Source: Phycisphaerae bacterium
GTDB lineage: Bacteria; Planctomycetota; Phycisphaerae; Sedimentisphaerales; Anaerobacaceae
NCBI GenBank assembly: GCA_021736645.1
Contig: JAIPFM010000132.1
Coordinates: 1 to 64,000 of the forward strand
Reading direction: 5' to 3'
Length of the DNA stretch: 64,000 nucleotides
A model generated the notes under the pieces. That model saw only the letters and a program-made list of their open reading frames with translations. It did no database searches and was not told where the DNA came from. The position numbers and the translations under genes were made by a program. This document shows, in pieces, positions 1 to 64,000 of this stretch (the first letter of the stretch is position 1; the number at the start of each line of letters is the position of its first letter).

Positions 1-240
1 CTGGGTCTGCAGGGCCCTCTTCAGGGCCTCCTTTTCCTGGATTTGTTTCTGTTGGGCCTGATCTGTTTTCAAGTCCTCAAGCTCACGTTGCAGTTTTTGA
101 ATCGTCTGCTCCAGTGCAGACATCCGATGGCTGATGTCGCCGTCGCTGGCCGGAATCGAATCTTGTGCTTCTTCGCCCAGGATTGTCATGGAGGATGTCA
201 GGCATATCAGTACAAAAACATGGAACCATTTTTTACGCAT
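1..240 (-). CDS. Exported coiled-coil protein, N-terminal fragment (cut by window edge)
   Basis: Minus-strand reading frame of 80 codons, open to the left edge. It starts at the ATG complementary to 238-240, with AGGAAG 5 bases upstream. The N-terminus (MRKKWFHVFVLICL...) is a signal peptide of about 23 residues. Residues 35-80 are rich in Leu, Gln, Glu and Lys with heptad spacing (HRMSALEQTIQKLQRELEDL), a coiled coil. A signal peptide followed by a short coiled coil is common at the start of OprP/phosphate-selective-type porins and of other envelope proteins, but the rest is missing, so the family is open. It lies 127 bases downstream of the His-rich gene on the same strand. Confidence 0.7.
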   Translation of the reverse strand, partial: MRKKWFHVFVLICLTSSMTILGEEAQDSIPASDGDISHRMSALEQTIQKLQRELEDLKTDQAQQKQIQEKEALKRALQTQ

Positions 241-367
241 ATCACTTCCTTCAATGATCTGTTGAATTCTAAATGATGAAGGCGCCCTCCAATCACAAGG
301 ATGGCAGGCATGCCTCAACAGAACGGAATGAATTGAGATACGTCTTGCGGCAAAGATCGAGGAGATC

Positions 368-808
368 CTAGGCCGGCCAAGTATCCCAATACTGCCCAAG
401 GGGCGGGCCGCGTAGAATGATACTGGTCGTCCACGGAGAAGACATGAAATGATCCCTGTCTGTACACGGGATCAATGACTGAGAGCAGGGTAGGACGTGG
501 GTCCATGCCCCGCTCCGCAAACGTTTGAATGTCTGGAGCTGACTCAGGTAGGCGCAGAATACGCATGAATGGCCTTCATGCGTATTCGTCAATCTCGACA
601 TTTGAGATGGATCCGTGGAGGCGACATGCGGCTCATGAGCATTGTGTGAGAGGTGGGTTGTATGGCAGTATACCGGTTCAGACCCTAATCTGGGGCATGC
701 GGCATTGCCCTCCGAATGATGGTGGAAGAGCGGTACCAGACAATTGACAAGCAAATACCAGCCTGCCAACATGCCCAAGATCGATTTCTGTGGCCACCTT
801 CGGATCAT
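368..808 (-). CDS. His-rich DUF2946-like membrane-anchored protein
   Basis: 146 residues. A hydrophobic segment (about residues 10-27, ILGMLAGWYLLVNCLVPLF) is followed by FHHHSE, many further His residues, a CVFC pair near residue 82 and a late RGPP motif. One N-terminal membrane segment, a His stretch, a Cys pair and a C-terminal R-x-PP are the hallmarks of DUF2946-like proteins, which often sit beside metal-transport or porin genes. A role in metal handling is inferred from composition only. No clear ribosome binding site precedes the ATG at 808, so the start is uncertain. The next gene on the strand encodes the exported coiled-coil protein. Confidence 0.6.
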   Translation of the reverse strand: MIRRWPQKSILGMLAGWYLLVNCLVPLFHHHSEGNAACPRLGSEPVYCHTTHLSHNAHEPHVASTDPSQMSRLTNTHEGHSCVFCAYLSQLQTFKRLRSGAWTHVLPCSQSLIPCTDRDHFMSSPWTTSIILRGPPLGQYWDTWPA

Positions 809-912
809 ACGGCTTCACACTTAAATGCAACCACCATTATGGACCAGCAAATCATGACCCATAGGTACATTAATCGTTATGGTATATCAAGATAAAAATT
901 CGTCCCCGTGGA

Positions 913-2598
913 TCACGACACGAGTTTTTCATAGGGCCAGGTCACTACACCACCGTCCATCACCCGAACCTTTTTGAATCCTGCCGCCTTGAGTATCAAG
1001 GCCGCTTCATAGCCACGCAGAGATATTTTACAGAACGTAATGACCTCCTTATCTTTGGGCAACTCACCAAGTCGCCTGCGCAAGGCCCCCAAGGGGATCA
1101 AGATTGAGCCTGGCAGACGTACCTGCTCATGCTCTCCGGGGCTGCGAACATCCAGAAAGGTAAAGTCCAGTTTCTGTTCCAGCATGGTATGGACGTTCTC
1201 TGCAGAGATCCCCTCCATGTAACCGTCCAGCTTGTTGCGCATGACATTGGCCGCAGTCAGAATGTTGTCCATGGCAGGGGCATAGGGCGGCGCATAACAC
1301 AGGTCTGCATGGGCCAATTGATCCACGGTCCAGCCTGAAGTCAGGGCCATGGCCACCACGTCGACCCGCTTGTCGCCCGCACCTGGGCCCACTGCCTGTA
1401 CGCCCAGCAGCCTGCGACTCTTGCGGTCTGCAATCAGCTTTAGAATCAGAAGCCTGGCTTCAGGCATGAAATGGGCCTTGTCCGGGGCCGGTGCCAGGAT
1501 CGTGGCTGTATCATAGCCATGGTCTTTCGCTGCACTCTCGCCCAGGCCTGTGCGCGCTACGCAATAGTCAAATACCTTGCACACCGTGCTGCCAAGGACA
1601 CCCGGAAAGTGGTCTTCTCCGCCGCACAGATTGATCGCTGCAACCCGGCCCTGCTTGTTGGCCGTCGACCCCAGGGGTACAAAACAGCCTTTTCCTGTCA
1701 TCAGGTCGGTGGATTCGACACAGTCACCGGCGGCGTAGATATCCGGATCACTGGATTGCATGCGATCCGTAACCTTGATTCCGCCTGAGGTGCCGATGTC
1801 CAGGCCTGCAACCTGGGCCAAGGTGGTATTGGGACGAACGCCAATGGCCAGGACGACCATATCCGCGGCGAAACGGCCGGCACTGGTTTGTACTGCTGAT
1901 ACGACCCCATTACCTTCAATGGCTTCCAGACGGGTATGCGTCAATACCTTGACGCCGTGAGACTCCATGTGCTTCTCCACCAGACGGGCCATGTCCAGGT
2001 CGAGGATACGCAGAATCTGGGGCATCATCTCCACTATCGTGACACGGCAGCCGTGTTGAACCAGGGCTTCCGTGATTTCAACGCCGATCAGACCTCCGCC
2101 CACGATCACGACATCACGTGCCTTATTCTCAGCCAAAGCCGCGCGAATGCCCTCGGCATCATGGACGCCCTGAAGTGTAAACACGTTCTCCAGATCCGTG
2201 CCTGGGATGGGTGGGATGACCGGTGTCGCCCCAGTGCATAATACCAGTTTGTCGTATTCCAGCCAAGACCGCTGATTCTGCACCAGGTCGTGTATTTGAA
2301 CACGCTTCTGTTCACGGTCTATTTGTATGGCTTCCGTTTGATTGAGCACCCTCACGTTTTTTACGTGTTGGAAAAAGATGGAATCACGTACTGTGCCTAC
2401 AGGCGTGGCCATCAATTCTTTTTGGTCCTTGACCACGCCGGACACATAGTAGGGCAGTCCACACCCTGCGTAGGAAAGGAGCTTGCCCTTTTCAATGACC
2501 GTGACCTCGGCATCCGGGCATAGACGAATGACTTTTGATGCTACTTTGGGACCGGCAGCAACGCCCCCTACAATCACGACGCGGAATTTATTTTTCAT
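913..2598 (-). CDS. CoA-disulfide reductase with C-terminal rhodanese domain (CoADR-RHD)
   Basis: 561 residues. The N-terminus has a Rossmann FAD motif (GGVAAG, residues 11-16) and SYAGCGLPYY with a single redox Cys46, the mark of CoA-disulfide/persulfide reductases as opposed to dithiol flavoproteins. A second dinucleotide fold (IVGGGLIGVE) follows near residue 165, and AAGDC near residue 290 is the FAD-binding end motif. The last ~100 residues form a rhodanese domain with Cys523 in the loop CKISLRG. The family uses NAD(P)H to reduce CoA disulfide, CoA persulfide or polysulfide, and the rhodanese domain delivers sulfane sulfur. The gene lies 42 bases after the RACo-like gene and is probably cotranscribed with it. 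The function is confident; the physiological substrate is not. Confidence 0.9.
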   Translation of the reverse strand: MKNKFRVVIVGGVAAGPKVASKVIRLCPDAEVTVIEKGKLLSYAGCGLPYYVSGVVKDQKELMATPVGTVRDSIFFQHVKNVRVLNQTEAIQIDREQKRVQIHDLVQNQRSWLEYDKLVLCTGATPVIPPIPGTDLENVFTLQGVHDAEGIRAALAENKARDVVIVGGGLIGVEITEALVQHGCRVTIVEMMPQILRILDLDMARLVEKHMESHGVKVLTHTRLEAIEGNGVVSAVQTSAGRFAADMVVLAIGVRPNTTLAQVAGLDIGTSGGIKVTDRMQSSDPDIYAAGDCVESTDLMTGKGCFVPLGSTANKQGRVAAINLCGGEDHFPGVLGSTVCKVFDYCVARTGLGESAAKDHGYDTATILAPAPDKAHFMPEARLLILKLIADRKSRRLLGVQAVGPGAGDKRVDVVAMALTSGWTVDQLAHADLCYAPPYAPAMDNILTAANVMRNKLDGYMEGISAENVHTMLEQKLDFTFLDVRSPGEHEQVRLPGSILIPLGALRRRLGELPKDKEVITFCKISLRGYEAALILKAAGFKKVRVMDGGVVTWPYEKLVS

Positions 2599-2640
2599 GA
2601 TGTTATCTCCCTTGAATTGGCTGAATTTCTTACACGGACA

Positions 2641-4491
2641 CTACGGCAGATCAGGGAATATCATGGCATCGGCAAACTCCATTTGAAATTCCAGGTCCAG
2701 GGAGAGCTCCAGGTGCTTTGCTTGCCGAGCCGATGTTTCTGCCTGTTGACGGGCACGGGAAGACAAGAGGGCCAATTTCGACCCGGCCAAAGATACATTA
2801 CCCACGTAACTGATTCTATTGAGGTCGATTTCTATGGGCAGCAATCCAATGGCCTGGGCATTGTCGCGCCTGATAAAACTGCCGAACCCTCCGGCAATGA
2901 AGACCTGGTCGATGGCCTCGGCCTTGATGCCGGCTTGTTTGAGCATGATCTTGATGCCGGCCCGAATGGCGCCGACTGCGAGTTGAAGCTCTCTGATGTC
3001 ACGCTGTGTGAGCACGATACGTCCATCCGCGGAGCCCTGGTTGGCATGCGCGATTAGAAACTCGAGCTGTCCTTCAGAGTTTTCAGAGACCCTGTGCTGC
3101 ATGGCCCCGGCTGTGTTCGGCAACTGATTCACTGGAAGCAACTGTCCGGTCGAGGAGATCATGCCGACTTTTCGCAATACAGCCGCCAGATCAATCAGCG
3201 CGCTGCCGCACAGTCCGACTGGGGACACATTCCCAATGACACTGCAGTGCACATCTTCGTTCAATACAATCTTCTCGATGGCCCCTGTGGTGGCCCTCAT
3301 GCCGCAGCGAATGCGGGCCCCCTCAAAGGCCGGCCCTGCAGCCGTGGAGGCCGCCCAAATCTTGCCGTTCCTGGCGAGCACGATTTCCCCATTCGTGCCG
3401 ATATCTATCATCAAGACTGTCCCTTGGTTATCATGAATGTTGGTGGCCAGCAGCCCGGCCACTGTATCGCCGCCCACAAACCCCCCAATCAAGGGAAACA
3501 CATAGACCCTGCCATGCGGATTGATGGGCATCTCCAGGTCACGAGCACCGAGCCAGAGGCCTCTGGCATGCGCCGGTACAAAAGGGGACTGCCCCAATGG
3601 CGCAGGATCGATACCGCACAGCAGATGTTCCATGGTGGTGTTGCCGGCAAAGACAGCCTCGTAAATCATATGAGGTGAGATCGAGGCCTGCTCACACAGG
3701 TCAAGAATCATTTCCGTGACGGCTGTTTTTACCGAGTGCCCCAGGTCTTCGAGATTGTCTGCTGACAATGAGGCATGCTGAATCCGTGACAAGACATCGT
3801 CTCCAAAGGCCACCTGCGGATTCATCTGCGACGTCATGGCCAGTTCGTCTCCATTGACAAGATTGTGTAAGGACGCCGCCAAAGTGGTGGTTCCGATGTC
3901 AAACGCGACACCGTAACATTGGTCCGTTGTATTGCCTGGCTCAAAATCGATCAAATCATGGCCAGCCAGGACGGCTGTGCCTTTGTACTCCTGGTGTCGA
4001 AGCCGGCTGGGTAAACGGCGAAGCAAAGGCAGATCAATTTCGAACTTGTCGATCGCGGCTTCCAGTCTCAGTACATCAGCATCATTGTCCTGCATGGAGG
4101 GCTTGGGCAGTTCAACATAGATCTTGCGAAGGGCAGGGGACAGGTCTGTGACCGTGGGTGTCTGAGACTCGGTGACGATCTGATGTCGACCTGTAAAGCA
4201 GGATTGTTCAGGGACATAAGCCACGGTTTCCTGCTGGACCACGGTCTGGCAGGCCAGACGCCAGCCCTCTTTCAACTGAGTGGCACTGAAGTTGAGGATA
4301 TCAGCCTCTGAAGGATTACCGGCATTTGTGGCGACCTGGATCCTGCATTTTCCACAGGTGCCTGCGCCGCCACACGGCGTATTGAGAACCAAACCTGCCT
4401 GTGTTGCAGCCTGAAGGAGTGTGTTGCCTTCAAGCACCTTAACAGTTTTTTCATAAGGTTTAAAAATGACGCTTATTGGCTGCTTTGACAT
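2641..4491 (-). CDS. RACo-like [2Fe-2S] ferredoxin/ASKHA-domain protein (DUF4445)
   Basis: 616 residues from the ATG at 4491. A start at 4518 would add nine residues before the conserved MSKQPISVIF. The N-terminal plant-type ferredoxin domain carries Cys40, Cys46, Cys49 (PCGGAGTCGKC) and Cys81. The remainder is an actin-like ATPase fold with FDIGTTT (about residue 210), a Gly-rich GGFVGGDTVAG and DIGTNGEI. The family includes RACo, the ATP-dependent reductive activator of corrinoid proteins, but many members serve unknown targets. No corrinoid methyltransferase gene lies nearby, so the partner is open. It is followed at once by the CoA-disulfide reductase gene. A weak sigma-54-like element lies about 140 bases upstream. 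Confidence 0.85.
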   Translation of the reverse strand: MSKQPISVIFKPYEKTVKVLEGNTLLQAATQAGLVLNTPCGGAGTCGKCRIQVATNAGNPSEADILNFSATQLKEGWRLACQTVVQQETVAYVPEQSCFTGRHQIVTESQTPTVTDLSPALRKIYVELPKPSMQDNDADVLRLEAAIDKFEIDLPLLRRLPSRLRHQEYKGTAVLAGHDLIDFEPGNTTDQCYGVAFDIGTTTLAASLHNLVNGDELAMTSQMNPQVAFGDDVLSRIQHASLSADNLEDLGHSVKTAVTEMILDLCEQASISPHMIYEAVFAGNTTMEHLLCGIDPAPLGQSPFVPAHARGLWLGARDLEMPINPHGRVYVFPLIGGFVGGDTVAGLLATNIHDNQGTVLMIDIGTNGEIVLARNGKIWAASTAAGPAFEGARIRCGMRATTGAIEKIVLNEDVHCSVIGNVSPVGLCGSALIDLAAVLRKVGMISSTGQLLPVNQLPNTAGAMQHRVSENSEGQLEFLIAHANQGSADGRIVLTQRDIRELQLAVGAIRAGIKIMLKQAGIKAEAIDQVFIAGGFGSFIRRDNAQAIGLLPIEIDLNRISYVGNVSLAGSKLALLSSRARQQAETSARQAKHLELSLDLEFQMEFADAMIFPDLP

Positions 4492-4626
4492 AGGCGATCT
4501 TATACATACCTGTAACATAGGTTGCTATTCATATTTGTTGGCCCCAATAATCTCTTTCGTTACTATTGGATCCGCTTGCATTATATATCATTCTTCACAT
4601 AGCTGAGCAAGAAATGAAATGTACTC

Positions 4627-4642
4627 TGCGATTGCTTTGCCA
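4627..4642 (-). promoter_or_regulatory. Possible sigma-54 promoter upstream of the RACo-like gene
   Basis: On the minus strand the sequence is TGGCAAAGCAATCGCA. GG and GC are exactly 10 bases apart, and there is one mismatch in each half of TGGCAC-N5-TTGCW. It would start transcription near 4617, about 125 bases before the ATG at 4491. The match is imperfect, so this is only a candidate. Confidence 0.3.
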
Positions 4643-4679
4643 CGTTTCCGACTTATACGGTAGTAGGTTCAGGATGACA

Positions 4680-5126
4680 TCACTCTTTCGTTAATGGGCC
4701 AGTCGTGTCGGCTACACGGATGTGGTAATGAACCGGGCAGGTCATTGAGTTGGAGACCAGACAGTACTTTTCGGCCAATTGGCCCAGTTTGGCGATTTCA
4801 TCTGACTGTTGAGCATCCCGGGGGGAGACAGTCGCGGTGACCTGGACCTCAGTAAATCGCAAACCCTGCTTGGTTTTTTCGACCTTGCCCTGAGCCTCGG
4901 ATTGGTAAGAGGCGATGTTCACCTTGTGTTGATTCGCAAAGTGATAGAACACCAGCATGATGCAACTATTAATCGATGCGACAAACATTTCTTCAGGATT
5001 CAGGGTATCCGGGCTGCCCCCATAAACCTCAGGTGCTCCCACGGGGGTGTTTTCAGCAGTACCAGCCATCTGTGTGGTCGCGATTTGTTCGCCCTGTCGT
5101 ACCAGACTGTTTTTAAACCATTCCAT
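4680..5126 (-). CDS. OsmC/Ohr-family peroxiredoxin-like protein
   Basis: 148 residues from the ATG at 5126, which has AAGGA about 8 bases upstream; an upstream ATG at 5162 has no such site. The fold is OsmC-like, with the peroxidatic Cys55 in NSCIMLVF on the central helix and a second redox Cys (Cys122 in YCLVSNSMTC, or Cys130) near the end. OsmC proteins reduce organic hydroperoxides with thiols, and some act on persulfides or other sulfur species. It is the last gene after the PAS gene and a 29-codon ORF, in a block of redox genes. Confidence 0.85.
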   Translation of the reverse strand: MEWFKNSLVRQGEQIATTQMAGTAENTPVGAPEVYGGSPDTLNPEEMFVASINSCIMLVFYHFANQHKVNIASYQSEAQGKVEKTKQGLRFTEVQVTATVSPRDAQQSDEIAKLGQLAEKYCLVSNSMTCPVHYHIRVADTTGPLTKE

Positions 5127-5152
5127 GTATAAAGTTCCTTTCACTATGTTAT

Positions 5153-5242
5153 CTATGAGCAAGTGCTTCGTTCGGATTGTTGAGAGACTTCATTTGTGTC
5201 CGAGGGTGTGTCCTCAATGACTTTTAATTTATCACATGGCAT
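5153..5242 (-). CDS. Predicted 29-residue small protein
   Basis: Minus-strand ORF from the ATG complementary to 5240-5242 to the TAG at 5153-5155. AGAAGGAG sits about 6 bases upstream, one of the best ribosome binding sites in the window. The product starts MPCDKLKVIEDT, is Ser/Thr/Glu-rich, has a Cys near each end, and no membrane segment. It lies between the PAS gene (ends 5255) and the OsmC gene (starts 5126), spaced for cotranscription. No family is recognised. It could be a short redox or metal peptide, or the remnant of a longer gene. Confidence 0.5.
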   Translation of the reverse strand: MPCDKLKVIEDTPSDTNEVSQQSERSTCS

Positions 5243-5254
5243 TTCTATCTCCTT

Positions 5255-5671
5255 CTAAGGTTTCAATAGACCCTCTAGGAGCCTGTCGGAGAATCCATCG
5301 TTAAAGCCCGAGAGCGAGCAATTTGACCGGTTGGCAAAGAGGCCGAAGCAGGCGATGTTGGTTTTATCGTCGATGCAGGCCGATGCAGCCAGGCGGTCAA
5401 AGGGCCGCTCGAAGCTAGATTGGGTTCTCCGACAGGCTCCTAGAATGGTTTTTTCGTCAGCACCCACCTGGCTGCCCATGACCTTCGCAATGTTGCCGCC
5501 AAACAGCTTGCCCATGAGCCCCACAATCTCCTCGGAGGCATACTGAGTCAATTCCTCAGCCGAACGATTCCAGAAGATAATGTGGTTGTTTGTATCCACC
5601 ATGAAGACGGAACAGGGCACTGTCTCCAAAAGGGCTTCGCGAAAATGCTTATTTGTCTTGATCATGTCCAT
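5255..5671 (-). CDS. PAS-domain protein whose C-terminus is encoded by an inserted element
   Basis: 138 residues. Residues 8-75 are a PAS fold (VPCSVFMVDTNNHIIFWNRSAEELTQY..EEIVG), a sensor module that binds a small ligand or protein partner. About 55 residues after DEKTIL are encoded inside an inverted-repeat element (5275-5443) that adds 165 bases in frame without a stop. Removing the element and one copy of CTAG rejoins the frame as a PAS protein of about 83 residues ending EGLLKP. The gene starts 8 bases after the NapH-like gene and so belongs to its operon. There is no output domain, so it probably acts on a partner protein. Whether the extended form is functional is unknown. Confidence 0.65.
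   Translation of the reverse strand: MDMIKTNKHFREALLETVPCSVFMVDTNNHIIFWNRSAEELTQYASEEIVGLMGKLFGGNIAKVMGSQVGADEKTILGACRRTQSSFERPFDRLAASACIDDKTNIACFGLFANRSNCSLSGFNDGFSDRLLEGLLKP
5275..5443. mobile_element. MITE-like element with 23-bp terminal inverted repeats, flanked by CTAG
   Basis: The left end CTAGGAGCCTGTCGGAGAA and the right end, read on the other strand, agree at 22 of 23 positions. Both ends carry CTAG, which may be a duplicated palindromic target. The 169-bp length is too short for a transposase, so this is a non-autonomous element, probably moved by a transposase elsewhere in the genome. It lies in frame inside the PAS gene. Confidence 0.75.
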
Positions 5672-5678
5672 GGGTCAA

Positions 5679-6815
5679 TTATGTGGGCTTATCCTGACTT
5701 CTCTTACATCGTCCAAAACGGATGGAATCAGTGGGGCAGACCTCGATACACGCGCCACAGGAAAAACAGTCAGGCACAGTCTTCTCTCGATCAAGGATAT
5801 GGGTCATGACCGTGGTCGGGCAGGTCTTGGCACAGGCCCTGCAATCAATGCAGGTGTCACGGTTGATTCGAATCCTGAAGACACTGAACCTTTCCACGAT
5901 CCAGCCGACCAGCCCGAATGGGCAGAACAAATGGCACCAGGGTCGGTACACCACCAGACTCAAAAGCACTATGACGCCGGCAAACACGCCTCCCAGTATG
6001 CCTAATGCCTGTGGCTTGAATACCTTAAAGGGGTCGATCGTTTCGACGATATCAAGGCCCCACAGCAGCGCGACTCCGGTGAATCCAACAAAGAACACGA
6101 TACGTACGGCATTGGATACGACAAAGGGAATCTTGCGCCGCTTCAGGACTCCCGAAGAGGTCTTTCGCTCGTGCATGATGCGGAACAGCACATCTTGAAG
6201 TGTCCCCAGTTGGCAGCCCCAGGCACAGATCAGCTTGTTGGCCAGGAAGACCATCAGCAGGAGAACCGCAAACGCGATCAGTCTGGGAGGGAAAATCACC
6301 CCCTTGGACGCGAATAGAACAATGGCGTCTTTTACCGTGCCCATAGGGCTGGGATCAGATCCCAGGAGAACCCCAAACACCGCCACTGCAATCAACAACA
6401 GCCAGGAGCGGTTGCTTTTTGTGATCCGTCCCTTTTTCAAGAGCCCAAAGACTGTCACCAGCCAGATGATCCAAAGGGAGAACTTCAAGGCAATTTTCTT
6501 CCAGTTCTTGCTTTCGTGTTCACTCTGCAATGCCATGGCCTGATTGACTTTTTTGGTCAACTGTTCCTGGGTCAGGCCGAACGACAGCACCTTTTTCTGA
6601 AGGTCCTGTTTTGACTCCAGGCCAAAGATCTTCTTTAAGGTAGGATTCGCCAGGTGATTCACCTGACCAAATGTCTCCACGGTCATGTCGGGCTGGAAGG
6701 TCATTGTCTGATCTGCCTCGATTTTTTCTGGCTTTCCGCCCCATACCTTTGTGGATACCATGGATAGCAGAATGACTGACACGAGAAGCCATAAAACCAA
6801 GATAACCTTCTGCAT
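5679..6815 (-). CDS. NapH/YccM-like membrane protein with two [4Fe-4S] clusters
   Basis: 378 residues from the ATG at 6815, preceded by AAAGGAGC; the upstream ATG at 6878 is less likely. After a signal or membrane segment (residues 4-22) comes a periplasmic stretch of about 85 residues, then roughly five membrane helices with CxxxC motifs ICAWGC and WCHLFCP at membrane edges. A C-terminal ferredoxin domain has Cys322/325/328/332 and Cys350/353/356/360. Members of this family (NapH, NosR C-terminus, RdxA/CcoG-like) move electrons between quinol and periplasmic or cytoplasmic acceptors. No nitrate or nitrous oxide reductase gene is adjacent, so a role in a sulfur or metal redox route is inferred from the neighbours. 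Confidence 0.8.
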   Translation of the reverse strand: MQKVILVLWLLVSVILLSMVSTKVWGGKPEKIEADQTMTFQPDMTVETFGQVNHLANPTLKKIFGLESKQDLQKKVLSFGLTQEQLTKKVNQAMALQSEHESKNWKKIALKFSLWIIWLVTVFGLLKKGRITKSNRSWLLLIAVAVFGVLLGSDPSPMGTVKDAIVLFASKGVIFPPRLIAFAVLLLMVFLANKLICAWGCQLGTLQDVLFRIMHERKTSSGVLKRRKIPFVVSNAVRIVFFVGFTGVALLWGLDIVETIDPFKVFKPQALGILGGVFAGVIVLLSLVVYRPWCHLFCPFGLVGWIVERFSVFRIRINRDTCIDCRACAKTCPTTVMTHILDREKTVPDCFSCGACIEVCPTDSIRFGRCKRSQDKPT

Positions 6816-6957
6816 AAAAGCTCCTTTGCATTGCTGAATGAATAGGTGACCCATTGATTCGGTAGTTAAAATGCTCACCCTGTTAAACGGAGTCCGAATT
6901 CATTTCCTGCGATTTATAATGAGAGATTATCGACTTCTTCAATGGATGGATTCTCTG

Positions 6958-7785
6958 TTACAGGGTGATTTTTGCGCCTGCAAAACAGGGCGAATAGCAT
7001 GCATTGAAGATCTGACTCCATTGTTCCATGACGTATTCACCTGTGCAGTGGCCTGGCGCCAGACAGTGCAGGTGATAGGTCTTTAAGGTTGCTTCAGTCT
7101 GCCTGATGCGCTCGGGCAACGCGTGCAGTAGATGCATGCCCCCAACTACCGTGTGAAATGTTTGTGTCCCAGTGAGGCCCGCGACATATCGCAGGGTATT
7201 CAGGACACCGGCATGGGCACACCCCAGGACGACTGAGATACCCTGCTCGGTTTCAATCCACAGGGATTGATCGTCGGGCAATGTGTCCGGCCTGCTGCAT
7301 GATTGATCCAGGTAAAAGTTGCTCCCTACATTTTCCCAGGGGTTAGAACGAGGCACCTGTCCAGTGACACTGATGCCCGGACACACGATGGCAGGTGTGG
7401 CTGTCCAGGTGACCCTGCGTCCCTTTAAGGCTTGCCTGGCCTGTTCCGGCATACCGACAGAATGAGTGCCTGAGTCTTTCAGGCTGAATTTGGGCTCCGT
7501 GGCTTCCGGATGCATAAACACCCTGGCTTGGGGCGCCATGTCCAATACGGCTGCCAAACCGCCGGTGTGATCATAATGACCATGGCTTAGGACAATGGCA
7601 TCGGTCTGGGTTAGATCCACGCCCAAGGCCATCGCATTGGTTAGCAGAAGATCGGTTTGGCCTGTGTCAAAGAGTACGTGGTGGTCACCCGCCTCAATCC
7701 AAATGGCCAAACCATGTTCCGTACCCAACTTGGGTTTTGTGCCATGGTCTTCAACCAACACTGTGATCATTGTCTTAGATTTCAT
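6958..7785 (-). CDS. Metallo-beta-lactamase-fold hydrolase
   Basis: 275 residues. The zinc motif SHGHYDHTGG gives His68, His70, Asp72 and His73, and a later GCAHAG and a GGMHLL-type motif supply further ligands. The length and the start (ITVLVEDHG..) resemble the archaeal/anaerobe subgroup often annotated as dihydropterin phosphate (methanopterin precursor) synthase-like or F-type MBL proteins. The true substrate is unknown. Its start overlaps the stop of the radical SAM gene by 4 bases, which implies translational coupling and a shared pathway. Confidence 0.8.
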   Translation of the reverse strand: MKSKTMITVLVEDHGTKPKLGTEHGLAIWIEAGDHHVLFDTGQTDLLLTNAMALGVDLTQTDAIVLSHGHYDHTGGLAAVLDMAPQARVFMHPEATEPKFSLKDSGTHSVGMPEQARQALKGRRVTWTATPAIVCPGISVTGQVPRSNPWENVGSNFYLDQSCSRPDTLPDDQSLWIETEQGISVVLGCAHAGVLNTLRYVAGLTGTQTFHTVVGGMHLLHALPERIRQTEATLKTYHLHCLAPGHCTGEYVMEQWSQIFNACYSPCFAGAKITL

Positions 7786-8846
7786 ATATAGTCTCTCTCA
7801 TTTTGTTCGGCCTTCAGCCTTGATAAAATGCAGATGGGATCATCCCCGAGGACATCACCGGTGAGGGCGTAGGCTCTGGCTCGACACCCCCCACACTGGG
7901 CGGTATATGGGCAGTGTCCACAGACGTCTGTAAATTGGGTCCGATCACGTACCTGCTGCAGCAAGACTGAATTCTCCCACAGATCACCAAAGTCGCAGTC
8001 ATTTTCCAGCAAGTTGCCGCAAGACTGTCCCAGAAAGCCACAGGTTTGGATATGGCCTTGATAACTGATAAATGCAAAATCTGTACCTGCCGGGCAGCCC
8101 GTGTTTCGGCGATTTCTGCCCATAACCGTGGCGTGATTTGAGGCCAGGACGCGCCCGAACTGGGGGCCGCAGGTCACCTGGATCTCAATGCCCAGGTTGT
8201 CCTTGAGCCGCCTTAATTCATGCAAAAGATTTTCATATTGTTGTGGGGCCAGTCCCTCATGGACCAGGGCGCTGCCGCGTCCCATGGGCACCAGGATAAA
8301 AGGATTAAAGCAACGGGCTCCCAGAGACTGGGCCAGGGCCGCAATGTCAGAGATTTGGTCCGCATTGCGACGGGTCACTGCTGTGTTGATCTGAAACCGG
8401 AGCCCCTGCTGCTGTGCCTGTTTTGCAGCGTTTAATGTCGTGGTAAAGGCGCCCGGTACGCCACGAAAGGCATCGTGTGTGTCGGCATTGGCACCGTCCA
8501 GGGACAAGGAAAGGCTCAAGAGGTGCAGCCGCTTTAACCTTTCAATAATTAGATCATTGATCGGATAACCGCAAGTTGCAAGGGCCATGCGATGTCCCAG
8601 GCCATGGCCGAATGCGAGTAAGTCGTAAATGTCTGCCCGTTCCAGGGGTTCACCGCCAGTCAAGACGACGACACATTTGTCGTACTGACTCAGCCCTGCC
8701 ATTATCTTAAGACATTGAGAGGTAGTGAGTTCATGTTCACTTGGCTCTTGCGCAGCATTGGCCCGGCAATGAAGGCAGTGATACCGACATTGTCGCGTGA
8801 CCTCAAAGGCCACAATACGAGGTTTTGGCAGATTGGAGTTTCTCAT
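7782..8846 (-). CDS. Radical SAM protein with SPASM domain
   Basis: 354 residues. The radical SAM cluster motif is CRYHCLHC (Cys20, Cys24, Cys27), with the GGEP motif following (LTGGEPLE). The C-terminal part holds a Cys-rich SPASM region (CGFLGQSCGN..., CGHCPYTAQCGGC) for auxiliary clusters. The overall layout is close to NirJ/AhbC-AhbD heme-pathway enzymes and to maturases of tungsten or peptide substrates. It overlaps the MBL gene by 4 bases and is first in the leftward block. The start ATG at 8846 has only a weak ribosome binding site (GAGATC). A role in cofactor or peptide maturation is inferred. Confidence 0.85.
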   Translation of the reverse strand: MRNSNLPKPRIVAFEVTRQCRYHCLHCRANAAQEPSEHELTTSQCLKIMAGLSQYDKCVVVLTGGEPLERADIYDLLAFGHGLGHRMALATCGYPINDLIIERLKRLHLLSLSLSLDGANADTHDAFRGVPGAFTTTLNAAKQAQQQGLRFQINTAVTRRNADQISDIAALAQSLGARCFNPFILVPMGRGSALVHEGLAPQQYENLLHELRRLKDNLGIEIQVTCGPQFGRVLASNHATVMGRNRRNTGCPAGTDFAFISYQGHIQTCGFLGQSCGNLLENDCDFGDLWENSVLLQQVRDRTQFTDVCGHCPYTAQCGGCRARAYALTGDVLGDDPICILSRLKAEQNERDYI

Positions 8847-8862
8847 GTTTCAGATCTCTATC

Positions 8863-8878
8863 AGCAATCAGCATTCCC
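8863..8878 (-). promoter_or_regulatory. Possible sigma-54 promoter for the leftward radical SAM operon
   Basis: The minus strand reads GGGAATGCTGATTGCT. The -12 half ATTGCT is good and the GG to GC spacing is 10, but the -24 half is weak. It lies between the palindromic activator sites (8964-9001) and the start codon at 8846, and would leave a leader of only about 6 bases. Confidence 0.3.
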
Positions 8879-8963
8879 GGAGCGATTCAGATTGGTGTTT
8901 TGCCCATAGGCTCTGATGAGAGCAGTGTTTACAGTTTCAAAAAAAGGGAGGGTTGAGTAGCAA

Positions 8964-9010
8964 GTTGCAATATTGCAACCTGCTTGTTGTGATATTGAAG
9001 CAATGTTGCA
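8964..9010. promoter_or_regulatory. Palindromic activator-type sites (GTTGCA-N4-TGCAAC) in the divergent promoter region
   Basis: A perfect 16-bp palindrome, GTTGCAATATTGCAAC, lies at 8964-8979. A degenerate copy, GTTGTGATATTGAAGC, follows at 8986-9001, 22 bases further (two helical turns), and a half site GTTGCA lies at 9005-9010. The perfect site is centred about 147 bases before the predicted start of the rightward sigma-54 promoter, a usual place for an enhancer-binding protein. The same palindrome recurs at 12129-12144. The 320-base gap 8847-9168 holds no convincing gene. Confidence 0.65.
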
Positions 9011-9092
9011 CCCTTGGCTTGGGTGAGGTTAATGCGTGTAATCCATGTGGCATCAATGACCTACGACGTAGAAATGGGTTTGTTTTTCTTTC

Positions 9093-9108
9093 TGGTATTT
9101 GAATTGCT
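9093..9108 (+). promoter_or_regulatory. Sigma-54 (-24/-12) promoter before the DUF5320-pdaD block
   Basis: The sequence TGGTATTTGAATTGCT matches TGGYAY-N5-TTGCW, with GG at 9094-9095 and GC at 9106-9107 separated by 10 bases. Transcription would start near 9119, giving a leader of about 50 bases before the ATG at 9169. Palindromic activator-type sites lie 85-130 bases upstream. Confidence 0.65.
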
Positions 9109-9168
9109 AAGCGTGATACAGGAATGACTTAACCAGGGTTAAGCATGGCCCTATAAAGGAGAATTCAA

Positions 9169-9405
9169 ATGCCTTGTAGAGATGGAACAGGACCCAGGGG
9201 GCAGGGCCCCATGACAGGTCATGGGGGTGGCGATTGTGTGTTGCGTGAATCACAAAGGCGTCCCGGGTGTTTTTATGGCATTCTTGGAAGACATGGGAGA
9301 CCGGCTACCCTGAACATGGATTCGAGTCTATTGCCTTTCAATTCGCCATGTCTCAAATCCAAAAGAGACCAAAGTGTAAAGCTCAACAGGCTCCCTAAGG
9401 GGTAG
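9169..9405 (+). CDS. Short DUF5320-like Gly-rich protein
   Basis: 78 residues, with AAAGGAG 7-8 bases before the ATG. The N-terminus MPCRDGTGPRGQGPMTGHGG is the typical DUF5320 start seen beside NifX/orange-protein genes in anaerobes. The rest (Cys, Arg, Ser rich) does not resemble the usual Gly/Arg/Phe-rich continuation, and an alternative frame also runs open to about 9396, so an old frameshift is possible. It is the first gene after the sigma-54 promoter, 5 bases before pdaD. The function of the family is unknown; association with metal-cluster proteins is inferred from gene neighbourhoods. Confidence 0.6.
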   Translation: MPCRDGTGPRGQGPMTGHGGGDCVLRESQRRPGCFYGILGRHGRPATLNMDSSLLPFNSPCLKSKRDQSVKLNRLPKG

Positions 9406-9410
9406 ATAGC

Positions 9411-9977
9411 ATGTTTGGAAGCGAAATGGCCATGGTGAATAAAAAGCCGGGAAAAATATTTCTGACCAGAGGCGTAGGTCAGCATTATTACCAACTCAAG
9501 TCCTTCGAAGAGGCATTGAGAAAAGCGGGGGTCGCACAACAGAATCTGGTTCAAGTCTCCTCCATTGTTCCGCCTGCGAGTCGGATCATTAGTTTGAAAA
9601 AGGGATTGTCGAAATTGGTGCCTGGTGAAATCTGTTTTTGTGTGATGGCACGGGCTGACACGAATGAGCATGGAAGATTGATCGCATCTTCTATTGGCGT
9701 GGCCATTCCTAAAGACAGACAGAAGTGGGGGTACTTGAGCGAAGTGCACGGGCCAGGCATGAACGAGAAAGAAGCCTCCGAAATTGCTGAAGACCTGGCT
9801 GCAGACATGCTTGGTACGACATTGGGACTGGAAGTAAATCCTGACAAGGCATGGTCTGACAAGGAGCAGGTGTATAAAGCCAGCGGGCTGATTATCAAAA
9901 CATCAAATATCACGCAAGTTGCCCGGGGGCAGCGGGGGCTATGGACCACGACTGTGGCGATCGCCATGTTGCTGTAG
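9411..9977 (+). CDS. pdaD: Pyruvoyl-dependent arginine decarboxylase
   Basis: 188 residues, near the family length of about 165-190. The self-cleavage motif VSSIVPP gives Ser50-Ser51. In the family, cleavage between the two Ser residues turns the second into the pyruvoyl cofactor and leaves a small beta and a larger alpha chain. SIGVAIPKD and a Glu in the following SEVHG, with the helix GMNEKEASEIAEDLA, match the rest of the fold. The enzyme makes agmatine from arginine, the first step to polyamines. AAGGGG lies about 9 bases upstream. Its place directly after a DUF5320-like gene under a sigma-54 promoter is unusual, and no agmatinase or spermidine synthase gene is adjacent. Confidence 0.9.
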   Translation: MFGSEMAMVNKKPGKIFLTRGVGQHYYQLKSFEEALRKAGVAQQNLVQVSSIVPPASRIISLKKGLSKLVPGEICFCVMARADTNEHGRLIASSIGVAIPKDRQKWGYLSEVHGPGMNEKEASEIAEDLAADMLGTTLGLEVNPDKAWSDKEQVYKASGLIIKTSNITQVARGQRGLWTTTVAIAMLL

Positions 9978-10029
9978 CGCAACTGAAATTTTCGAAAAGA
10001 GACGCTGGGATGCCAAACAAAAGGATACG

Positions 10030-10494
10030 ATGAAATTGAGCCAAACAAATACGAAAAACAAACAGATGTTGATCCAAACCCGATGTCGTACCCATCCACA
10101 CTGTGCTGTCTGCAATCTGGCCAATTGCAGCGGATTGAAGATTGAATACATATTGGATGAAGAGACACAAGACGTCATGGCCACGTTTCGTGGTGAGATA
10201 TGTCACGAGGGCTACCCTGGCATCCTGCACGGCGGGGTGATTTCAGCCATCTTTGATGGGGCGATGGGAAATTGTCTGTTCGCCTTGGGTAAGACGGCTG
10301 TGACCGTGGAGATCACCACGCGATTTCGTCACCCTGTGGTTTTATATGAGGAGGCAGTCGTGTGCGCCCGCATCATACGAGAGTCCTATCCTGTCTATTG
10401 CCTGGAAGCAGAGATGATGCAGCATGGCCAGATCAAGGCCACGGCAGAAGGCAAGTTTTATGATCAGCCTGATTTGGTCAAAATATTGGGATAA
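10030..10494 (+). CDS. PaaI-type hotdog thioesterase with N-terminal Cys cluster
   Basis: 154 residues from the ATG at 10030 (AAAGGAT upstream). The hotdog signature GILHGGVISAIFDGAMG (His67 to Asp76) is the active-site helix of PaaI/YdiI-like acyl-CoA thioesterases. Before it, residues 19-33 hold four Cys (CRTHPHCAVCNLANC), a spacing that could bind zinc or an iron-sulfur cluster; this is not required in ordinary PaaI enzymes. The substrate is unknown. The gene follows pdaD by 52 bases and precedes a radical SAM gene, all on one strand. Confidence 0.8.
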   Translation: MKLSQTNTKNKQMLIQTRCRTHPHCAVCNLANCSGLKIEYILDEETQDVMATFRGEICHEGYPGILHGGVISAIFDGAMGNCLFALGKTAVTVEITTRFRHPVVLYEEAVVCARIIRESYPVYCLEAEMMQHGQIKATAEGKFYDQPDLVKILG

Positions 10495-10539
10495 ACAATC
10501 AAAAAATTGATAGACAATTTAGCAACGGAAACAACTTGT

Positions 10540-11496
10540 ATGAATGTCACGAATACGCTTCAACCTGAGACAATATTTGGCCCGGTGCCTTCCAGACGGC
10601 TGGGGCGCTCATTGGGCGTGGATCTGGTGCCGTTTAAAACGTGTCCCTATGATTGCATCTATTGCCAATTGGGTCGCACCACCTGCAAAACGATTGAACG
10701 CAGGGAATATGTGTCGCTGGCTGCTGTGCTGGAGCAACTGAAAGCCAAACTGGATACCAAGCCGGATGTGATTACGCTTTCCGGATCAGGTGAGCCTACA
10801 TTGTATTCACGTATCGAGGCGTTGATTTCCGGGATCAAGCGGATGACCGATATTCCAGTCGTTGTATTGACCAATGGAGCATTACTATGTCGATTGGACG
10901 TGCAACAGGGCCTCGCGCAGGCGGATATCGTGATTCCCTCCTTGGATGCAGGTCGTGCTGACAGTTATCAGTATATCAATCGACCCCACAAGTCACTGAC
11001 CTATGAGTCTCTTATTGAGGGGTTAATACAGTTTCGAAAGGTTTATCAGGGACAGTATTGGCTGGAGGTGATGCTTCTGGAGGGTGTGACCACGACCCAA
11101 AAACAAATTGAGGTCATGGCCGAGATCATCAGGTCCATTGATCCTGATCGGGTTCAGATCAATACCGTGACCCGCCCACCGGCTGAAGGATTTGCTGAGC
11201 GTGTGGAACAAAACAAGTTGGAAAAACTGGCAAATAGACTTCATGCGGAGGCAGAGGTCATTGCCGACTACCGGCGTATCCATACAGAAGGTGAATTTGT
11301 CATATGTCAGGCCGATATCCTGGCGCTGCTGAAACGTCGTCCGTGTTCTGTGGCTGATATAGCCTCTGGCCTGAACCTGCATCGAAATCATGTGATTAAA
11401 TCTGTGCAGTCGCTCGTGACGCAGAGGCAGATTAAGGGCGTGCTCCGGCATGACACGGTGTTTTACCAAATAGATAAAAACGGGGCTAAAACTTAG
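10540..11496 (+). CDS. Radical SAM protein of the COG0731 (FGPVPSRRLG) type
   Basis: 318 residues from the ATG at 10540; a TTG at 10507 would add 11 residues without a better binding site. FGPVPSRRLGRSLGVD precedes the cluster motif CPYDCIYC (Cys35, Cys39, Cys42), and SGSGEPTLY is the second SAM motif. The last ~70 residues look like a winged-helix domain (ILALLKRRPCSVADIASGLNLHRNHVIKSVQSL), which may bind nucleic acid. The subfamily is related to wyosine enzymes, but its reaction is not established. It is the fourth gene of the first sigma-54 block. Confidence 0.8.
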   Translation: MNVTNTLQPETIFGPVPSRRLGRSLGVDLVPFKTCPYDCIYCQLGRTTCKTIERREYVSLAAVLEQLKAKLDTKPDVITLSGSGEPTLYSRIEALISGIKRMTDIPVVVLTNGALLCRLDVQQGLAQADIVIPSLDAGRADSYQYINRPHKSLTYESLIEGLIQFRKVYQGQYWLEVMLLEGVTTTQKQIEVMAEIIRSIDPDRVQINTVTRPPAEGFAERVEQNKLEKLANRLHAEAEVIADYRRIHTEGEFVICQADILALLKRRPCSVADIASGLNLHRNHVIKSVQSLVTQRQIKGVLRHDTVFYQIDKNGAKT

Positions 11497-11532
11497 CAAA
11501 CATTGTCGAGGCGGTGAGTCAGGAGGTGTTAC

Positions 11533-11871
11533 ATGGGCTTGTCACAATTCATTCATGGTCGATCTGTGGTGGATAAACGGCAAGAGAAAGGGCTTGATTT
11601 GGCTCTTGAAGTGCTGGACATGTTTAAGGACAGGACATTCAGGGTCAAGGGAAAAACCATCAATGCCAAGGGGGTTGATGATGACGAAGCCATTCGATTC
11701 ATCCAGGAAGAACTGCCAGAGTATTACCAGTATCAGACAAGTGTCGTCGCGTATGTGACCCGCAGGAATGCCTGTCATGTGCGAATTGACATAGAAGGTT
11801 GGCTGGGTATCCGGAGTGAATTGAGACGCTACAGTCCTTTGGACATAAAGCTTTTGATTGCCACAGAGTGA
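11533..11871 (+). CDS. Unknown 112-residue protein
   Basis: A real gene by context: CAGGAGG lies 6 bases before the ATG, the codon use is ordinary, and it follows the radical SAM gene by 36 bases. The product is soluble and charged, with no signal peptide, membrane segment or Cys cluster (a single Cys near residue 81). It has the pattern DDDEAIRFIQEELPEYYQYQTSVVAYV, suggestive of an alpha-beta fold. No family is recognised. It closes the first sigma-54 block; the next 420 bases carry only regulatory signals. Confidence 0.6.
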   Translation: MGLSQFIHGRSVVDKRQEKGLDLALEVLDMFKDRTFRVKGKTINAKGVDDDEAIRFIQEELPEYYQYQTSVVAYVTRRNACHVRIDIEGWLGIRSELRRYSPLDIKLLIATE

Positions 11872-12128
11872 GGCCTGAGTCTGATCATCTCAACGGTGTC
11901 CTGATCTGTGACTACAGTTTAAATGAGAAGTGAATGTTTGATATATCGAGGCTATTTAAGGCAAGATGGACGATGGCGGCATGTTGTTTTCAATGATGAC
12001 ATTTGATGGGTTGTTGTCCTATAGATCGAATAAGCCAGAGTGTCACCGCGAGGCAGACTTCACACTTTCTGCCCCGGTTTTGCAGCCTTACATTGGCCGG
12101 CATGAGCAAGCGGAGATCTTGGATCAGG

Positions 12129-12167
12129 GTTGCAGAAGTGCAACTCACATAGTGCGTGTAAGTTGCA
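12129..12167. promoter_or_regulatory. Second GTTGCA-N4-TGCAAC palindrome and half site
   Basis: GTTGCAGAAGTGCAAC lies at 12129-12144 and a further half site GTTGCA at 12162-12167. The palindrome has the same half sites and the same 4-base spacer length as that at 8964-8979. It is centred about 155 bases before the predicted start of the next sigma-54 promoter, almost the same distance as for the first block. The rest of the 423-base gap 11872-12294 shows no convincing gene. Confidence 0.65.
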
Positions 12168-12265
12168 TTAAGGCGGAAGTTTTAAGGTGATGAAGTGTTG
12201 GATTAATGGTGTAAGTCAAGCATAGTTAAATGGATACGGGCCATCACCGTGATTCGCTGGGCCTT

Positions 12266-12281
12266 TGGCACAATAATTGCT
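12266..12281 (+). promoter_or_regulatory. Consensus sigma-54 promoter of the orange-protein-like operon
   Basis: TGGCACAATAATTGCT is a full match to TGGCAC-N5-TTGCW, with GG at 12267-12268 and GC at 12279-12280, 10 bases apart. The expected start is near 12292, only 3 bases before the ATG at 12295, so the message would be nearly leaderless. Confidence 0.75.
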
Positions 12282-12294
12282 TTATGAGGGGCAT

Positions 12295-12675
12295 ATGAAA
12301 GCAGCCTTTACAACATGGAGAAACCGGATTGCCCCGGTGTTTGATGTGGCCGGAGAGGTGGTACTGGTAGAGGTTGACCAGGAAAACAATGTGGTTTCGA
12401 CTTTGATGTCACTTCCAGTGGGTCCTGTCGAGGCCAAGGTGCAGAGGTTGTCAGAGCAGGGTGTCAAGGTTCTGGTATGTGGGGCCATGTCACGGGCTGC
12501 TCAAAAGTTGGCTCAGTCAGAAATGGTTGAGGTGTATTCGTTTGTGGCCGGCGATACAAACTGTGTGATTGAGGCCTGGCTTCAGGGTTGTTTAGCACAG
12601 ACTGACTTTGCCATGCCGGGTTGTGCACACCGCCGACACAGGCGTTGTCGTTATAGAGGTGAAAATAGACAATAG
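12295..12675 (+). CDS. NifX/NifB-type iron-molybdenum cofactor-binding-like protein
   Basis: 126 residues. The start MKAAFTTWRNRIAPVFDVAG and the later VKVLVCGAMSRAAQKL are typical of the small NifX/NafY-like fold that carries metal-sulfur clusters or precursors. The basic tail with CAHRRHRRCRYR may add a metal site. The ATG is fixed by the family N-terminus; GAGGGG lies 3 bases upstream, but the sigma-54 promoter would start the message inside or after it. It is the first gene of the second block and one of three NifX-type domains there. Confidence 0.8.
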   Translation: MKAAFTTWRNRIAPVFDVAGEVVLVEVDQENNVVSTLMSLPVGPVEAKVQRLSEQGVKVLVCGAMSRAAQKLAQSEMVEVYSFVAGDTNCVIEAWLQGCLAQTDFAMPGCAHRRHRRCRYRGENRQ

Positions 12676-12769
12676 ACCACGGTTCGCAGCGCGTAAGACT
12701 GGTTTATTCAATCAACCGTAAACCTGGAACCGTGAACTGTGAACCTTAGTTTTTGAAAGGAGTATGATC

Positions 12770-13084
12770 ATGCCAGGTGGAGATAGAACAGGACCCATGG
12801 GGGCAGGCCCCATGACAGGACGAGGCGCAGGGTACTGCGCAGGATACGGGATGCCGGGCTATACGGGTCGAGGCTTTGGCCGTGGGTTGGGTGGCGGTCG
12901 AGGGTTTGGTCGGGGCTGGCACAGGGGAATGGGTGCCAGGTTTCACGCCTGGTGGCAAAATACGCCAGTGTCACAGCCTGACCCGATCCAGGAACGCCAG
13001 ATGCTGGAGCAAGAGGCGGCCTATTTGAAAAATCAGGTCGAACAGATTCAAAACAGACTGAATGAATTAGGAGAATCCAGTTGA
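12770..13084 (+). CDS. DUF5320 Gly/Arg-rich protein with C-terminal coiled coil
   Basis: 104 residues from the ATG at 12770, which lies 7 bases after AAAGGAG; an ATG at 12764 is too close to that site. MPGGDRTGPMGAGPMTGRG is followed by a GRGFGRGLGGGRGFGRG stretch and a C-terminal helix (QERQMLEQEAAYLKNQVEQIQNRL), the usual DUF5320 plan. These proteins regularly neighbour NifX/orange-protein and Mrp genes; their role is unknown. The TGA overlaps the TTG start of the next gene, so the two are translationally coupled. Confidence 0.8.
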   Translation: MPGGDRTGPMGAGPMTGRGAGYCAGYGMPGYTGRGFGRGLGGGRGFGRGWHRGMGARFHAWWQNTPVSQPDPIQERQMLEQEAAYLKNQVEQIQNRLNELGESS

Positions 13085-13443
13085 AACTTGTCATTACCAC
13101 CACAGGTCAGACCCTGGATGCGCCGATGGATCGTCGTTTTGGCCGGGCTGAGGGTTTTCTGGTGTACGATCTTGAGACTGAGGTCTATACGGTGATCGAC
13201 AATCATCAAAACTTTCAGGCGGCCCAGGGCGCAGGGATTCAGGCGGCTCAGCACGTGGTCAACTGCGGTGCCCGGGCCGTGATCACGGGTCATTGCGGAC
13301 CGAAGGCGTTTCGTGTCCTGTCTGCCGCGAAAGTGGCTATTTACAATTGCGAGGCTGCGACTGTAGCTGATGCGATTGACCAGTATAAATCCGGCCACCT
13401 AAAGCCTGCTCAGTCAGCAGATGTAGAAGGTCATTGGGTTTAA
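13081..13443 (+). CDS. Orange-protein-like NifX-family protein
   Basis: 120 residues from a TTG start at 13081 that overlaps the preceding stop (TTGA). TTAGGAG lies 7 bases upstream and no ATG gives the family N-terminus MKLVITTTGQTLDAPMDRRFGRA. GARAVITGHCGPKAFRVL is the conserved loop of the family. The closest described type is the orange protein of Desulfovibrio, which carries a mixed Mo-Cu-sulfide cluster; cluster content here is inferred. The neighbours DUF5320, ParA-type and Mrp ATPases support this. Confidence 0.8.
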   Translation: MKLVITTTGQTLDAPMDRRFGRAEGFLVYDLETEVYTVIDNHQNFQAAQGAGIQAAQHVVNCGARAVITGHCGPKAFRVLSAAKVAIYNCEAATVADAIDQYKSGHLKPAQSADVEGHWV

Positions 13444-13518
13444 GACCAGCAGAGGCTGAGTTTGTGTCTCAATGTCTGTCAAGATATAGGTACGGCACCC
13501 GTTTACAAGGAGAATACC

Positions 13519-14196
13519 ATGGACCAGCAAATCACAACACTGCCGCTGATTGGTGAAAAAGCACCCACCTTCAAGGCCGAGACCACACAGGGCCCCATCA
13601 ACTTCCCTGAGGACTTCAAGGGCAAGTGGGTCGTGTTCTTTTCACACCCGGCGGACTTCACGCCTGTGTGCACCACAGAATTCATGACCTTCGCGACCAT
13701 GCAGCCAGAATTTGAAAAGCTCAACTGTAAGCTCCTGGGGCTCTCGATTGACAGCACCTACAGCCACATTGCCTGGCTGCGGACCATCAAGGAGAAGATT
13801 GAGTACAAGGGTATGAAAAACGTTGAGGTGATCTTCCCGGTCATCAGCGACCTGACCATGAACGTGTCACGGGCCTTTGGCATGCTGCAGCCGGCAGCGA
13901 GCAATACCCAAGCCGTGCGCGCTGTATTTATCATTGATCCCAAGGCCATTGTGCGTGCAATTCTGTATTACCCGCTAAGCAATGGACGGAATATGGATGA
14001 AGTCAAGCGTCTGTTGATCGCCATGCAACTGTCCGACGACAAACAGGTCGCAACGCCTGCCAACTGGCAGCCTGGGGATGATGTGATTGTGCCGCCGCCC
14101 GGGTCCTGCGGCTCAGCCAAGGAACGTGTGGATAAGCCGGCCGCAGACACCAAGGTTCTGGACTGGTTTATGGTATTGAAGAAATGCCCGAAATAG
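13519..14196 (+). CDS. Peroxiredoxin, Prx6/archaeal type
   Basis: 225 residues from the ATG at 13519 (AAGGAG 6 bases upstream). The peroxidatic Cys51 lies in FTPVCTTEF. A C-terminal domain with Cys197 and Cys223 matches the long Prx6-like archaeal and anaerobe enzymes, where late Cys residues can resolve the sulfenate. It reduces hydrogen and organic peroxides with thiols. In this operon it may protect an oxygen-sensitive metal cluster (inference). It sits between the orange-protein-like gene and DUF89. Confidence 0.9.
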   Translation: MDQQITTLPLIGEKAPTFKAETTQGPINFPEDFKGKWVVFFSHPADFTPVCTTEFMTFATMQPEFEKLNCKLLGLSIDSTYSHIAWLRTIKEKIEYKGMKNVEVIFPVISDLTMNVSRAFGMLQPAASNTQAVRAVFIIDPKAIVRAILYYPLSNGRNMDEVKRLLIAMQLSDDKQVATPANWQPGDDVIVPPPGSCGSAKERVDKPAADTKVLDWFMVLKKCPK

Positions 14197-14268
14197 CAAA
14201 TACCGTCTGTTGTGTGGGATGATATACATTATACATTATAGATCACAAATCTGGAATCGATAAAACGA

Positions 14269-15162
14269 ATGAGGACCTATTTGGAGTGTATCCCCTGTTT
14301 TGTACGCCAGGCACTCGATGCCCTGACTCAAGTCTGTGATCGTGAGACAGAGATTGATCGTGTACTGAAAGTCGTTTTGGCTGAAATTGCGGGGTTTGAT
14401 CGGGCCTTGTCACCGCCCGACATGGGTCGTATCATCCATGCCATTGTACGGCAAGAGTTGGGTCATGCAGATCCATATCGTGCGATCAAGCAACGGTCCA
14501 CCCAGGAAGCCCTTCGCGTGATGCCGCAGGTGCGTGAGCGTATTGAACGGTCCGAGCGACCGTTTTACACGGCAGTTCGGTTTGCCATGGCAGGCAACAT
14601 TATGGATTATGCGCTGGCCTCATTCTGGAGTGAGGGTCAACTCAGTGATACCCTGGCCAAGGCCCAGTCACAGCCCATGGATGAGGGCAAGGTGGATGAG
14701 TTGAAGCAGGCCATAGATCAGGCTGAGACCATTTTGTGGTTGGCCGACAATGCCGGTGAGACCGTGTTTGACCGCCTGCTGATTGAGCAGTTGTCTGACA
14801 AGCGGATACTCTATGCTGTGAAGCAGTCGCCTGTCATCAATGATGCGACCCGGCAGGATGCGATTGAGGCCGGCCTGGAACCATGGGTCGAGCTGATCGA
14901 CAATGGCACGGACGCACCAGGGACCGTCTTGTCTCTGTGCTCCTCGACATTCTGTAACGTGTTTGACCGTGCGGATGTGATCATCGCCAAGGGACAGGCG
15001 AATTTCGAAACATTGAACGAGGTGGATCGTGACGTGTATTTTCTGACTCAGATTAAATGCGGTGTCATTGCCCGGCATTACGGCTATGGGGTGGGGGACT
15101 GGATTGTCACCACCCCATCAGCCCTCGCAGAGCGAAAATTCTGTCAAGGAGGTCTGCTATGA
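14269..15162 (+). CDS. DUF89/ARMT1-type damage-control phosphatase-like protein
   Basis: 297 residues. The start MRTYLECIPCF with Cys7 and Cys10 marks the prokaryotic DUF89 subfamily; AGNIMD (108-113), DNAGE (160-164) and the later KGQANFE supply the acidic metal site. Family members are metal-dependent phosphatases thought to clear harmful phosphometabolites. The exact substrate is unknown. The stop overlaps the TrmO start (ATGA), so translation is coupled. No strong binding site precedes the ATG at 14269. Confidence 0.85.
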   Translation: MRTYLECIPCFVRQALDALTQVCDRETEIDRVLKVVLAEIAGFDRALSPPDMGRIIHAIVRQELGHADPYRAIKQRSTQEALRVMPQVRERIERSERPFYTAVRFAMAGNIMDYALASFWSEGQLSDTLAKAQSQPMDEGKVDELKQAIDQAETILWLADNAGETVFDRLLIEQLSDKRILYAVKQSPVINDATRQDAIEAGLEPWVELIDNGTDAPGTVLSLCSSTFCNVFDRADVIIAKGQANFETLNEVDRDVYFLTQIKCGVIARHYGYGVGDWIVTTPSALAERKFCQGGLL

Positions 15163-15665
15163 ATCCTGTAAACCAGGCATTTGAATACACCCCCATTGGG
15201 ATCATGCACAGTCCTCATACGGTGCCCCATGAGACGCCCATTCAGCCGGTGTTTGCCCAGGCGTGCCCGGGTTGGGCGGAAATTCGGCCTGAATATGCAG
15301 AAGGGCTCCGGGATCTGGAGGGATTTTCTCATGTATACCTATTATATCATCTGCACAGGGCTGGTCCCGCCATCATGCAGGTCGAGCCGTTTATGGACAC
15401 TCAGTCGCGGGGACTCTTTGCCACGCGTCATCCCTGCCGGCCCAATCCCATTGGCCTGAGCCTGGTTGAATTACTGGCCGTCGAAGGCTGTATCCTGCGT
15501 CTCAGGGGTGTCGATATCCTGGATCAGACCCCGCTGCTGGATATCAAGCCTTTTGTCCCCCGTTTCGATCAATGTCAGGATGCACGCGGCGGCTGGACTG
15601 ATTCGGTCAATGACGAACAGGCACGCACGCGTGGTGCGCGCGGATTCGAGAAAGGCAACCTATGA
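15159..15665 (+). CDS. trmO: TrmO/TsaA-type SAM-dependent methyltransferase
   Basis: 168 residues, starting in the ATGA overlap with DUF89 and preceded by AAGGAGG. The family motifs are present: YTPIGIMHSP at the start, GLFATRHPCRPNPIGLS (residues 85-101), and DILDQTPLLDIKPFVP (119-134). TrmO of E. coli methylates N6 of t6A37 in tRNA-Thr. Many TsaA-like proteins in anaerobes lie in metal or Fe-S gene clusters and may act elsewhere, so the tRNA role is uncertain. The stop overlaps the next start (ATGA). Confidence 0.85.
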   Translation: MNPVNQAFEYTPIGIMHSPHTVPHETPIQPVFAQACPGWAEIRPEYAEGLRDLEGFSHVYLLYHLHRAGPAIMQVEPFMDTQSRGLFATRHPCRPNPIGLSLVELLAVEGCILRLRGVDILDQTPLLDIKPFVPRFDQCQDARGGWTDSVNDEQARTRGARGFEKGNL

Positions 15666-16510
15666 AGATTGCGATCGGATCGGGGAAGGGTGGCACCGGC
15701 AAGACAACGGTGGCCGTGGCGTTGGCCCTGGCCGCGACAGAGCCGGTGCAGTATCTGGACTGCGATGTGGAAGAGCCCAATGGTCACATCTTCATGAAGC
15801 CGGATCTGAAAGAAAGAATGTCTGTTTATGTACCAGTCCCCTGTGTCGACAGTGCCCTGTGTACAGGCTGTGGTGCATGCAGCCGGATCTGTCAGTTCAA
15901 TGCCATTATTTCTCTGGCCGGCACGGCCATGGTATTTCGGGAATTGTGTCACGGGTGTGGCGGATGCAGTCTGGTCTGCCCGACGGGGGCCATCTCCGAG
16001 GTCGATTATGAGATTGGGTTCGTGGAATCAGGTCACGCGGGTGCCGTGGCATTTACTCAGGGGTGCTTGACTGTGGGCCGCGCCATGTCACCCCCTGTGA
16101 TTCGATCCGTCAAGCAGCAGGCCAATCAAGACCTCCTGACGATCATAGACTGCCCGCCAGGCACATCGTGCCCTTTTATGGCATCGATCAAGGGGGCGGA
16201 TGTCGCCATCCTCGTGACGGAACCTACCCCCTTTGGTCTGCACGATCTGACACTGGCTGTGGACACCGTGTGTCAATTAGGCATTCCCTTTGGTGTGATC
16301 GTGAACCGTGTCCATAAACCGGACAATAATGTCACGACCTATTGTGACCAGAAAGGCATTGCCGTGCTTTTACAGATCCCGGAGCAGCGCAGTGTGGCTG
16401 TGGCCTATTCGTGGGGTGATTCACTCCTCATGGCATCGCCTGAACTGAAGCCTGAGTTTCAACGCGTACTCGAGCAGGTGACCTGCATGGCAGAAGGGGA
16501 GGCCGTATGA
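15662..16510 (+). CDS. ParA/MinD-type ATPase with inserted [4Fe-4S] ferredoxin domain (first copy)
   Basis: 282 residues. A deviant Walker A, GKGGTGKTT (residues 8-16), opens a ParA/MinD fold. Two four-Cys sets follow, Cys67/70/73/77 and Cys96/99/102/106, then IDCPPGTSC as Walker B. This is the same plan as the pair of ATPases in the Desulfovibrio orange-protein complex. They are thought to help assemble or place the complex using ATP. The gene overlaps both neighbours by ATGA, so the four genes from DUF89 to the second ATPase are translationally linked. Confidence 0.9.
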   Translation: MKIAIGSGKGGTGKTTVAVALALAATEPVQYLDCDVEEPNGHIFMKPDLKERMSVYVPVPCVDSALCTGCGACSRICQFNAIISLAGTAMVFRELCHGCGGCSLVCPTGAISEVDYEIGFVESGHAGAVAFTQGCLTVGRAMSPPVIRSVKQQANQDLLTIIDCPPGTSCPFMASIKGADVAILVTEPTPFGLHDLTLAVDTVCQLGIPFGVIVNRVHKPDNNVTTYCDQKGIAVLLQIPEQRSVAVAYSWGDSLLMASPELKPEFQRVLEQVTCMAEGEAV

Positions 16511-17388
16511 GAGAACTGGTGGTGATCAGCGGCAAGGGCGGGACCGGCAAGACGAGTGTGGTTGCGTCACTGGCTGTGCTGGCCGTCCATGCGGTCGTGG
16601 CGGATTGCGATGTGGATGCTGCGGATTTACACTTGATCCTGGCGCCCAAGGTGCAGGCGCATCATGCGTTTATCCAGGGTCATGAGGCCGTGATTCGTGA
16701 TGATGTTTGTGTGGGATGCGGGGCCTGCCAGGCGCACTGTCGTTTCGATGCGATCAGACAGACCGGTCCTGAATCAGGTCAGGTTTGTTTTGAAGTGGAT
16801 TCTCATGCGTGCGAAGGCTGCGGCGTGTGTGTGGAAGTCTGCCCGGTCAAGGCCATTGAGTTTCCTGAACGACTCTGCGGCGAGTGGTTTGAGTCTGATA
16901 CGCGCGTGGGGCCCATGGTCCATGCCCGCCTGGGCATCGGCGCAGACAACTCTGGCAAACTCGTGAGCCTGGTCCGAAGGCGGGCGAGTGACATTGCCAG
17001 AGAGCAGGGCTTGGACTGGGTGTTGGTGGATGGTCCGCCGGGCATTGGGTGTCCTGTGATTGCGTCGATCACCGGCGCCTCGGCCGTGCTGATCGTGACC
17101 GAACCCACGCTTTCCGGTGAGCACGATCTGGCCCGGACTCTGTCTCTGACCCGGCATTTTGATGTATCTGCGTTTGTGTGTGTCAACAAGTGGGACATCA
17201 ACCCGGACATGGCTGATCGTATTGAACAACTGGCCAGGAGCGCAGGTGCCCACTGTGTGGCGCGCCTGCCGTATGACCCCATCGTGACACAAGCCCAGAC
17301 TTTGGGGCAGGCCGTGGCGGATGATCCGGGCGGCGCATTCACAGACAGGTTAAACCGGATATGGAAACAACTATGTCAGACTGTATGA
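16507..17388 (+). CDS. ParA/MinD-type ATPase with inserted [4Fe-4S] ferredoxin domain (second copy)
   Basis: 293 residues. GKGGTGKTS (residues 9-17) is the deviant Walker A, VDGPPGIGCP the Walker B region. Ferredoxin-type Cys lie at 68/71/74/78 and 102/105/108/112. It is a paralogue of the upstream gene, and the two may form a heterodimer as ParA-type proteins dimerise across ATP (inference). The end overlaps the start region of the Mrp gene, which continues the translational coupling. Confidence 0.9.
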   Translation: MRELVVISGKGGTGKTSVVASLAVLAVHAVVADCDVDAADLHLILAPKVQAHHAFIQGHEAVIRDDVCVGCGACQAHCRFDAIRQTGPESGQVCFEVDSHACEGCGVCVEVCPVKAIEFPERLCGEWFESDTRVGPMVHARLGIGADNSGKLVSLVRRRASDIAREQGLDWVLVDGPPGIGCPVIASITGASAVLIVTEPTLSGEHDLARTLSLTRHFDVSAFVCVNKWDINPDMADRIEQLARSAGAHCVARLPYDPIVTQAQTLGQAVADDPGGAFTDRLNRIWKQLCQTV

Positions 17389-18566
17389 ATCAAGACAAGA
17401 AACAGGATGATCAACAGGCCTTGACGGCACGGCTCTCACGCATTGGACACAAGCTGTTGGTGTTGTCCGGCAAGGGGGGGGTCGGCAAGAGTACTGTGGC
17501 CGTCAATCTGGCGACTCAACTGGCAGAGGCCGGGTATCGCGTGGGTCTGCTGGATGTGGACCTGCATGGTCCCAGTGTGCCAACCCTCCTCGGTCTGCAG
17601 GGGCAGCGTCTGGCTATGGAAGTCGACGGTATGATTGCCCCGATTCGCTTGACTGAACGCCTTAGTGTGGTGTCCATTGGCCTGCTCTTGGAACGGGATA
17701 CGGATGCTGTGATCTGGCGCGGTCCCAGGAAATATGGCGTGATCCAGCAATTTCTCAAGGACGTCCTCTGGGGTGACCTGGACTATCTGGTCGTGGACTG
17801 CCCGCCCGGGACCGGGGATGAGCCGTTGGCTGTGGCCCAGTTGATTGGTCATGGCGCCAGGGCCGTGCTGGTGACCACACCGCAGGCAGTGGCAGTCAAT
17901 GACGTGCGACGCAGTGTGTCGTTTTGTCACACACTCAATCTGCCCATCGTCGGCATCATTGAAAATATGAGCGGCTTGGTCTGTCCGCACTGCGGGGATA
18001 TCGTAGAGGTATTCAAGACCGGCGGCGGTGAGCAACTGGCCCTGGACATGGCCGTGGCATTTCTGGGACGCATCCCCCTGGACCCCGGCGTGACCGCCTC
18101 GGGGGACAGCGGCCAACCCTTTACCCGGGAGTCCATGGACAATCCCACAGCTCGGGCATTGTTGCATATCGTTAACCAGGTGACTCAACCAGAGTCCAAT
18201 CCACCGAAGACAATTATGAAGGAGACATCGACCATGAAGATCGCAATTCCTACAGCACAGGGCAAACTCTGTATGCACTTTGGCCACTGCGAGCAGTTTG
18301 CCCTGGTGTCTGTTCAAGGCCAGGCCATTACCAAGACTGAAATGTTGACACCCCCGCCCCACGAGCCGGGTGTCTTGCCGGTGTGGCTGCACGAACAGGG
18401 CGCCAATCTGATTATTTCCGGTGGCATGGGCAGCCGTGCCAAAGACCTGTTTGCTCAAAATGATATTCAAGTCATGGTGGGTGCACCAGCAGAAGCACCT
18501 GAGGTCGTGGTCAAGGCCTACCTGGCAGGGACATTGAAAAACGGTGCCAATACCTGTGATCACTGA
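17373..18566 (+). CDS. Mrp-type Fe-S carrier ATPase fused to a NifX-like domain
   Basis: 397 residues from the ATG at 17373 (17361 and 17385 are alternatives). Residues about 17-270 are an Mrp/NBP35 ATPase with GKGGVGKS (33-40), VDCPPGTGDE and a CPHC pair that can bridge a [4Fe-4S] cluster between subunits. After a linker, residues 288-397 form a NifX/orange-protein-like domain (MKIAIPTAQGKLCMHFGHCE). Such a fusion is known as MRP beside the orange-protein gene in Desulfovibrio. An internal ribosome binding site at the junction may also yield the NifX domain alone. The N-terminus overlaps the preceding gene in another frame. Confidence 0.9.
   Translation: MSDCMNQDKKQDDQQALTARLSRIGHKLLVLSGKGGVGKSTVAVNLATQLAEAGYRVGLLDVDLHGPSVPTLLGLQGQRLAMEVDGMIAPIRLTERLSVVSIGLLLERDTDAVIWRGPRKYGVIQQFLKDVLWGDLDYLVVDCPPGTGDEPLAVAQLIGHGARAVLVTTPQAVAVNDVRRSVSFCHTLNLPIVGIIENMSGLVCPHCGDIVEVFKTGGGEQLALDMAVAFLGRIPLDPGVTASGDSGQPFTRESMDNPTARALLHIVNQVTQPESNPPKTIMKETSTMKIAIPTAQGKLCMHFGHCEQFALVSVQGQAITKTEMLTPPPHEPGVLPVWLHEQGANLIISGGMGSRAKDLFAQNDIQVMVGAPAEAPEVVVKAYLAGTLKNGANTCDH
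18219..18236 (+). promoter_or_regulatory. Internal ribosome binding site and ATG at the Mrp/NifX junction
   Basis: AAGGAG at 18219-18224 lies 9 bases before the in-frame ATG at 18234, which begins exactly at the NifX-domain N-terminus MKIAIPT. Translation from here would give a 110-residue orange-protein-like protein in addition to the fusion. Confidence 0.55.
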
Positions 18567-18616
18567 TGTCCTGGTGATTGGTTTCTGGTTGTTTGTTGTT
18601 GGTTAAGAACTGATCT

Positions 18617-18979
18617 ATGATGAGTGAATGTGACATTACGAAGAGTCCCTTTTGGGGACGGATGAATGACCCCTCTGCAGCGGCCCGTGTCACAGGGCCC
18701 TGCGGAGATACCATGGAGTTTTATCTGGTGATCAAGGATGACGTGATTGAGACGGCACGGTACCACACGGATGGCTGCCAGTATACGCATCTGTGCGGCA
18801 TGGCTGTGGCACAGGCGGTTCAGGGATCCTCCATTAAAGAGGCACTGGCCATCAGTCCGGCCATGCTGCTGGATGGTATTCCAGCATTGCCGCCGGAGCA
18901 TCGACACTGTGCGATCCTGGCTGTCAGTACTCTGTACAGAGCGATTGGAGACTATTGGGTGACATGGGCTCGATCATAA
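18617..18979 (+). CDS. NifU/IscU-like iron-sulfur scaffold
   Basis: 120 residues (ATG at 18617, or the next codon). The NifU N-terminal-type pattern is present: GPCGDTMEFYL, then DGCQYTHLCGMAVAQ and a late RHCAIL, giving the three scaffold Cys plus one more. Such proteins hold nascent Fe-S clusters. Its place 50 bases after Mrp-NifX suggests it ends the operon and supplies clusters to the ATPases or the NifX proteins (inference). It is shorter than full NifU, and no NifS/IscS partner is seen in the window. Confidence 0.8.
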   Translation: MMSECDITKSPFWGRMNDPSAAARVTGPCGDTMEFYLVIKDDVIETARYHTDGCQYTHLCGMAVAQAVQGSSIKEALAISPAMLLDGIPALPPEHRHCAILAVSTLYRAIGDYWVTWARS

Positions 18980-19135
18980 CAATTTGCCTGAAATAGTTTT
19001 CCTGTATCACGTTTGGGATCTTGCATAAATGCCGATCCACCATTAAAATCAGAACTCATGATTAGAGCGCATTGGGGTGTCTCATGTTTCGGGAAGCACC
19101 GAACACCGGCTCAGTACAACATGTAAAGGTCGTGT

Positions 19136-20038
19136 ATGTGGATTTGGCTGGGATTGGTTTCGATGCTGCTGCTGGGGTTTTACGATCTCAGCAAAAAACA
19201 TGCACTGAAGAATAACGCGGTTCTGCCGACCCTGTTTTTCTCCAACCTGACTGGGGCCTGTCTGGCGCTGCCCGTTATTCTGGGCTCCCTGCTTTTACCA
19301 GATGTGATGGCATCCATGGGTGTGTATGTGGCCCCCCTGACAGCCAGAGGGCACGGTCTTCTGGTACTTAAATCGATGATTGTCGGCAGCTCTTGGATCT
19401 GCGCGTTCTTTGCGATGAAGCACCTGCCGATTTCCATTGTGTCGCCGATTCGCGCTTCGGGACCCATGTGGACGCTGGTCGGAGCGATCTTTCTTTTTCA
19501 TGAACAGCCATCGCCTTTGCAGTGGGCAGGCATGATGCTGATTTTCACAGGCTACTTTGGTTTCTCGATACTGGGGCGCGAGGAGGGCATTCATTTTCAC
19601 CGGAGCAAGTGGATCGGTTTGATTTTTCTGGCCACGCTCATCGGGACCTGCAGCACCTTGCTGGATAAGTATTTGATCCAGCGGCAGAATTTTTCGGCGA
19701 TGCAGGTTGTTTCCTGGTATACGGTTTATTTGTGTCTCTTTTTTACCCTGGTCAATGGATTGATCTGGTTTCCTCAGCGACACAAACATACCCCGTTTGT
19801 GTGGCGATGGACAGTGCCCATGATAGGTGTTCTGCTGGTACTTTCCGATGTAGTCTACTTGATGGCGCTCATGTATCCGGAGGCCATGATCATCATTCTC
19901 TCGGTGCTTCGCCGGTGCAGCGTGCTCGTTGGATTCTTTGTGGGCGCGGTCATTTTTAAAGAAGTCAACAAACGCAAAAAAGCCTGGGTCTTGCTGGGCA
20001 TTATGATCGGTGTGCTGTTGATCATTCTCGCAGGCTGA
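19136..20038 (+). CDS. EamA-family (DMT superfamily) transporter
   Basis: 300 residues with about ten membrane helices in two repeated halves, as in EamA permeases. Conserved features are the Lys-rich first loop (YDLSKKHALKNN), SPIRASGPMWTLVGAIFLFHEQPSPLQW in the first repeat and LSVLRRCSVLVGFFVGAVIFKEVN in the second. Family members export or import metabolites such as amino acids; the substrate is not predictable. AAAGG lies just upstream of the ATG. It stands alone, convergent with the Rieske gene. Confidence 0.85.
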   Translation: MWIWLGLVSMLLLGFYDLSKKHALKNNAVLPTLFFSNLTGACLALPVILGSLLLPDVMASMGVYVAPLTARGHGLLVLKSMIVGSSWICAFFAMKHLPISIVSPIRASGPMWTLVGAIFLFHEQPSPLQWAGMMLIFTGYFGFSILGREEGIHFHRSKWIGLIFLATLIGTCSTLLDKYLIQRQNFSAMQVVSWYTVYLCLFFTLVNGLIWFPQRHKHTPFVWRWTVPMIGVLLVLSDVVYLMALMYPEAMIIILSVLRRCSVLVGFFVGAVIFKEVNKRKKAWVLLGIMIGVLLIILAG

Positions 20039-20122
20039 GACCCCTTGAAGCACAACCTGTTTGCCATCTCAAGGCCATTGAGAGCAGGTGTAAGAGGGCA
20101 TGTCTTTTGACGTACATGATCC

Positions 20123-20440
20123 TCATCTTATGGGGTGTAACGAGACGCTTATCACGCCGTCTTCAATTTTCAATTCGTGTCTGCGTAATTTGGATGAATT
20201 TTCATTAAGGCATTCGCCACTCTCTAAATCGTATTGCCAGCCATGACGCGGGCAAGTGGCGATCCCGTCTTTGATGGTGCCGTTGGTGAGGTCGGCCCCC
20301 TGGTGCTTACACCCCACCTCGATGGCATAAAAACTACCGTCAGCTCGTTTGATCACGCCTACTTTTCTCCCCAGCATGGCATAGGATTTAATTTTAATAA
20401 TCTCAAAATCTTTGACGTTGCCTACTTTTATGAACTGCAC
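20123..20440 (-). CDS. Small Rieske [2Fe-2S] ferredoxin
   Basis: 105 residues from a GTG at 20440, chosen because AGGAG lies 7 bases upstream; a TTG at 20446 is too close to that site. The cluster motifs are CKH and CPRHGW, in a fold of 100-110 residues as in NirD or dioxygenase ferredoxins. It would carry electrons in the cytoplasm. No oxygenase or reductase gene is adjacent, so the partner is unknown. Confidence 0.85.
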   Translation of the reverse strand: MQFIKVGNVKDFEIIKIKSYAMLGRKVGVIKRADGSFYAIEVGCKHQGADLTNGTIKDGIATCPRHGWQYDLESGECLNENSSKLRRHELKIEDGVISVSLHPIR

Positions 20441-20515
20441 GGCCAAGCTCCTGATTGAATTGTTTAATCCTGTTTGTCCGGATGCCAGATATCCTGGTTG
20501 TAGAAGTTCACTGGA

Positions 20516-22702
20516 CTACAATGCGGTGACCACCAGCACCACGCTCTGTCTGGATGAGTCGAGCTGGGGGTTCAATCCCACGGTCATGAGGAAATCACCG
20601 GAATAGGGTTGCGATGAGGTGATGCGAGAACGGGTGCCCGGGTACAGGTTGATCTCCTTGACCGTATATTTTTTGGCGGGATCCAGACCCTTGAGCGTGA
20701 TCGGGGTCCTGCTCTTCTGGTCGTAGCGTGTGTTCACGAGGTAGTTGAACATGACAGCCCGGGTCTTGGTATCATTCACTGTCATGGCCGCGGCCATGGC
20801 GTGGTGCTTGGGATCGACCAGGCGGTATTGATCACCGTGCCAGATCACGTCCTTCAGATCGTTGTAGTTCTTGACCGCGTCCTGGCAGAAGGCCAGATCC
20901 TTGTCACCGAGTTCGCTGATCACGATGTCAAATCCAAGCTTGCCCTGCATGGCCACGTCGGTCTTGAACTTGATGGACTGCCTGCCCCAGTTGGTGACAT
21001 GGCAGGACATACTGATGGCAGGATAAAAGTAGGCGTACTCCCACTGCATGAAGATACGCTCCAGGGGATCTGTGTTGTCACTGGGCCAGAACTCGGTGAA
21101 GTACTGCAGGGCCGCGTAGTCCACGCGCCCTCCGCCGCCTGAGCAGAGCATCATGGGGACTACTGGGTACTCGTCACGCAACCGCTTCAACACATGATAC
21201 AGGCCGCGCACGTATTCGATATAGAGATGAGATTGCTTGTTCAGGTGGGCCGAGTAGGCATTATAGATCACGGCATTGCAGTCAAACTTGATGTAGGCCA
21301 GGTCGGGATTTTCGCCGAACAGCCTGTTCACCACATTGAACACAAAATCCTGCACCTCGGGATTGCTGAGGTCCAGGACCAGTTGATTTCTGAAGTAATG
21401 CTCTGGTCGGTTCGGCTGTCTGATGACCCAGTCCGGATGGGTTTCATACAGTTCGCTTTTGGGATTTACCATCTCCGGCTCCACCCAGATACCGAACTTC
21501 ACGCCATTGGTTGTGGCCTCCTTGACCAGAGAAGCCACACCATTGGGCAGCTTCTTTCTATTGGGCTGCCAGTCGCCGAGACCGGCCTTGTCATTGTTTC
21601 TTGGGTACTTGTTGGCAAACCAGCCGTCGTCCAGGAGGAACAGGTCTACGCCCAGCTTCCGGGTATCTTTGAATAATTCGAACAGCTTTTTTTCATCGAA
21701 ATTGAAGTATGTGGCTTCCCAGTTGTTCAGCAGTGTCAGTCGCTGGCCATTACCATCCAGGAGTTTATAGTCCCTGGCCCAGGCATGGAGCTTTCGGCTG
21801 GCCTCGCCCTGGCCGTGGTGAGACACGACAAACCAGAATGGCGGGGTGCTAAAAGTCTGATTGGCAGGCAACGAATAGTCAGACGCATAGTGATTCATGC
21901 CGGCCAGGATTCGCAGATTGTCCTGGGGATCCATTTCCAGATCGATCCGAAAGTTGCCGCTCCACGCCAGGCCGCCGAACAGGACAGTCCCGTGGTCCTC
22001 GCTTGCCGGTTGATCCAGGGAGAGCATGAACACTGAAGGCTGAAACAGATTGGTGCGCGTGCCCAGCTTGGTGTCCAGTGTCTTGATGCCATGGGTCAGC
22101 CTGGTTTCCTCGGGCTGCATCTCCTTGGCCCAGTCGCCGTGAAAGTGGGTGAGCCAGAAGGCATCGGCCTTTAAGTTGAGATTGGCAGAGGCAAACTGGT
22201 GCAGTGTGACGTTCCCGGTCTCCTGATGGCGAATCTCGGACCACTGCTCAATCACATCCTCTTTGGCATAGGATTTGTAGAACAGTGTCACCTCAAAGGG
22301 ATACACCGGATCCTTGAGCTGGATAGTAAGCAGGGACACATTGTCATCCACGGCCTTGATAGTATGGCTCACGCAGCGAAGATCCAGTGACGTGTTGCCG
22401 TCTGCATGTGTCACGGCGATGGCCGGTTCCAGGAGATTGCGGCTGCCTGCCGGTGTATATGCGGATTGGTACAGGCCGGTGTAGTCCCCGGCCTGTCTGT
22501 ATTGCCTGGCGATCTGCGCATATTCGGAGGGATCGGAAAGCTTCTTGCCGAGGTAGGCGACGGTTACATCCTTTTGATTGTTCACCTCCAGGACCAGGGC
22601 ATTGGACCGGGTTTCCACGGGAATGATTTCGCCCTGACTCTGAACAGGGATCAAAGCCAGTAAAACCACCATCAGGCTGTTAACGCATTTTCCAATAGTC
22701 AT
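20516..22702 (-). CDS. Exported GH36 alpha-galactosidase
   Basis: 728 residues from the ATG at 22702, with a signal peptide (MTIGKCVNSLMVVLLALIPV). A beta-sandwich N-terminal domain precedes the TIM barrel. The barrel shows DDGWF, WVEPEMVNP, the nucleophile region YIKFDCN (Asp474) and the acid/base region WPSDNTD (Asp542), all typical of GH36 clan D. It should release alpha-galactose from plant or algal oligosaccharides outside the cytoplasm. AGGGTG lies before the start. An upstream ATG at 22816 would place the signal peptide internally. The pseudopilin gene lies 123 bases upstream on the same strand. Confidence 0.9.
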   Translation of the reverse strand: MTIGKCVNSLMVVLLALIPVQSQGEIIPVETRSNALVLEVNNQKDVTVAYLGKKLSDPSEYAQIARQYRQAGDYTGLYQSAYTPAGSRNLLEPAIAVTHADGNTSLDLRCVSHTIKAVDDNVSLLTIQLKDPVYPFEVTLFYKSYAKEDVIEQWSEIRHQETGNVTLHQFASANLNLKADAFWLTHFHGDWAKEMQPEETRLTHGIKTLDTKLGTRTNLFQPSVFMLSLDQPASEDHGTVLFGGLAWSGNFRIDLEMDPQDNLRILAGMNHYASDYSLPANQTFSTPPFWFVVSHHGQGEASRKLHAWARDYKLLDGNGQRLTLLNNWEATYFNFDEKKLFELFKDTRKLGVDLFLLDDGWFANKYPRNNDKAGLGDWQPNRKKLPNGVASLVKEATTNGVKFGIWVEPEMVNPKSELYETHPDWVIRQPNRPEHYFRNQLVLDLSNPEVQDFVFNVVNRLFGENPDLAYIKFDCNAVIYNAYSAHLNKQSHLYIEYVRGLYHVLKRLRDEYPVVPMMLCSGGGGRVDYAALQYFTEFWPSDNTDPLERIFMQWEYAYFYPAISMSCHVTNWGRQSIKFKTDVAMQGKLGFDIVISELGDKDLAFCQDAVKNYNDLKDVIWHGDQYRLVDPKHHAMAAAMTVNDTKTRAVMFNYLVNTRYDQKSRTPITLKGLDPAKKYTVKEINLYPGTRSRITSSQPYSGDFLMTVGLNPQLDSSRQSVVLVVTAL

Positions 22703-22825
22703 AATGATCACCCTTGATTGGTTGAAAGATAAAACCTTGACGAACGTGCCATGTACGCAGGGATGATCATAGCTGAACAGGGGCCAATGGTCAAATGGCC
22801 TTGCAGGTTTTAACACACCTGGGTC

Positions 22826-23677
22826 TTAGTAGCTCTTGGGTGCGATAAAGGCCTGTGCGCCAAAATTTTTCACCCCCCTCGATTCCCAGGCGTTGAACGA
22901 TTCCACGCGGCCGTCCAGGTACCCTGCGTTGAGTCTGACTTTTGGCTGATTGGCCATGGCCGGATCATTGAAGGTGTAGTAGGGGTAGGTTCGCTGGCCC
23001 TGGCTGTAGGGATGAGACGAGTACCAGCTTTGCTGGGGGTTTTCCCATAGGATGTTGGTGTTGGAGGTGAGATAGAAAAAGGCGTCCTGGACCACCAGCC
23101 TCGACTTGGAACTAAGACGACGCGGCCCCTCGAAGTGGGCTTGAGTCTTGTCCACCGCGGAGGAGGTATTGTGATTGTAGCCCTGATAGTTCCACAGAAA
23201 CATGTAGGTCGAATGGAGCGGCGCGAAACTGCCGGTTCGATAGAATTCGCCATACGTCCCCAGGACTGTGCCGGTCGGCGGCCAGGGGGTATCGTCCTTG
23301 ATTGAGGCGACCCTGCAATTGAACACATCCACTTCAGGAAGATAGGGGGCCAGATACTTGCCCACATAACGGTAGTTCGAGTCGTTGACGTTATTGACAG
23401 GACCCACCTGATTGCCGTTCCAGTTCAATTCGTAGGGCCGATGAAAGTTGGAGGCACTGACCGTGGACGGATGGGGGGGCAGGCGGGAGTCGTTGTTTTC
23501 CGCATAGGCGATCAGGCCCACGATCAACTGATGCATGTTGCTGCCGCAGGCAATCTGCCTGGCCTGCTGCCGGACCTTCTGGAGCGCCGGCATCAGGATG
23601 CCCATGAGCACGGAGATAATCGCAATGACCACCAGCAACTCGATGAGCGTGAAGCCCGGTGCGTGTCGTCTTGCCAT
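22826..23677 (-). CDS. Pseudopilin-like exported protein (GFTLIELL type)
   Basis: 283 residues. The leader MARRHAPG is followed by FTLIELLVVIAIISVLMGILMPAL, a class III prepilin cleavage site and hydrophobic stem. The rest is a globular domain ending with LDGRVESFNAWE, close to the H-x9-DG region of the large planctomycete family of such proteins. They are cleaved by prepilin peptidase, and their role (secretion, attachment or display) is unclear. A second, diverged member is at 36653-37642. It lies between the GH36 gene and the LamG gene on the same strand. Confidence 0.85.
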   Translation of the reverse strand: MARRHAPGFTLIELLVVIAIISVLMGILMPALQKVRQQARQIACGSNMHQLIVGLIAYAENNDSRLPPHPSTVSASNFHRPYELNWNGNQVGPVNNVNDSNYRYVGKYLAPYLPEVDVFNCRVASIKDDTPWPPTGTVLGTYGEFYRTGSFAPLHSTYMFLWNYQGYNHNTSSAVDKTQAHFEGPRRLSSKSRLVVQDAFFYLTSNTNILWENPQQSWYSSHPYSQGQRTYPYYTFNDPAMANQPKVRLNAGYLDGRVESFNAWESRGVKNFGAQAFIAPKSY

Positions 23678-23759
23678 GACAGTAAATCCTTTATACAGTC
23701 TTCCAGGAAAATAAAGATTGGGAACCCCTACGCATAGAGGTTCCCAATCGGTTTACATC

Positions 23760-26756
23760 TTAATCAAATGACTTCGGCACCGGTTGTGTGATGCCTGCCA
23801 GACCCAGGATCTCCGCAGCGGACAAGGCACGGTCATACACGCGGGCATCGTCGATCAGGCCGAGGAATGGAGTCGTATGGTACGGCGCCCTGCCGATTGT
23901 CACCACACCGGTCGGATCGGTATCGATCGCTGCGGCCCCCACCCCGGAGGTGACGTCCTGCAGGCCGTCTACGTAGAGCAGGGTTTCGGAGCAATCGGCT
24001 GTTCCGTCATCCTCCAAGGTCACGGCCATGTGATGCCACTCGTCATTGGCCAGGAATGCCTTGCCATAGTGGAATCCGCCATTGACCTCGACGCGCAGGG
24101 TGCCCTCAGCATTGACCCAAATTCTCCACTTGCGACCGGCCGTGTTTAATCCCCACGAGATAATATCGCGTGACGTGTCAGCCGTCTTGATCCAGGCGGA
24201 ACAGGTCCTGGAGGCCGTCCCTGTAATGCCCGGGTAGGTGGTCTCCACGCGGGCATTCAAGCCGTCGAAAGCCAGGGCCGACCCCTGTATGCCTGTACCC
24301 CATGTGGCATCCACGATGGTACCGGTGTAGCCGTGGCCGGAGCTGTCAGCCGCGACCGTGCCACTGCCCTCGTCAAACTTCCAGGCACCCACCAGGTTTT
24401 CGTTTCCTGGTACGACAGGCTCGATCAACGCTATGGGTCTGCCATAAAGACGGATGTCATCCACATACAGGACACCTGTCGCACCGGATCCCTCGATCCC
24501 AAGCGTCAGGCTCGTGACATTCTGTGCCCCGCTGACCTGGGTGAGGTCGATAATCCAGGGAACCCACTGTGTTCGTTGGAGGGCATCTGAAAGACCGTTG
24601 TAGGTGATCTTGGTATTGTTGATCTTGAGATACAGTTGCCCCGTATTGCCCGGATCACCGTAGATGCTGAGGGATAGGGACTGAATGCCATTGGTGGTCC
24701 AGTCCTGGGCCGTGTCAAATGTCCTCGTCGTTTCAGACACGCTTGTGCCGCCTGTGTTGTTGAAATACAACGGCATGGATTGGCCGCTCTTGGCAATGGT
24801 GCTCTCCATGATCTGGCCACCGAATTGAGGACTGCCGGGACTCCAGATGTCGTGTCCCACACCGGATCCCGTGCCGTTGCCCGGATAATCCACTGAGAAG
24901 AACTCATCCGCTGAATACCCGAATCCGTCGAGCCAGGTCTGGAACGGACGGTCCGGACTGAGGTTGCCGAAACTCTCGAAATCGTCGACTGTCACATACG
25001 GGACTGTGGAGAAGCTCCAGATGTCCCCTGTCCACACAGAGGGCGCCTCTGCGTCGTTCACTTCATCTACACGCCAGTAGTAGGCCTGGTCCAGTTGAAG
25101 ATCGAGCGACGTGAGATCCACGCTGCTTGTATTCGACGACACGGACGACGTCAATGCATCCGCATCAGTGCCCACGGTCACGGTGTGCTCACCTGCCTCG
25201 CGTCCTGCACGCCAGGTCACCACTGATTTGGGCAGCACGTCGGTTGACCCGGAGGCAGGCTCCGGCGTACGTGCATACACGGGCAGGCCGTAGAACTGGA
25301 CTTCAGCCACACCGTACTGCATGAGCAGGCCGCCCCAGTTGCTCAGGATGTTCAGCCTGACATATTTGGCCAGGGCCAGATCGAGGTCAACGGCCTGGGG
25401 TTCACTGTAGGTCGGTTGCCCCGGGGCCTGGCTGACTTGACTCGACTCGCCGAGGCTTGTCCAATCCACGCCATCGACGGAGGTCTCGATGTTCACGTCC
25501 TTGATGCCCCAACCGACAAATCCTTCAGACGGTCCGTTGGAGTTCCAGATCAGCATGTGATCGAGTTTCTGCACGCCGTCGAACTCGAACATCAACCAGG
25601 GATTCATGTCAGGCGTATTACTGAGCCACATGGTGTCGCTGTCTGTGGCATGCGTGCTGCCGTCCAGGCCGGACCCATTCACCATCATACTGGGTGGGTT
25701 TACATCGGTCGAACTGGAGGCCGTGACAGAATTGACATCCACCGGGATCATGATGGCATAGGGCTCCACGGTAAAACTCCAGATGTCGCCTTTATAGACC
25801 GTCTTGTCCGGTGTTGCATTGACTTCATCCACACGCCAGTAATAGGTCTGGCCAAAGGCCAGGCGCCCGGGATCGAAGCTGCCGGCACTCTGGCCTGAGC
25901 TGCTCGGTACTGTGGCGTTGTTGACATCCTCGAACGATTCACCAAAGTAGACATTGTGCGTGCCGGCGAATTCACCGGGTGTCCAGGTCAGATCCTCGTC
26001 TCGCAGCACATCTGCCGCCTCGTTGGCCGGCACCGGCGCTGAGGCCTGTCCCGGGGGGATGCCCAGCATCACGACCTTGAAATCCTCGGAAGTCAGCGCC
26101 CGATTGTACAGTCTGACATCATCCAGGACACCGGGCCAGCGGCTGCCGGCGGCCATGTTCTTGTGTGAGCCCATAAAATAACCGCCCTCACAGGTTTCCA
26201 TGGCCCTGGTGCCTTGAGCACCTTCCGGTTCTCCGTTGACATACATTTGAAGGGTATCCGAGTCCCCGCCCTCTATCACGGTAAAACCGGCGTGGTACCA
26301 CTCGTCCAGATTGACGATGACACCGGAAGGGAAATTCCCCACGCCCACATAGGTCGTAATCTCGCCATTGACGGTGAAGAGCCAGGACCGCCCTGTGCCA
26401 TTGCCGTCTCCCTGTTGAAATGCGTAGTTGGTCCCTGCGATATCCGTGGTTTTGATCCAGGCCATCATCGAGAAATCGCCTTTGTTGATGACCGCCTGGT
26501 TGATAGTGGCCGGAATTTCAACGTAGGTCGTCGATCCGTCAAATTCAAGCGCGCCGCCGAGTACACCCTCAACCCACACGGCGGTGCCATTGATCGTTCC
26601 ATCGTTTTGACCGGCGCTGGAATCCTTGGCAATGGTCCCGGAGCCGTCATCCAGTTTCCACCACCCCACCAGGCTGGGATCAGCCGCCCGGGCCACACCT
26701 GCCATGAGCAGGCCTGCCGCCAATACAGCAGTCAAGTTGATCATTTTGTGAAGCAT
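23760..26756 (-). CDS. Large exported protein with two LamG domains
   Basis: 998 residues from the ATG at 26756, 6 bases after AAGGAGG. A signal peptide (to about residue 25, AGVARA) is followed by a LamG/concanavalin-like domain (LVGWWKLDDGSGTIAKDSS, residues 29-230), two short modules with YYWRVDEVNA, a region resembling an F5/8 C-type galactose-binding domain (about 350-490), another sugar-binding-like stretch (about 590-770), and a second LamG domain (LVGAWKFDEGSGTVAADSS, about 780-985). Such proteins bind carbohydrate or surface ligands. With the GH36 enzyme it may form a polysaccharide-use set (inference). It has no dockerin or PEP-CTERM tail. Confidence 0.85.
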   Translation of the reverse strand: MLHKMINLTAVLAAGLLMAGVARAADPSLVGWWKLDDGSGTIAKDSSAGQNDGTINGTAVWVEGVLGGALEFDGSTTYVEIPATINQAVINKGDFSMMAWIKTTDIAGTNYAFQQGDGNGTGRSWLFTVNGEITTYVGVGNFPSGVIVNLDEWYHAGFTVIEGGDSDTLQMYVNGEPEGAQGTRAMETCEGGYFMGSHKNMAAGSRWPGVLDDVRLYNRALTSEDFKVVMLGIPPGQASAPVPANEAADVLRDEDLTWTPGEFAGTHNVYFGESFEDVNNATVPSSSGQSAGSFDPGRLAFGQTYYWRVDEVNATPDKTVYKGDIWSFTVEPYAIMIPVDVNSVTASSSTDVNPPSMMVNGSGLDGSTHATDSDTMWLSNTPDMNPWLMFEFDGVQKLDHMLIWNSNGPSEGFVGWGIKDVNIETSVDGVDWTSLGESSQVSQAPGQPTYSEPQAVDLDLALAKYVRLNILSNWGGLLMQYGVAEVQFYGLPVYARTPEPASGSTDVLPKSVVTWRAGREAGEHTVTVGTDADALTSSVSSNTSSVDLTSLDLQLDQAYYWRVDEVNDAEAPSVWTGDIWSFSTVPYVTVDDFESFGNLSPDRPFQTWLDGFGYSADEFFSVDYPGNGTGSGVGHDIWSPGSPQFGGQIMESTIAKSGQSMPLYFNNTGGTSVSETTRTFDTAQDWTTNGIQSLSLSIYGDPGNTGQLYLKINNTKITYNGLSDALQRTQWVPWIIDLTQVSGAQNVTSLTLGIEGSGATGVLYVDDIRLYGRPIALIEPVVPGNENLVGAWKFDEGSGTVAADSSGHGYTGTIVDATWGTGIQGSALAFDGLNARVETTYPGITGTASRTCSAWIKTADTSRDIISWGLNTAGRKWRIWVNAEGTLRVEVNGGFHYGKAFLANDEWHHMAVTLEDDGTADCSETLLYVDGLQDVTSGVGAAAIDTDPTGVVTIGRAPYHTTPFLGLIDDARVYDRALSAAEILGLAGITQPVPKSFD

Positions 26757-27010
26757 TACCATCCTCCTTCGTTAAAGAAAAAATACACCTACCTTCTTCT
26801 GTTGCCAGAAAACTCCAGTCTGAAGTCATGTTACAGTCACATAGAACTCATGTATCCGGCTGTACGGACCTTCTGATACAAATGTTTACAACCATTATAT
26901 ACAAGTGAAGTCTGTTTCAAAGGAAAATGTGCTTAGAGGTGCGTTTTGACACCATTAAGGGCATAAAAGCAGGCATGGGAAAAGGCTGTACATGGGGTGA
27001 ATTGTTCGCC

Positions 27011-27280
27011 TCATCGTGTCAAGATTGGACTTGCCTGCTCACACGGCAGGGGCTTATTTGGGGCTGTCAGGTCTTGGCAGCCTTCTGCCATTTCAGCCAG
27101 CAACAGGATCTCGAATGCAATGACCATGGCAAAGGGTCCCAGGACCCATGCCCAAATCCCAACGACGATTTTGTTGATATGGTTCCATTGGGTGGGATCG
27201 CAACAGAAGACAGCGACTTCCACAAAGTAATATGCAATCACTGCGGAGACCAGCCAGATGCCTATGCCTAACGTTGTCAT
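27011..27280 (-). CDS. Small two-helix membrane protein
   Basis: 89 residues. Two hydrophobic helices (about residues 5-28 and 38-63) flank a short loop with a CC pair (FCCDPTQWNH), and the tail is polar with two Cys. The residue mix fits a real inner-membrane protein better than a shadow frame, and the opposite strand has no convincing gene. The ribosome binding site is poor. Function unknown. Confidence 0.45.
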   Translation of the reverse strand: MTTLGIGIWLVSAVIAYYFVEVAVFCCDPTQWNHINKIVVGIWAWVLGPFAMVIAFEILLLAEMAEGCQDLTAPNKPLPCEQASPILTR

Positions 27281-27345
27281 GATATGATGCCCCCAAAAGG
27301 GGTCCGGTCAATCATGCCCAGTCAGCATTGTGGTTTTATTTTACC

Positions 27346-27389
27346 AAAAAAAGGGCTGATTCCACAAAAAAATAGTGTGAAATCAACCC
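27346..27389 (-). terminator. Intrinsic terminator after the PYGW-repeat gene
   Basis: On the minus strand a hairpin with arms GGGTTGATTTCACA and TGTGGAATCAGCCC is followed by seven T residues. It starts 26 bases after the stop codon at 27415. Confidence 0.8.
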
Positions 27390-27414
27390 TTCTTTGCGAG
27401 GGAGAGAAGGAAGG

Positions 27415-28776
27415 TTATTGCACGGTAATCTGGACGTTGCGCTCGAATTCCTGCATCGTCATTTTGTGGGAGGCAAAGGCATCCACATCATGCTTTCGCA
27501 CTTGAAGTGTCATGGCGTGTTCATTGCCCTGCATGCTGGGCAGAGACAATGTGATGACGACCCATTGGTTGGGATCCAGCACCTTGATGTGGGAGGTGTA
27601 GGCAATGAGTTTGAGGGTATTGTCCTTGAGAAGATCCACATAGTGGTCGCCCGAGCAACTGGGGTCGGTTGTCGGAGGAAAGCCTTGAAAGGTAAAGGCA
27701 GGTTCCACTTGAGAATAGAGGATGATACCGTAATCCTGAACAAAGATGCCCTGCGTATGGGTGGCAAAGGCGCCGAGTCGTTCGTCCATGATGGCTGTTA
27801 CCACACGCAGATCGTCGCGAAGTTGGGCAGTGCTTTGTGTGGACATCGTCTGGGTGGGGATGAGCGTTGTGTTTCGTGGGGTGGCGTTGTCAGCCGCCAT
27901 GCGATAGGCGATGTCAAAGAAACAGGGGGCCATGCCTGCGGGTTGCTTGGTGAGTCTGGCCTCCTGGTTGATACTGTCAACATCCTCTTTAACATTGGTG
28001 AATGTTAGATTTGGGGGATTAAAATAGAAACCTTTTTTAAAGGGTGTGATTTCTCCCGACCAGCCATAGGGGACTTCAATATAGAATCGTCCCAGTGCAT
28101 CCGTGGTGTCCGCACCCCCGCCAAAGTTGGTGCTCACGGAGACACCGGGCATGGGGCAATTCCCGACAATAATGGCACCGGATAATGTGACGGTCTTGAA
28201 GTAAGCCGTAAAGTTCTGTTGTGTCATGTCCTGCATGATCCTCGCGTAGCGGATCTGTGAGGGAGTGAATTGCAGGCCCTCTTTTTCCGGTGTGATACTG
28301 GCCTCCCAACCATAGGGAACCCTGACGTTGAAATTTCCGCATTCGTCTGTGGTGACCGGACTGGGGAATCCCTTGAGATGGACATCTGCATGGCCGATCG
28401 AGCCTGAGATCACGTAGGTTGCAGGGGTGCATTGATAGTCCTGTTGAACAAGGTCTTCGCACACGTGGTTATAGATTTTACCCTTGGGATTGAACTCGAA
28501 TCCCTCTTTTCTGGGCATGACCATGGGTTGATCATCCTTTCTGATCAGGGCCTGGTAATGTCCTGAGGCATCACTGACGACTCGGCCTGGCAGCCCGATC
28601 ATCTCCACACCCGGCTGCCCCACAGAGCCGGCAATGCAGTAGTACTGGTTGTCCGGGTGTGAACGCAACGGACGTAAATGGATTTGAGTTTTGTTTGATT
28701 CCAGGGCCTGGCTGGGACCTGCAGTCCAGGCCAAGGCTGCGGCGAGACAGATCGAATATAAAAGTGATTTCAACAT
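27415..28776 (-). CDS. Exported protein with three PYGW-type beta repeats
   Basis: 453 residues from the ATG at 28776, with a signal peptide (MLKSLLYSICLAAALAWTAG). Three repeats of about 75 residues follow, each with a V.D..G.F...VPYGW..ITP.K.G..F.P pattern and an N..ED or QDMTQQNFTAY linker (repeat cores near residues 45-110, 118-190 and 195-270). These resemble carboxypeptidase-regulatory-like beta sandwiches common in exported proteins of Phycisphaerae. The C-terminal ~180 residues are unrelated, contain a possible PatA-like or cell-surface domain, and are not recognised. A terminator follows directly. Confidence 0.75.
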   Translation of the reverse strand: MLKSLLYSICLAAALAWTAGPSQALESNKTQIHLRPLRSHPDNQYYCIAGSVGQPGVEMIGLPGRVVSDASGHYQALIRKDDQPMVMPRKEGFEFNPKGKIYNHVCEDLVQQDYQCTPATYVISGSIGHADVHLKGFPSPVTTDECGNFNVRVPYGWEASITPEKEGLQFTPSQIRYARIMQDMTQQNFTAYFKTVTLSGAIIVGNCPMPGVSVSTNFGGGADTTDALGRFYIEVPYGWSGEITPFKKGFYFNPPNLTFTNVKEDVDSINQEARLTKQPAGMAPCFFDIAYRMAADNATPRNTTLIPTQTMSTQSTAQLRDDLRVVTAIMDERLGAFATHTQGIFVQDYGIILYSQVEPAFTFQGFPPTTDPSCSGDHYVDLLKDNTLKLIAYTSHIKVLDPNQWVVITLSLPSMQGNEHAMTLQVRKHDVDAFASHKMTMQEFERNVQITVQ

Positions 28777-28841
28777 GGTACACACTCACATTCTTTTGAG
28801 GCGTTACACGGTATTAGATTTTGAAATAACAAGTGACGGTA

Positions 28842-28969
28842 CTAGTGCTGTGTCGCAGTTATTCTGTCGGTTCTCTCTTGTGGCAGCACAAAACCTGCGG
28901 CGTCTTCCTTGCATCTTTCATACTGGCACTACGAGATAATCCCACATGATTCCTGGGACAAAGCACTAG
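28842..28969. mobile_element. 128-bp MITE-like element with CTAG ends
   Basis: The left end CTAGTGCTGTGTCGCAG and the right end on the other strand, CTAGTGCTTTGTCCCAG, agree at 15 of 17 positions. As in the element at 5275-5443, each end carries CTAG, and the shared core CTAG-N5-TGTC suggests a related transposase. It fills part of the 473-base gap 28777-29249, in which I see no other feature. Confidence 0.6.
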
Positions 28970-29249
28970 GCCTTCTGTGTTATAGGACTAAAGAAAACAG
29001 AGACGCGCATCAGTTTTATTTGTTTTTTATAATGGCGTAGAAATGGATATTGCGTCATTTATGGTTAAAAACGTCATCAATGAATATAATGCCGCGAATA
29101 AATTAACGGCCCATACTATAACTAAGCGCGTATTGCCAGGGTGTTGGCTATGGAAACTCCATGTTTCGCTTGAGGCTGGGGATATGTTGCAGGCTTTACC
29201 CCTCTTTACATCGCGGCTATACTGACTCGCGAACCATTAAGGAACTTGC

Positions 29250-31466
29250 ATGGAACCACAAAAAGGAAATCAGTTCAGTACGTTTGCCGGGGTCTTCACG
29301 CCGTCGATTCTGACGATCCTGGGTGTGATCATGTTTTTGCGATCAGGCTTTGTGATCGGTCAGGCAGGGATTCTGTATGCCATTGTCATCCTGGTGCTGG
29401 CCGAGATCATCAGCCTGCTTACCGCGGTTTCCATGAGTGCCATTGCCACCAACACACCGGTCAAGGGGGGCGGTGCGTACTTTTTGATCTCCAGGGCCCT
29501 GGGGCCTCAATTCGGGGGTGCCATCGGCCTGGCCCTTTTCTTCGCTCAGGCGTTGTCAGTCCCGTTTTACGTGCTTGGCTTTACCAATTCTGTGGTGAAG
29601 ACGTTCCCCGGGATGAGCCCATGGTTTATGTGGATCGCCCTGGGCACGGCACTGGTCCTGTTTGTGGTGAATTGGGTCAGTTCCCAGGCTGCCATTCGAC
29701 TTCAGTATGTGGTGATGTTCATGTTGGGGTTGGCCATCACAGTATTCCTGGGTGGGGCTTTTGTGCGGTTTGATTCCGCGATATTCATCGCAAATATGAA
29801 GCCTGCGTACACCGAGTCCATGAATTTCTGGCGTATCTTTGCAATTTATTTTCCCGCAGTAACCGGTATTTTGGCGGGCGTCAACATGTCCGGAGACCTC
29901 AAGGATCCTGCAAGATCTCTGGTTCGAGGCACCATGGCTGCCATTGGCGTGGGATTTCTGATTTATCTGCTTGAGATTGTTCTGTGCGGCGGCTCCCAGG
30001 TTCGGCCGGACCTCCTGGGACAAGGCTATGAAATGCTCGTCCAAAACGCCCTGTTTGGCACAGGTTTTCTTGTGGTGGGGGGCGTCTTTTCCGCCGCAAT
30101 ATCAAGCGCTGTGGGGTCGTTCATGGGGTCCCCTCGCGTGTTGCAGGCCCTGGCCAGGGACCGTATTTTCCGCTCCTTGAACCTGTTTGCAAGGGGGTCC
30201 GGTGAACGGGATGAGCCCAGGTTGGGCCTGATCCTGACCCTGGTCCTGACGATCATTGTGATTGTGGTGGCCTGCAGGCAGGAGTCGATGAAGGCCTTTG
30301 ACCTGATCGCCTCCATTGTGACCATGTTTTTCCTGTGTACCTATGGCATGATCAATCTTGCCGCGTTTGTGGAATCCTTTGGAGGCAATCCTTCTTTTCG
30401 TCCGAGATTTCGATTTATTCACTGGGCCGTGGCCCTGATTGGGGCCTTGTGCTGTATGGCCGTGATGCTGCTCATTGATCTGGCGGCGGCCCTTGCGGCC
30501 ATATTGGTCATTGCAGTCATTTATATCGTACTCAGTCGAAGGGTCATGAGTTCCGCATTCGGAGATGCCAGGCGCGGATTTCAATATGCCCTGGCTGTTC
30601 GTTCGCTTCAGTCCCTGTACCACATGAAGCCTCACGCCAAAAACTGGCGTCCCACGTTTCTGGTCATGGCCGGCAATACGCAGGCCCATCTGACACTGAT
30701 CCAATATGCCGTGTGGATGGAGGGCGGGCGCGGTCTGGTCACGGCTGCGCAGGTGATCTCCGGAGATTTGCAGACCTTTGCCACGCGTGTGGAAAACCTG
30801 CGCTCCGCGATGGACACATTTCTGAAGAACAATGCCCTGGCAGTATTTCCAGAGGTCATTTTTTGTCAGGATGTGGATGAGGGCATCCGTACGCTCGCTC
30901 AAAGCCATTCCATCGGTCCTCTGAAGCCAAACACGGTTCTGTTCGGCTGGCCCAAGAAAGAGGACCGTGCTGAGGCCATGCTGCGACATGTATGGGATAT
31001 TGCGAGTTTGGGAAAAAGTGTGGTGATAGTCGTGGACAAGGGCTTGCCCCTGCTGTGTCAACGCCAAAGACGCATCGATATTTGGTGGCGCGGACAGGAA
31101 AATGGGTCGCTCATGGCAACCTTGTCTTACCTCCTGACACAAAACTGGTTGTGGCGTGATGCCCAGATTCGGATTCTACGTCTGGTCAGGGATGCCGCTG
31201 GCAGGGAATCTTCCAGGCAGGCCATTCGATCTCTTGTAGAAAATGCAAGAATTCGTGCGGAAGCCCGTGTGGTGGTCTCTCTGGATCCCTTTGGCATGGT
31301 CTTGAGAAGTCATTCAGCCAAGGCGGATGTCATATTTATGGGCATTCACCCCCCGGAGGAGGATCACGATCCCGTCCAATTTTATCAGGAAACAAGTCAA
31401 CTCCTGGCAGACATGCCCACTACCATTCTGGTTCATTCCAGTGGCGAAGCAGACGTATTTGCCTAG
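29250..31466 (+). CDS. SLC12-type (Na-K-Cl/K-Cl cotransporter-like) APC-superfamily transporter
   Basis: 738 residues with twelve membrane helices in about residues 10-430, including the APC start TFAGVFTPSILTILGVIMFLRSGFVIGQAG and TPVKGGGAYFLISRALG. A cytoplasmic C-terminal domain of about 300 residues (NWRPTFLVMAGN onwards) is typical of bacterial SLC12 relatives and absent from ordinary amino-acid permeases. It would move chloride with cations for volume or ion balance. AAGGAA is 5 bases upstream of the ATG. It stands alone between a MITE-like element and the sigma-factor gene. Confidence 0.85.
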   Translation: MEPQKGNQFSTFAGVFTPSILTILGVIMFLRSGFVIGQAGILYAIVILVLAEIISLLTAVSMSAIATNTPVKGGGAYFLISRALGPQFGGAIGLALFFAQALSVPFYVLGFTNSVVKTFPGMSPWFMWIALGTALVLFVVNWVSSQAAIRLQYVVMFMLGLAITVFLGGAFVRFDSAIFIANMKPAYTESMNFWRIFAIYFPAVTGILAGVNMSGDLKDPARSLVRGTMAAIGVGFLIYLLEIVLCGGSQVRPDLLGQGYEMLVQNALFGTGFLVVGGVFSAAISSAVGSFMGSPRVLQALARDRIFRSLNLFARGSGERDEPRLGLILTLVLTIIVIVVACRQESMKAFDLIASIVTMFFLCTYGMINLAAFVESFGGNPSFRPRFRFIHWAVALIGALCCMAVMLLIDLAAALAAILVIAVIYIVLSRRVMSSAFGDARRGFQYALAVRSLQSLYHMKPHAKNWRPTFLVMAGNTQAHLTLIQYAVWMEGGRGLVTAAQVISGDLQTFATRVENLRSAMDTFLKNNALAVFPEVIFCQDVDEGIRTLAQSHSIGPLKPNTVLFGWPKKEDRAEAMLRHVWDIASLGKSVVIVVDKGLPLLCQRQRRIDIWWRGQENGSLMATLSYLLTQNWLWRDAQIRILRLVRDAAGRESSRQAIRSLVENARIRAEARVVVSLDPFGMVLRSHSAKADVIFMGIHPPEEDHDPVQFYQETSQLLADMPTTILVHSSGEADVFA

Positions 31467-31716
31467 TCAGAGGAATCGCTGTGGCAGAAAAAGCCTTGAT
31501 TTGAAGGGCAAATACTGACTATCATGTTTTTTTGATGGCAAGGGAATTGGCCTGAATCAGCGGAGCTGTGCGAAAGATGTGATGTACTCGTTCGCATAAA
31601 AATGATGCTATCGGGCTGTAACTGCCGAAATTACAAAAAATGACGTTGCGCATTTTAGCAGCACAGGAACTAATAGGTAATTAAGCTATGAAGCCTAAAG
31701 GGTGTGTATACCCTAT

Positions 31717-33573
31717 ATGAGCGATCAATTGGACTTTCAAGAATTGACTCGGCGAGCTCAGCAAGGTGAAAAGCAAGCACTTGATCGTCTTGCTGAGCTT
31801 GCCGTAACACCCTTGCGCGTGTATGTGTACAGGTTAACCCTTCAGGAGGATCTTACGCAGGAGATCGTTCAGGAGACTTTGCTTCAAATGGTAAAAATTA
31901 TAGGAAAACTTCAGAAGACAGACCGTTTTTTGCCCTGGTTGTATGGTATTGCGACCAATAAGCTTCGGCATTACTACCGCTCGGAGGCTACCCTGAGGCG
32001 AGCCAGTGCCAATCGTGCAGAAAAGGAACCGCAATCTTCCCATCATCGAGAAGGGGGATTGGAAAACCTTTTGAGTCAGGAACTTAAAGAGATTATCACC
32101 GGTGCTATGGCGGGTCTCAAGACGCGTTATAGAGCAGTGTTGGTCATGAGATGCTATGACGGCATGACCTATGCTGAGATTGCCGATTCCATGGGGACCA
32201 CGGAATTTGGAACGCGTATGCTCTTTATCAGGGCCAAGAAGGCGCTCGAAAAGCAGTTGTCTCGCAATGGCCTGGGAAAAGGAACCCTGCTGGCTGCACT
32301 GGCGTTATTTGGAAAGATAACAGCGCCTTCTGAAGCCGCTGCAAGCCAGATTGTTGTGACCACAGCCACAGCCAATGCCGGTGTGCTGGCTGGCGTGGCC
32401 ACCCTGGCCACGGGCAAAGCAGCGCTCGTGGCCGTGACTGCCGGCGCCTTGAGTGTTGGGACCGTGGTTTTGGATCCATTGGGCATACTGCCAGATCCTC
32501 AGAACCAGGGGCAGGCCGCCATTGTGAGTTCTTTTGGCGCGGGCAATAACTCCGAAGATACCATTGAAAAGAGTTGGTTTTATATGCCGGATGGTGTGAA
32601 TGGCCCTCTTATAATGCGGTCTGAGTCTGATACGAAGCACAATACCTACAAGTGGGTTGTCGTTCAGGATGATGAAAGTAATTACTATTACGATGGCCAG
32701 GATGTGCATATCAATAATCACCGGGCCTGGAGTGAGAAAACGCTGAGACTGGCCACGGACAGCCGGGCATTCGCTCGGTTTTTGACCAAAATGGATTCCC
32801 TGGAAAGCCCCTTTGAGCCGGTGAAAGTTTCTGGCCGCGAAGTGTTGGTTTCAGCCATTGAAGATGAGGACGGCGCCGCGATTCACCCGGTTGTGGAGCA
32901 CCGTGGCAGCGTCTTGGATGAACCTTTCTTCCTGTCCGATTGGCCTGCCGATGCAGACATCGTGGATCATAGAGATACCATGCACAAGAGGGGCTGGACC
33001 TACTTTGAGATAACGGGTCAGCTTCAGGGCCGAACAGTGACTGGACACGGACGAATTCCCTTTGTCTATGTAGCGGTTGAGAACAATAGGCCCTATCTCA
33101 CGTTGCGTGTGGGGAATCTGGCGGTGGCAGATACAAGAGGTGGCGCCAGTGTTTCTGACAAGAAGACCGGACAAGCCCGCCGTTTCCCCTCTGGTACATT
33201 CTTTCAGGGCCTTGGCAGGCCATGGATGGGGCTGCACACACTGGATTGCGTGCGTAGAGACGCTGCGGCCCTGCGTATTCCATTTGAAACTGAGATCAGT
33301 GCTGACCAACTCAGTGCGCAGGTGACATTGGCAATGCGGGATTTGACTCTGGTCTATACCGTTGACCTGGATGATGATCTATTGACTCGAATCGATATGA
33401 GTCAGGGTGACAAGAGTATTGGGGTGCTTGAATTCTCGTATCTGCAGGACCTGAGCAACGCTGGGGCCATGAGGACACCATCCGTAAGTGGCGGTGGCGG
33501 TACCCTTCGCAGGGATGTGACAGGACCCGTTTGGCTGGAGCATCTTGCACGTATGACGTTTTTTCAAGACTAG
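31717..33573 (+). CDS. ECF-type sigma factor with hydrophobic segment and large C-terminal extension
   Basis: 618 residues from the ATG at 31717; a GTG at 31702 is an alternative start, and neither has a strong binding site. Residues about 7-85 are sigma region 2 (LTQEIVQETLLQMVKIIGKL, WLYGIATNKLRHYYR), and 130-182 region 4 (YRAVLVMRCYDGMTYAEIADSMG). A hydrophobic Ala/Val/Gly-rich stretch (about 190-258) could span the membrane. The last ~350 residues look like a beta-rich exported domain. Sigma factors fused to long tails occur in Planctomycetota. No separate anti-sigma gene is adjacent, so the tail may do that job (inference). Confidence 0.8.
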   Translation: MSDQLDFQELTRRAQQGEKQALDRLAELAVTPLRVYVYRLTLQEDLTQEIVQETLLQMVKIIGKLQKTDRFLPWLYGIATNKLRHYYRSEATLRRASANRAEKEPQSSHHREGGLENLLSQELKEIITGAMAGLKTRYRAVLVMRCYDGMTYAEIADSMGTTEFGTRMLFIRAKKALEKQLSRNGLGKGTLLAALALFGKITAPSEAAASQIVVTTATANAGVLAGVATLATGKAALVAVTAGALSVGTVVLDPLGILPDPQNQGQAAIVSSFGAGNNSEDTIEKSWFYMPDGVNGPLIMRSESDTKHNTYKWVVVQDDESNYYYDGQDVHINNHRAWSEKTLRLATDSRAFARFLTKMDSLESPFEPVKVSGREVLVSAIEDEDGAAIHPVVEHRGSVLDEPFFLSDWPADADIVDHRDTMHKRGWTYFEITGQLQGRTVTGHGRIPFVYVAVENNRPYLTLRVGNLAVADTRGGASVSDKKTGQARRFPSGTFFQGLGRPWMGLHTLDCVRRDAAALRIPFETEISADQLSAQVTLAMRDLTLVYTVDLDDDLLTRIDMSQGDKSIGVLEFSYLQDLSNAGAMRTPSVSGGGGTLRRDVTGPVWLEHLARMTFFQD

Positions 33574-33821
33574 TCAACTCACATTGCGAGATTAGTTGTG
33601 GATACCTATCTGGCCGATAAGGTCATCAGATGCCGCGGGGGAGGCGAATGGCAGTCAGGTCTGATTGTGGCAAGTCCGAAAATCGGTGGGAGTGGCCGTA
33701 TTCGTCCCTGGAAAGCAATCTGTTTGGCGGTGTATTCTCTGGTTCAGGTGGATGCTCTCTCTGTCGATATGATATTGATTCCATAGTTGAGAAGTCGTGC
33801 CTGCAAAAAAAACAGAATAGT

Positions 33822-36347
33822 ATGGCAAAAACAGCCTTTACAGTACTAATAAAACCGATCGTTGCCAGTTTGACTCTCTGTGTCATGCTGATCATGTTTC
33901 CATCTCGCGCAAACGGTCTTCTGCTTGTGGATCACTATTATGAAGATTTTTCCACGGACAGGCTGCTTTATGATAGTTTTGCCCATTCTTTACTCTGGCT
34001 GGACAAGGCATTTCCCGTTGAAAAACCCCACTTGATACGTCAGGAAACCGAAGGCGAGTCTGGCCTTGTCATGATGGCCTATGGAGATGATCTTGCCACC
34101 CTGGGATATTGCCTGCCTGTGAGTCAGCAACTGACCGTCCGAGAGGCTTCCTGGATTGTTGAAGTCGACCTGGATGTTCGGTTGAGCATGAATCGAGATC
34201 CTGCCAATCCTGTGATGGGATATCTGGCCTACAAGACCTCTCAAGATGGGCTCACCTGGTCTGACCCCTCTCCACTCAGACACGGTGAGAATCAGTTGTC
34301 TCTGGGCTTGCTCAGCCAGGTTCGTTACCTGTTTCTTCTGGGGAGTAATGCCACAATCAAGTCGCTAAGCATCGATCTTTATCAACCCCAAGCCACGATC
34401 CTTGTGCCGGACCATGTTGCGACCATTCAAACGGCCATCAACCTGGCGAATCATGGTGACAGGATTCTGGTGGCAGATGGACGCTACTATGGTGAAGGCA
34501 ATACCGGCCTGGATTTCAAGGGTAAGTCTATCCTTTTGATGAGTGCGGGAGGGCCTGAGAAGTGCATCCTTGATGGCGATGAAAAGCGTCTGGGTCTCCT
34601 GTTTCAAAGTGGCGAGTCCAGGGGAACAGTGATTGATGGTTTTACCATTACCAGATGCCAGAGTACCCGAGGCGGAGGCATCCTCTGCAGCAATGGCAGT
34701 CCGACGATCTCAAATTGCATCATAAGCGCCTGCCGGGTCCTCGGTATTTCTGAACCGGGACGAGGCGGGGGGCTGTTGGTGGAGGGGGGGCGTCCTGTGG
34801 TAAAGAACTGCGTTTTCGAATTCAATCGTGCAGGTGAATCTGGGGCTGGCGGCCAGGGCGGTGCGATTTGTGTGACGGGTGATGCGTCCATTGACGTCAT
34901 GGGCACCGTGTTTTCACAGAACGAGGTTGTATCACAGGGGCAAGCGGAGTCCGGGGGTGGTGACGTGTATCTGATGGGTACCTCCTCGGGCATGGAGTCC
35001 TCTCGTTTTCAGAATTGTGTTTTCTACGGCAATACAACTCAGGCCCACGGCGCCGCGCTGTATCTGGGCAGATCCTCTGTGGCGATTGAAAACTGCACCA
35101 TCGCCAATAACGTGGCCCAGGGTTACGGGGGCGGGGTCTATGCGAATTATGTGGGCAATCAGGGCCAGAGCGGTGTGATTAGAAATAGCATACTCTGGTC
35201 CAATCAGCCCCGAGATGTACATCTGACACAGAATGTACTCGCGGCATCCCTGTCTATCGAGTATTCCGACCTGGGCCAGGCGTGGGACGGTGCCGGCAAT
35301 CTGTCAGAAGATCCCTTATTTGCCGATGCCGAGCATCATGAGTACCATCTGCTGTCCCAAACAGGACGGTATGTCACTGAGGATCAATGGCATCATGATG
35401 CCCAGACAAGTCCTTGCATTGATGCCGGTGATCCCTACGCAAACATCGCTTCTGAGCGAACACCTCACGGACGGTATATCAATATGGGAGCGTATGGTGG
35501 AACGGCCCAGGCCAGCCGTGGCAGTGGGGCCCTGATATTCCATGTGGACAATCGGGGGGGGAGCGATTCAAATCTTGGCACAAATCGGGACCAGGCATTC
35601 GCATCCATTGGTCAGGCTGTTGCCATGGCCAGGGACGATGATTACGTCTTAGTTTGGCCTGGTGTGTACCATGAGGAAATAAGCTATGCAGGCAAGGCCA
35701 TCACGATTCAAAGTGCGGCAGATGCTGCCATTGTGGTTGCGCCCCAGGGGTATGCTTTTGCCTTTAACCAGGGAGAAGGCTCAGGCAGCGTGCTTCGGAA
35801 CCTTATTTTGTCGAACTGCCCCACAGGGGCTGTTTTCTGTGAAGTAGCATCCCCCACGCTGCAGAACCTCACCATTGTGAACAGTCGGATTGGCATTAAT
35901 GCTGAAGAAAACGCCAATCCAAGAATCGACAATTGTGTGTTCTGGAATAATCTGGATGGTGACGTGCTGGGGTGTGAAGCCAATTACAGTTGCCTCTTCA
36001 GTTCTGGCGGGATTGGCAATATTCAACGGAATCCGCTGTTTGCCAACTACAGCGTCGATTACAATAAGGCCGATTTTCACCTTCGTTCCAAATACGGTCG
36101 ATATTGGCCGCAGCAGGATGTCTGGATTGTGGATGAAACCTCAAGTCCGTGCCTCGATGGGGGCAATCCCGAGGTGTATCCGTTTCGAGAACCCAACTAC
36201 AATGGTGCTTTGTTAAACCAAGGTGCCTATGCAGGCACAGGGTATGCAAGCATGAGCCCGCCTCATAATCCTGCGGACATTAATGCAGACGGCATGGTTG
36301 ATTTCCTGGATTTCGCAGAGTTCGCCGAGTCCTGGCTGCTGCCCTAA
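33822..36347 (+). CDS. Exported right-handed beta-helix protein with dockerin-like tail
   Basis: 841 residues from the ATG at 33822, which gives a signal peptide (MAKTAFTVLIKPIVASLTLC). The upstream in-frame ATG at 33630 would bury it. The N-terminal ~180 residues are a possible beta sandwich; then parallel beta-helix repeats begin at VATIQTAINLANHGDRILVADGRYYG and recur near residue 580 (QAFASIGQAVAMARDDDYVLVWPG). The last 24 residues contain DINADGMVDFLDFAEFAESW, a single EF-hand-like dockerin half. It may bind or cleave pectin-like polysaccharide; no catalytic residues were identified. The stop lies inside an inverted repeat (36344-36509). Confidence 0.85.
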   Translation: MAKTAFTVLIKPIVASLTLCVMLIMFPSRANGLLLVDHYYEDFSTDRLLYDSFAHSLLWLDKAFPVEKPHLIRQETEGESGLVMMAYGDDLATLGYCLPVSQQLTVREASWIVEVDLDVRLSMNRDPANPVMGYLAYKTSQDGLTWSDPSPLRHGENQLSLGLLSQVRYLFLLGSNATIKSLSIDLYQPQATILVPDHVATIQTAINLANHGDRILVADGRYYGEGNTGLDFKGKSILLMSAGGPEKCILDGDEKRLGLLFQSGESRGTVIDGFTITRCQSTRGGGILCSNGSPTISNCIISACRVLGISEPGRGGGLLVEGGRPVVKNCVFEFNRAGESGAGGQGGAICVTGDASIDVMGTVFSQNEVVSQGQAESGGGDVYLMGTSSGMESSRFQNCVFYGNTTQAHGAALYLGRSSVAIENCTIANNVAQGYGGGVYANYVGNQGQSGVIRNSILWSNQPRDVHLTQNVLAASLSIEYSDLGQAWDGAGNLSEDPLFADAEHHEYHLLSQTGRYVTEDQWHHDAQTSPCIDAGDPYANIASERTPHGRYINMGAYGGTAQASRGSGALIFHVDNRGGSDSNLGTNRDQAFASIGQAVAMARDDDYVLVWPGVYHEEISYAGKAITIQSAADAAIVVAPQGYAFAFNQGEGSGSVLRNLILSNCPTGAVFCEVASPTLQNLTIVNSRIGINAEENANPRIDNCVFWNNLDGDVLGCEANYSCLFSSGGIGNIQRNPLFANYSVDYNKADFHLRSKYGRYWPQQDVWIVDETSSPCLDGGNPEVYPFREPNYNGALLNQGAYAGTGYASMSPPHNPADINADGMVDFLDFAEFAESWLLP

Positions 36348-36509
36348 CGCAAATTATTCATGATCCACCGGCTGCAATCGTGTATCTCACGCCATCTCCA
36401 GGTCTTATCTTGATCGCCAGGGGACCTGCGCCCGACTCACTGCGATAAACCCTGGATCTGACGCAATCGACACGATTTCGCTTCAATCTTCATGAATAAT
36501 GCGGGTTAA
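36344..36509. mobile_element. 166-bp inverted-repeat element, possible MITE
   Basis: The 20-base ends at 36344-36363 and 36490-36509 are complementary at 16 positions, including an uninterrupted 11-base match (ATTATTCATGA). It overlaps the stop codon of the beta-helix gene. The ends differ from the CTAG elements, so a different family would be involved. The rest of the 305-base gap to 36652 shows nothing clear. Confidence 0.45.
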
Positions 36510-36652
36510 CGCACTTCAAGGGGCCATAACCGGAGCATTCCTCGCTTCTGGTGAGGATATTCCGATAAATTCGGATAAATACCCTTGCATTGCCATAAAT
36601 ACCATTCATTTCCTTGAACTGTATCCGATAACACTCTATAATATGAAGGTTT

Positions 36653-37642
36653 TTGGCATGGAGGCTGATTAAGATTTGGCAAGTATATGTGGCGTGTTCG
36701 GAGGACGAACAGATTCGAACGGTAAGTGGACATCCAGTTCGGGGGATGGGCTTTACGCTGGTTGAGCTGTTGGTGAGTATCTCCATTATGGCTCTGCTGT
36801 CAGGCATTCTGGTCCCGGTCTTGAGTCATGTTCGAAGCAAGGCTTTTGAAGTCAAAAGTATGAGCAATCTCAGGGGGTTCGGGAGTCAGCTGACTGTCTT
36901 TGCCAATGATTCCCAGGGATATTACCCGCCTTCTGTGGCCACCGTGGGAGATCGTGACAACTGGACGTGGTACGACCCCAGGCGTCTTGTGGGCTCAAAG
37001 CAGAGGACGCCTCGTATCCACCGGTCCATGAGTGCCTATCTGCACGACTATATCAATGTCGAATCTCTTCATTGTCCTGATTCCCCTGATCAATACAAAT
37101 ACCTTGAAGATATGTGGGACTCTGGCGATGAGTGGGACAACCCTGAAACGCCGCAGGAAAAGGACCCCATGAGTGGAAGCTACTGTTATTTCTGGGGCTA
37201 TGACAGTGTCGTGATCACGGAGCAGGGCAAACGCCTGTTCAGGGGGCCCAGGCGTCCTGGTGATGGTCGAAAGTACAGCAAGCTTTTGGCCTGTGACTTT
37301 TTTGGATACAGCGGCGGGTATGATCCTTCTCCCCCTCGCACCTATGCGAGTTGTGAAAGAATGGCTTTGGGTGCATCTCGATCCACACAACTCCTGGCGC
37401 CCTATTGGTCAGGGGTCAGTGAAATGCCGCAGAAGCCTGTAGACGACGATCATCCTCGTCCGGAACATTTGCCTAAAATCCGCCTGAAGGCTGTGTATGC
37501 GGATGGCCATGTAGAAAGCTATACTGAGCAGGATGTGGTGGCTCTGGATGTCATTAGCAATCCAAAGACCTTTGAAACCTTTGGCATCGATGACGACAAC
37601 ACGCCGGGCCTTTTCTACATCCCCAAGAAGGCCCTGGAGTAG
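36653..37642 (+). CDS. Pseudopilin-like exported protein (GFTLVELL type)
   Basis: About 329 residues from a TTG at 36653, but the start is uncertain. The hydrophobic stem GFTLVELLVSISIMALLSGILVPVL begins near residue 33, so the leader is longer than usual, and no ATG gives a normal basic leader (a GTG at 36689 is possible). The globular part ends with YADGHVESY, near the H-x9-DG region of this planctomycete family. It is only distantly similar to the gene at 22826. It stands downstream of the beta-helix gene, which suggests a surface-protein neighbourhood. Confidence 0.75.
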   Translation: MAWRLIKIWQVYVACSEDEQIRTVSGHPVRGMGFTLVELLVSISIMALLSGILVPVLSHVRSKAFEVKSMSNLRGFGSQLTVFANDSQGYYPPSVATVGDRDNWTWYDPRRLVGSKQRTPRIHRSMSAYLHDYINVESLHCPDSPDQYKYLEDMWDSGDEWDNPETPQEKDPMSGSYCYFWGYDSVVITEQGKRLFRGPRRPGDGRKYSKLLACDFFGYSGGYDPSPPRTYASCERMALGASRSTQLLAPYWSGVSEMPQKPVDDDHPRPEHLPKIRLKAVYADGHVESYTEQDVVALDVISNPKTFETFGIDDDNTPGLFYIPKKALE

Positions 37643-37704
37643 GGGGGCAAAAACTGCTGGATTGCCAGTCACGGCAGATAGGGAATGTCTGAAGGTCTCC
37701 GGTG

Positions 37705-38712
37705 CTATTTCCGTTTCTTGGGCGTTCTGTGTGTCCTGAGCATTTCGAGCAGGTGCATCATATCCTCAGGCAGCGGCGCTTCAAATCGAACTCTTTCTTC
37801 TGTGGTGGGATGACGAAACTCAATGGTCCAGGCGTGAAGCGCACATCGGGCCAGTATCGGGTCCTGTACCTGGGATTCTGCATTCTCCAATTGCCAGGGA
37901 TACACCAGCTTTCCGCCGTACATGTCATCTGCGACAATGGGATGTTTAATGTGAGAGAGGTGAACGCGAATCTGATGGGTACGCCCTGTTCTCGGCGCAC
38001 ACTTGATCAGTGAGTAACCGTCAAATGCCTCCAGAACATCATAATAGGTGATGGAGTCTTTGCCCTGTTCAGGCCGCACAGCGTACTTTTCACGGATTCT
38101 TGGATGGACACCCAGGCGTGCGCTAATGCAATCGGCAGTCAATTCCGGCGTACCGTGGACGATGGCCAGGTACTCCTTTGTCACTTCACGATTCTCAAAC
38201 TGCTTGGCCACCTTCCATTGGGCTTCGTCATTTTTGGCCACAATCATGATGCCCGTGGTATTTCGGTCCAGCCGGTGTACAATCCCCGGTCGGAATTCGC
38301 CCAGTCCGGTAGACAGCTCATCTGAATAGTGGACCAGGGCATTGACCAGGGTGCCATGTTTGTTTCCTCTGGCCGGATGGACAATGATGCCGGCCTGCTT
38401 GTTGATCAGGATCAGGTCGTCGTCTTCGTACACCACTTCAAGCGGGATTTCTTCGCCCAGGATTTCCTTCTTCTGCGGTGTTGGCAGGACCAGGTCAATG
38501 GTGTCACCCGCTGTCAGTTGGTAGCTGGGCTTGACGGATTGCCCGTTGACCTGAACATGCCCCCCCTTGATGGCATCCTGGAGTAATCGGCGACTGAAAT
38601 TGCTAAACCGTCCGTGCAGGTACTTATCGACTCGGCGTTCCTTGATCGAACAGCCCACTCGAATCGATAGCGGTTCATCATATAACAGGTCCTGTGATTC
38701 TATGGAGTCCAT
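37705..38712 (-). CDS. RluA/RluD-family pseudouridine synthase
   Basis: 335 residues. An S4 RNA-binding domain (RRVDKYLHGRFSNFSRRLLQDAIKGGHVQVNG, about residues 26-85) precedes the catalytic domain with GIVHRLDRNTTGIM, whose Asp is the catalytic residue. ECAPRTGRTHQIRVH-type sequence (KCAPRTGRTHQIRVHL) follows. The length and S4 domain match RluD, which modifies helix 69 of 23S rRNA, but RluC and RluA relatives cannot be told apart by motif alone. It begins 3 bases after the TPR-like gene, so the two form an operon. Confidence 0.9.
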   Translation of the reverse strand: MDSIESQDLLYDEPLSIRVGCSIKERRVDKYLHGRFSNFSRRLLQDAIKGGHVQVNGQSVKPSYQLTAGDTIDLVLPTPQKKEILGEEIPLEVVYEDDDLILINKQAGIIVHPARGNKHGTLVNALVHYSDELSTGLGEFRPGIVHRLDRNTTGIMIVAKNDEAQWKVAKQFENREVTKEYLAIVHGTPELTADCISARLGVHPRIREKYAVRPEQGKDSITYYDVLEAFDGYSLIKCAPRTGRTHQIRVHLSHIKHPIVADDMYGGKLVYPWQLENAESQVQDPILARCALHAWTIEFRHPTTEERVRFEAPLPEDMMHLLEMLRTHRTPKKRK

Positions 38713-38715
38713 GGG

Positions 38716-39513
38716 CTATTCGGTGCCATTGACCTCAGCGGGCGTGTCATTCGGGGCCACGACCGTCGCTGGAACTTCTGGTAACATCGGGCCTATTTCA
38801 GGCTGGGGAGCCGGCGCAGCGATCTCCGGCGTTTCTTCAACAATCGGAAAGGTGATGAGGCCCTGGAAATTTGTCATGGACTTAATGCGGTGGCCGGCAG
38901 CAGCCTGGCCAATGGTGCCATCGACCGCCTTGTCCGAAATCAGGGCTTGATAGATGTTCGCAGCTTCGTCGAACTGGCCCAATTCTTCAGCGCACAATCC
39001 CAGGCCGTATTGAGCGACAGAGACCAGCGTTTTGTTTGTCTGACCCTTTTCCAAGGCCACCTTGTAGGCAGTTCTGGCTGCTTCAACGCGAGCCTTCCTG
39101 ATTTCCTCAGTGGGTTGAGCGTTCTCAAAATTGGTCTGTTCACGCAGCATCTCAGCCTGTTTGATGTATGCCATGGCCGCCATGACCGGGGAGGAGGTGT
39201 TTTCGGCCAGTTGACCAAGGCTGCTTGAGGATTCCCCCAGGGTAATCGACATATCTTCGCCTTGGGCATGACTTTGAGCCACCTGCATGGTTCGGGCTTC
39301 AAGATCGGCCAGGTCGCTGGTGAACTGCACCCGATGTGTATGTGCCAGAACGGTATTGTTGTACTGGCTCCAGAAAACGGCCACCGCGACGAGTACCACG
39401 AGGGCTGTGCCGCCGATTAATGGCTTTGCATTTTTATGGGACCATTCAGGAATATGGGTCATCCAGTCGGCCAACACATTGGTCTTCAATTCATGCCGGT
39501 GGTCTGATTTCAT
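38716..39513 (-). CDS. Membrane-anchored TPR-like protein (YfgM-type)
   Basis: 265 residues from the ATG at 39513, which has GGAGA 5 bases upstream. One membrane helix (about residues 31-50, PLIGGTALVVLVAVAVFWSQY) is followed by helical repeats (ARTAYKVALEKGQTNKTLVSVAQYGLGLCAEELGQFDEAANIYQAL) and a Pro/Glu-rich tail. This plan resembles YfgM/tetratricopeptide-like anchors that assist envelope protein folding. No enzymatic motif is seen. The stop is 3 bases before the pseudouridine synthase start. Confidence 0.7.
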   Translation of the reverse strand: MKSDHRHELKTNVLADWMTHIPEWSHKNAKPLIGGTALVVLVAVAVFWSQYNNTVLAHTHRVQFTSDLADLEARTMQVAQSHAQGEDMSITLGESSSSLGQLAENTSSPVMAAMAYIKQAEMLREQTNFENAQPTEEIRKARVEAARTAYKVALEKGQTNKTLVSVAQYGLGLCAEELGQFDEAANIYQALISDKAVDGTIGQAAAGHRIKSMTNFQGLITFPIVEETPEIAAPAPQPEIGPMLPEVPATVVAPNDTPAEVNGTE

Positions 39514-39676
39514 GGTACTCTCCGTTATTTCAAGATAGCTTTGAAACTCAATCAACACACTAAAACAGGACCTGTCCACATAGACAGAAACCAGTATTCT
39601 AGCAAAAACTCTTTTATCTTGCAATGCCTCAAACTGACGATTAAGATCGTTTTGCACCAGGATTGAAAGGATGCAG

Positions 39677-41536
39677 ATGCTTACAAAACAGAGACAACAC
39701 AGGCATTCGGGCCTGGAAAGTGCAGGTCGGTTGATCAGGACAGGTTTTTATGTGTTGATTGTGTGTTTGGGGATTTCGGATCAAGCCCATGCCGGCGCAG
39801 AAGCTTTGTGGGATAGTGCTCAGTATATTGATGTCAATGAAGTCAAACCGGGCATGTCGGCGTACTGTCTAACCTGTTACTCCGGCACCACCGTGGAACG
39901 TTTTGACCTGGACGTCATCAGCGTGGTCTACGACATGTCTCCAGGGCAGGACGCGATCCTGGTCAAGGGCGTGGATGAACGCCTTGTCAAGACCGGCCCC
40001 GTGCAGGGCTGTAGCGGCTCGCCGGTGTTTATCGACGGGCGTTTGGCCGGTGCCCTGGCCTTTGGCTGGTCCCTGAGCAAAGAGGCTCTGTATGGTGTGA
40101 CACCCATCCGGGAGATGCTCGGCATTGGCGAAACACACAATATGTCACCAGAGACGGCACCCCCTGAAGTGGCTGCGGCCTATTCAGGTCGGGATTATTC
40201 CAAGCCGATAGATTTCTCAGAGCCGAAAATCCCACGAGAGGGACACTCCCAGACATCCCGGAGCATGGCATTGTCCATGCCCTTGATGGTCTCCGGTTTT
40301 ACGGATCGCGGCGTGGCGGCCATGGAAAGTACGTTCAAGCCTTTGGGCTTGATGCCGGTTCAATCCCTGTCAGGCAGTGGTGATGATCAGACTGTGGTGC
40401 GTCCAAAATCTTTTGAACGGGGCGGGACCATGATGGTGCCATTGGTCTCCGGCGATGTGCGCATGTCGGTGCTCGGTACCGTGACTGAAGTGCAGGGAGA
40501 TAAGATCTACGGCTTTGGCCACAGCTTTCTGGGCATCGGGGATGTGAACCTTCCCCTGGCCACAGGCCAGGTGCATACTGTGGTCAGCGTATTATCGAGT
40601 TCCTTCAAATTGGGAAGCCCGCTGGATACGATAGGTGCCTTGACTTCCGATGAGACGACCGGTGTGGCCGGGCATGTCGGGCGAACCGCGCCGACGATTC
40701 CCATGTCACTTCGAATTGAACATTTCGACGGGTCGGCGCCCAGGCAATTCAACTGTCGTCTGGCCTACAGCAAACTCTTGATGTCACAATTGATTCAGGG
40801 GGTCATCGCCGGGGCCATGGGCAGTCTCAATACGCTCCCGGAGGAGCATACGATTCAATACAGCGCAGACCTCGGTCTTGTCAGCGGCAGGCATATCGCA
40901 TTTTCCAATGTGTCGTCTGCCATGAATGTTCAGGAGATCCTGTCAGAAGTGCTCGGCGCCTGTTCCATGCTCCTGACCAATCCATACAAAGAGATTCCCC
41001 TGGCCTCCATTGAGGTGAGCATGGCCATTGAGCCGAAAAACTCCACGGCTCGTTTGATTGATGCGGAGCTCTCCGATGATGAGGTTGAAGCGGGCGATGT
41101 CATTACTCTGGATCTCATTGCAGAAACCTATTTGGGTCCCAAGACGCCCTATACCTTTCAGGTCAAGGTGCCGGAAAATGCACAACCCGGGAGTTATAAC
41201 CTGGTGGTGTGTGGCGGCGATTCGTATGTCCAGTATCTCCGTCGGGTCAGTCCCTACAAGCTTGTCGCCATGGACGCAGACACCCTGGTCAAGGCCCTGG
41301 ATCTATTGTTGACCATTCGTCGCGACCGACTGTATTGCATCTTGGAGCTGCCGCCCAGCGGTCTGGCCGTGGAAGACATGGAATTGCCGGATCTGCCGGC
41401 CTCCAAGGCACTGATCCTCAGGAGCCCCAAGCGCACCATTCAGATCCTGCCCTACGTACCCAGGCAGGAAACGGTGATCAACACGGATACGATCATACTC
41501 AATCAATACACTGCCAAGATTACGGTCGTTAAATAA
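39677..41536 (+). CDS. Exported SpoIVB-type (S55) serine peptidase-like protein
   Basis: 619 residues from the ATG at 39677, chosen because AAAGG lies 6 bases upstream; 39671 is an alternative. After a signal peptide (to about QAHAG) the S55 pattern appears: a VKPGMSAYCLT start, DMSPGQDAILVKG, and VQGCSGSPVFIDGRLAGALAFGW, whose first Ser (Ser113) aligns with the catalytic Ser of SpoIVB (usual GMSGSP). A later YGFGHSFLG stretch may supply the His. Spore formation is not expected here; planctomycete members are thought to process envelope proteins. It leads a series of three exported proteins on the plus strand. Confidence 0.8.
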   Translation: MLTKQRQHRHSGLESAGRLIRTGFYVLIVCLGISDQAHAGAEALWDSAQYIDVNEVKPGMSAYCLTCYSGTTVERFDLDVISVVYDMSPGQDAILVKGVDERLVKTGPVQGCSGSPVFIDGRLAGALAFGWSLSKEALYGVTPIREMLGIGETHNMSPETAPPEVAAAYSGRDYSKPIDFSEPKIPREGHSQTSRSMALSMPLMVSGFTDRGVAAMESTFKPLGLMPVQSLSGSGDDQTVVRPKSFERGGTMMVPLVSGDVRMSVLGTVTEVQGDKIYGFGHSFLGIGDVNLPLATGQVHTVVSVLSSSFKLGSPLDTIGALTSDETTGVAGHVGRTAPTIPMSLRIEHFDGSAPRQFNCRLAYSKLLMSQLIQGVIAGAMGSLNTLPEEHTIQYSADLGLVSGRHIAFSNVSSAMNVQEILSEVLGACSMLLTNPYKEIPLASIEVSMAIEPKNSTARLIDAELSDDEVEAGDVITLDLIAETYLGPKTPYTFQVKVPENAQPGSYNLVVCGGDSYVQYLRRVSPYKLVAMDADTLVKALDLLLTIRRDRLYCILELPPSGLAVEDMELPDLPASKALILRSPKRTIQILPYVPRQETVINTDTIILNQYTAKITVVK

Positions 41537-41569
41537 TTCGCTGTTCAAACATTGCCATAGGAATTGATT

Positions 41570-43816
41570 ATGACAACAAGAGTCCCCATAGTCGGATGCT
41601 TAATCCTCAGCCTGTTTGTTTTGTGCACGTCTGGCCTGGCCGTTACCAGCCAGGTGCATCGCCATTCCAGTGAATCCGATCTATCCGACGGAGAATCTGA
41701 AAATCTGGTGATAGATTCACGCGGCACTTTGCAGTTGGGGCGCTCTGCCGAGGTCCTGGTCGACGACTTCGACCGTGTCTGGTCCATCAACAGCATCCTG
41801 GCAAACGGGAGCACCATCTATTTCAGCACGAGCCCCAATGGCGGGATCTATCGGTACAGTTTTGGCGCACTCACGCAGATTTATCCGGATGAAGCTGCCA
41901 GGGCGAAAGATCGCCAAGACACCGCGGATCCCAATGACAAACCCGACCTGGATGCCGTGACCAACGAACATGTCTTTACCCTGGCCATTGATATGGCAGG
42001 TCGCTTGCTGGCGGGCTTCAGTGGGCCGGAATGTCAGTTGTGTCGCTTTTCGACCAGTGGCATGGAAGTGATCTTCAAGCCCAAGGATGCCGCGTATATC
42101 TTCTCCGTGGCCCTGGATTCAGTCGGCAACATCTTTGTGGCCACAGGGCCGCAAGGCAAGGTCTATCGTTTGGATCCTCTGGGCAAAACGGCTCAACTGG
42201 TGTATACCAGTCGTGATAAAAACATCCTGTCTCTGGCGGCGGGGCCGGATGGGTTTGTGTATGCAGGGAGTGACGATCGCGGCCTGGTGTACAAACTCAA
42301 TCCTCGCAACCAGTCTGCCACCGTGCTCTACGACAGTGAGAAGCCGGAAGTCGTGGCCCTGCTATTCAGTAATACGCCCGAAATCGCAAAACGCGACCTG
42401 TTTGCCATTGCCACGTCCGCTCAGGTCGTCAAGGTCGAACAGGAATTCGCCTCGAATCTGCCCGAACCGGGCCGTCCGGAATCAGACGCCAACAAGGAGA
42501 GCGATAGCCCGGAGGGCCAGGGAGGTGGCCTGAGTCTCAAGGTTGCGAATCGGGAAAAAGAACCTCCCAAACGTTCACCGCAGGCACCCCGTATTGCCAT
42601 TCGAGGGGCCCAGCCCAAGACCACCAGTGCCCTGTACCGCATTACCCCGGAAGGCTATGTCACGACCATTACAGAAAAAATGGCGATCTTCCTGAGCATG
42701 GCTCAGCACCCCGAGGGCGTGCTCATTGGCACGGGCAATCACGCCCAGTTGATTCTGGTGGACCCTGAATCCGAGGAACAGACCATGCTGTATGAAGATG
42801 AGCAGGCCTCTCAGATTGCAGGTCTGGGCGTGGCAGGCGGCGAGGTCTTTATTGGCACCGCCAACCCGGCCAAATTGATCCGTCTCCGATCCGAATATGC
42901 TGCGCAGGGTACCTATGTGTCAGATCTCATCGATGCCAAACAGCCTGCCCACTGGGGCAAACTCCAGATTGACGCGGATATTCCGGCTGGATGCAAGGTG
43001 CTCGTGTCATCCCGCAGCGGCAATGTGTCGGATGTCAATGATCCGACCTATTCGGAATGGACCGAGCCTGTGCTCATTACAGAGCCCGTTCAGTTGACCT
43101 GTCCGCTCGGGCGGTTCTGCCAGTACAAGCTCATCCTCAAGAGCGAACTGGGCAATGAAACGCCTCTGATTCGAGAGGTGGCTGTGGCCAGCACCATTCC
43201 CAATCTGGCACCTGTGGTTCAGGCCGTGGATGTGGCCAGGCAGCGTACCCGCACCGGCAAGACCGACATCTATGAAATCAGCTATAAGACGAGAGACGAC
43301 AATGAAGACACGCTGACCTATACGGTAGACTTCAGAAAGCTGGGGCGGACCAGTTGGATTGAGCTTGTCAAGGATCATGAAGAAGACACCTTTGGCTGGG
43401 ACAGTCGCACGATTGAAGACGGGCGGTATGAAGTGCGGGTGAAGGCGTCTGATAGAAGAAGCAACACACCGGACACGGCCATGACCGGCAGCCGCGTGAG
43501 TGATCCTGTGGTGATTGACAACACCGGGCCCCAGATTGATCAGGTCAATCTGGATGCCAAGAACAAGAGGGTCACACTGACCCTAACCGTCAAGGATCAA
43601 TTTACGGCCCTGAAGAAACTGGACTACAGCGTGGACGGCAATGCGGATTGGCTGGCCGGTGTGCCCAAAGACCTGGTGTACGACACCACCGAGGAGCAGT
43701 TTGAGATCCAGGTACCGGACCTCGATCCGGGGGAGCATGTAATCACGGTGCGCGTCATGGACGATCTGGACAATGTGACCTACAAATCCTATGACGCTGA
43801 AGTCACGGCCCGGTGA
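41570..43816 (+). CDS. Exported beta-propeller protein with Ig-like C-terminal region
   Basis: 748 residues from the ATG at 41570 (AGGA upstream). After a signal peptide (about residues 1-24) come beta-propeller blades with repeated D..GN.FVATG..GKVYRLDP-type segments, interrupted by a charged linker (about 285-345, rich in Glu, Pro, Gln). From about residue 545 an Ig/FN3-like part follows (YEISYKTRDDNEDTLTYTVDFRKL). No enzyme motif is seen, so a binding or sensor role is inferred. It lies 33 bases after the S55 peptidase gene and is likely cotranscribed with it. Confidence 0.75.
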   Translation: MTTRVPIVGCLILSLFVLCTSGLAVTSQVHRHSSESDLSDGESENLVIDSRGTLQLGRSAEVLVDDFDRVWSINSILANGSTIYFSTSPNGGIYRYSFGALTQIYPDEAARAKDRQDTADPNDKPDLDAVTNEHVFTLAIDMAGRLLAGFSGPECQLCRFSTSGMEVIFKPKDAAYIFSVALDSVGNIFVATGPQGKVYRLDPLGKTAQLVYTSRDKNILSLAAGPDGFVYAGSDDRGLVYKLNPRNQSATVLYDSEKPEVVALLFSNTPEIAKRDLFAIATSAQVVKVEQEFASNLPEPGRPESDANKESDSPEGQGGGLSLKVANREKEPPKRSPQAPRIAIRGAQPKTTSALYRITPEGYVTTITEKMAIFLSMAQHPEGVLIGTGNHAQLILVDPESEEQTMLYEDEQASQIAGLGVAGGEVFIGTANPAKLIRLRSEYAAQGTYVSDLIDAKQPAHWGKLQIDADIPAGCKVLVSSRSGNVSDVNDPTYSEWTEPVLITEPVQLTCPLGRFCQYKLILKSELGNETPLIREVAVASTIPNLAPVVQAVDVARQRTRTGKTDIYEISYKTRDDNEDTLTYTVDFRKLGRTSWIELVKDHEEDTFGWDSRTIEDGRYEVRVKASDRRSNTPDTAMTGSRVSDPVVIDNTGPQIDQVNLDAKNKRVTLTLTVKDQFTALKKLDYSVDGNADWLAGVPKDLVYDTTEEQFEIQVPDLDPGEHVITVRVMDDLDNVTYKSYDAEVTAR

Positions 43817-43908
43817 GTGGAAGATCAGCCGCATCTCCGTTCGTGCAGGTTCTTGATTTTTTTTAAACTTTCATCATGTCATTGTCGTAGACCTGTAAGG
43901 TGTTCGAC

Positions 43909-44976
43909 ATGATGAATAAAGCCTGCAAAATAGCCATATTGGGGGTGCTTACAGGGGTATGCTCGACTTCTGTGTACGGCCAGCAGCCTGGCGCGCCATG
44001 GGTTCCCATCCCGAATCCAGTGACCATGGTATTGAGAAATCCCTCGGTTGTGCGTCACCTGGCTTTGGACGGAAGACGGGTATTGGCTGTCGATTCATTG
44101 GTGGAGGATGTCGAACGGGGGCTGTGGCAGCTCCGGGACGATTTTTCTGATCAACGCAATCCAAAGGCCTGGGCCCTGATCGGACAGTTGACACGGGGAC
44201 TGGGGTCACATTTGTCGGCCTATCAGATGCAGAGGTATCGGCAGATTGTGTGGCAGGGTCAAGGTGTTTTGATGTTCATAGATCCTGAGATAGTCACTCA
44301 GCTGCATCTGACCCTGGATCAAAGGCAATTCATTGGCACCGTGTTGACATCATTTCAGACCCGAGGGTCCAAGTCTCTTTCCGGCCAGGAAGCCCTGGCT
44401 CAGTCTGCGCAGGCCCGCGCTGAAAGAGAGATCCTGACGGTGTTGAATCCGGCTCAGCAGCTCCAATTGAGGACACTTCTGGGTCCGCCCTTTGATTTTA
44501 CGCGCGTCACTCAGAGGGCATTCAAGGCCCCGGAATTCGAAGCCGTGGAGACCTGGATAAATGCGTCTCCGCTCACCATGGCCCAGTGCAAGGGCCAGGT
44601 CGTGGTCATCCATTTTTATACCTATGGTTGCATCAACTGCATTCGAAATCTGCCCCATTACAATAGCTGGTATGAGCGTTATGCCCAGCGGGGTGTGCAG
44701 ATCATCGGTATCCACAGGCCGGAAACATCCGGTGAAAGGCAGATTGAATCGGTCAGGAAGAAGGGGGTCGAGGCGGGCATTCAATATCCTGTGGCCGTGG
44801 ACAATGAGGCCGTCAATTGGAATGCCTGGGGAAATCGTGTGTGGCCGAGTGTCTATCTGGTGGATAGGCAGGGCTTTGTCAGGTACTGGTGGTACGGTGA
44901 ACTGAACTGGCAAGGTGCGCCGGGCGAACTGCAGATGCGAAACCGGATCGAGGCACTGCTCAAAGAGTCTCGGTAA
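43909..44976 (+). CDS. Exported thioredoxin-fold protein with novel N-terminal domain
   Basis: 355 residues from the ATG ATG at 43909 (a GTG at 43900 is possible). A signal peptide is followed by about 170 residues not recognised, then a thioredoxin fold with VVVIHFYTYGCINCIRNLPHYNSWYERY; the active site is CINC, as in TlpA/ResA/DipZ-like proteins, and WPSVYLVDRQGFV supplies the cis-Pro region. It should reduce or shuffle disulfides in the periplasm. It lies 92 bases after the propeller gene and may maintain the Cys-bearing S55 peptidase (inference). Confidence 0.75.
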   Translation: MMNKACKIAILGVLTGVCSTSVYGQQPGAPWVPIPNPVTMVLRNPSVVRHLALDGRRVLAVDSLVEDVERGLWQLRDDFSDQRNPKAWALIGQLTRGLGSHLSAYQMQRYRQIVWQGQGVLMFIDPEIVTQLHLTLDQRQFIGTVLTSFQTRGSKSLSGQEALAQSAQARAEREILTVLNPAQQLQLRTLLGPPFDFTRVTQRAFKAPEFEAVETWINASPLTMAQCKGQVVVIHFYTYGCINCIRNLPHYNSWYERYAQRGVQIIGIHRPETSGERQIESVRKKGVEAGIQYPVAVDNEAVNWNAWGNRVWPSVYLVDRQGFVRYWWYGELNWQGAPGELQMRNRIEALLKESR

Positions 44977-45144
44977 CGTGTCTTGATCTTTTAAGCGGTG
45001 TTAGGGCCGCTTTTGGGGCGGGTACTTTTTTTCAAATCCATTGACATTTTTCAAAACAGCGGTATGTTTGCTTCGGCTTCAGAGATTTGTCCGCTGGGGC
45101 CCTGTGGGTCACGGTGACCGGGTCTTAATGAGTGGGAGTTGAAC

Positions 45145-45624
45145 ATGCCGAGTGTTTTCAATCGATGGGTTGGGACGATGTTTCTGTGTCTGCTGTGTGT
45201 TCTGGCGGGCTGTACCAAGACGGACGAATTGGACAAGGCGGTTCGTCGCGCGGAGAAGGCCGAGCAGACCGTGTCTTCTCTAAGGCAGGTGCGGGATGAA
45301 TTGATTGAAAAGAAAAAGGATCTCGAACTTCAGGTTCTGCAGTTGCAGCAACCCGATGTGGCGGAAGCCAATGACCCGGTGGTCAGTGTTGAGCCGCAGG
45401 CCGTGTCCGATGATCCGGCCAAAGACATTGAAACACTCAAGCAGCAACTCCTGTTGGCCCGTACGGAGATCCAGGAAAAGGACAAGGATATCCAGGCACT
45501 TCAGAATCTGGTGGAGGCCCTCACCCATACTGTAAACCAATTGCAGGGTTTGGCTGTCGAAGAAGTGATACCTGAGGAGGAGATGCAGGATTCGAATGCA
45601 CTTGAGGTCGATGTGAAAGAGTGA
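45145..45624 (+). CDS. Coiled-coil lipoprotein
   Basis: 159 residues from the ATG at 45145, with GGGAG 6 bases upstream. A lipoprotein signal with the lipobox VLAGC places the mature N-terminal Cys near residue 23. The rest is almost wholly coiled coil (LDKAVRRAEKAEQTVSSL..., IETLKQQLLLARTEIQEKDKDIQALQNLV), ending in an acidic tail. No family is recognised. It could be a spacer or periplasmic scaffold. It follows the thioredoxin-fold gene by 168 bases. Confidence 0.75.
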   Translation: MPSVFNRWVGTMFLCLLCVLAGCTKTDELDKAVRRAEKAEQTVSSLRQVRDELIEKKKDLELQVLQLQQPDVAEANDPVVSVEPQAVSDDPAKDIETLKQQLLLARTEIQEKDKDIQALQNLVEALTHTVNQLQGLAVEEVIPEEEMQDSNALEVDVKE

Positions 45625-45732
45625 CGTATGGAGTCTGTATCACCGACTGAGGCGGACCTGTACTCAGGCCGTGCTGTGTTCATGTTTACGTATGACCTGG
45701 CCTATGACATGCGCTTCATCCTGGACCTGGCC

Positions 45733-48588
45733 TTACTGTTTGTTGGGCTGTAGCGACGCATACGCCCGAGCCAGAATTTTAATGGGGTGCGTGACAACGG
45801 CCTGTTCATGAAGGTGTTCTATTTGCATTTTGCAGGCCGCACATTCTGTGAGTACCTGGTGCGTGGGTGACGCATGCAGGGCCTCTTTCAGTCGAGTCGC
45901 CATGGCCTGACTGAGATCCTTATTCTTTGTCTGCATCCCGAAGGTGCCGGACAGGCCGCAGCATCCTGCATTCAGATCCGTGATCTGCGAGTGACACAGA
46001 GCCGCCAGCAGGGGCAATGAGGCCTTGTCGCCGACACTGGTCAGGTGACAGGGGCTGTGGTACGCAAAGGCTTCGGTCACGGCATGGCAGGGCTTGAGTT
46101 TGCCCTGTCCGTGGAGCCCGTAAAGATAGTTCATCAATTCAACCGTGGCCTCTGAGACGGCCCTGGCCTGATCGTCCGTCACATAGTGACGCAGGTCCTC
46201 TTTGAGTGCCAGGGCGGCGCTGGGTTCCGAGCAGACCACCTTGTATCCTCGATCCACCCAGGGCGCGAGGTGATGGACATTGAACGCAAAATCTTTGCGT
46301 GCCCGCTGGGTGTCCCCATAGCAGATGGCCGGCAGCGGGGCAGGGCGCTGGGGAGGCAAGACCACCTCAATATCATTGGCTCTCAGGACCTCCAGCACGG
46401 CAAAGCCGAGTTCATGATCGTTGTGGTTGGCATACGTGTCCACAAAGTAGCACACACGATCTATCGGATTTTCGATCGGTGGCAAGGCTTCCAGATAAGC
46501 CTGCCCTGCCGAGACAAAGGAACCCTGTTTGAATCTGGGCAGGCGACGCGACCGATCCAGGCCCAGGACTTTGTCGAGTCCCCAACCCGTGGCAGACCGG
46601 GAGGTCACCCAATTGGCGAGGGGGGCCACGGTGCTGCCTGCCAGACTCAGCAGGCGATTATTGCTCAACGCCAGTTCGGCCCTGCGCAGGCCCTTGCGCT
46701 TGACGTACCTGGCACGTGCTGCGCCCATGAGTTTGGACACATCCACGCGCGAGGGACATTGCTGTTGGCAGGCCTTGCAGTTCACACACAGATCCAGCAA
46801 CTTGCGAAACGCCGCAGACTCCGTGACTGTGTCGTCCAGTTGGCCTGTGGCCCAGTAGTCCAGGAGCGTGACCTTGGCCCTGGGTGTGGCCAGTTCATCC
46901 CCGAGTGCACGGAAGACCGGGCACATGCGCAGGCCGGCGTTTCTGGTACGGCACAGACCGCAGCCGTTGCACAGAAGCAGTTCATGGGCCAGTTCGTCCG
47001 TGTCAAAGTGAAGATCGGAGGTCAGTCGTTCTGGCAGCAGGCCCGGCGTGCGGCGCAGGTTCTTGACCATGATGTCCGGGTCCTCATTGAGGATCTTGCC
47101 GGGATTAAGAATGTGCTTGGGATCAAAGAGCTGTTTGACGTGACACAGGAGTGCGTAATAGGCCTCGCCGAATTGCCGCTTCACATACGCCGCCCTGAGC
47201 AGCCCTTCGGCATGTTCGCCGCTGATGGTCCCACCCAGGGACCAGGCCAGCGTAAACACTTCCTCTGCCAGGGCACGCATGGTCTTGACATGATCGGGAT
47301 TGTGCAGATCCAGGAAGGGACGCACATGCAGTTCCCCGTCACCGGCGTGACCGTAATAACAAAAGGCCACATCGTGACGTTTGGAAATGGCCTCCAGGCC
47401 GGCCACATACTGCCCCAGCCGGGTATGTTCCACGGACACGTCTTCCATAAACGCCACAGGATGCTCCGTGCCTCGTTGTCTGTACAACAGAGGGACCGCG
47501 TCTTTGCGGGACTTCCAGAGCCGCTGCTGGTCTGCAGGGTCGAAGATTTCCCTGGTGTGCTGCGACAGATTTCCCACGGCCTGGATGGTTCGAGCCATGT
47601 CGGCTTTGACGGCCTCCAGAGAGTCCCCCATGTGCTCCACCAGCAACAGGGCGGCGGCGTCTTTGGGGAAGAGGTCCTGATACTGAGGCAGGGCCTCCCG
47701 TGCCATGTCCATGAGACGATCGTCCATCAGTTCACAGGCCGCCGGCTGCTGCGCCACGATTAATGGTACTGCCTGCGCCATATCCGCGAGTGTTGCGAAT
47801 TCAAACTGGACCAGGGCCTTCTGTTTGGGCACCGTGACGGTGCGGAGCGTAATTTTGGTGAATATGGCCAGCGTCCCTTCGGAACCGGTCAGCAGACGAG
47901 CCAGGTTGAGGGTGTCGTCCTGGCACACGCCGGACAGGGTGTAGCCGCTGCGCGTCCGCGGGGAATGGGGCCGCGATTCCTGGATGAGATTGGCATTGGC
48001 GGTCAGGAGGTCGTGACATAATCGCGACAGCCTTGACGATTCTCTCGGCATCCTGTCTGTGACGGTCATGACCTGGCCATCCGAGGTCACGATCTCCATG
48101 CTTTGGACATGTTGATCCAGATGGCCGTAGATCAGGGAGTGGGCGCCTGTGGCATTGTTGGCCACGCTGCCCCCGATGGTCGCTCGGTTGCCGCTGGAGG
48201 GGTCCGGCCCGATCTTGCGTCCAAAGGGCGCCAGTGCGGCATTGACCTCGTCCAGCACGGCACCCGGTTCGCAGGTCACGGTGTCACCGAGGCCGTGAAC
48301 CTGGATACCCGTCATGGTCTGTGTCATGTCCAGGACGATGCCAACACACAGGGATTCACCTGCCAGACCACTGCCCGCACCGCGCGGCGCCACGGGTATG
48401 CCCTCGGCTGCAGCATACTGAACCACGGCCACCACGTCTTCTACTGAGCGAGGGACCACCACACACGCCGGCACCATGCGGTAGATGCTGCCATCCGTGC
48501 TGAACGCGACTCTGTGGAGTAGATCACCAAAGACGTCACCCTGAATGAGCGATGTCAATTCATTGGCTATGGTTTGTGCTGGCTTCAT
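45733..48588 (-). CDS. Fused FAD-linked oxidase and Fe-S/CCG-domain reductase (GlcD-GlpC type)
   Basis: 951 residues. The N-terminal half is a VAO-type flavin domain (PACVVVPRSVEDVVAVVQYAAAEGIPVAPRGAGSG-like start, then GGSVANNATGAHS), followed by a GlcD C-terminal cap. The C-terminal half has [4Fe-4S] motifs CNGCGLC...CP and CVNCKACQQQCP, then CCG-type motifs (YHSPCHL, AGCCGLSGTFG, TECAACK). The same fusion is seen in YdiJ-like proteins and in bacterial D-lactate or 2-hydroxy acid dehydrogenases feeding electrons to quinone. The exact 2-hydroxy acid is unknown. It stands alone on the minus strand, convergent with the lipoprotein gene. Confidence 0.88.
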   Translation of the reverse strand: MKPAQTIANELTSLIQGDVFGDLLHRVAFSTDGSIYRMVPACVVVPRSVEDVVAVVQYAAAEGIPVAPRGAGSGLAGESLCVGIVLDMTQTMTGIQVHGLGDTVTCEPGAVLDEVNAALAPFGRKIGPDPSSGNRATIGGSVANNATGAHSLIYGHLDQHVQSMEIVTSDGQVMTVTDRMPRESSRLSRLCHDLLTANANLIQESRPHSPRTRSGYTLSGVCQDDTLNLARLLTGSEGTLAIFTKITLRTVTVPKQKALVQFEFATLADMAQAVPLIVAQQPAACELMDDRLMDMAREALPQYQDLFPKDAAALLLVEHMGDSLEAVKADMARTIQAVGNLSQHTREIFDPADQQRLWKSRKDAVPLLYRQRGTEHPVAFMEDVSVEHTRLGQYVAGLEAISKRHDVAFCYYGHAGDGELHVRPFLDLHNPDHVKTMRALAEEVFTLAWSLGGTISGEHAEGLLRAAYVKRQFGEAYYALLCHVKQLFDPKHILNPGKILNEDPDIMVKNLRRTPGLLPERLTSDLHFDTDELAHELLLCNGCGLCRTRNAGLRMCPVFRALGDELATPRAKVTLLDYWATGQLDDTVTESAAFRKLLDLCVNCKACQQQCPSRVDVSKLMGAARARYVKRKGLRRAELALSNNRLLSLAGSTVAPLANWVTSRSATGWGLDKVLGLDRSRRLPRFKQGSFVSAGQAYLEALPPIENPIDRVCYFVDTYANHNDHELGFAVLEVLRANDIEVVLPPQRPAPLPAICYGDTQRARKDFAFNVHHLAPWVDRGYKVVCSEPSAALALKEDLRHYVTDDQARAVSEATVELMNYLYGLHGQGKLKPCHAVTEAFAYHSPCHLTSVGDKASLPLLAALCHSQITDLNAGCCGLSGTFGMQTKNKDLSQAMATRLKEALHASPTHQVLTECAACKMQIEHLHEQAVVTHPIKILARAYASLQPNKQ

Positions 48589-48689
48589 CCGTAAATGCCC
48601 TTTTCATTTTTAGGGAAACATGCTATAGCATATCCGAGCCGGCTTCATTGTGGAAGTCAAAATCAAACAAGAGACCCTTGGAGGCTGTT

Positions 48690-49073
48690 ATGAAGATTGA
48701 GCATCTGGCACTGAACGTGTCTGACCCGACTGCCATGGGCGCGTGGTACAAAGCACACCTGGGCATGAAGATTGTCCTGGGCCTGACGGAACCACCCTAT
48801 ACCCATTTTCTGGCAGACGATGGCGGCACTGTGATGATGGAGCTCTACCACAACACGAGCGCCCTGGTCCCCGACTATCCCAACCAAGATCCCCTGGTCT
48901 TTCATCTGGCCTTTGTGTCACCTGATCCCGCGGCAGACAAGGCTCGATTGATCGGGGTCGGTGCCGCAGCGCTGAAGGATGAAACCCTGGCGGATGGGTC
49001 CGTGCTGATCACCGTGCGAGATCCCTGGGGAATTCCCGTTCAATTGTGCAAACGTGCAAAACCAATGCTTTGA
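48690..49073 (+). CDS. VOC (glyoxalase-like) superfamily protein
   Basis: 127 residues from the ATG at 48690, with TTGGAGG 5 bases upstream. The two betaalphabetabetabeta modules are MKIEHLALNVSDPTAMGAWYKAHLG and LVFHLAFVSPDPAADKARL, and DPWGIPVQLCKR closes the fold, with His5 and Glu44-type metal ligands plausible. Members include glyoxalase I, methylmalonyl-CoA epimerase and resistance proteins; which of these is not clear. The stop abuts the convergent clpB stop with no gap. Confidence 0.8.
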   Translation: MKIEHLALNVSDPTAMGAWYKAHLGMKIVLGLTEPPYTHFLADDGGTVMMELYHNTSALVPDYPNQDPLVFHLAFVSPDPAADKARLIGVGAAALKDETLADGSVLITVRDPWGIPVQLCKRAKPML

Positions 49074-51674
49074 TTATTGAGGCGTTTCTTCTATTTTCTC
49101 AAACGTGAATTTGTAGTGATCGGCATCCAGTCGCACGGTGTCACCGTCTGTGAATTCTCCGGACAGCAGTCTGGAGGCCAGCGGGTTTTCCAGGCGGCGC
49201 TGAATGGCACGTTTCAGGGGCCGGGCCCCATAGGCCGGATCAAAACCCTCTTCCATGATCTGGTCCACGGCGGCCTCCGTGAATTCCAACGTGATCTGAC
49301 GGTGTTTCAATCGCTGCTTCAGATGTTTCAGCTGGATGGCCACGATGTCTCTAAGGTGTTCCCGGCTGAGTGCGTGGAACACAATGGTTTCGTCAATGCG
49401 GTTGAGAAACTCCGGATGAAATATCTGCTTGAGTACGTCAGTGACATGGGCTTCGATTTCCCAGTCAGCACTGTCGGCTTCAGTGAGTTCCTGAATCTCC
49501 TGGCCTGCCAGATTGCTGGTCATGATAATCACGGTGTTCTTGAAATCGACCGTTCGCCCCTGGCCGTCTGTGAGGCGACCTTCATCAAAGATCTGGAGCA
49601 GGACATTAAACACATCCGGATCAGCCTTTTCCACTTCATCCAGAAGGATGACCGAATAGGGCTTTCGACGGATGGCCTCTGTCAAACGACCGCCCTCGTC
49701 ATACCCCACATATCCGGGCGGAGCACCAATCAAGCGAGCCACAGAATGTCCCTCCATGAACTCGCTCATATCAATCCGTGTCATGGCCTGAGGATCGTTG
49801 AACAGAAAGTCAGCCAGCGCCTTTGACAGCTCCGTCTTGCCTACCCCGGTGGGACCGAGAAACAGGAAGGTCCCGATCGGTCTGTTGGGATCGGACAGGC
49901 CGGCACGATTGCGCCTTACTGCATTGGACAGTGCGGCGACGGCTTCCTGCTGACCCACAATGCGGGTGGAGAGAAACGACTCCATGGTAATGAGGCGGTC
50001 GCGTTCGCCGCTGAGAAGACGCACCACGGGAATGCCTGTCCATTTGGCCACCACTGAGGCGATGTGCTCCTCTGTCACCTCGTTGCGAATCATGGTGGCC
50101 TTGCCGGAATTGATCAACAGAGTCTCCTTGTCGGTGATTTCCTTCTCCAGTTTGGCCAGGGTGTCATACTTGAGACGGGCTGCGGTCTCTAGCTCGCCCT
50201 TGCGCTGGGACTCTTCAAACTGGGTCTGGGCGGCCTCCAACTGCTTCTTAAGTTGCTTGATGTCGTCGATGCCGCTTTTTTCCGACTCCCATTGGGCACC
50301 GAGTTCCTGATCCTGTTTCTGCAGTTTGGCCAGTTGGCGCTCACAGCGTTCGAGCTGTTCTTTACTCGCATCATCCGATTCCTTTTTCAGGGCTTCGCGT
50401 TCGATTTGCAGCTGCATGGTCTTTCTGCGAATCGTGTCCAGTTCGGCGGGCAGAGAATCATTTTCGATGCGCAGTTTGGAGGCCGCTTCATCGACCAGAT
50501 CAATGGCCTTGTCCGGCAGCCAGCGGTCCGCGATATAACGATTCGAGAGTGTGGCCGCTTCCACCAGGGCGGCATCTGCAATCCTGACACCATGGTGTGT
50601 ATCGTAACGGTCTTTCAAACCGCGGAGAATGGCAATGGTCTCCTCCACGGTCGGCGGTTCCACCATCACCGGCTGGAATCGACGCTCCAGGGCTGCATCT
50701 TTTTCCATGTACTTTCGATATTCATTGATGGTGGTGGCGCCAATACATCTCAGCTCACCGCGAGCCAGAGAGGGTTTGAGCAGATTGCCCGCATCCATGG
50801 CGCCCTTGGCCTTGCCGGCCCCGACCACGGTGTGCAGTTCATCGATAAACAGGATGATGTCTCCCTGGGCCTTGGTGACTTCCTTGAGCAGGGCCTTGAG
50901 CCGGTCTTCAAATTCACCGCGGAATTTGGTGCCAGCCACCAGGGCGCCCATGTCCAGGGCAATGATTTGCTTGTTCTGCAAGCCAGTCGGCACATCACCT
51001 GCCACGATGCGCTGGGCCAGGCCCTCCACAATGGCAGTTTTTCCCACACCCGGCTCGCCTATGAGGACCGGGTTGTTTTTGGTGCGGCGGTTCAGCACCT
51101 GCATACATCGCCTGATTTCTTCGTCTCTGCCGATCACGGGATCAAGCCTGCCTTGACGGGCCTGCGCCAGCAGGTCTATACCGAAACGCTCCAGGGCCCG
51201 AAACTTGCCTTCCGGTGTTTCGTCCGTGACCTTGTTGTCGCCGCGTAATTGTCTGACCGCATCTTCGATGAGTTCGGTGTTGATCGAGTTGAGACTCAGA
51301 ATTTCTTTGGCGTCACTCTGATACACGGACAGGGAGATAAGCAGATGCTCCACGCTGAGGTAGCCGTCCCCCATGGTATTGGCACGGTTTTGGGCATCCA
51401 GCACGATCTGGCCGAGGGCCGGGTCCGGCATAATCATCTGGCCCGACTCCTGGCCGCGGGGCAGACGTTCCATTTCTGAATTGGCCATCTGCTGGATACG
51501 CCCCCCATTGGCCCCAATCTTCTTAAAGGTTTCCGCGACCATACCGTCTTTGTCGCTGCACAGCGCACTGAGCAGGTGTACAGGCGTCAAGACTGTGTGA
51601 TGCTTGGCCATGGCAGTCTGTTGGGCTGTGGCCAGGGCCTCTTGGGCTTTGAGGGTAAATTTGTCAAACTTCAT
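49074..51674 (-). CDS. clpB: ClpB disaggregase
   Basis: 866 residues from the ATG at 51674 (GGAG upstream), the usual ClpB length. An N-terminal Clp-N repeat domain ([18 protein letters not shown]) is followed by AAA+ domain 1 with GEPGVGKT and the pore loop region [10 protein letters not shown], the long coiled-coil middle domain (about 400-520, [15 protein letters not shown]...), and AAA+ domain 2 with GPTGVGKTE and a GYVGYDEGG pore loop. ClpB works with DnaK to dissolve aggregates in the cytoplasm. No heat-shock promoter or CIRCE-type repeat was recognised upstream. Confidence 0.97.
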
Positions 51675-51842
51675 AAGAGACTCCAACTTAGAAAACAAGG
51701 CAGACATTCGCCTGCAATACACCGATCAGAGCAAAACGTGTGCCTTGAAGGCCAATTGACCGTAAGGCCAGGAAATGTCATGCGTTATGTCGTGGTTCCT
51801 GGAAGAAGTCTTATGTCATAATGGCAGAGCCGCCCATGAAAT

Positions 51843-51878
51843 GACAAACGCCCGGACCCAGTCGGGTCGGGCGTTTGT
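51843..51878. repeat. Strong 16-bp hairpin between glnK and clpB
   Basis: Arms GACAAACGCCCGGACCC and GGGTCGGGCGTTTGTC pair with one bulge around a loop AGTC. No T run follows on either strand, so it is not a standard intrinsic terminator; it may stabilise the 3' end of the glnK message. The rest of the 330-base gap 51675-52004 shows only a ribosome-binding-like AAAGGAGG with no fitting gene. Confidence 0.55.
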
Positions 51879-52004
51879 CCAGGGCACTACATGCCCGTTA
51901 CTAAGGACAAAGGAGGTTTATCGTTGATCGTTCATGTCTGAATTCTGTGCACAGGTGTGTGAGCATACGCAACTCCCTTGGCTTGAACCGCTGCCAGACC
52001 TGTA

Positions 52005-52346
52005 TTAACCAATGGCACTGCTGCCTTTCTCTTTGGTGCGAATACGAATACATTCCACCAGTTCGGTCACGAAGATCTTGCCGTCGCCAATTTGACCTGA
52101 CTGAGCAGACGCAATAATCGCATCAATCGTCTTGTCCACGTAGTCTTCATTCACGGCGATTTCAATTCTCACCTTCTTGAGGAGATTGACTTCAAATTTC
52201 ACGCCCCGGTAGCTTTCCTCATATCCCTGCTGAGCGCCACATCCCAGGGCATTGGTGACCGACATCTTACCCACGCCCGCATCCAGTAGCGCCTGTTTCA
52301 CATCATTTAATTTGTGTGGCTGAATATAAGCAGTTATCAATTTCAT
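52005..52346 (-). CDS. glnK: PII nitrogen regulator lacking the T-loop Tyr51
   Basis: 113 residues, the standard PII length. The T-loop runs [19 protein letters not shown]; position 51, the Tyr uridylylated in enterobacterial PII, is Phe. The C-terminal [11 protein letters not shown]-like segment ([23 protein letters not shown]) forms the ATP/ADP and 2-oxoglutarate site. Placed 19 bases after amt, it should bind and block the ammonium channel when nitrogen is ample. Loss of Tyr51 implies control by effectors alone or by another modification. AAAGGGAC lies upstream. Confidence 0.93.
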
Positions 52347-52365
52347 TTCATTGTCCCTTTATTTG

Positions 52366-53700
52366 TTAAGTAGTCGTAAAGATCTGGAATCCTGTATAGG
52401 CCTCCATCCCGTGTTCACCAATATCCAGTCCCTTGATCTCTTCTTCCGCAGTCACTCTCAGGCCGATCGTGTATTTAATGATATTGAACAGTATCAGGCC
52501 GAGCCCAAAGGCCCAGACAAATGCGGCACCCACACCGATCAACTGAACGCCTAATTGGTGCATACCGCCACCATAAAAGAGGCCTGAGTCCAGGTTGAAC
52601 AACCCGCAGGAAATGGTACCCCAGGCACCACACACACCGTGAACACTGGCTGCACCCACGGGGTCGTCGATCTTGAGAACCTTGTCAATAAAGATGACTG
52701 CAAACACCACCAGGGCACCCCCCACGGCACCGATCATGGCTGCACCCAGCGGTGACACACCATCACAAGGGGCCGTGATCGAGACCAAACCTGCCAAGGC
52801 ACCATTGAGAGACATGGAGGCATCGGGTTTCTTCAGGACGACCCAAGAGACAACCATGGCCACAATCGCACCGACTGCTGCGGCAATATTGGTTGTCACT
52901 GCAATGTAGCCAATGGAGCCATCGCCTGTCGTCGTGCTGCCCGGATTAAAGCCGAACCATCCGAACCAGAGGATAAAGACGCCGAGCGCCGCCAGGGGGA
53001 TGTTGTGGCCAATTATGGCTTTTGGCTTGCCGTCCGGACCGTATTTTCCTATGCGGGGTCCCAGGATGATGGCACCGGCGAGCGCCAACCATCCACCCAC
53101 GGAGTGAACCACTGTGGATCCGGCAAAGTCGAGAAAGCCCATGTTCTCCAACCATCCGCCACCATCGAGGAGTCCGCCCCAGGCCCATGACCCAAAGATC
53201 GGGTAGATGAACGCCGTGATAAAAAGGCTGTACACGAGGTAGCTGACAAATTTAGTTCTTTCTGCCATAGCCCCGGATACAATCGTGGCGGCTGTGGCTG
53301 CAAAAACAGTCTGGAAGATGAGGAAGGTCCAGTTCCAGCTCATGGGGTCACCCATATCCGACAGGCCAAAGTGAGTGGTGCCGAAGAGGCCGTTGCTCGC
53401 ACCAAACATCAAGCCAAAGCCAACCAGGGCAAATGTGACTGTGCCGACCGAGAAATCCATCAGATTCTTCATGAGGATGTTCACGGCGTTTTTGGCCCGG
53501 GTGAAACCAGCCTCAACCATGGCAAAACCAGCCTGCATAAAGAAGACCAGAAATGCTGCGATACAGGTCCAGACAATATTGATATTGGTCTGCAGGCCTT
53601 CAGTGGCAGCCTCCAGAGGTGTTAATTCATTCGGGTCTTGTGCGAAGACAGGCACGCACAGGAAAAACAGTAATGACAGTATTATTATTAGCTTTTTCAT
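52366..53700 (-). CDS. amt: Ammonium transporter
   Basis: 444 residues from the ATG at 53700, which gives a signal peptide (MKKLIIILSLLFFLCVPVFA) as in many Amt proteins. Eleven membrane helices follow, with the Amt signature region DFAGSTVVHSVGGWLALAGAI holding the first pore His, and VHGVCGAWGTISCGLF the second. It takes up ammonium from the periplasm. It sits 19 bases after the torF gene and 19 bases before glnK, the usual Amt-PII pair. The in-frame ATG at 53763 overlaps torF and has no better site. Confidence 0.95.
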   Translation of the reverse strand: MKKLIIILSLLFFLCVPVFAQDPNELTPLEAATEGLQTNINIVWTCIAAFLVFFMQAGFAMVEAGFTRAKNAVNILMKNLMDFSVGTVTFALVGFGLMFGASNGLFGTTHFGLSDMGDPMSWNWTFLIFQTVFAATAATIVSGAMAERTKFVSYLVYSLFITAFIYPIFGSWAWGGLLDGGGWLENMGFLDFAGSTVVHSVGGWLALAGAIILGPRIGKYGPDGKPKAIIGHNIPLAALGVFILWFGWFGFNPGSTTTGDGSIGYIAVTTNIAAAVGAIVAMVVSWVVLKKPDASMSLNGALAGLVSITAPCDGVSPLGAAMIGAVGGALVVFAVIFIDKVLKIDDPVGAASVHGVCGAWGTISCGLFNLDSGLFYGGGMHQLGVQLIGVGAAFVWAFGLGLILFNIIKYTIGLRVTAEEEIKGLDIGEHGMEAYTGFQIFTTT

Positions 53701-53719
53701 GGTACTTGACTCAACCTTT

Positions 53720-54475
53720 CTAGAATTCCATTGCGATACCAATACCGGCAAAGAAGTACTCATTGTCAGTGTTGAACGCGTTGCTGCCCTTGATGTCGCT
53801 GTCTGTCAGTATGACGTAGTTTAGCGAGGGCGTGACAGTGACCGGCCCCGCGGCAAAGGGAAACGCCGCACCCAGGGTCAGATCGTTGAGGGCACTGCTG
53901 TTGACGCCCCAGTATCCGTTATTGTATTTCTTGGCCCCCCATCCCAGGCTCGCGCTCAGATCAGCCGAGACGCCCGACTCAGGCCCCAGGATATCTGCGA
54001 AGGAGTGTCCCACACCGGCCGAGACATAGAAGCTGTCCACGGCGTCGTAATCGTAGTAGACGGTGACCGCGGGACTCAGCAGGGTGTCGACGCTCAGCCC
54101 AAGGTAGGCTTCGTAGGTCTGGCTGCCTGCCTCGGGGAAGTCATAGGCGATGAGACCGACCGAGTAACCAAGCCCCTCCGCGCCGGGGATGGCGTCCGAG
54201 TAATCCAGCGTGTAGTCGACCTCCGTGAACGCATTCTTTTCGTTGTTCACATTGGTGGTTTCAAGGTTTCCCCAGATCCCGAGGCTCAGATTTCCCAGAC
54301 CTATGGTCGCGCTGGGCTGCAGCACCGGTTCGTCTGTCACGTCCTGGCCTCGCCAGACGTACTTGCCAAAATAATCCAGTGACAAGCCCACCGTGGGCGT
54401 AATTTCTGCATGCGCCACTGATCCGAACAAACAAATACCAACCAAACTCAATGCCAGTCTTACCTTCATGTTCAT
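53720..54475 (-). CDS. TorF-family outer-membrane porin-like protein (first)
   Basis: 251 residues from the ATG at 54475 (AAGGAAG 5 bases upstream). A signal peptide (to VAHA) precedes a beta-barrel with alternating hydrophobic strands and the family start VGLSLDYFGKYVWRGQDVTDEPVLQPSATIG, ending in Phe (GIAMEF), the usual barrel C-terminus. TIGR02001/TorF-like barrels often lie beside amt and glnK and may let ammonium or small nitrogen compounds cross the outer membrane (inference). It is first in the operon behind the sigma-54 promoter at 54555-54570. Confidence 0.8.
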   Translation of the reverse strand: MNMKVRLALSLVGICLFGSVAHAEITPTVGLSLDYFGKYVWRGQDVTDEPVLQPSATIGLGNLSLGIWGNLETTNVNNEKNAFTEVDYTLDYSDAIPGAEGLGYSVGLIAYDFPEAGSQTYEAYLGLSVDTLLSPAVTVYYDYDAVDSFYVSAGVGHSFADILGPESGVSADLSASLGWGAKKYNNGYWGVNSSALNDLTLGAAFPFAAGPVTVTPSLNYVILTDSDIKGSNAFNTDNEYFFAGIGIAMEF

Positions 54476-54554
54476 GTTGACTTCCTTAACTCAATTGGTT
54501 TCTTAAACAATGGTTTTCACGCTGTGCGATTACCACCAGGCTCGCCAGTCATTA

Positions 54555-54570
54555 TGCAATGGCTGTGCCA
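54555..54570 (-). promoter_or_regulatory. Consensus sigma-54 promoter for torF-amt-glnK
   Basis: The minus strand reads TGGCACAGCCATTGCA, a full match to TGGCAC-N5-TTGCW with 10 bases between GG and GC. Transcription would start near 54544, about 70 bases before the torF ATG at 54475. No clear TGT-N10-ACA NifA site was found in the 200 bases upstream. The 322-base gap 54476-54797 otherwise holds only the terminator of the second torF gene. Confidence 0.75.
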
Positions 54571-54736
54571 GGAAGAAGAAAGAACCTAAGCCTAGTAAAA
54601 GAAGTGGTTTAAGCTATTTGGCTTGGATTAGCCGTTGAGCTTGCAAAATACAAAAATGTTCCACAAAACATAAAAACAACAGATATGTATTTATTGTAGT
54701 GTATGATAACAAATAGGTGTTGTTATGCGGGCGGGC

Positions 54737-54766
54737 AAAAAAAAAGGGCTCCTGCAGGAGGAGCCC
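54737..54766 (-). terminator. Intrinsic terminator after the second torF-like gene
   Basis: The minus strand has an 8-bp stem GGGCTCCT/AGGAGCCC with a 5-base loop, followed by nine T residues. It lies 31 bases after the stop at 54798 and separates that gene from the torF-amt-glnK promoter. Confidence 0.85.
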
Positions 54767-54797
54767 AATCAAGTTTAAGACGCTTAATTTAATCAAT

Positions 54798-55610
54798 TTA
54801 GAATGACATGGCCACGCCGATACCGGCATAGACATAGTCACTCTTCTGGGTTGCAGTGGTCCGCTTGATGCTGGAATCAAGCAATGACACATAGTTGCAT
54901 GACACATTTAATGTGGCAGCCTCACACAGTTCCACAGGCACAGTGGCCGAAATGACCAGGTCATTGATGGCATCCACTGTAGTGCCCCAACGGGTAGCAG
55001 ATCCATTGCTATTTCTGTCAGCCCAACCAAGACTTGCCGCCAAATCCAGCGATTTGACCATATCATCACTCAGGCCCATTTCGGAAAGATCCAAAGAGTG
55101 CGATATGCCAAAAGACGCGTAGAAGCCATCTGTGTCATCTATGTCGTAATAGAGTGTGGCTGTAGGATTCAGGATGGTGTCAAAACCGAGACCTGCGTAG
55201 AACTCAGTTGTGGCATTGGTCGGTCCTTTGGTCGTCGGGAAGTGATACAGAATGGCGCCTGCTGAGTAATTGACACCATCAACGCCGGGCAGCGCATCGG
55301 TGTAATCCAGCATGTATTCCACTTCACGGAATTCATACCTGTCGCTGTATTCATTCGCGGCTTGTGGATTGTTGTGGCCGTTCCAATTGGTCATGTCCAT
55401 ACTGCCCCACACACCAAACGTCAGCTTGTCCATACCCACAGATACGGCAGGCTGAATCGCGGGATCATCGGTCAGGACCTGACCACGCCAGATGTATTTA
55501 CCCACATAGTCGATGGACACGTCCACTGTAGCGTCTTCCATGGCACTGACTGCACCTGCAGCAACCAACAGACATATAGCCACCCATACAAATTTGCTTC
55601 TCCGTAACAT
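54798..55610 (-). CDS. TorF-family outer-membrane porin-like protein (second)
   Basis: 270 residues from the ATG at 55610, with AGGGGA 6 bases upstream; earlier in-frame ATGs at 55616 and 55631 fit that site less well. A signal peptide (to AVSAM) is followed by VDVSIDYVGKYIWRGQVLTDDPAIQPAVSVGMD, close to the start of the first porin, and the barrel ends GIGVAMSF. The two are clear paralogues. It is transcribed alone between its own promoter region and a strong terminator. Role: probable outer-membrane channel, substrate unknown. Confidence 0.8.
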   Translation of the reverse strand: MLRRSKFVWVAICLLVAAGAVSAMEDATVDVSIDYVGKYIWRGQVLTDDPAIQPAVSVGMDKLTFGVWGSMDMTNWNGHNNPQAANEYSDRYEFREVEYMLDYTDALPGVDGVNYSAGAILYHFPTTKGPTNATTEFYAGLGFDTILNPTATLYYDIDDTDGFYASFGISHSLDLSEMGLSDDMVKSLDLAASLGWADRNSNGSATRWGTTVDAINDLVISATVPVELCEAATLNVSCNYVSLLDSSIKRTTATQKSDYVYAGIGVAMSF

Positions 55611-55657
55611 TTGCATTCCCCTTAAAACCACTCAACAATAATATATCTGCGACAGAT

Positions 55658-55673
55658 AGCCATATCTGCCCCA
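55658..55673 (-). promoter_or_regulatory. Weak sigma-54-like element upstream of the second torF gene
   Basis: The minus strand reads TGGGGCAGATATGGCT, with GG to GC spacing of 10 but two mismatches at -24 and one at -12. It overlaps a nested inverted repeat CAGATA-N4-TATCTG at 55653-55668. Only a candidate. Confidence 0.25.
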
Positions 55674-55834
55674 TTGACTCATTAAATTTACAGGCAATTG
55701 CGAGAGAAGTTCGCTCCCATACAATTGCGACATTTCCGTAAGGTTGTTACAATTCGTGAAACTCATATTGCTTTATCGAACAATACGCTCAAATTCTCAA
55801 ATAATTATAGGTTGTTATATAGCAGAAATTGATT

Positions 55835-57391
55835 ATGGATCAAACATTTTCCCATTCACCGAAAAATATTTATGCGTTGGACGCTCTGTACCGAATCAGC
55901 AACATCCTTGTAGCCGGCATGAATCAACGTCAGATTCTGTCAGAGGTCCTGGATGCCATGGACAGTGAACTGGGCATGAAGCGAGGGACAGTCACGCTGT
56001 TGTCCCCTGATCGTACTGAAATCATGATCGAGGTGGCCCATGGGCTCCCGTTGGAGCACACGCGTCGCGTTCGCTATCAGGTGGGAGAAGGGATCACGGG
56101 AAGGGTGATTCAAAGCGGGAAGCCTTTTATTGTGCCTCAGATTTCGAAGGAACCTCAGTTTCTGAATCGGTTCCAGCGGTCTTCCAAGATCGATGAGGAA
56201 TTGAGCTTTATCTGTGTACCCATTGCCATTGGCCAGGACGTACTTGGTACCATATCTGTGGATCGGGTGTACCGGGCTGATCATCCTCTTGACGACGATA
56301 TGCGTCTTCTCAGTATTGTCGCAAGCATGATTGCTCATGATGTGAGGTCGCGACAGGAAGAGGCCCATGCCCTGCAAGCCCTGGAAGATGAGAACCTTCG
56401 ACTTCGAAATGAACTGACGGACAAGTTTCGACCGGAGAATATCATCGGCAATTCCAGTGCTATGAGGGACGTTTATGCAGAGATCCATCAGGTGGCCGTG
56501 AGTGACACTACCGTGTTGATTCGCGGGGAGTCAGGGACGGGTAAGGAATTGGTCGCCCACGCGATTCATTATACGAGCCCCAGAGCGGCCGGTCCTTTCA
56601 TTAAGGTCAACTGCGCCGCTTTAAATGAAAATCTCCTCGAAAGTGAGTTGTTTGGCCATGAAAAGGGGGCCTTTACAGGGGCAGTACAAACCCGGCAGGG
56701 CCGGTTGGAAGGCGCCAATGGCGGCACGATATTCCTGGATGAGATCGGAGATTTCTCGCCCATTGTTCAAGTCAAGCTGCTGCGTGTCTTACAGGAGCGT
56801 CAATTTGAGCGTGTTGGCAGTAACAAAACCCTGGAAACGAATGCCCGTATTCTCGTGGCTACGAATCGCGATCTGGAAAAGGCTGTGGAGGAGGGCAAGT
56901 TCCGGCAGGATCTCTATTATCGAATTAATGTGTTCCCAGTGTTCCTACCGCCATTGCGTGACAGAAAAAACGATATTCTCCTGCTCGCGGATCATTTTGT
57001 TGAAAAATACGCGAAGAAGATGGATAAGGTGATTCGTCGCATCAGTACGCCTGCGATCAACATGATGGTCGCGTATCACTGGCCCGGCAATGTGCGCGAA
57101 CTGGAAAACTGTATTGAAAGGGCGGTTTTGCTCAGCACGGACAATGTGATCCACAGCCACCACCTGCCCCCGACCCTGCAGACGTCCGATGCCTCTGATA
57201 CGATTGGTACGGGCTCTTTTCGGGAACGGGTGCAGCTGTTCGAACGTGACATCATTGTGGACGCACTCAAGCGAACCAACGGCAATTTAACGTCTGCGGC
57301 GCGTGATCTGGGATCCACGCCCAGGATTATTACCTACAAGGTCAAGGAATTGAATATCGACTACAGACGCTACCGTCGGAGCAAGGGGTAA
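55835..57391 (+). CDS. NifA-like sigma-54-dependent activator
   Basis: 518 residues from the ATG at 55835 (a TTG at 55829 is possible). An N-terminal GAF domain (about residues 20-170, ending GTISVDRVY) is followed by an AAA+ domain with Walker A GESGTGKE, the sigma-54 contact loop [17 protein letters not shown], and a C-terminal Fis-type helix-turn-helix ([22 protein letters not shown]). The plan is that of NifA. It is divergent from the two torF genes and amt-glnK, so it may activate their sigma-54 promoter. No nif structural genes are in the window, so its true regulon is open. It might also act on the 9-12 kb promoters, but their palindrome differs from the NifA site. Confidence 0.85.
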
Positions 57392-57410
57392 GGTCCTGCA
57401 ATTTGAATGT

Positions 57411-57459
57411 AAAAAAAGGCCTTTTATGGTGCAAACTTGCAATGCACATAAAAGGCCTT
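57411..57459 (-). terminator. Hairpin terminator between convergent genes
   Basis: A 13-bp stem AAGGCCTTTTATG/CATAAAAGGCCTT lies at 57416-57428 and 57447-57459. On the minus strand it ends in a T run, so it mainly terminates the gene at 57480, but its symmetry could also stop the nifA-like message. Confidence 0.8.
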
Positions 57460-57479
57460 CGTATTTTGGCTATGTCAGG

Positions 57480-58025
57480 CTATTTGAGCATGCCCATCAG
57501 TACCAAGCGGGCTTCTTGCTTGACCGTCAACACGGCGGCGAGTTTGGTTTGAGCAGCAGTCAATTCCTGCTGGAGTTTTTCTACGCCCTTGCGATATTCC
57601 GTCAATTTGCCCTTAATCTGTGCGGTGGTGGCACTTGGATTGTCGAGCAGTGTCTCCAAGTCATTTTGAGTTTTTGCCAAGCCTGTGAGGGGGGCTGCAT
57701 CCTGTTGGCCTGCACCGCCACGTCCGCCACGGCCACCCATCATGCCGCGCATACGACCACCCTGCAGTTCGCGATTGATCTCCTGGACCTTGGTCAGCAG
57801 GGGTTGAATGGCCTTAATCTCATCAGCATCCATGCCCAGTTGCTCCATCATGCGCTCCTGCATTCTCTGCTGCATGGCTGCAGGGTCAAAGTTGCCCCGC
57901 ATGCCTTGGCCGCCCTGGCCGCGTTGACCGCGCTGGCCCTGTGCAGGTTGTGCAAAGGCCATTCCGCTTGCCATCAGAACTACCAGTAAGACGATCAATC
58001 CGCAAATCAATGGTTTCTTTTGCAT
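57480..58025 (-). CDS. Exported Gly/Arg/Met-rich Spy-like protein
   Basis: 181 residues with AAAAGGAG 6 bases before the ATG. A signal peptide (to MAFAQ) leads into a QGQRGQRGQGGQGMRGN tract, then a helical part with Met-rich stretches (MQQRMQERMMEQLGMDADEIKAIQPLLTKV), a second Gly/Arg/Met tract (GGRMRGMMGGRGGRGG) and a C-terminal helix ending LTVKQEARLVLMGML, which recalls the LTxxQ end of Spy/CpxP chaperones. A periplasmic chaperone or metal-binding role (Met, Arg) is inferred. It is convergent with the nifA-like gene. Confidence 0.7.
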   Translation of the reverse strand: MQKKPLICGLIVLLVVLMASGMAFAQPAQGQRGQRGQGGQGMRGNFDPAAMQQRMQERMMEQLGMDADEIKAIQPLLTKVQEINRELQGGRMRGMMGGRGGRGGAGQQDAAPLTGLAKTQNDLETLLDNPSATTAQIKGKLTEYRKGVEKLQQELTAAQTKLAAVLTVKQEARLVLMGMLK

Positions 58026-58322
58026 AACTCACTCCTTTTTATCAAATAATAGGTTCTAAATATTGTGTCTGGTGCATTGCGCACCTGGCTCTACCCAATA
58101 AGTGTCCTGGTTGACCTTTTGGTCACAAAGTGTTATATTTTTTTTCTACGCGTATAAATTTCGGATGATAGCGATGGTTGTTATGCAAAAAAGCAGGTCT
58201 GACTCCATAAAAATTGTGACCGAATGTCATAGAAGACCCACTTAACAGTGGAAACTTGTGGCATTATCCTGATTTGGCCGTGTTTTTTTGGCTCAGGATG
58301 GAAAGTTTCGCAGATATAAAAA

Positions 58323-58883
58323 GTGAATCAGCAAGACCGGCAAGATATAGATGATGCTCGAAATGGCAACCATGAGGCTTTCAGGCGTCTTGTGGAACGC
58401 TACGAAGCCGATATTTCGAGGCTCATGTGGCGGTTTACCCAGAGTGAGCAGGTTTGTGAAGAATTGGTTCAGGAGGCCTTTGTTGAGGCGTATTTCAGCC
58501 TGGACAGCTATAAATACAAGGCGCCGTTCCTGTTCTGGCTTAAGACCATTGCCACACGTGTCGGGTATCGGCTGTGGAAACGGCAGGCCAAAGAACGGCA
58601 ATTTGTACAGATTGATTACGTGGCCGATATAGAAGCCCCTGAGGCCAAGGACAGCAGCGGTGATGTCAATCGGATTGTCAATGACTTGTTGGCGCAACTG
58701 GCGCCTGCGGATCGGATGGTTTTGACATTATTGTATTTTGACAAGTGTAGTGTTCGAGAAATCGCCGAACACATGGGCTGGAATCAGGCCCTGGTGAAGA
58801 CCAGGGCATATCGAGCCAGAAAGAAGTTGCTCGGAATTGCCAATAGAATGCAGATTTGGGACGAACTAGAATGGATAACCTGA
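58323..58883 (+). CDS. ECF sigma factor (RpoE-like)
   Basis: 186 residues from a GTG start. Region 2 is EAFRRLVERYEADISRLMWRF...ELVQEAFVEAYFSLDSY, with FLFWLKTIATRVGYRLWKR. Region 4 is LAPADRMVLTLLYFDKCSVREIAEHMGWNQALVKTRAYRARKKL. It directs RNA polymerase to a stress regulon, probably including the following efflux genes (inference). No clear ribosome binding site precedes the GTG. The end overlaps the start of a small membrane-protein gene by 13 bases, as sigma and anti-sigma genes often do. The 297-base gap upstream (58026-58322) holds an ATCCTGA/TCAGGAT hairpin 25 bases before the start. Confidence 0.88.
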   Translation: MNQQDRQDIDDARNGNHEAFRRLVERYEADISRLMWRFTQSEQVCEELVQEAFVEAYFSLDSYKYKAPFLFWLKTIATRVGYRLWKRQAKERQFVQIDYVADIEAPEAKDSSGDVNRIVNDLLAQLAPADRMVLTLLYFDKCSVREIAEHMGWNQALVKTRAYRARKKLLGIANRMQIWDELEWIT

Positions 58884-59128
58884 GAAAGATAGAAACACTT
58901 TTTGAGCAGGCCCGACTGGTCAACATGCCTGTATTTCACGTAAGTGATCAGGTCCTGGCTGAAATTGCGGCTCGACAGTCCATCCAGTTGAGACCGTGGT
59001 CCATTATGGCAGGCATTTCAGCGGCAGCTGCAGTCATTGCAGTGGTGTATACAGTGAACACCTGGATGTCAATGACCTGGTCATTGGCCGATATTTACGA
59101 TCCCACCATATTGGACGTGCTTTTGTAA
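58871..59128 (+). CDS. Small single-pass membrane protein, possible anti-sigma factor
   Basis: 85 residues from the ATG at 58871, overlapping the sigma gene by 13 bases. A cytoplasmic N-terminal part of about 45 residues (MDNLRKIETLFEQARLVNMPVFHVSDQVL) precedes one membrane helix (WSIMAGISAAAAVIAVVYTV) and a short outer tail. This size, topology and overlap fit an anti-sigma or sigma-partner role, but it lacks the ZAS zinc motif (HxxxCxxC). Translational coupling with the sigma gene is likely. Confidence 0.7.
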   Translation: MDNLRKIETLFEQARLVNMPVFHVSDQVLAEIAARQSIQLRPWSIMAGISAAAAVIAVVYTVNTWMSMTWSLADIYDPTILDVLL

Positions 59129-59150
59129 ACGCCTCAGGGATGAAAGACAG

Positions 59151-59786
59151 ATGTCTGACCTACTCGATGAAGTCAAGAGAACGCCTGTTCCGTTTCGCAA
59201 GAAGCTCACATTTGTGATGTTGGGCCTAGTGATTCTATTCTCAGGTTTTGGGATTGGTGCCAGTCTGACCTTCAACCAGTTGAAAGACCGGTTGAGACCG
59301 CCCACACCCATGCCGTCTTTTGTGAGGGACCACCTGGAACGCGTGACCAAGGAATACTCGCTCACGGCTGAGCAAAGGGACAAGGTCAAGCCGATTTTGG
59401 AGGCCTACCACGAATCATTCAGACAAATGTTCTCGGATTCCATGCAGAAGATGGCTGCTGCGAGAGACGGTTTGGTGGTAGACATGAAGCAGGTGTTGAC
59501 CACGGAACAGTATGACAAATGGTTCAAGGACCTCCAGGAGCAGGAAAAGAGGCATTGGCAAAGAAGGCCATTTGACCGTCGAGGTGAAAGAGGTGATCGA
59601 GGAGGGCGTCGTGGCAGGGAGCGAAGTGGCCCCGGTGGACTGTCGCCCAGGGAAATGGATGCCAACAGGATGCCGGACCCCAATAGACCGCCAAGGTGGC
59701 GTCGGGATAGAGATCCATTGAACGATGCGCCTGGCCCTGAACCCGGTCCAGTATCCCTGCCATCGGAAGGACTCAAAACGGAGTAG
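59151..59786 (+). CDS. Membrane-anchored Spy/CpxP-like protein with Arg/Gly-rich tail
   Basis: 211 residues. One membrane helix (about residues 20-40) precedes a helical periplasmic part with YSLTAEQRDKVKPILEAYHESFRQMF and VLTTEQYDKWFKDL, two LTxxQ-type repeats as in Spy and CpxP/ZraP sensors. The tail is low in complexity (RRGERGDRGGRRGRERSG, then Pro/Asp/Arg-rich). It lies 22 bases after the membrane-protein gene, so the sigma factor, its partner and this protein form an envelope-stress unit. Exact ligand unknown. Confidence 0.75.
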   Translation: MSDLLDEVKRTPVPFRKKLTFVMLGLVILFSGFGIGASLTFNQLKDRLRPPTPMPSFVRDHLERVTKEYSLTAEQRDKVKPILEAYHESFRQMFSDSMQKMAAARDGLVVDMKQVLTTEQYDKWFKDLQEQEKRHWQRRPFDRRGERGDRGGRRGRERSGPGGLSPREMDANRMPDPNRPPRWRRDRDPLNDAPGPEPGPVSLPSEGLKTE

Positions 59787-60095
59787 ACGGGTGATGATAA
59801 AAATGGGAGCGTCTTTTTAGATTTCTTATGAACGGTTTTTGACAAAAACCGCTACAATACAAAATACGGCAGGATTTCTCATCCGTCTAGCAGTTCAGAT
59901 GGACGCCGCATCGTCTGGATGGCACAACACATGCCAAGGTGGGCAGGGTAAACAAAGGAAAAAGGGTAGGCATTGCATGGGTGACGCCAAGGGCCGGGGA
60001 ATGCCCGTGCGGCTGTTTTCTTTGGTGCTTCATGTGAGTTTATCGCACTGTGAGTCTATCTATTTGATTTGAGCTATAGAACAGGAGAACAATTG
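59787..60095. other. Gap before the efflux operon
   Basis: The 309 bases contain a hairpin CGGTTTTT-GAC-AAAAACCG near 59834-59852, possibly terminating the upstream unit, and no convincing gene. Open frames here lack binding sites and family features. Confidence 0.4.
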
Positions 60096-61730
60096 GTGAA
60101 AACAGAGGTACAAGAGGGAAAACATAGATACCTGCTTCTGGCTGCGCGTTTTCTGTCTTGGGGTTTGGTCTTTGTGGTGGCGGCAGGCATGCTCAGTGGG
60201 TGCCGAAGTCGTGACCAGTACAAAGCCCTGGCAGATAAGGAAGTGTACCAGATCCTCCAGAATAAATGGCAGGATCAGTTCGGTGAGATGGGCAACTATC
60301 AAATCAATGAACCCAATGTCAGCATCACAGAGGCCTTGCCTCCAAGTCGGGAACTCAAGCTGGCCGAGGCCGTGGCCGTGGCCGTGTCTTACAGTCGTGA
60401 GTATCAGACACAGAAAGAGTCGCTGTATCGTTCGGCCTTGAGCCTGACAGGGACACGGCATCAATACGCCCGGCAATGGTTTGGTACGATCGATGCAGAT
60501 TATGCACTGAGAAATGGAAGTGACAATATCACGGCCAACAGTAGTGCAGGGGTCAATCAGGACTACTTGATCGGTAATGGCATTCAGGTGGCCACAGGCC
60601 TGGCCGTGGATTGGTCGAGATTTCTGACAGGTGATCCCAGGACGTCACTCGGTTCCGTGTTGAGTGCCACCATCACCGCCCCGATCCTGGGTGCCGGCGC
60701 CGGTATGCGGGCCAGAGAGACCTTGACCCTGGCTGAGCGGGGTGTGCTCTACGACATTCGGTCTTTCAGTCGCCAGCGCAAGACCTTTGTCATCTCCATC
60801 ATTAGTGACTATTACAACGTGCTGCAACAAAGAGACTCCGTGGCGATCCAGGAGTCGAGTTACAAACGTTTGATTGACTCCACCAATCAGCTTAGAATGG
60901 AAGTGGATGTGGGCCAGCGTGCACCCTATGACCTGGGCGAGGCTGAGCAACGTTTGTTGACCGCAGAGAATAACCTGGTCAGAACGCGTCAGAGGTATGA
61001 ACAGACCCTGGACGAATTCAAGGTTCGCCTGGCCCTGCCCACAGAGGTGGACATTGCCTTGGCACAGGGTGAACTCGCCGCACTGGAAGAGATGGGTGTG
61101 AGTTTACCGGCCTATACGGAGCAGGATGCCATTGAGATGGCACTGGACAGGCGCCTGGACCTGGCCAACACTGTGGATTCCCTGGACGATGCGGCCCGTA
61201 ATCTGGAACTGGCTGGTAAGGGCCTGGGTATGCAGCTTGACCTGATAGCCAGTGCCAATGCAGACAGCATGCCGCCCACACAGGCCGCACGCATTCAGTT
61301 TCATGAAGGGACCTATGGCTTGGGACTCAGCGCAAACCTGCCCTTGGATCGAAAATCGGAGCGCAATGCCTATCTCACTGCCTTGATTTCTTATAACCGT
61401 CAAAAGCGAACTCTCGAAGAGCAGATTGAAACAGTCAAGCTTGGTGTGCGTCAATCGTATCGCGATCTGGCGGAGACGGCAGAGAGTCATCGCATTCAAA
61501 TGATAGGGTATGATTTGGCGGTCAAGCGTGTGGAGGTTGAAAAACTTTCTTTGAAGTATGGCCGCGGCACAGTGCGTTTGTTGCTGGAATCAGAGGATGC
61601 TTTGGTATCAGCTCGAAACAGTGTCGTAGCCGCCTTGGTTAATCATATGATTGCAAAGCTGAATTTCTTCAGAGATATTGGTGTACTACAGGTCAGACCT
61701 GATGGAATGTGGGAGCAAGTGACACAATGA
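60096..61730 (+). CDS. TolC-family outer-membrane efflux lipoprotein
   Basis: 544 residues from a GTG at 60096, 8 bases after AGGAG; an upstream TTG frame adds nine residues without a site. A lipobox GMLSGC marks a lipoprotein. Two outer-membrane efflux repeats follow, with helices such as QRDSVAIQESSYKRLIDSTNQLRMEVDVGQRAPYDLGEAEQRLLTAENNLVR and the family SYNRQKRTLEEQIETVKLGVRQSYRDL. It forms the exit duct for the HlyD and ABC proteins that follow. The stop overlaps the adaptor start (ATGA). Confidence 0.88.
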   Translation: MKTEVQEGKHRYLLLAARFLSWGLVFVVAAGMLSGCRSRDQYKALADKEVYQILQNKWQDQFGEMGNYQINEPNVSITEALPPSRELKLAEAVAVAVSYSREYQTQKESLYRSALSLTGTRHQYARQWFGTIDADYALRNGSDNITANSSAGVNQDYLIGNGIQVATGLAVDWSRFLTGDPRTSLGSVLSATITAPILGAGAGMRARETLTLAERGVLYDIRSFSRQRKTFVISIISDYYNVLQQRDSVAIQESSYKRLIDSTNQLRMEVDVGQRAPYDLGEAEQRLLTAENNLVRTRQRYEQTLDEFKVRLALPTEVDIALAQGELAALEEMGVSLPAYTEQDAIEMALDRRLDLANTVDSLDDAARNLELAGKGLGMQLDLIASANADSMPPTQAARIQFHEGTYGLGLSANLPLDRKSERNAYLTALISYNRQKRTLEEQIETVKLGVRQSYRDLAETAESHRIQMIGYDLAVKRVEVEKLSLKYGRGTVRLLLESEDALVSARNSVVAALVNHMIAKLNFFRDIGVLQVRPDGMWEQVTQ

Positions 61731-63751
61731 GACATAGAAAGATGCACAAGAGAAATAATGCAAATGTGAAGGTTCGTCGCCAGGGCAAGGCACGCGGCTG
61801 GGTGGTTCTGCTGATCGTGGCTGCTGTGGTGGTCGGAGGGTACGCCGTCATCAAGGGCAGGAAGGCGGCTGGGGCAGGGCCTTCAATTGGCGGTACCTTT
61901 ACGGTGCGACAGGATGATTTAACCGTCACGGTCAGTGAAGGCGGCAGTATCCGTGCGCACCATTCCATCCAGTACAAGTGCCAGGTGGAGAGCCGCGGTG
62001 CAGAAGTGACGATCATCAATATCGTCCCCGGCGGTACCTATGTGACACAGGAGGATGTGGACAATGGTATGGTGCTCGTGAAACTGGATTCTTCTCAGCT
62101 GGAAGATCAACTGGTTCAACAGCAGATGGAACTGGCCAGTGACGAAGAGAATGCCACGGCGGCCAAGGAAGCCTATGACATTCAGGGCATTCAGAATGAA
62201 AGCGACATTGCCCAGGCCAAGTTGGCCATCCGCTTCGCATTACTGGATCTTCAAAAATATCTGGGCGTGGACCTGGCCACACAATTGACTGCAGACGTCG
62301 ACTCTGTGACCGACCTGACGGCTCATGCGGCACCTGTCATTACTCAGGTCATGCAAGATCCTAATGTGCTGAAAAGATCTGAAGCGGCCCAATTGTTAAA
62401 GGGATTTAGGGACGACATCGTTACCTCTCAGGGAAGTCTCGCCACGGCCAAGGCCAGAGCCGTGGGCACTTTGAAACTGTACGATGCCAATTATGTGTCG
62501 GAATTGGATAAGCAGAGGGATGAGCTCGCTGTGGTGAACAGTGAGTTCTCTGAGAGCGATGCCAGAGTCAGGCTCGAGCTGTGGCAGCGGTACACGTTCC
62601 CTAAAGACGCTGAGAAATTTCTCAGTGACTATATTGAGTCCCTCAGGGAACTGGAGCGGACCTTTGCAAAGTGCAGATCGCAACTGGCCCAGGCCCAGGC
62701 CCGCCTGAGCAATGCCAATCAGCAATTCGCGCACCAGGAAGAACGTGTGCGTGATTTGGAGCAGCAGATAGAATATTGTGTCATGCGTGCCAAGGCGCCC
62801 GGTCTGGTGATCTATGGCTCGGGTGACAGCGGCGATGCCTTCAGAATGATGCGTGGTGGGCGTGGCGGCGGCGGCAGTGGTATCATTGCCGAGGGTGAGA
62901 CTGTTTACGAAGGTCAGACACTGATCTCCATGCCCGATACAGCCGCCATGGTGGCTGAGATCAGTGTGCATGAAACGGAAGTGGATAAGGTGCGGGCCGG
63001 CCAGCCTGCCACCATTGTGATGGACGCCTTTCCTGACCGTGAGCTTAAAGGACAGGTCCTTGAGGTGGCGCCGCTGCCGGATCAGTCGCGTAGCTTCATG
63101 AGTCCTGACCTCAAGGTCTATCAAACACTGGTCCGCATTGATGGGACCCATGATTTCCTGCGCACGCGCATGTCCTGTAAGGTGACCATCCTGGTCGAGA
63201 AGATCAAGAATGCGGCGATCGTGCCCATTCAGGTGGTGGCCAATCGACAGGGAGAGAAGGTCGTGTACGTGGCGAAGGGCTCGAGCTCGGAAAAACGTGT
63301 GGTGGTGACAGGCGCCTTTAACGACACCTTTGTGGAGATCAAGAGTGGATTGCAGGCAGGGGAGGAAGTGCTGCTGAATCCTCCGCTGTTTGCAGAGGGG
63401 ATCAACACGAATGATGCGTTCAAAGATCAGGATGCCACGGTTCCTCGAACTGAAGCTCAACCTCGAGCCGCGATAGACCCGAATCGTGCCGGAGCCAGGC
63501 AGATGCCGGCAGGGATGGCGGAAGCCATGAAGAACATGGACCCGAATCAACTTCGTCAGATTCGAAATGCGATGCAACGTTCAGGTGGACCAGGCGACGC
63601 CGCCATGCCGCAGGGCATGGGGCAAAGAGGCCAGGGCCGTCGTGGTGGCGGTGGTCAAGGCCAGGGTATGCCCGGGGGCACCCCTGGACAGAGACGGCCA
63701 GGTCGTGGCGGGACTCCAGGAGGTCAGCCCAGTGCGCCTGCCAATGAATAA
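61727..63751 (+). CDS. HlyD/MacA-type periplasmic adaptor with long coiled coil and Gly/Arg-rich tail
   Basis: 674 residues from the ATG in the ATGA overlap. One N-terminal membrane helix (WVVLLIVAAVVVGGYAVI) is followed by a lipoyl/barrel-sandwich half (DLTVTVSEGGSIRAHHSI), a long helical hairpin (about residues 110-355), the second half (AKAPGLVIYGSGDSG) and a beta-barrel domain (VAEISVHETEVDKVRAGQPATIVMDAF). It is longer than usual MacA (about 370-400) because of the long hairpin and a C-terminal tract GQRGQGRRGGGGQGQGMPGG. It links the ABC pump to the TolC-like duct. Confidence 0.87.
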   Translation: MRHRKMHKRNNANVKVRRQGKARGWVVLLIVAAVVVGGYAVIKGRKAAGAGPSIGGTFTVRQDDLTVTVSEGGSIRAHHSIQYKCQVESRGAEVTIINIVPGGTYVTQEDVDNGMVLVKLDSSQLEDQLVQQQMELASDEENATAAKEAYDIQGIQNESDIAQAKLAIRFALLDLQKYLGVDLATQLTADVDSVTDLTAHAAPVITQVMQDPNVLKRSEAAQLLKGFRDDIVTSQGSLATAKARAVGTLKLYDANYVSELDKQRDELAVVNSEFSESDARVRLELWQRYTFPKDAEKFLSDYIESLRELERTFAKCRSQLAQAQARLSNANQQFAHQEERVRDLEQQIEYCVMRAKAPGLVIYGSGDSGDAFRMMRGGRGGGGSGIIAEGETVYEGQTLISMPDTAAMVAEISVHETEVDKVRAGQPATIVMDAFPDRELKGQVLEVAPLPDQSRSFMSPDLKVYQTLVRIDGTHDFLRTRMSCKVTILVEKIKNAAIVPIQVVANRQGEKVVYVAKGSSSEKRVVVTGAFNDTFVEIKSGLQAGEEVLLNPPLFAEGINTNDAFKDQDATVPRTEAQPRAAIDPNRAGARQMPAGMAEAMKNMDPNQLRQIRNAMQRSGGPGDAAMPQGMGQRGQGRRGGGGQGQGMPGGTPGQRRPGRGGTPGGQPSAPANE

Positions 63752-63804
63752 ATTGATGACAACCGGGAATAAGACTGAAAACGCATTAAAAAAGGCAGGG
63801 CACA

Positions 63805-64000
63805 ATGATACAGGCAGGTGAAACGCTCGATGTAGAAAAGGGCGAACCCATATTAGTGATGAAGGATCTGGGCAAGAGTTATCAACTCGGCTCGCACGAA
63901 CTCAAGGTACTGCGTGACATCAACCTCACGATTCATCGTGGGGAGTATGTGGCCATTATGGGCCCCAGTGGTTCAGGCAAGTCAACCCTGTTGAATATGA
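63805..64000 (+). CDS. MacB/LolD-type ABC ATPase, N-terminal fragment (cut by window edge)
   Basis: Frame open to the right edge, starting at the ATG 63805 with AAAGGCAGGG upstream. The 65 complete codons include [48 protein letters not shown], with the Walker A GPSGSGKS. This start is typical of the MacB/LolD/FtsE-like ATPases. With the TolC and HlyD genes it makes a MacAB-TolC-type tripartite exporter. It follows the adaptor by 53 bases. Confidence 0.9.

Follow-up and report, generated by a model that had tools for sequence, protein, structure and literature searches.

A 169-bp palindromic element lies inside an open reading frame (ORF) of a planctomycete genome, within the 64,000-nucleotide stretch of DNA analyzed here (the window), and the frame reads straight through it. 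The locus thus raises the question of whether mobile DNA has donated a segment to a working protein or has landed in a gene in which the frame stayed open by chance. The first-pass annotation, made from the sequence alone, took the former view, describing a transposon fragment that supplies about 55 residues to a PAS protein. We consider it very probable that an IS1182-type MITE was placed at a CTAG of a PAS/DUF302 fusion, with the frame remaining open by chance and the product carrying no preserved function.

With both CTAG tetranucleotides included, the complete element occupies positions 5275–5443 (169 bp; net insert 165 bp), as delimited from its ends, its copies, and the empty site deduced from DUF302-type relatives. 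An inverted-pair search located its left (5275–5297, plus strand; CTAGGAGCCTGTCGGAGAATCCA) and right (5421–5443, minus strand) terminal inverted repeats, the left one harboring a 19-bp end common to the IS1182-family elements described below. These repeats belong to the sole long inverted pair in the window (5274–5297 with 5421–5444; 24 nt, 96% complementary), so that the 169-bp length, the 23-bp inverted ends, and the CTAG site originally described were all borne out. Both ends contain an exact match to the 16-mer GGAGCCTGTCGGAGAA, which has no other occurrence in the window, even when up to three mismatches are allowed. The sequence and a tally of flanks place one target copy of CTAG on the 5′ side of the host gene (5440–5443) and the other at 5275–5278. 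The host gene reads ATT CTA G...C CTA GAG GGT across the element, with CTAG on either side and a CTA (Leu) codon at both junctions; excision of the element with one CTAG removes 165 bases, or 55 codons, and restores ATT CTA GAG GGT (I L E G). No target bases were lost and, as CTAG is palindromic, a 2-bp (TA) and a 4-bp duplication are indistinguishable. In size (169 bp, below the ~400 bp typical of MITEs) and ends (24-bp arms bounded by CTAG, 23–24 bp by either delimitation), and in having no transposase-like ORF inside, the element has the makeup of a MITE.

Multiple dispersed copies in a single genome, also expected of a MITE, are present as well. The 5.88-Mb draft genome that contains the element has ~40 matches to it, the best copy being full length and 84% identical, and the terminal-repeat pattern gave 40 matches there (22 forward, 18 reverse), compared with one for the reversed control. 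The prediction that copies would exist elsewhere in the genome was therefore confirmed, and their absence, which would have counted against a mobile element, did not occur. Numerous copies also occur in G001 and G002, which belong to the same genus, and in G028, from another genus of the same family; a further genome (G035) yielded one short match. For the 53 copies whose two ends could both be placed, CTA predominates as the left flank and TAG as the right. The copies carry two end types, GGAGCCTGTCGGAGAA and GGCTCTGTCTGAAAA, on a single conserved core. The strong conservation of this core between the two types, seen from window positions 5275–5443 and the copy alignment, suggests exchanged ends.

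The exact 19-bp end, CTAGGAGCCTGTCGGAGAA, is present in many phyla. In representatives of the Dehalococcoidia (L224), Desulfobulbaceae (L168), and Syntrophobacteraceae (L185), two ends of this type, with at most a few mismatches, surround 1610–1625 bp that include a transposase, giving complete elements of 1.61–1.63 kb. All three transposases match Pfam DUF772 and DDE_Tnp_1_6, and those of L168 and L185 match NCBIfam transpos_IS1182 (E < 1e-110). In addition, two genomes of the same family (G006 and G024) contain related transposases with similar, CTAG-bounded ends. Because its ends match those of the complete 1.6-kb insertion sequences of the IS1182 family found in other bacteria, and the three elements provide the autonomous counterparts, the window element is, as judged from sequence, a non-autonomous MITE of the IS1182 type, and a complete one rather than the transposon fragment originally proposed. 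It would have been mobilized in trans by an IS1182-family transposase. In its own genome, neither a PF13751 search nor a search with the L168 transposase found an IS1182 transposase gene, an absence that carries little weight in a draft; the same is true of G001 and G002, also drafts, in which the L168-type transposase had no match, G002 showing only a partial PF13751 match to an IS1182-like transposase without the ends of the MITE. Repeated IS copies may often be missing from draft MAG assemblies, and a MITE can outlive its autonomous partner. Two loci in G028 and G002 (L097 and L098) were rejected as the IS1182 source, as they do not have these ends. An IS630-type origin, with TA within CTAG as the target, was likewise rejected, the DDE_3 loci of relatives also being without them. 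A literature search combining IS1182 and CTAG returned nothing relevant. As separate observations, the transposase ORF of L224 is continuous in frame, through the left terminal repeat, with an ORF upstream of it, forming a 961-aa fused ORF (153–3038), and the 19-bp end occurs once in the genome of a Rickettsia endosymbiont of Culicoides impunctatus (L213, 354–372), with an imperfect inverted partner nearby (TCAGACAGATTCTTAG).

A single strand of the element is predicted to fold at −87.9 kcal/mol (z = −8.9). The consensus hairpin, derived from 36 copies, contains 52 pairs, 25 of which show changes on both sides, and 97.2% of alignment cells pair, compared with 32–45% when partners are slid. None of 500 shuffles reached the observed pairing values; the slid control, unlike the shuffle, allows for the relatedness of the copies. 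The window copy itself carries a paired change in the inner stem, where TTTTTTCG/CGGAAAAA has become TTTGACCG/CGGTCAAA. This very stable fold, maintained by compensatory changes, could mean that the element acts at this locus as an RNA or DNA structure, for example as a hairpin toward the 3′ end of the transcript, with an effect on decay or on the expression of the downstream OsmC gene. However, the structure is kept family-wide at whatever site a copy has landed, which points to a need of the element and not of the locus, and we found no terminator-like site at the element and no matching Rfam family. A local structural role is thus unlikely, and the hairpin is probably a family-wide trait that serves the element itself. 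These alignments document, in Planctomycetota, a family of IS1182-type MITEs whose hairpin is well supported by compensatory changes.

Whether the inserted residues could matter depends on the host gene. The host ORF (5255–5671, minus strand; 138 aa) was parsed from the ORF list, Pfam, and relatives into half a PAS domain, a DUF302-type tail, 55 aa encoded by the MITE, and a terminal EGLLKP. Residues 1–51 (5519–5671, minus strand) form the N-terminal PAS half, which is closest to the PAS domains of sigma-54 regulators (62–67% identity to L073–L075). They are followed by the DUF302-type C-terminal tail LMGKLFGGNIAKVMGSQVGADEKTI (5444–5518, minus strand), located before the insert, and the remaining native tail, EGLLKP and the stop, comes after it (5255–5274, minus strand). 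In a search of 99 genomes, residues 4–55 matched the PAS domains of ~460–500-aa sigma-54 regulators, and residues 38–82 matched a separate set of relatives, a family of ~180-aa proteins. The latter carry a DUF302 domain, according to Pfam matches in the two loci tested (L085 and an ORF of L076), and end in ...MGxxVxxDExxIL-EGLLK-stop, the final segment of relatives being IL-EGLLK[N/D/E] and a stop. Thus, the element does lie inside an ORF with a PAS part, as first described, but the host joins half a PAS domain to a DUF302-type tail, and EGLLKP proved to be the C terminus of the DUF302-type family and not the end of a PAS protein. The PAS match covers only profile positions 3–44 of 113, short of a complete PAS fold. 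The DUF302 match in a relative spans residues 78–135 of 170, a stretch absent from the host ORF, which shows no Pfam match to DUF302 and contains only the tail beyond that domain. By these sequence matches the host ORF is chimeric, a PAS half-domain being joined to the end of a DUF302-type protein; because both domains are incomplete, it is probably a deletion relic, and the simplest reading would be a deletion fusion that left two incomplete domains. A second PAS/DUF302 junction is found in a single-contig genome (G058), in which the C-terminal half of a DUF302 protein comes after a PAS part but in a different frame (L076, 1474–2087).

The uninterrupted form of the gene that had been sought in relatives was recovered at the protein level, as 11 DUF302-type relatives read ..IL-xGLLK with no insert at the MITE site in the protein alignment; at the DNA level, the data contain no empty allele of the exact locus, and the genomes of the same genus are without the gene. 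In no relative was the inserted sequence an integral part of the PAS family, the outcome that would have argued against an insertion. The downstream gene (4680–5132, minus strand) is OsmC-like by Pfam, and in four relatives (L081, L082, L084, and L090) a DUF302-type gene adjoins an OsmC gene, matching the position of the chimera, which suggests that the DUF302-type gene normally precedes OsmC. Just upstream lies a gene for a 4Fe-4S membrane protein, assigned by Pfam (5679–6878, minus strand), and L082 has a DUF302-type gene, an OsmC gene, and a relative of this 4Fe-4S gene together. Between the chimera and OsmC, we also noted a small ORF, MPCDKLKVIEDTPSDTNEVSQQSERSTCS (5153–5242, minus strand), with a good ribosome-binding site (AAGGAG). 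Elsewhere in the window, a 64-nt direct repeat (9155–9218 and 12756–12819; 80% identical) covers the ribosome-binding site and start of two similar small genes (M-P-x-x-D-x-T-G-P-x-G).

The ORF at 5255–5671 has no stop through the element, its predicted product includes the peptide PFDRLAASACIDDK, and it ends in ...DRLLEGLLKP; the statement that a net 165 bases keep the frame open and rejoin EGLLKP therefore held. Such a frame is common in this family. The one used at the host ORF (−0) is stop-free in 39 of 65 full copies (60%), 147 of the 390 frames are open when all six are counted, and 9.2% of copy–frame combinations are both open and of a net length divisible by three. Many copies are traversed by chance ORFs of more than 100 aa, and, judged without a gene caller, most of the copies examined seem to be located outside genes, with varied frames. 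Because 39 of the 65 copies are open in frame −0 and ~9% of combinations are open and in frame, the open frame needs no selection, and read-through of the MITE in the host ORF is about as expected by chance. The further claim, that the element supplies ~55 residues of protein, reduces to a coding possibility in a relic-like host.

These data bear on the proposal that the insert is a tolerated or even useful protein segment, with the chimeric protein being produced and functional, as has been suggested for the palindromic elements of Rickettsia. The open host frame and the rejoined native tail are consistent with it, as is a second in-frame copy in the same genome (L020, 1500–1683; contig C97, ~19870–20053), inside an otherwise continuous gene with a DUF3656/collagenase domain (U32 peptidase). 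This copy is placed between GLCP and NQG...EPLYL. Relatives L270–L275 match the protein continuously across the insert site, the two that were aligned (L270 and L272) being without the insert; the 5′ end of the gene is lost at a contig end. The U32-peptidase gene looks otherwise conserved by these comparisons, and its insert appears to be a better candidate for a tolerated insertion in a working protein than that at the PAS/DUF302 locus. For the window ORF itself, the half-length PAS match, the missing DUF302 domain, and a frame that is open in most copies whatever the host argue against this proposal, and we regard it as very improbable. Very doubtful in our judgment, too, is the hypothesis that a planctomycete MITE with one hairpin core and two IS1182-like end types has come under selection to keep its minus-strand frame readable and repeatedly contributes segments to proteins, both in the host ORF and in the U32 peptidase, as an RPE-like palindrome outside Rickettsia. 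An assembly artefact that joined PAS and DUF302 pieces or collapsed repeats is very improbable: although the genome is a 234-contig draft with several MITE copies at contig ends, the window lies inside a 70-kb contig in which the element and both flanks are contiguous, the host-gene tail is correct on either side of the element, unlike at a misjoin there, and a similar PAS/DUF302 junction occurs in the single-contig genome.

The history that we favor, insertion of an IS1182-type MITE into a PAS/DUF302 fusion, would have proceeded as follows. A deletion would have fused a PAS-domain gene to the 3′-terminal ~33 codons of a DUF302-type gene, before or after the MITE arrived, any order given to the two events being an inferred one. 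An IS1182-family transposase acting in trans would have recognized the CTAG-GAGCCTGTCGGAGAA ends and inserted the MITE at the CTAG of CTA GAG (Leu-Glu), so that each junction carries a CTAG. Because the net length is by chance divisible by three and the family usually has no stops in its minus-strand frame, the ORF would have stayed open and gained 55 codons, and its product, if made, would presumably have no preserved function.

Among known systems, the MITE shares the CTAG-GAGCCTGTCGGAGAA ends with the 1.6-kb IS1182 insertion sequences but has no transposase gene; its conserved palindromic core is its own, and no autonomous copy was found in its genome. IS1272 is grouped with IS1182. The staphylococcal IS1272 transposes by replacing an inverted-repeat target, leaving no duplication (PMC5678879); the preference for a palindromic target is alike, whereas here relatives show that nothing was lost and CTAG is found at both ends. 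In-frame insertion of short palindromic elements in genes is already known from Rickettsia and Coxiella, and the PAS/DUF302 locus alone is an ordinary case of this phenomenon. QMITE1 and QMITE2 of Coxiella burnetii, a different bacterium, overlap gene 3′ ends and are sometimes in frame within hypothetical ORFs (PMC5896051); by description our MITE, in frame near the end of its small host gene, resembles them. The closest precedents by analogy appear to be the Rickettsia palindromic elements (RPEs), short palindromes inserted in frame in genes (Ogata et al. 2000, 2002; PMC10969869), which likewise are ~150-bp palindromic elements read in frame inside protein genes. Compared by description, RPEs are often in frame and encode a conserved peptide, whereas the MITE presents one weak and one better case, and most of the copies examined appear to fall outside genes, with frames that vary. 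Two in-frame MITE insertions are documented in one planctomycete genome; were the U32-peptidase case shown to be expressed, functional proteins that harbor selfish DNA, as exemplified by Rickettsia, would be known from a further phylum.
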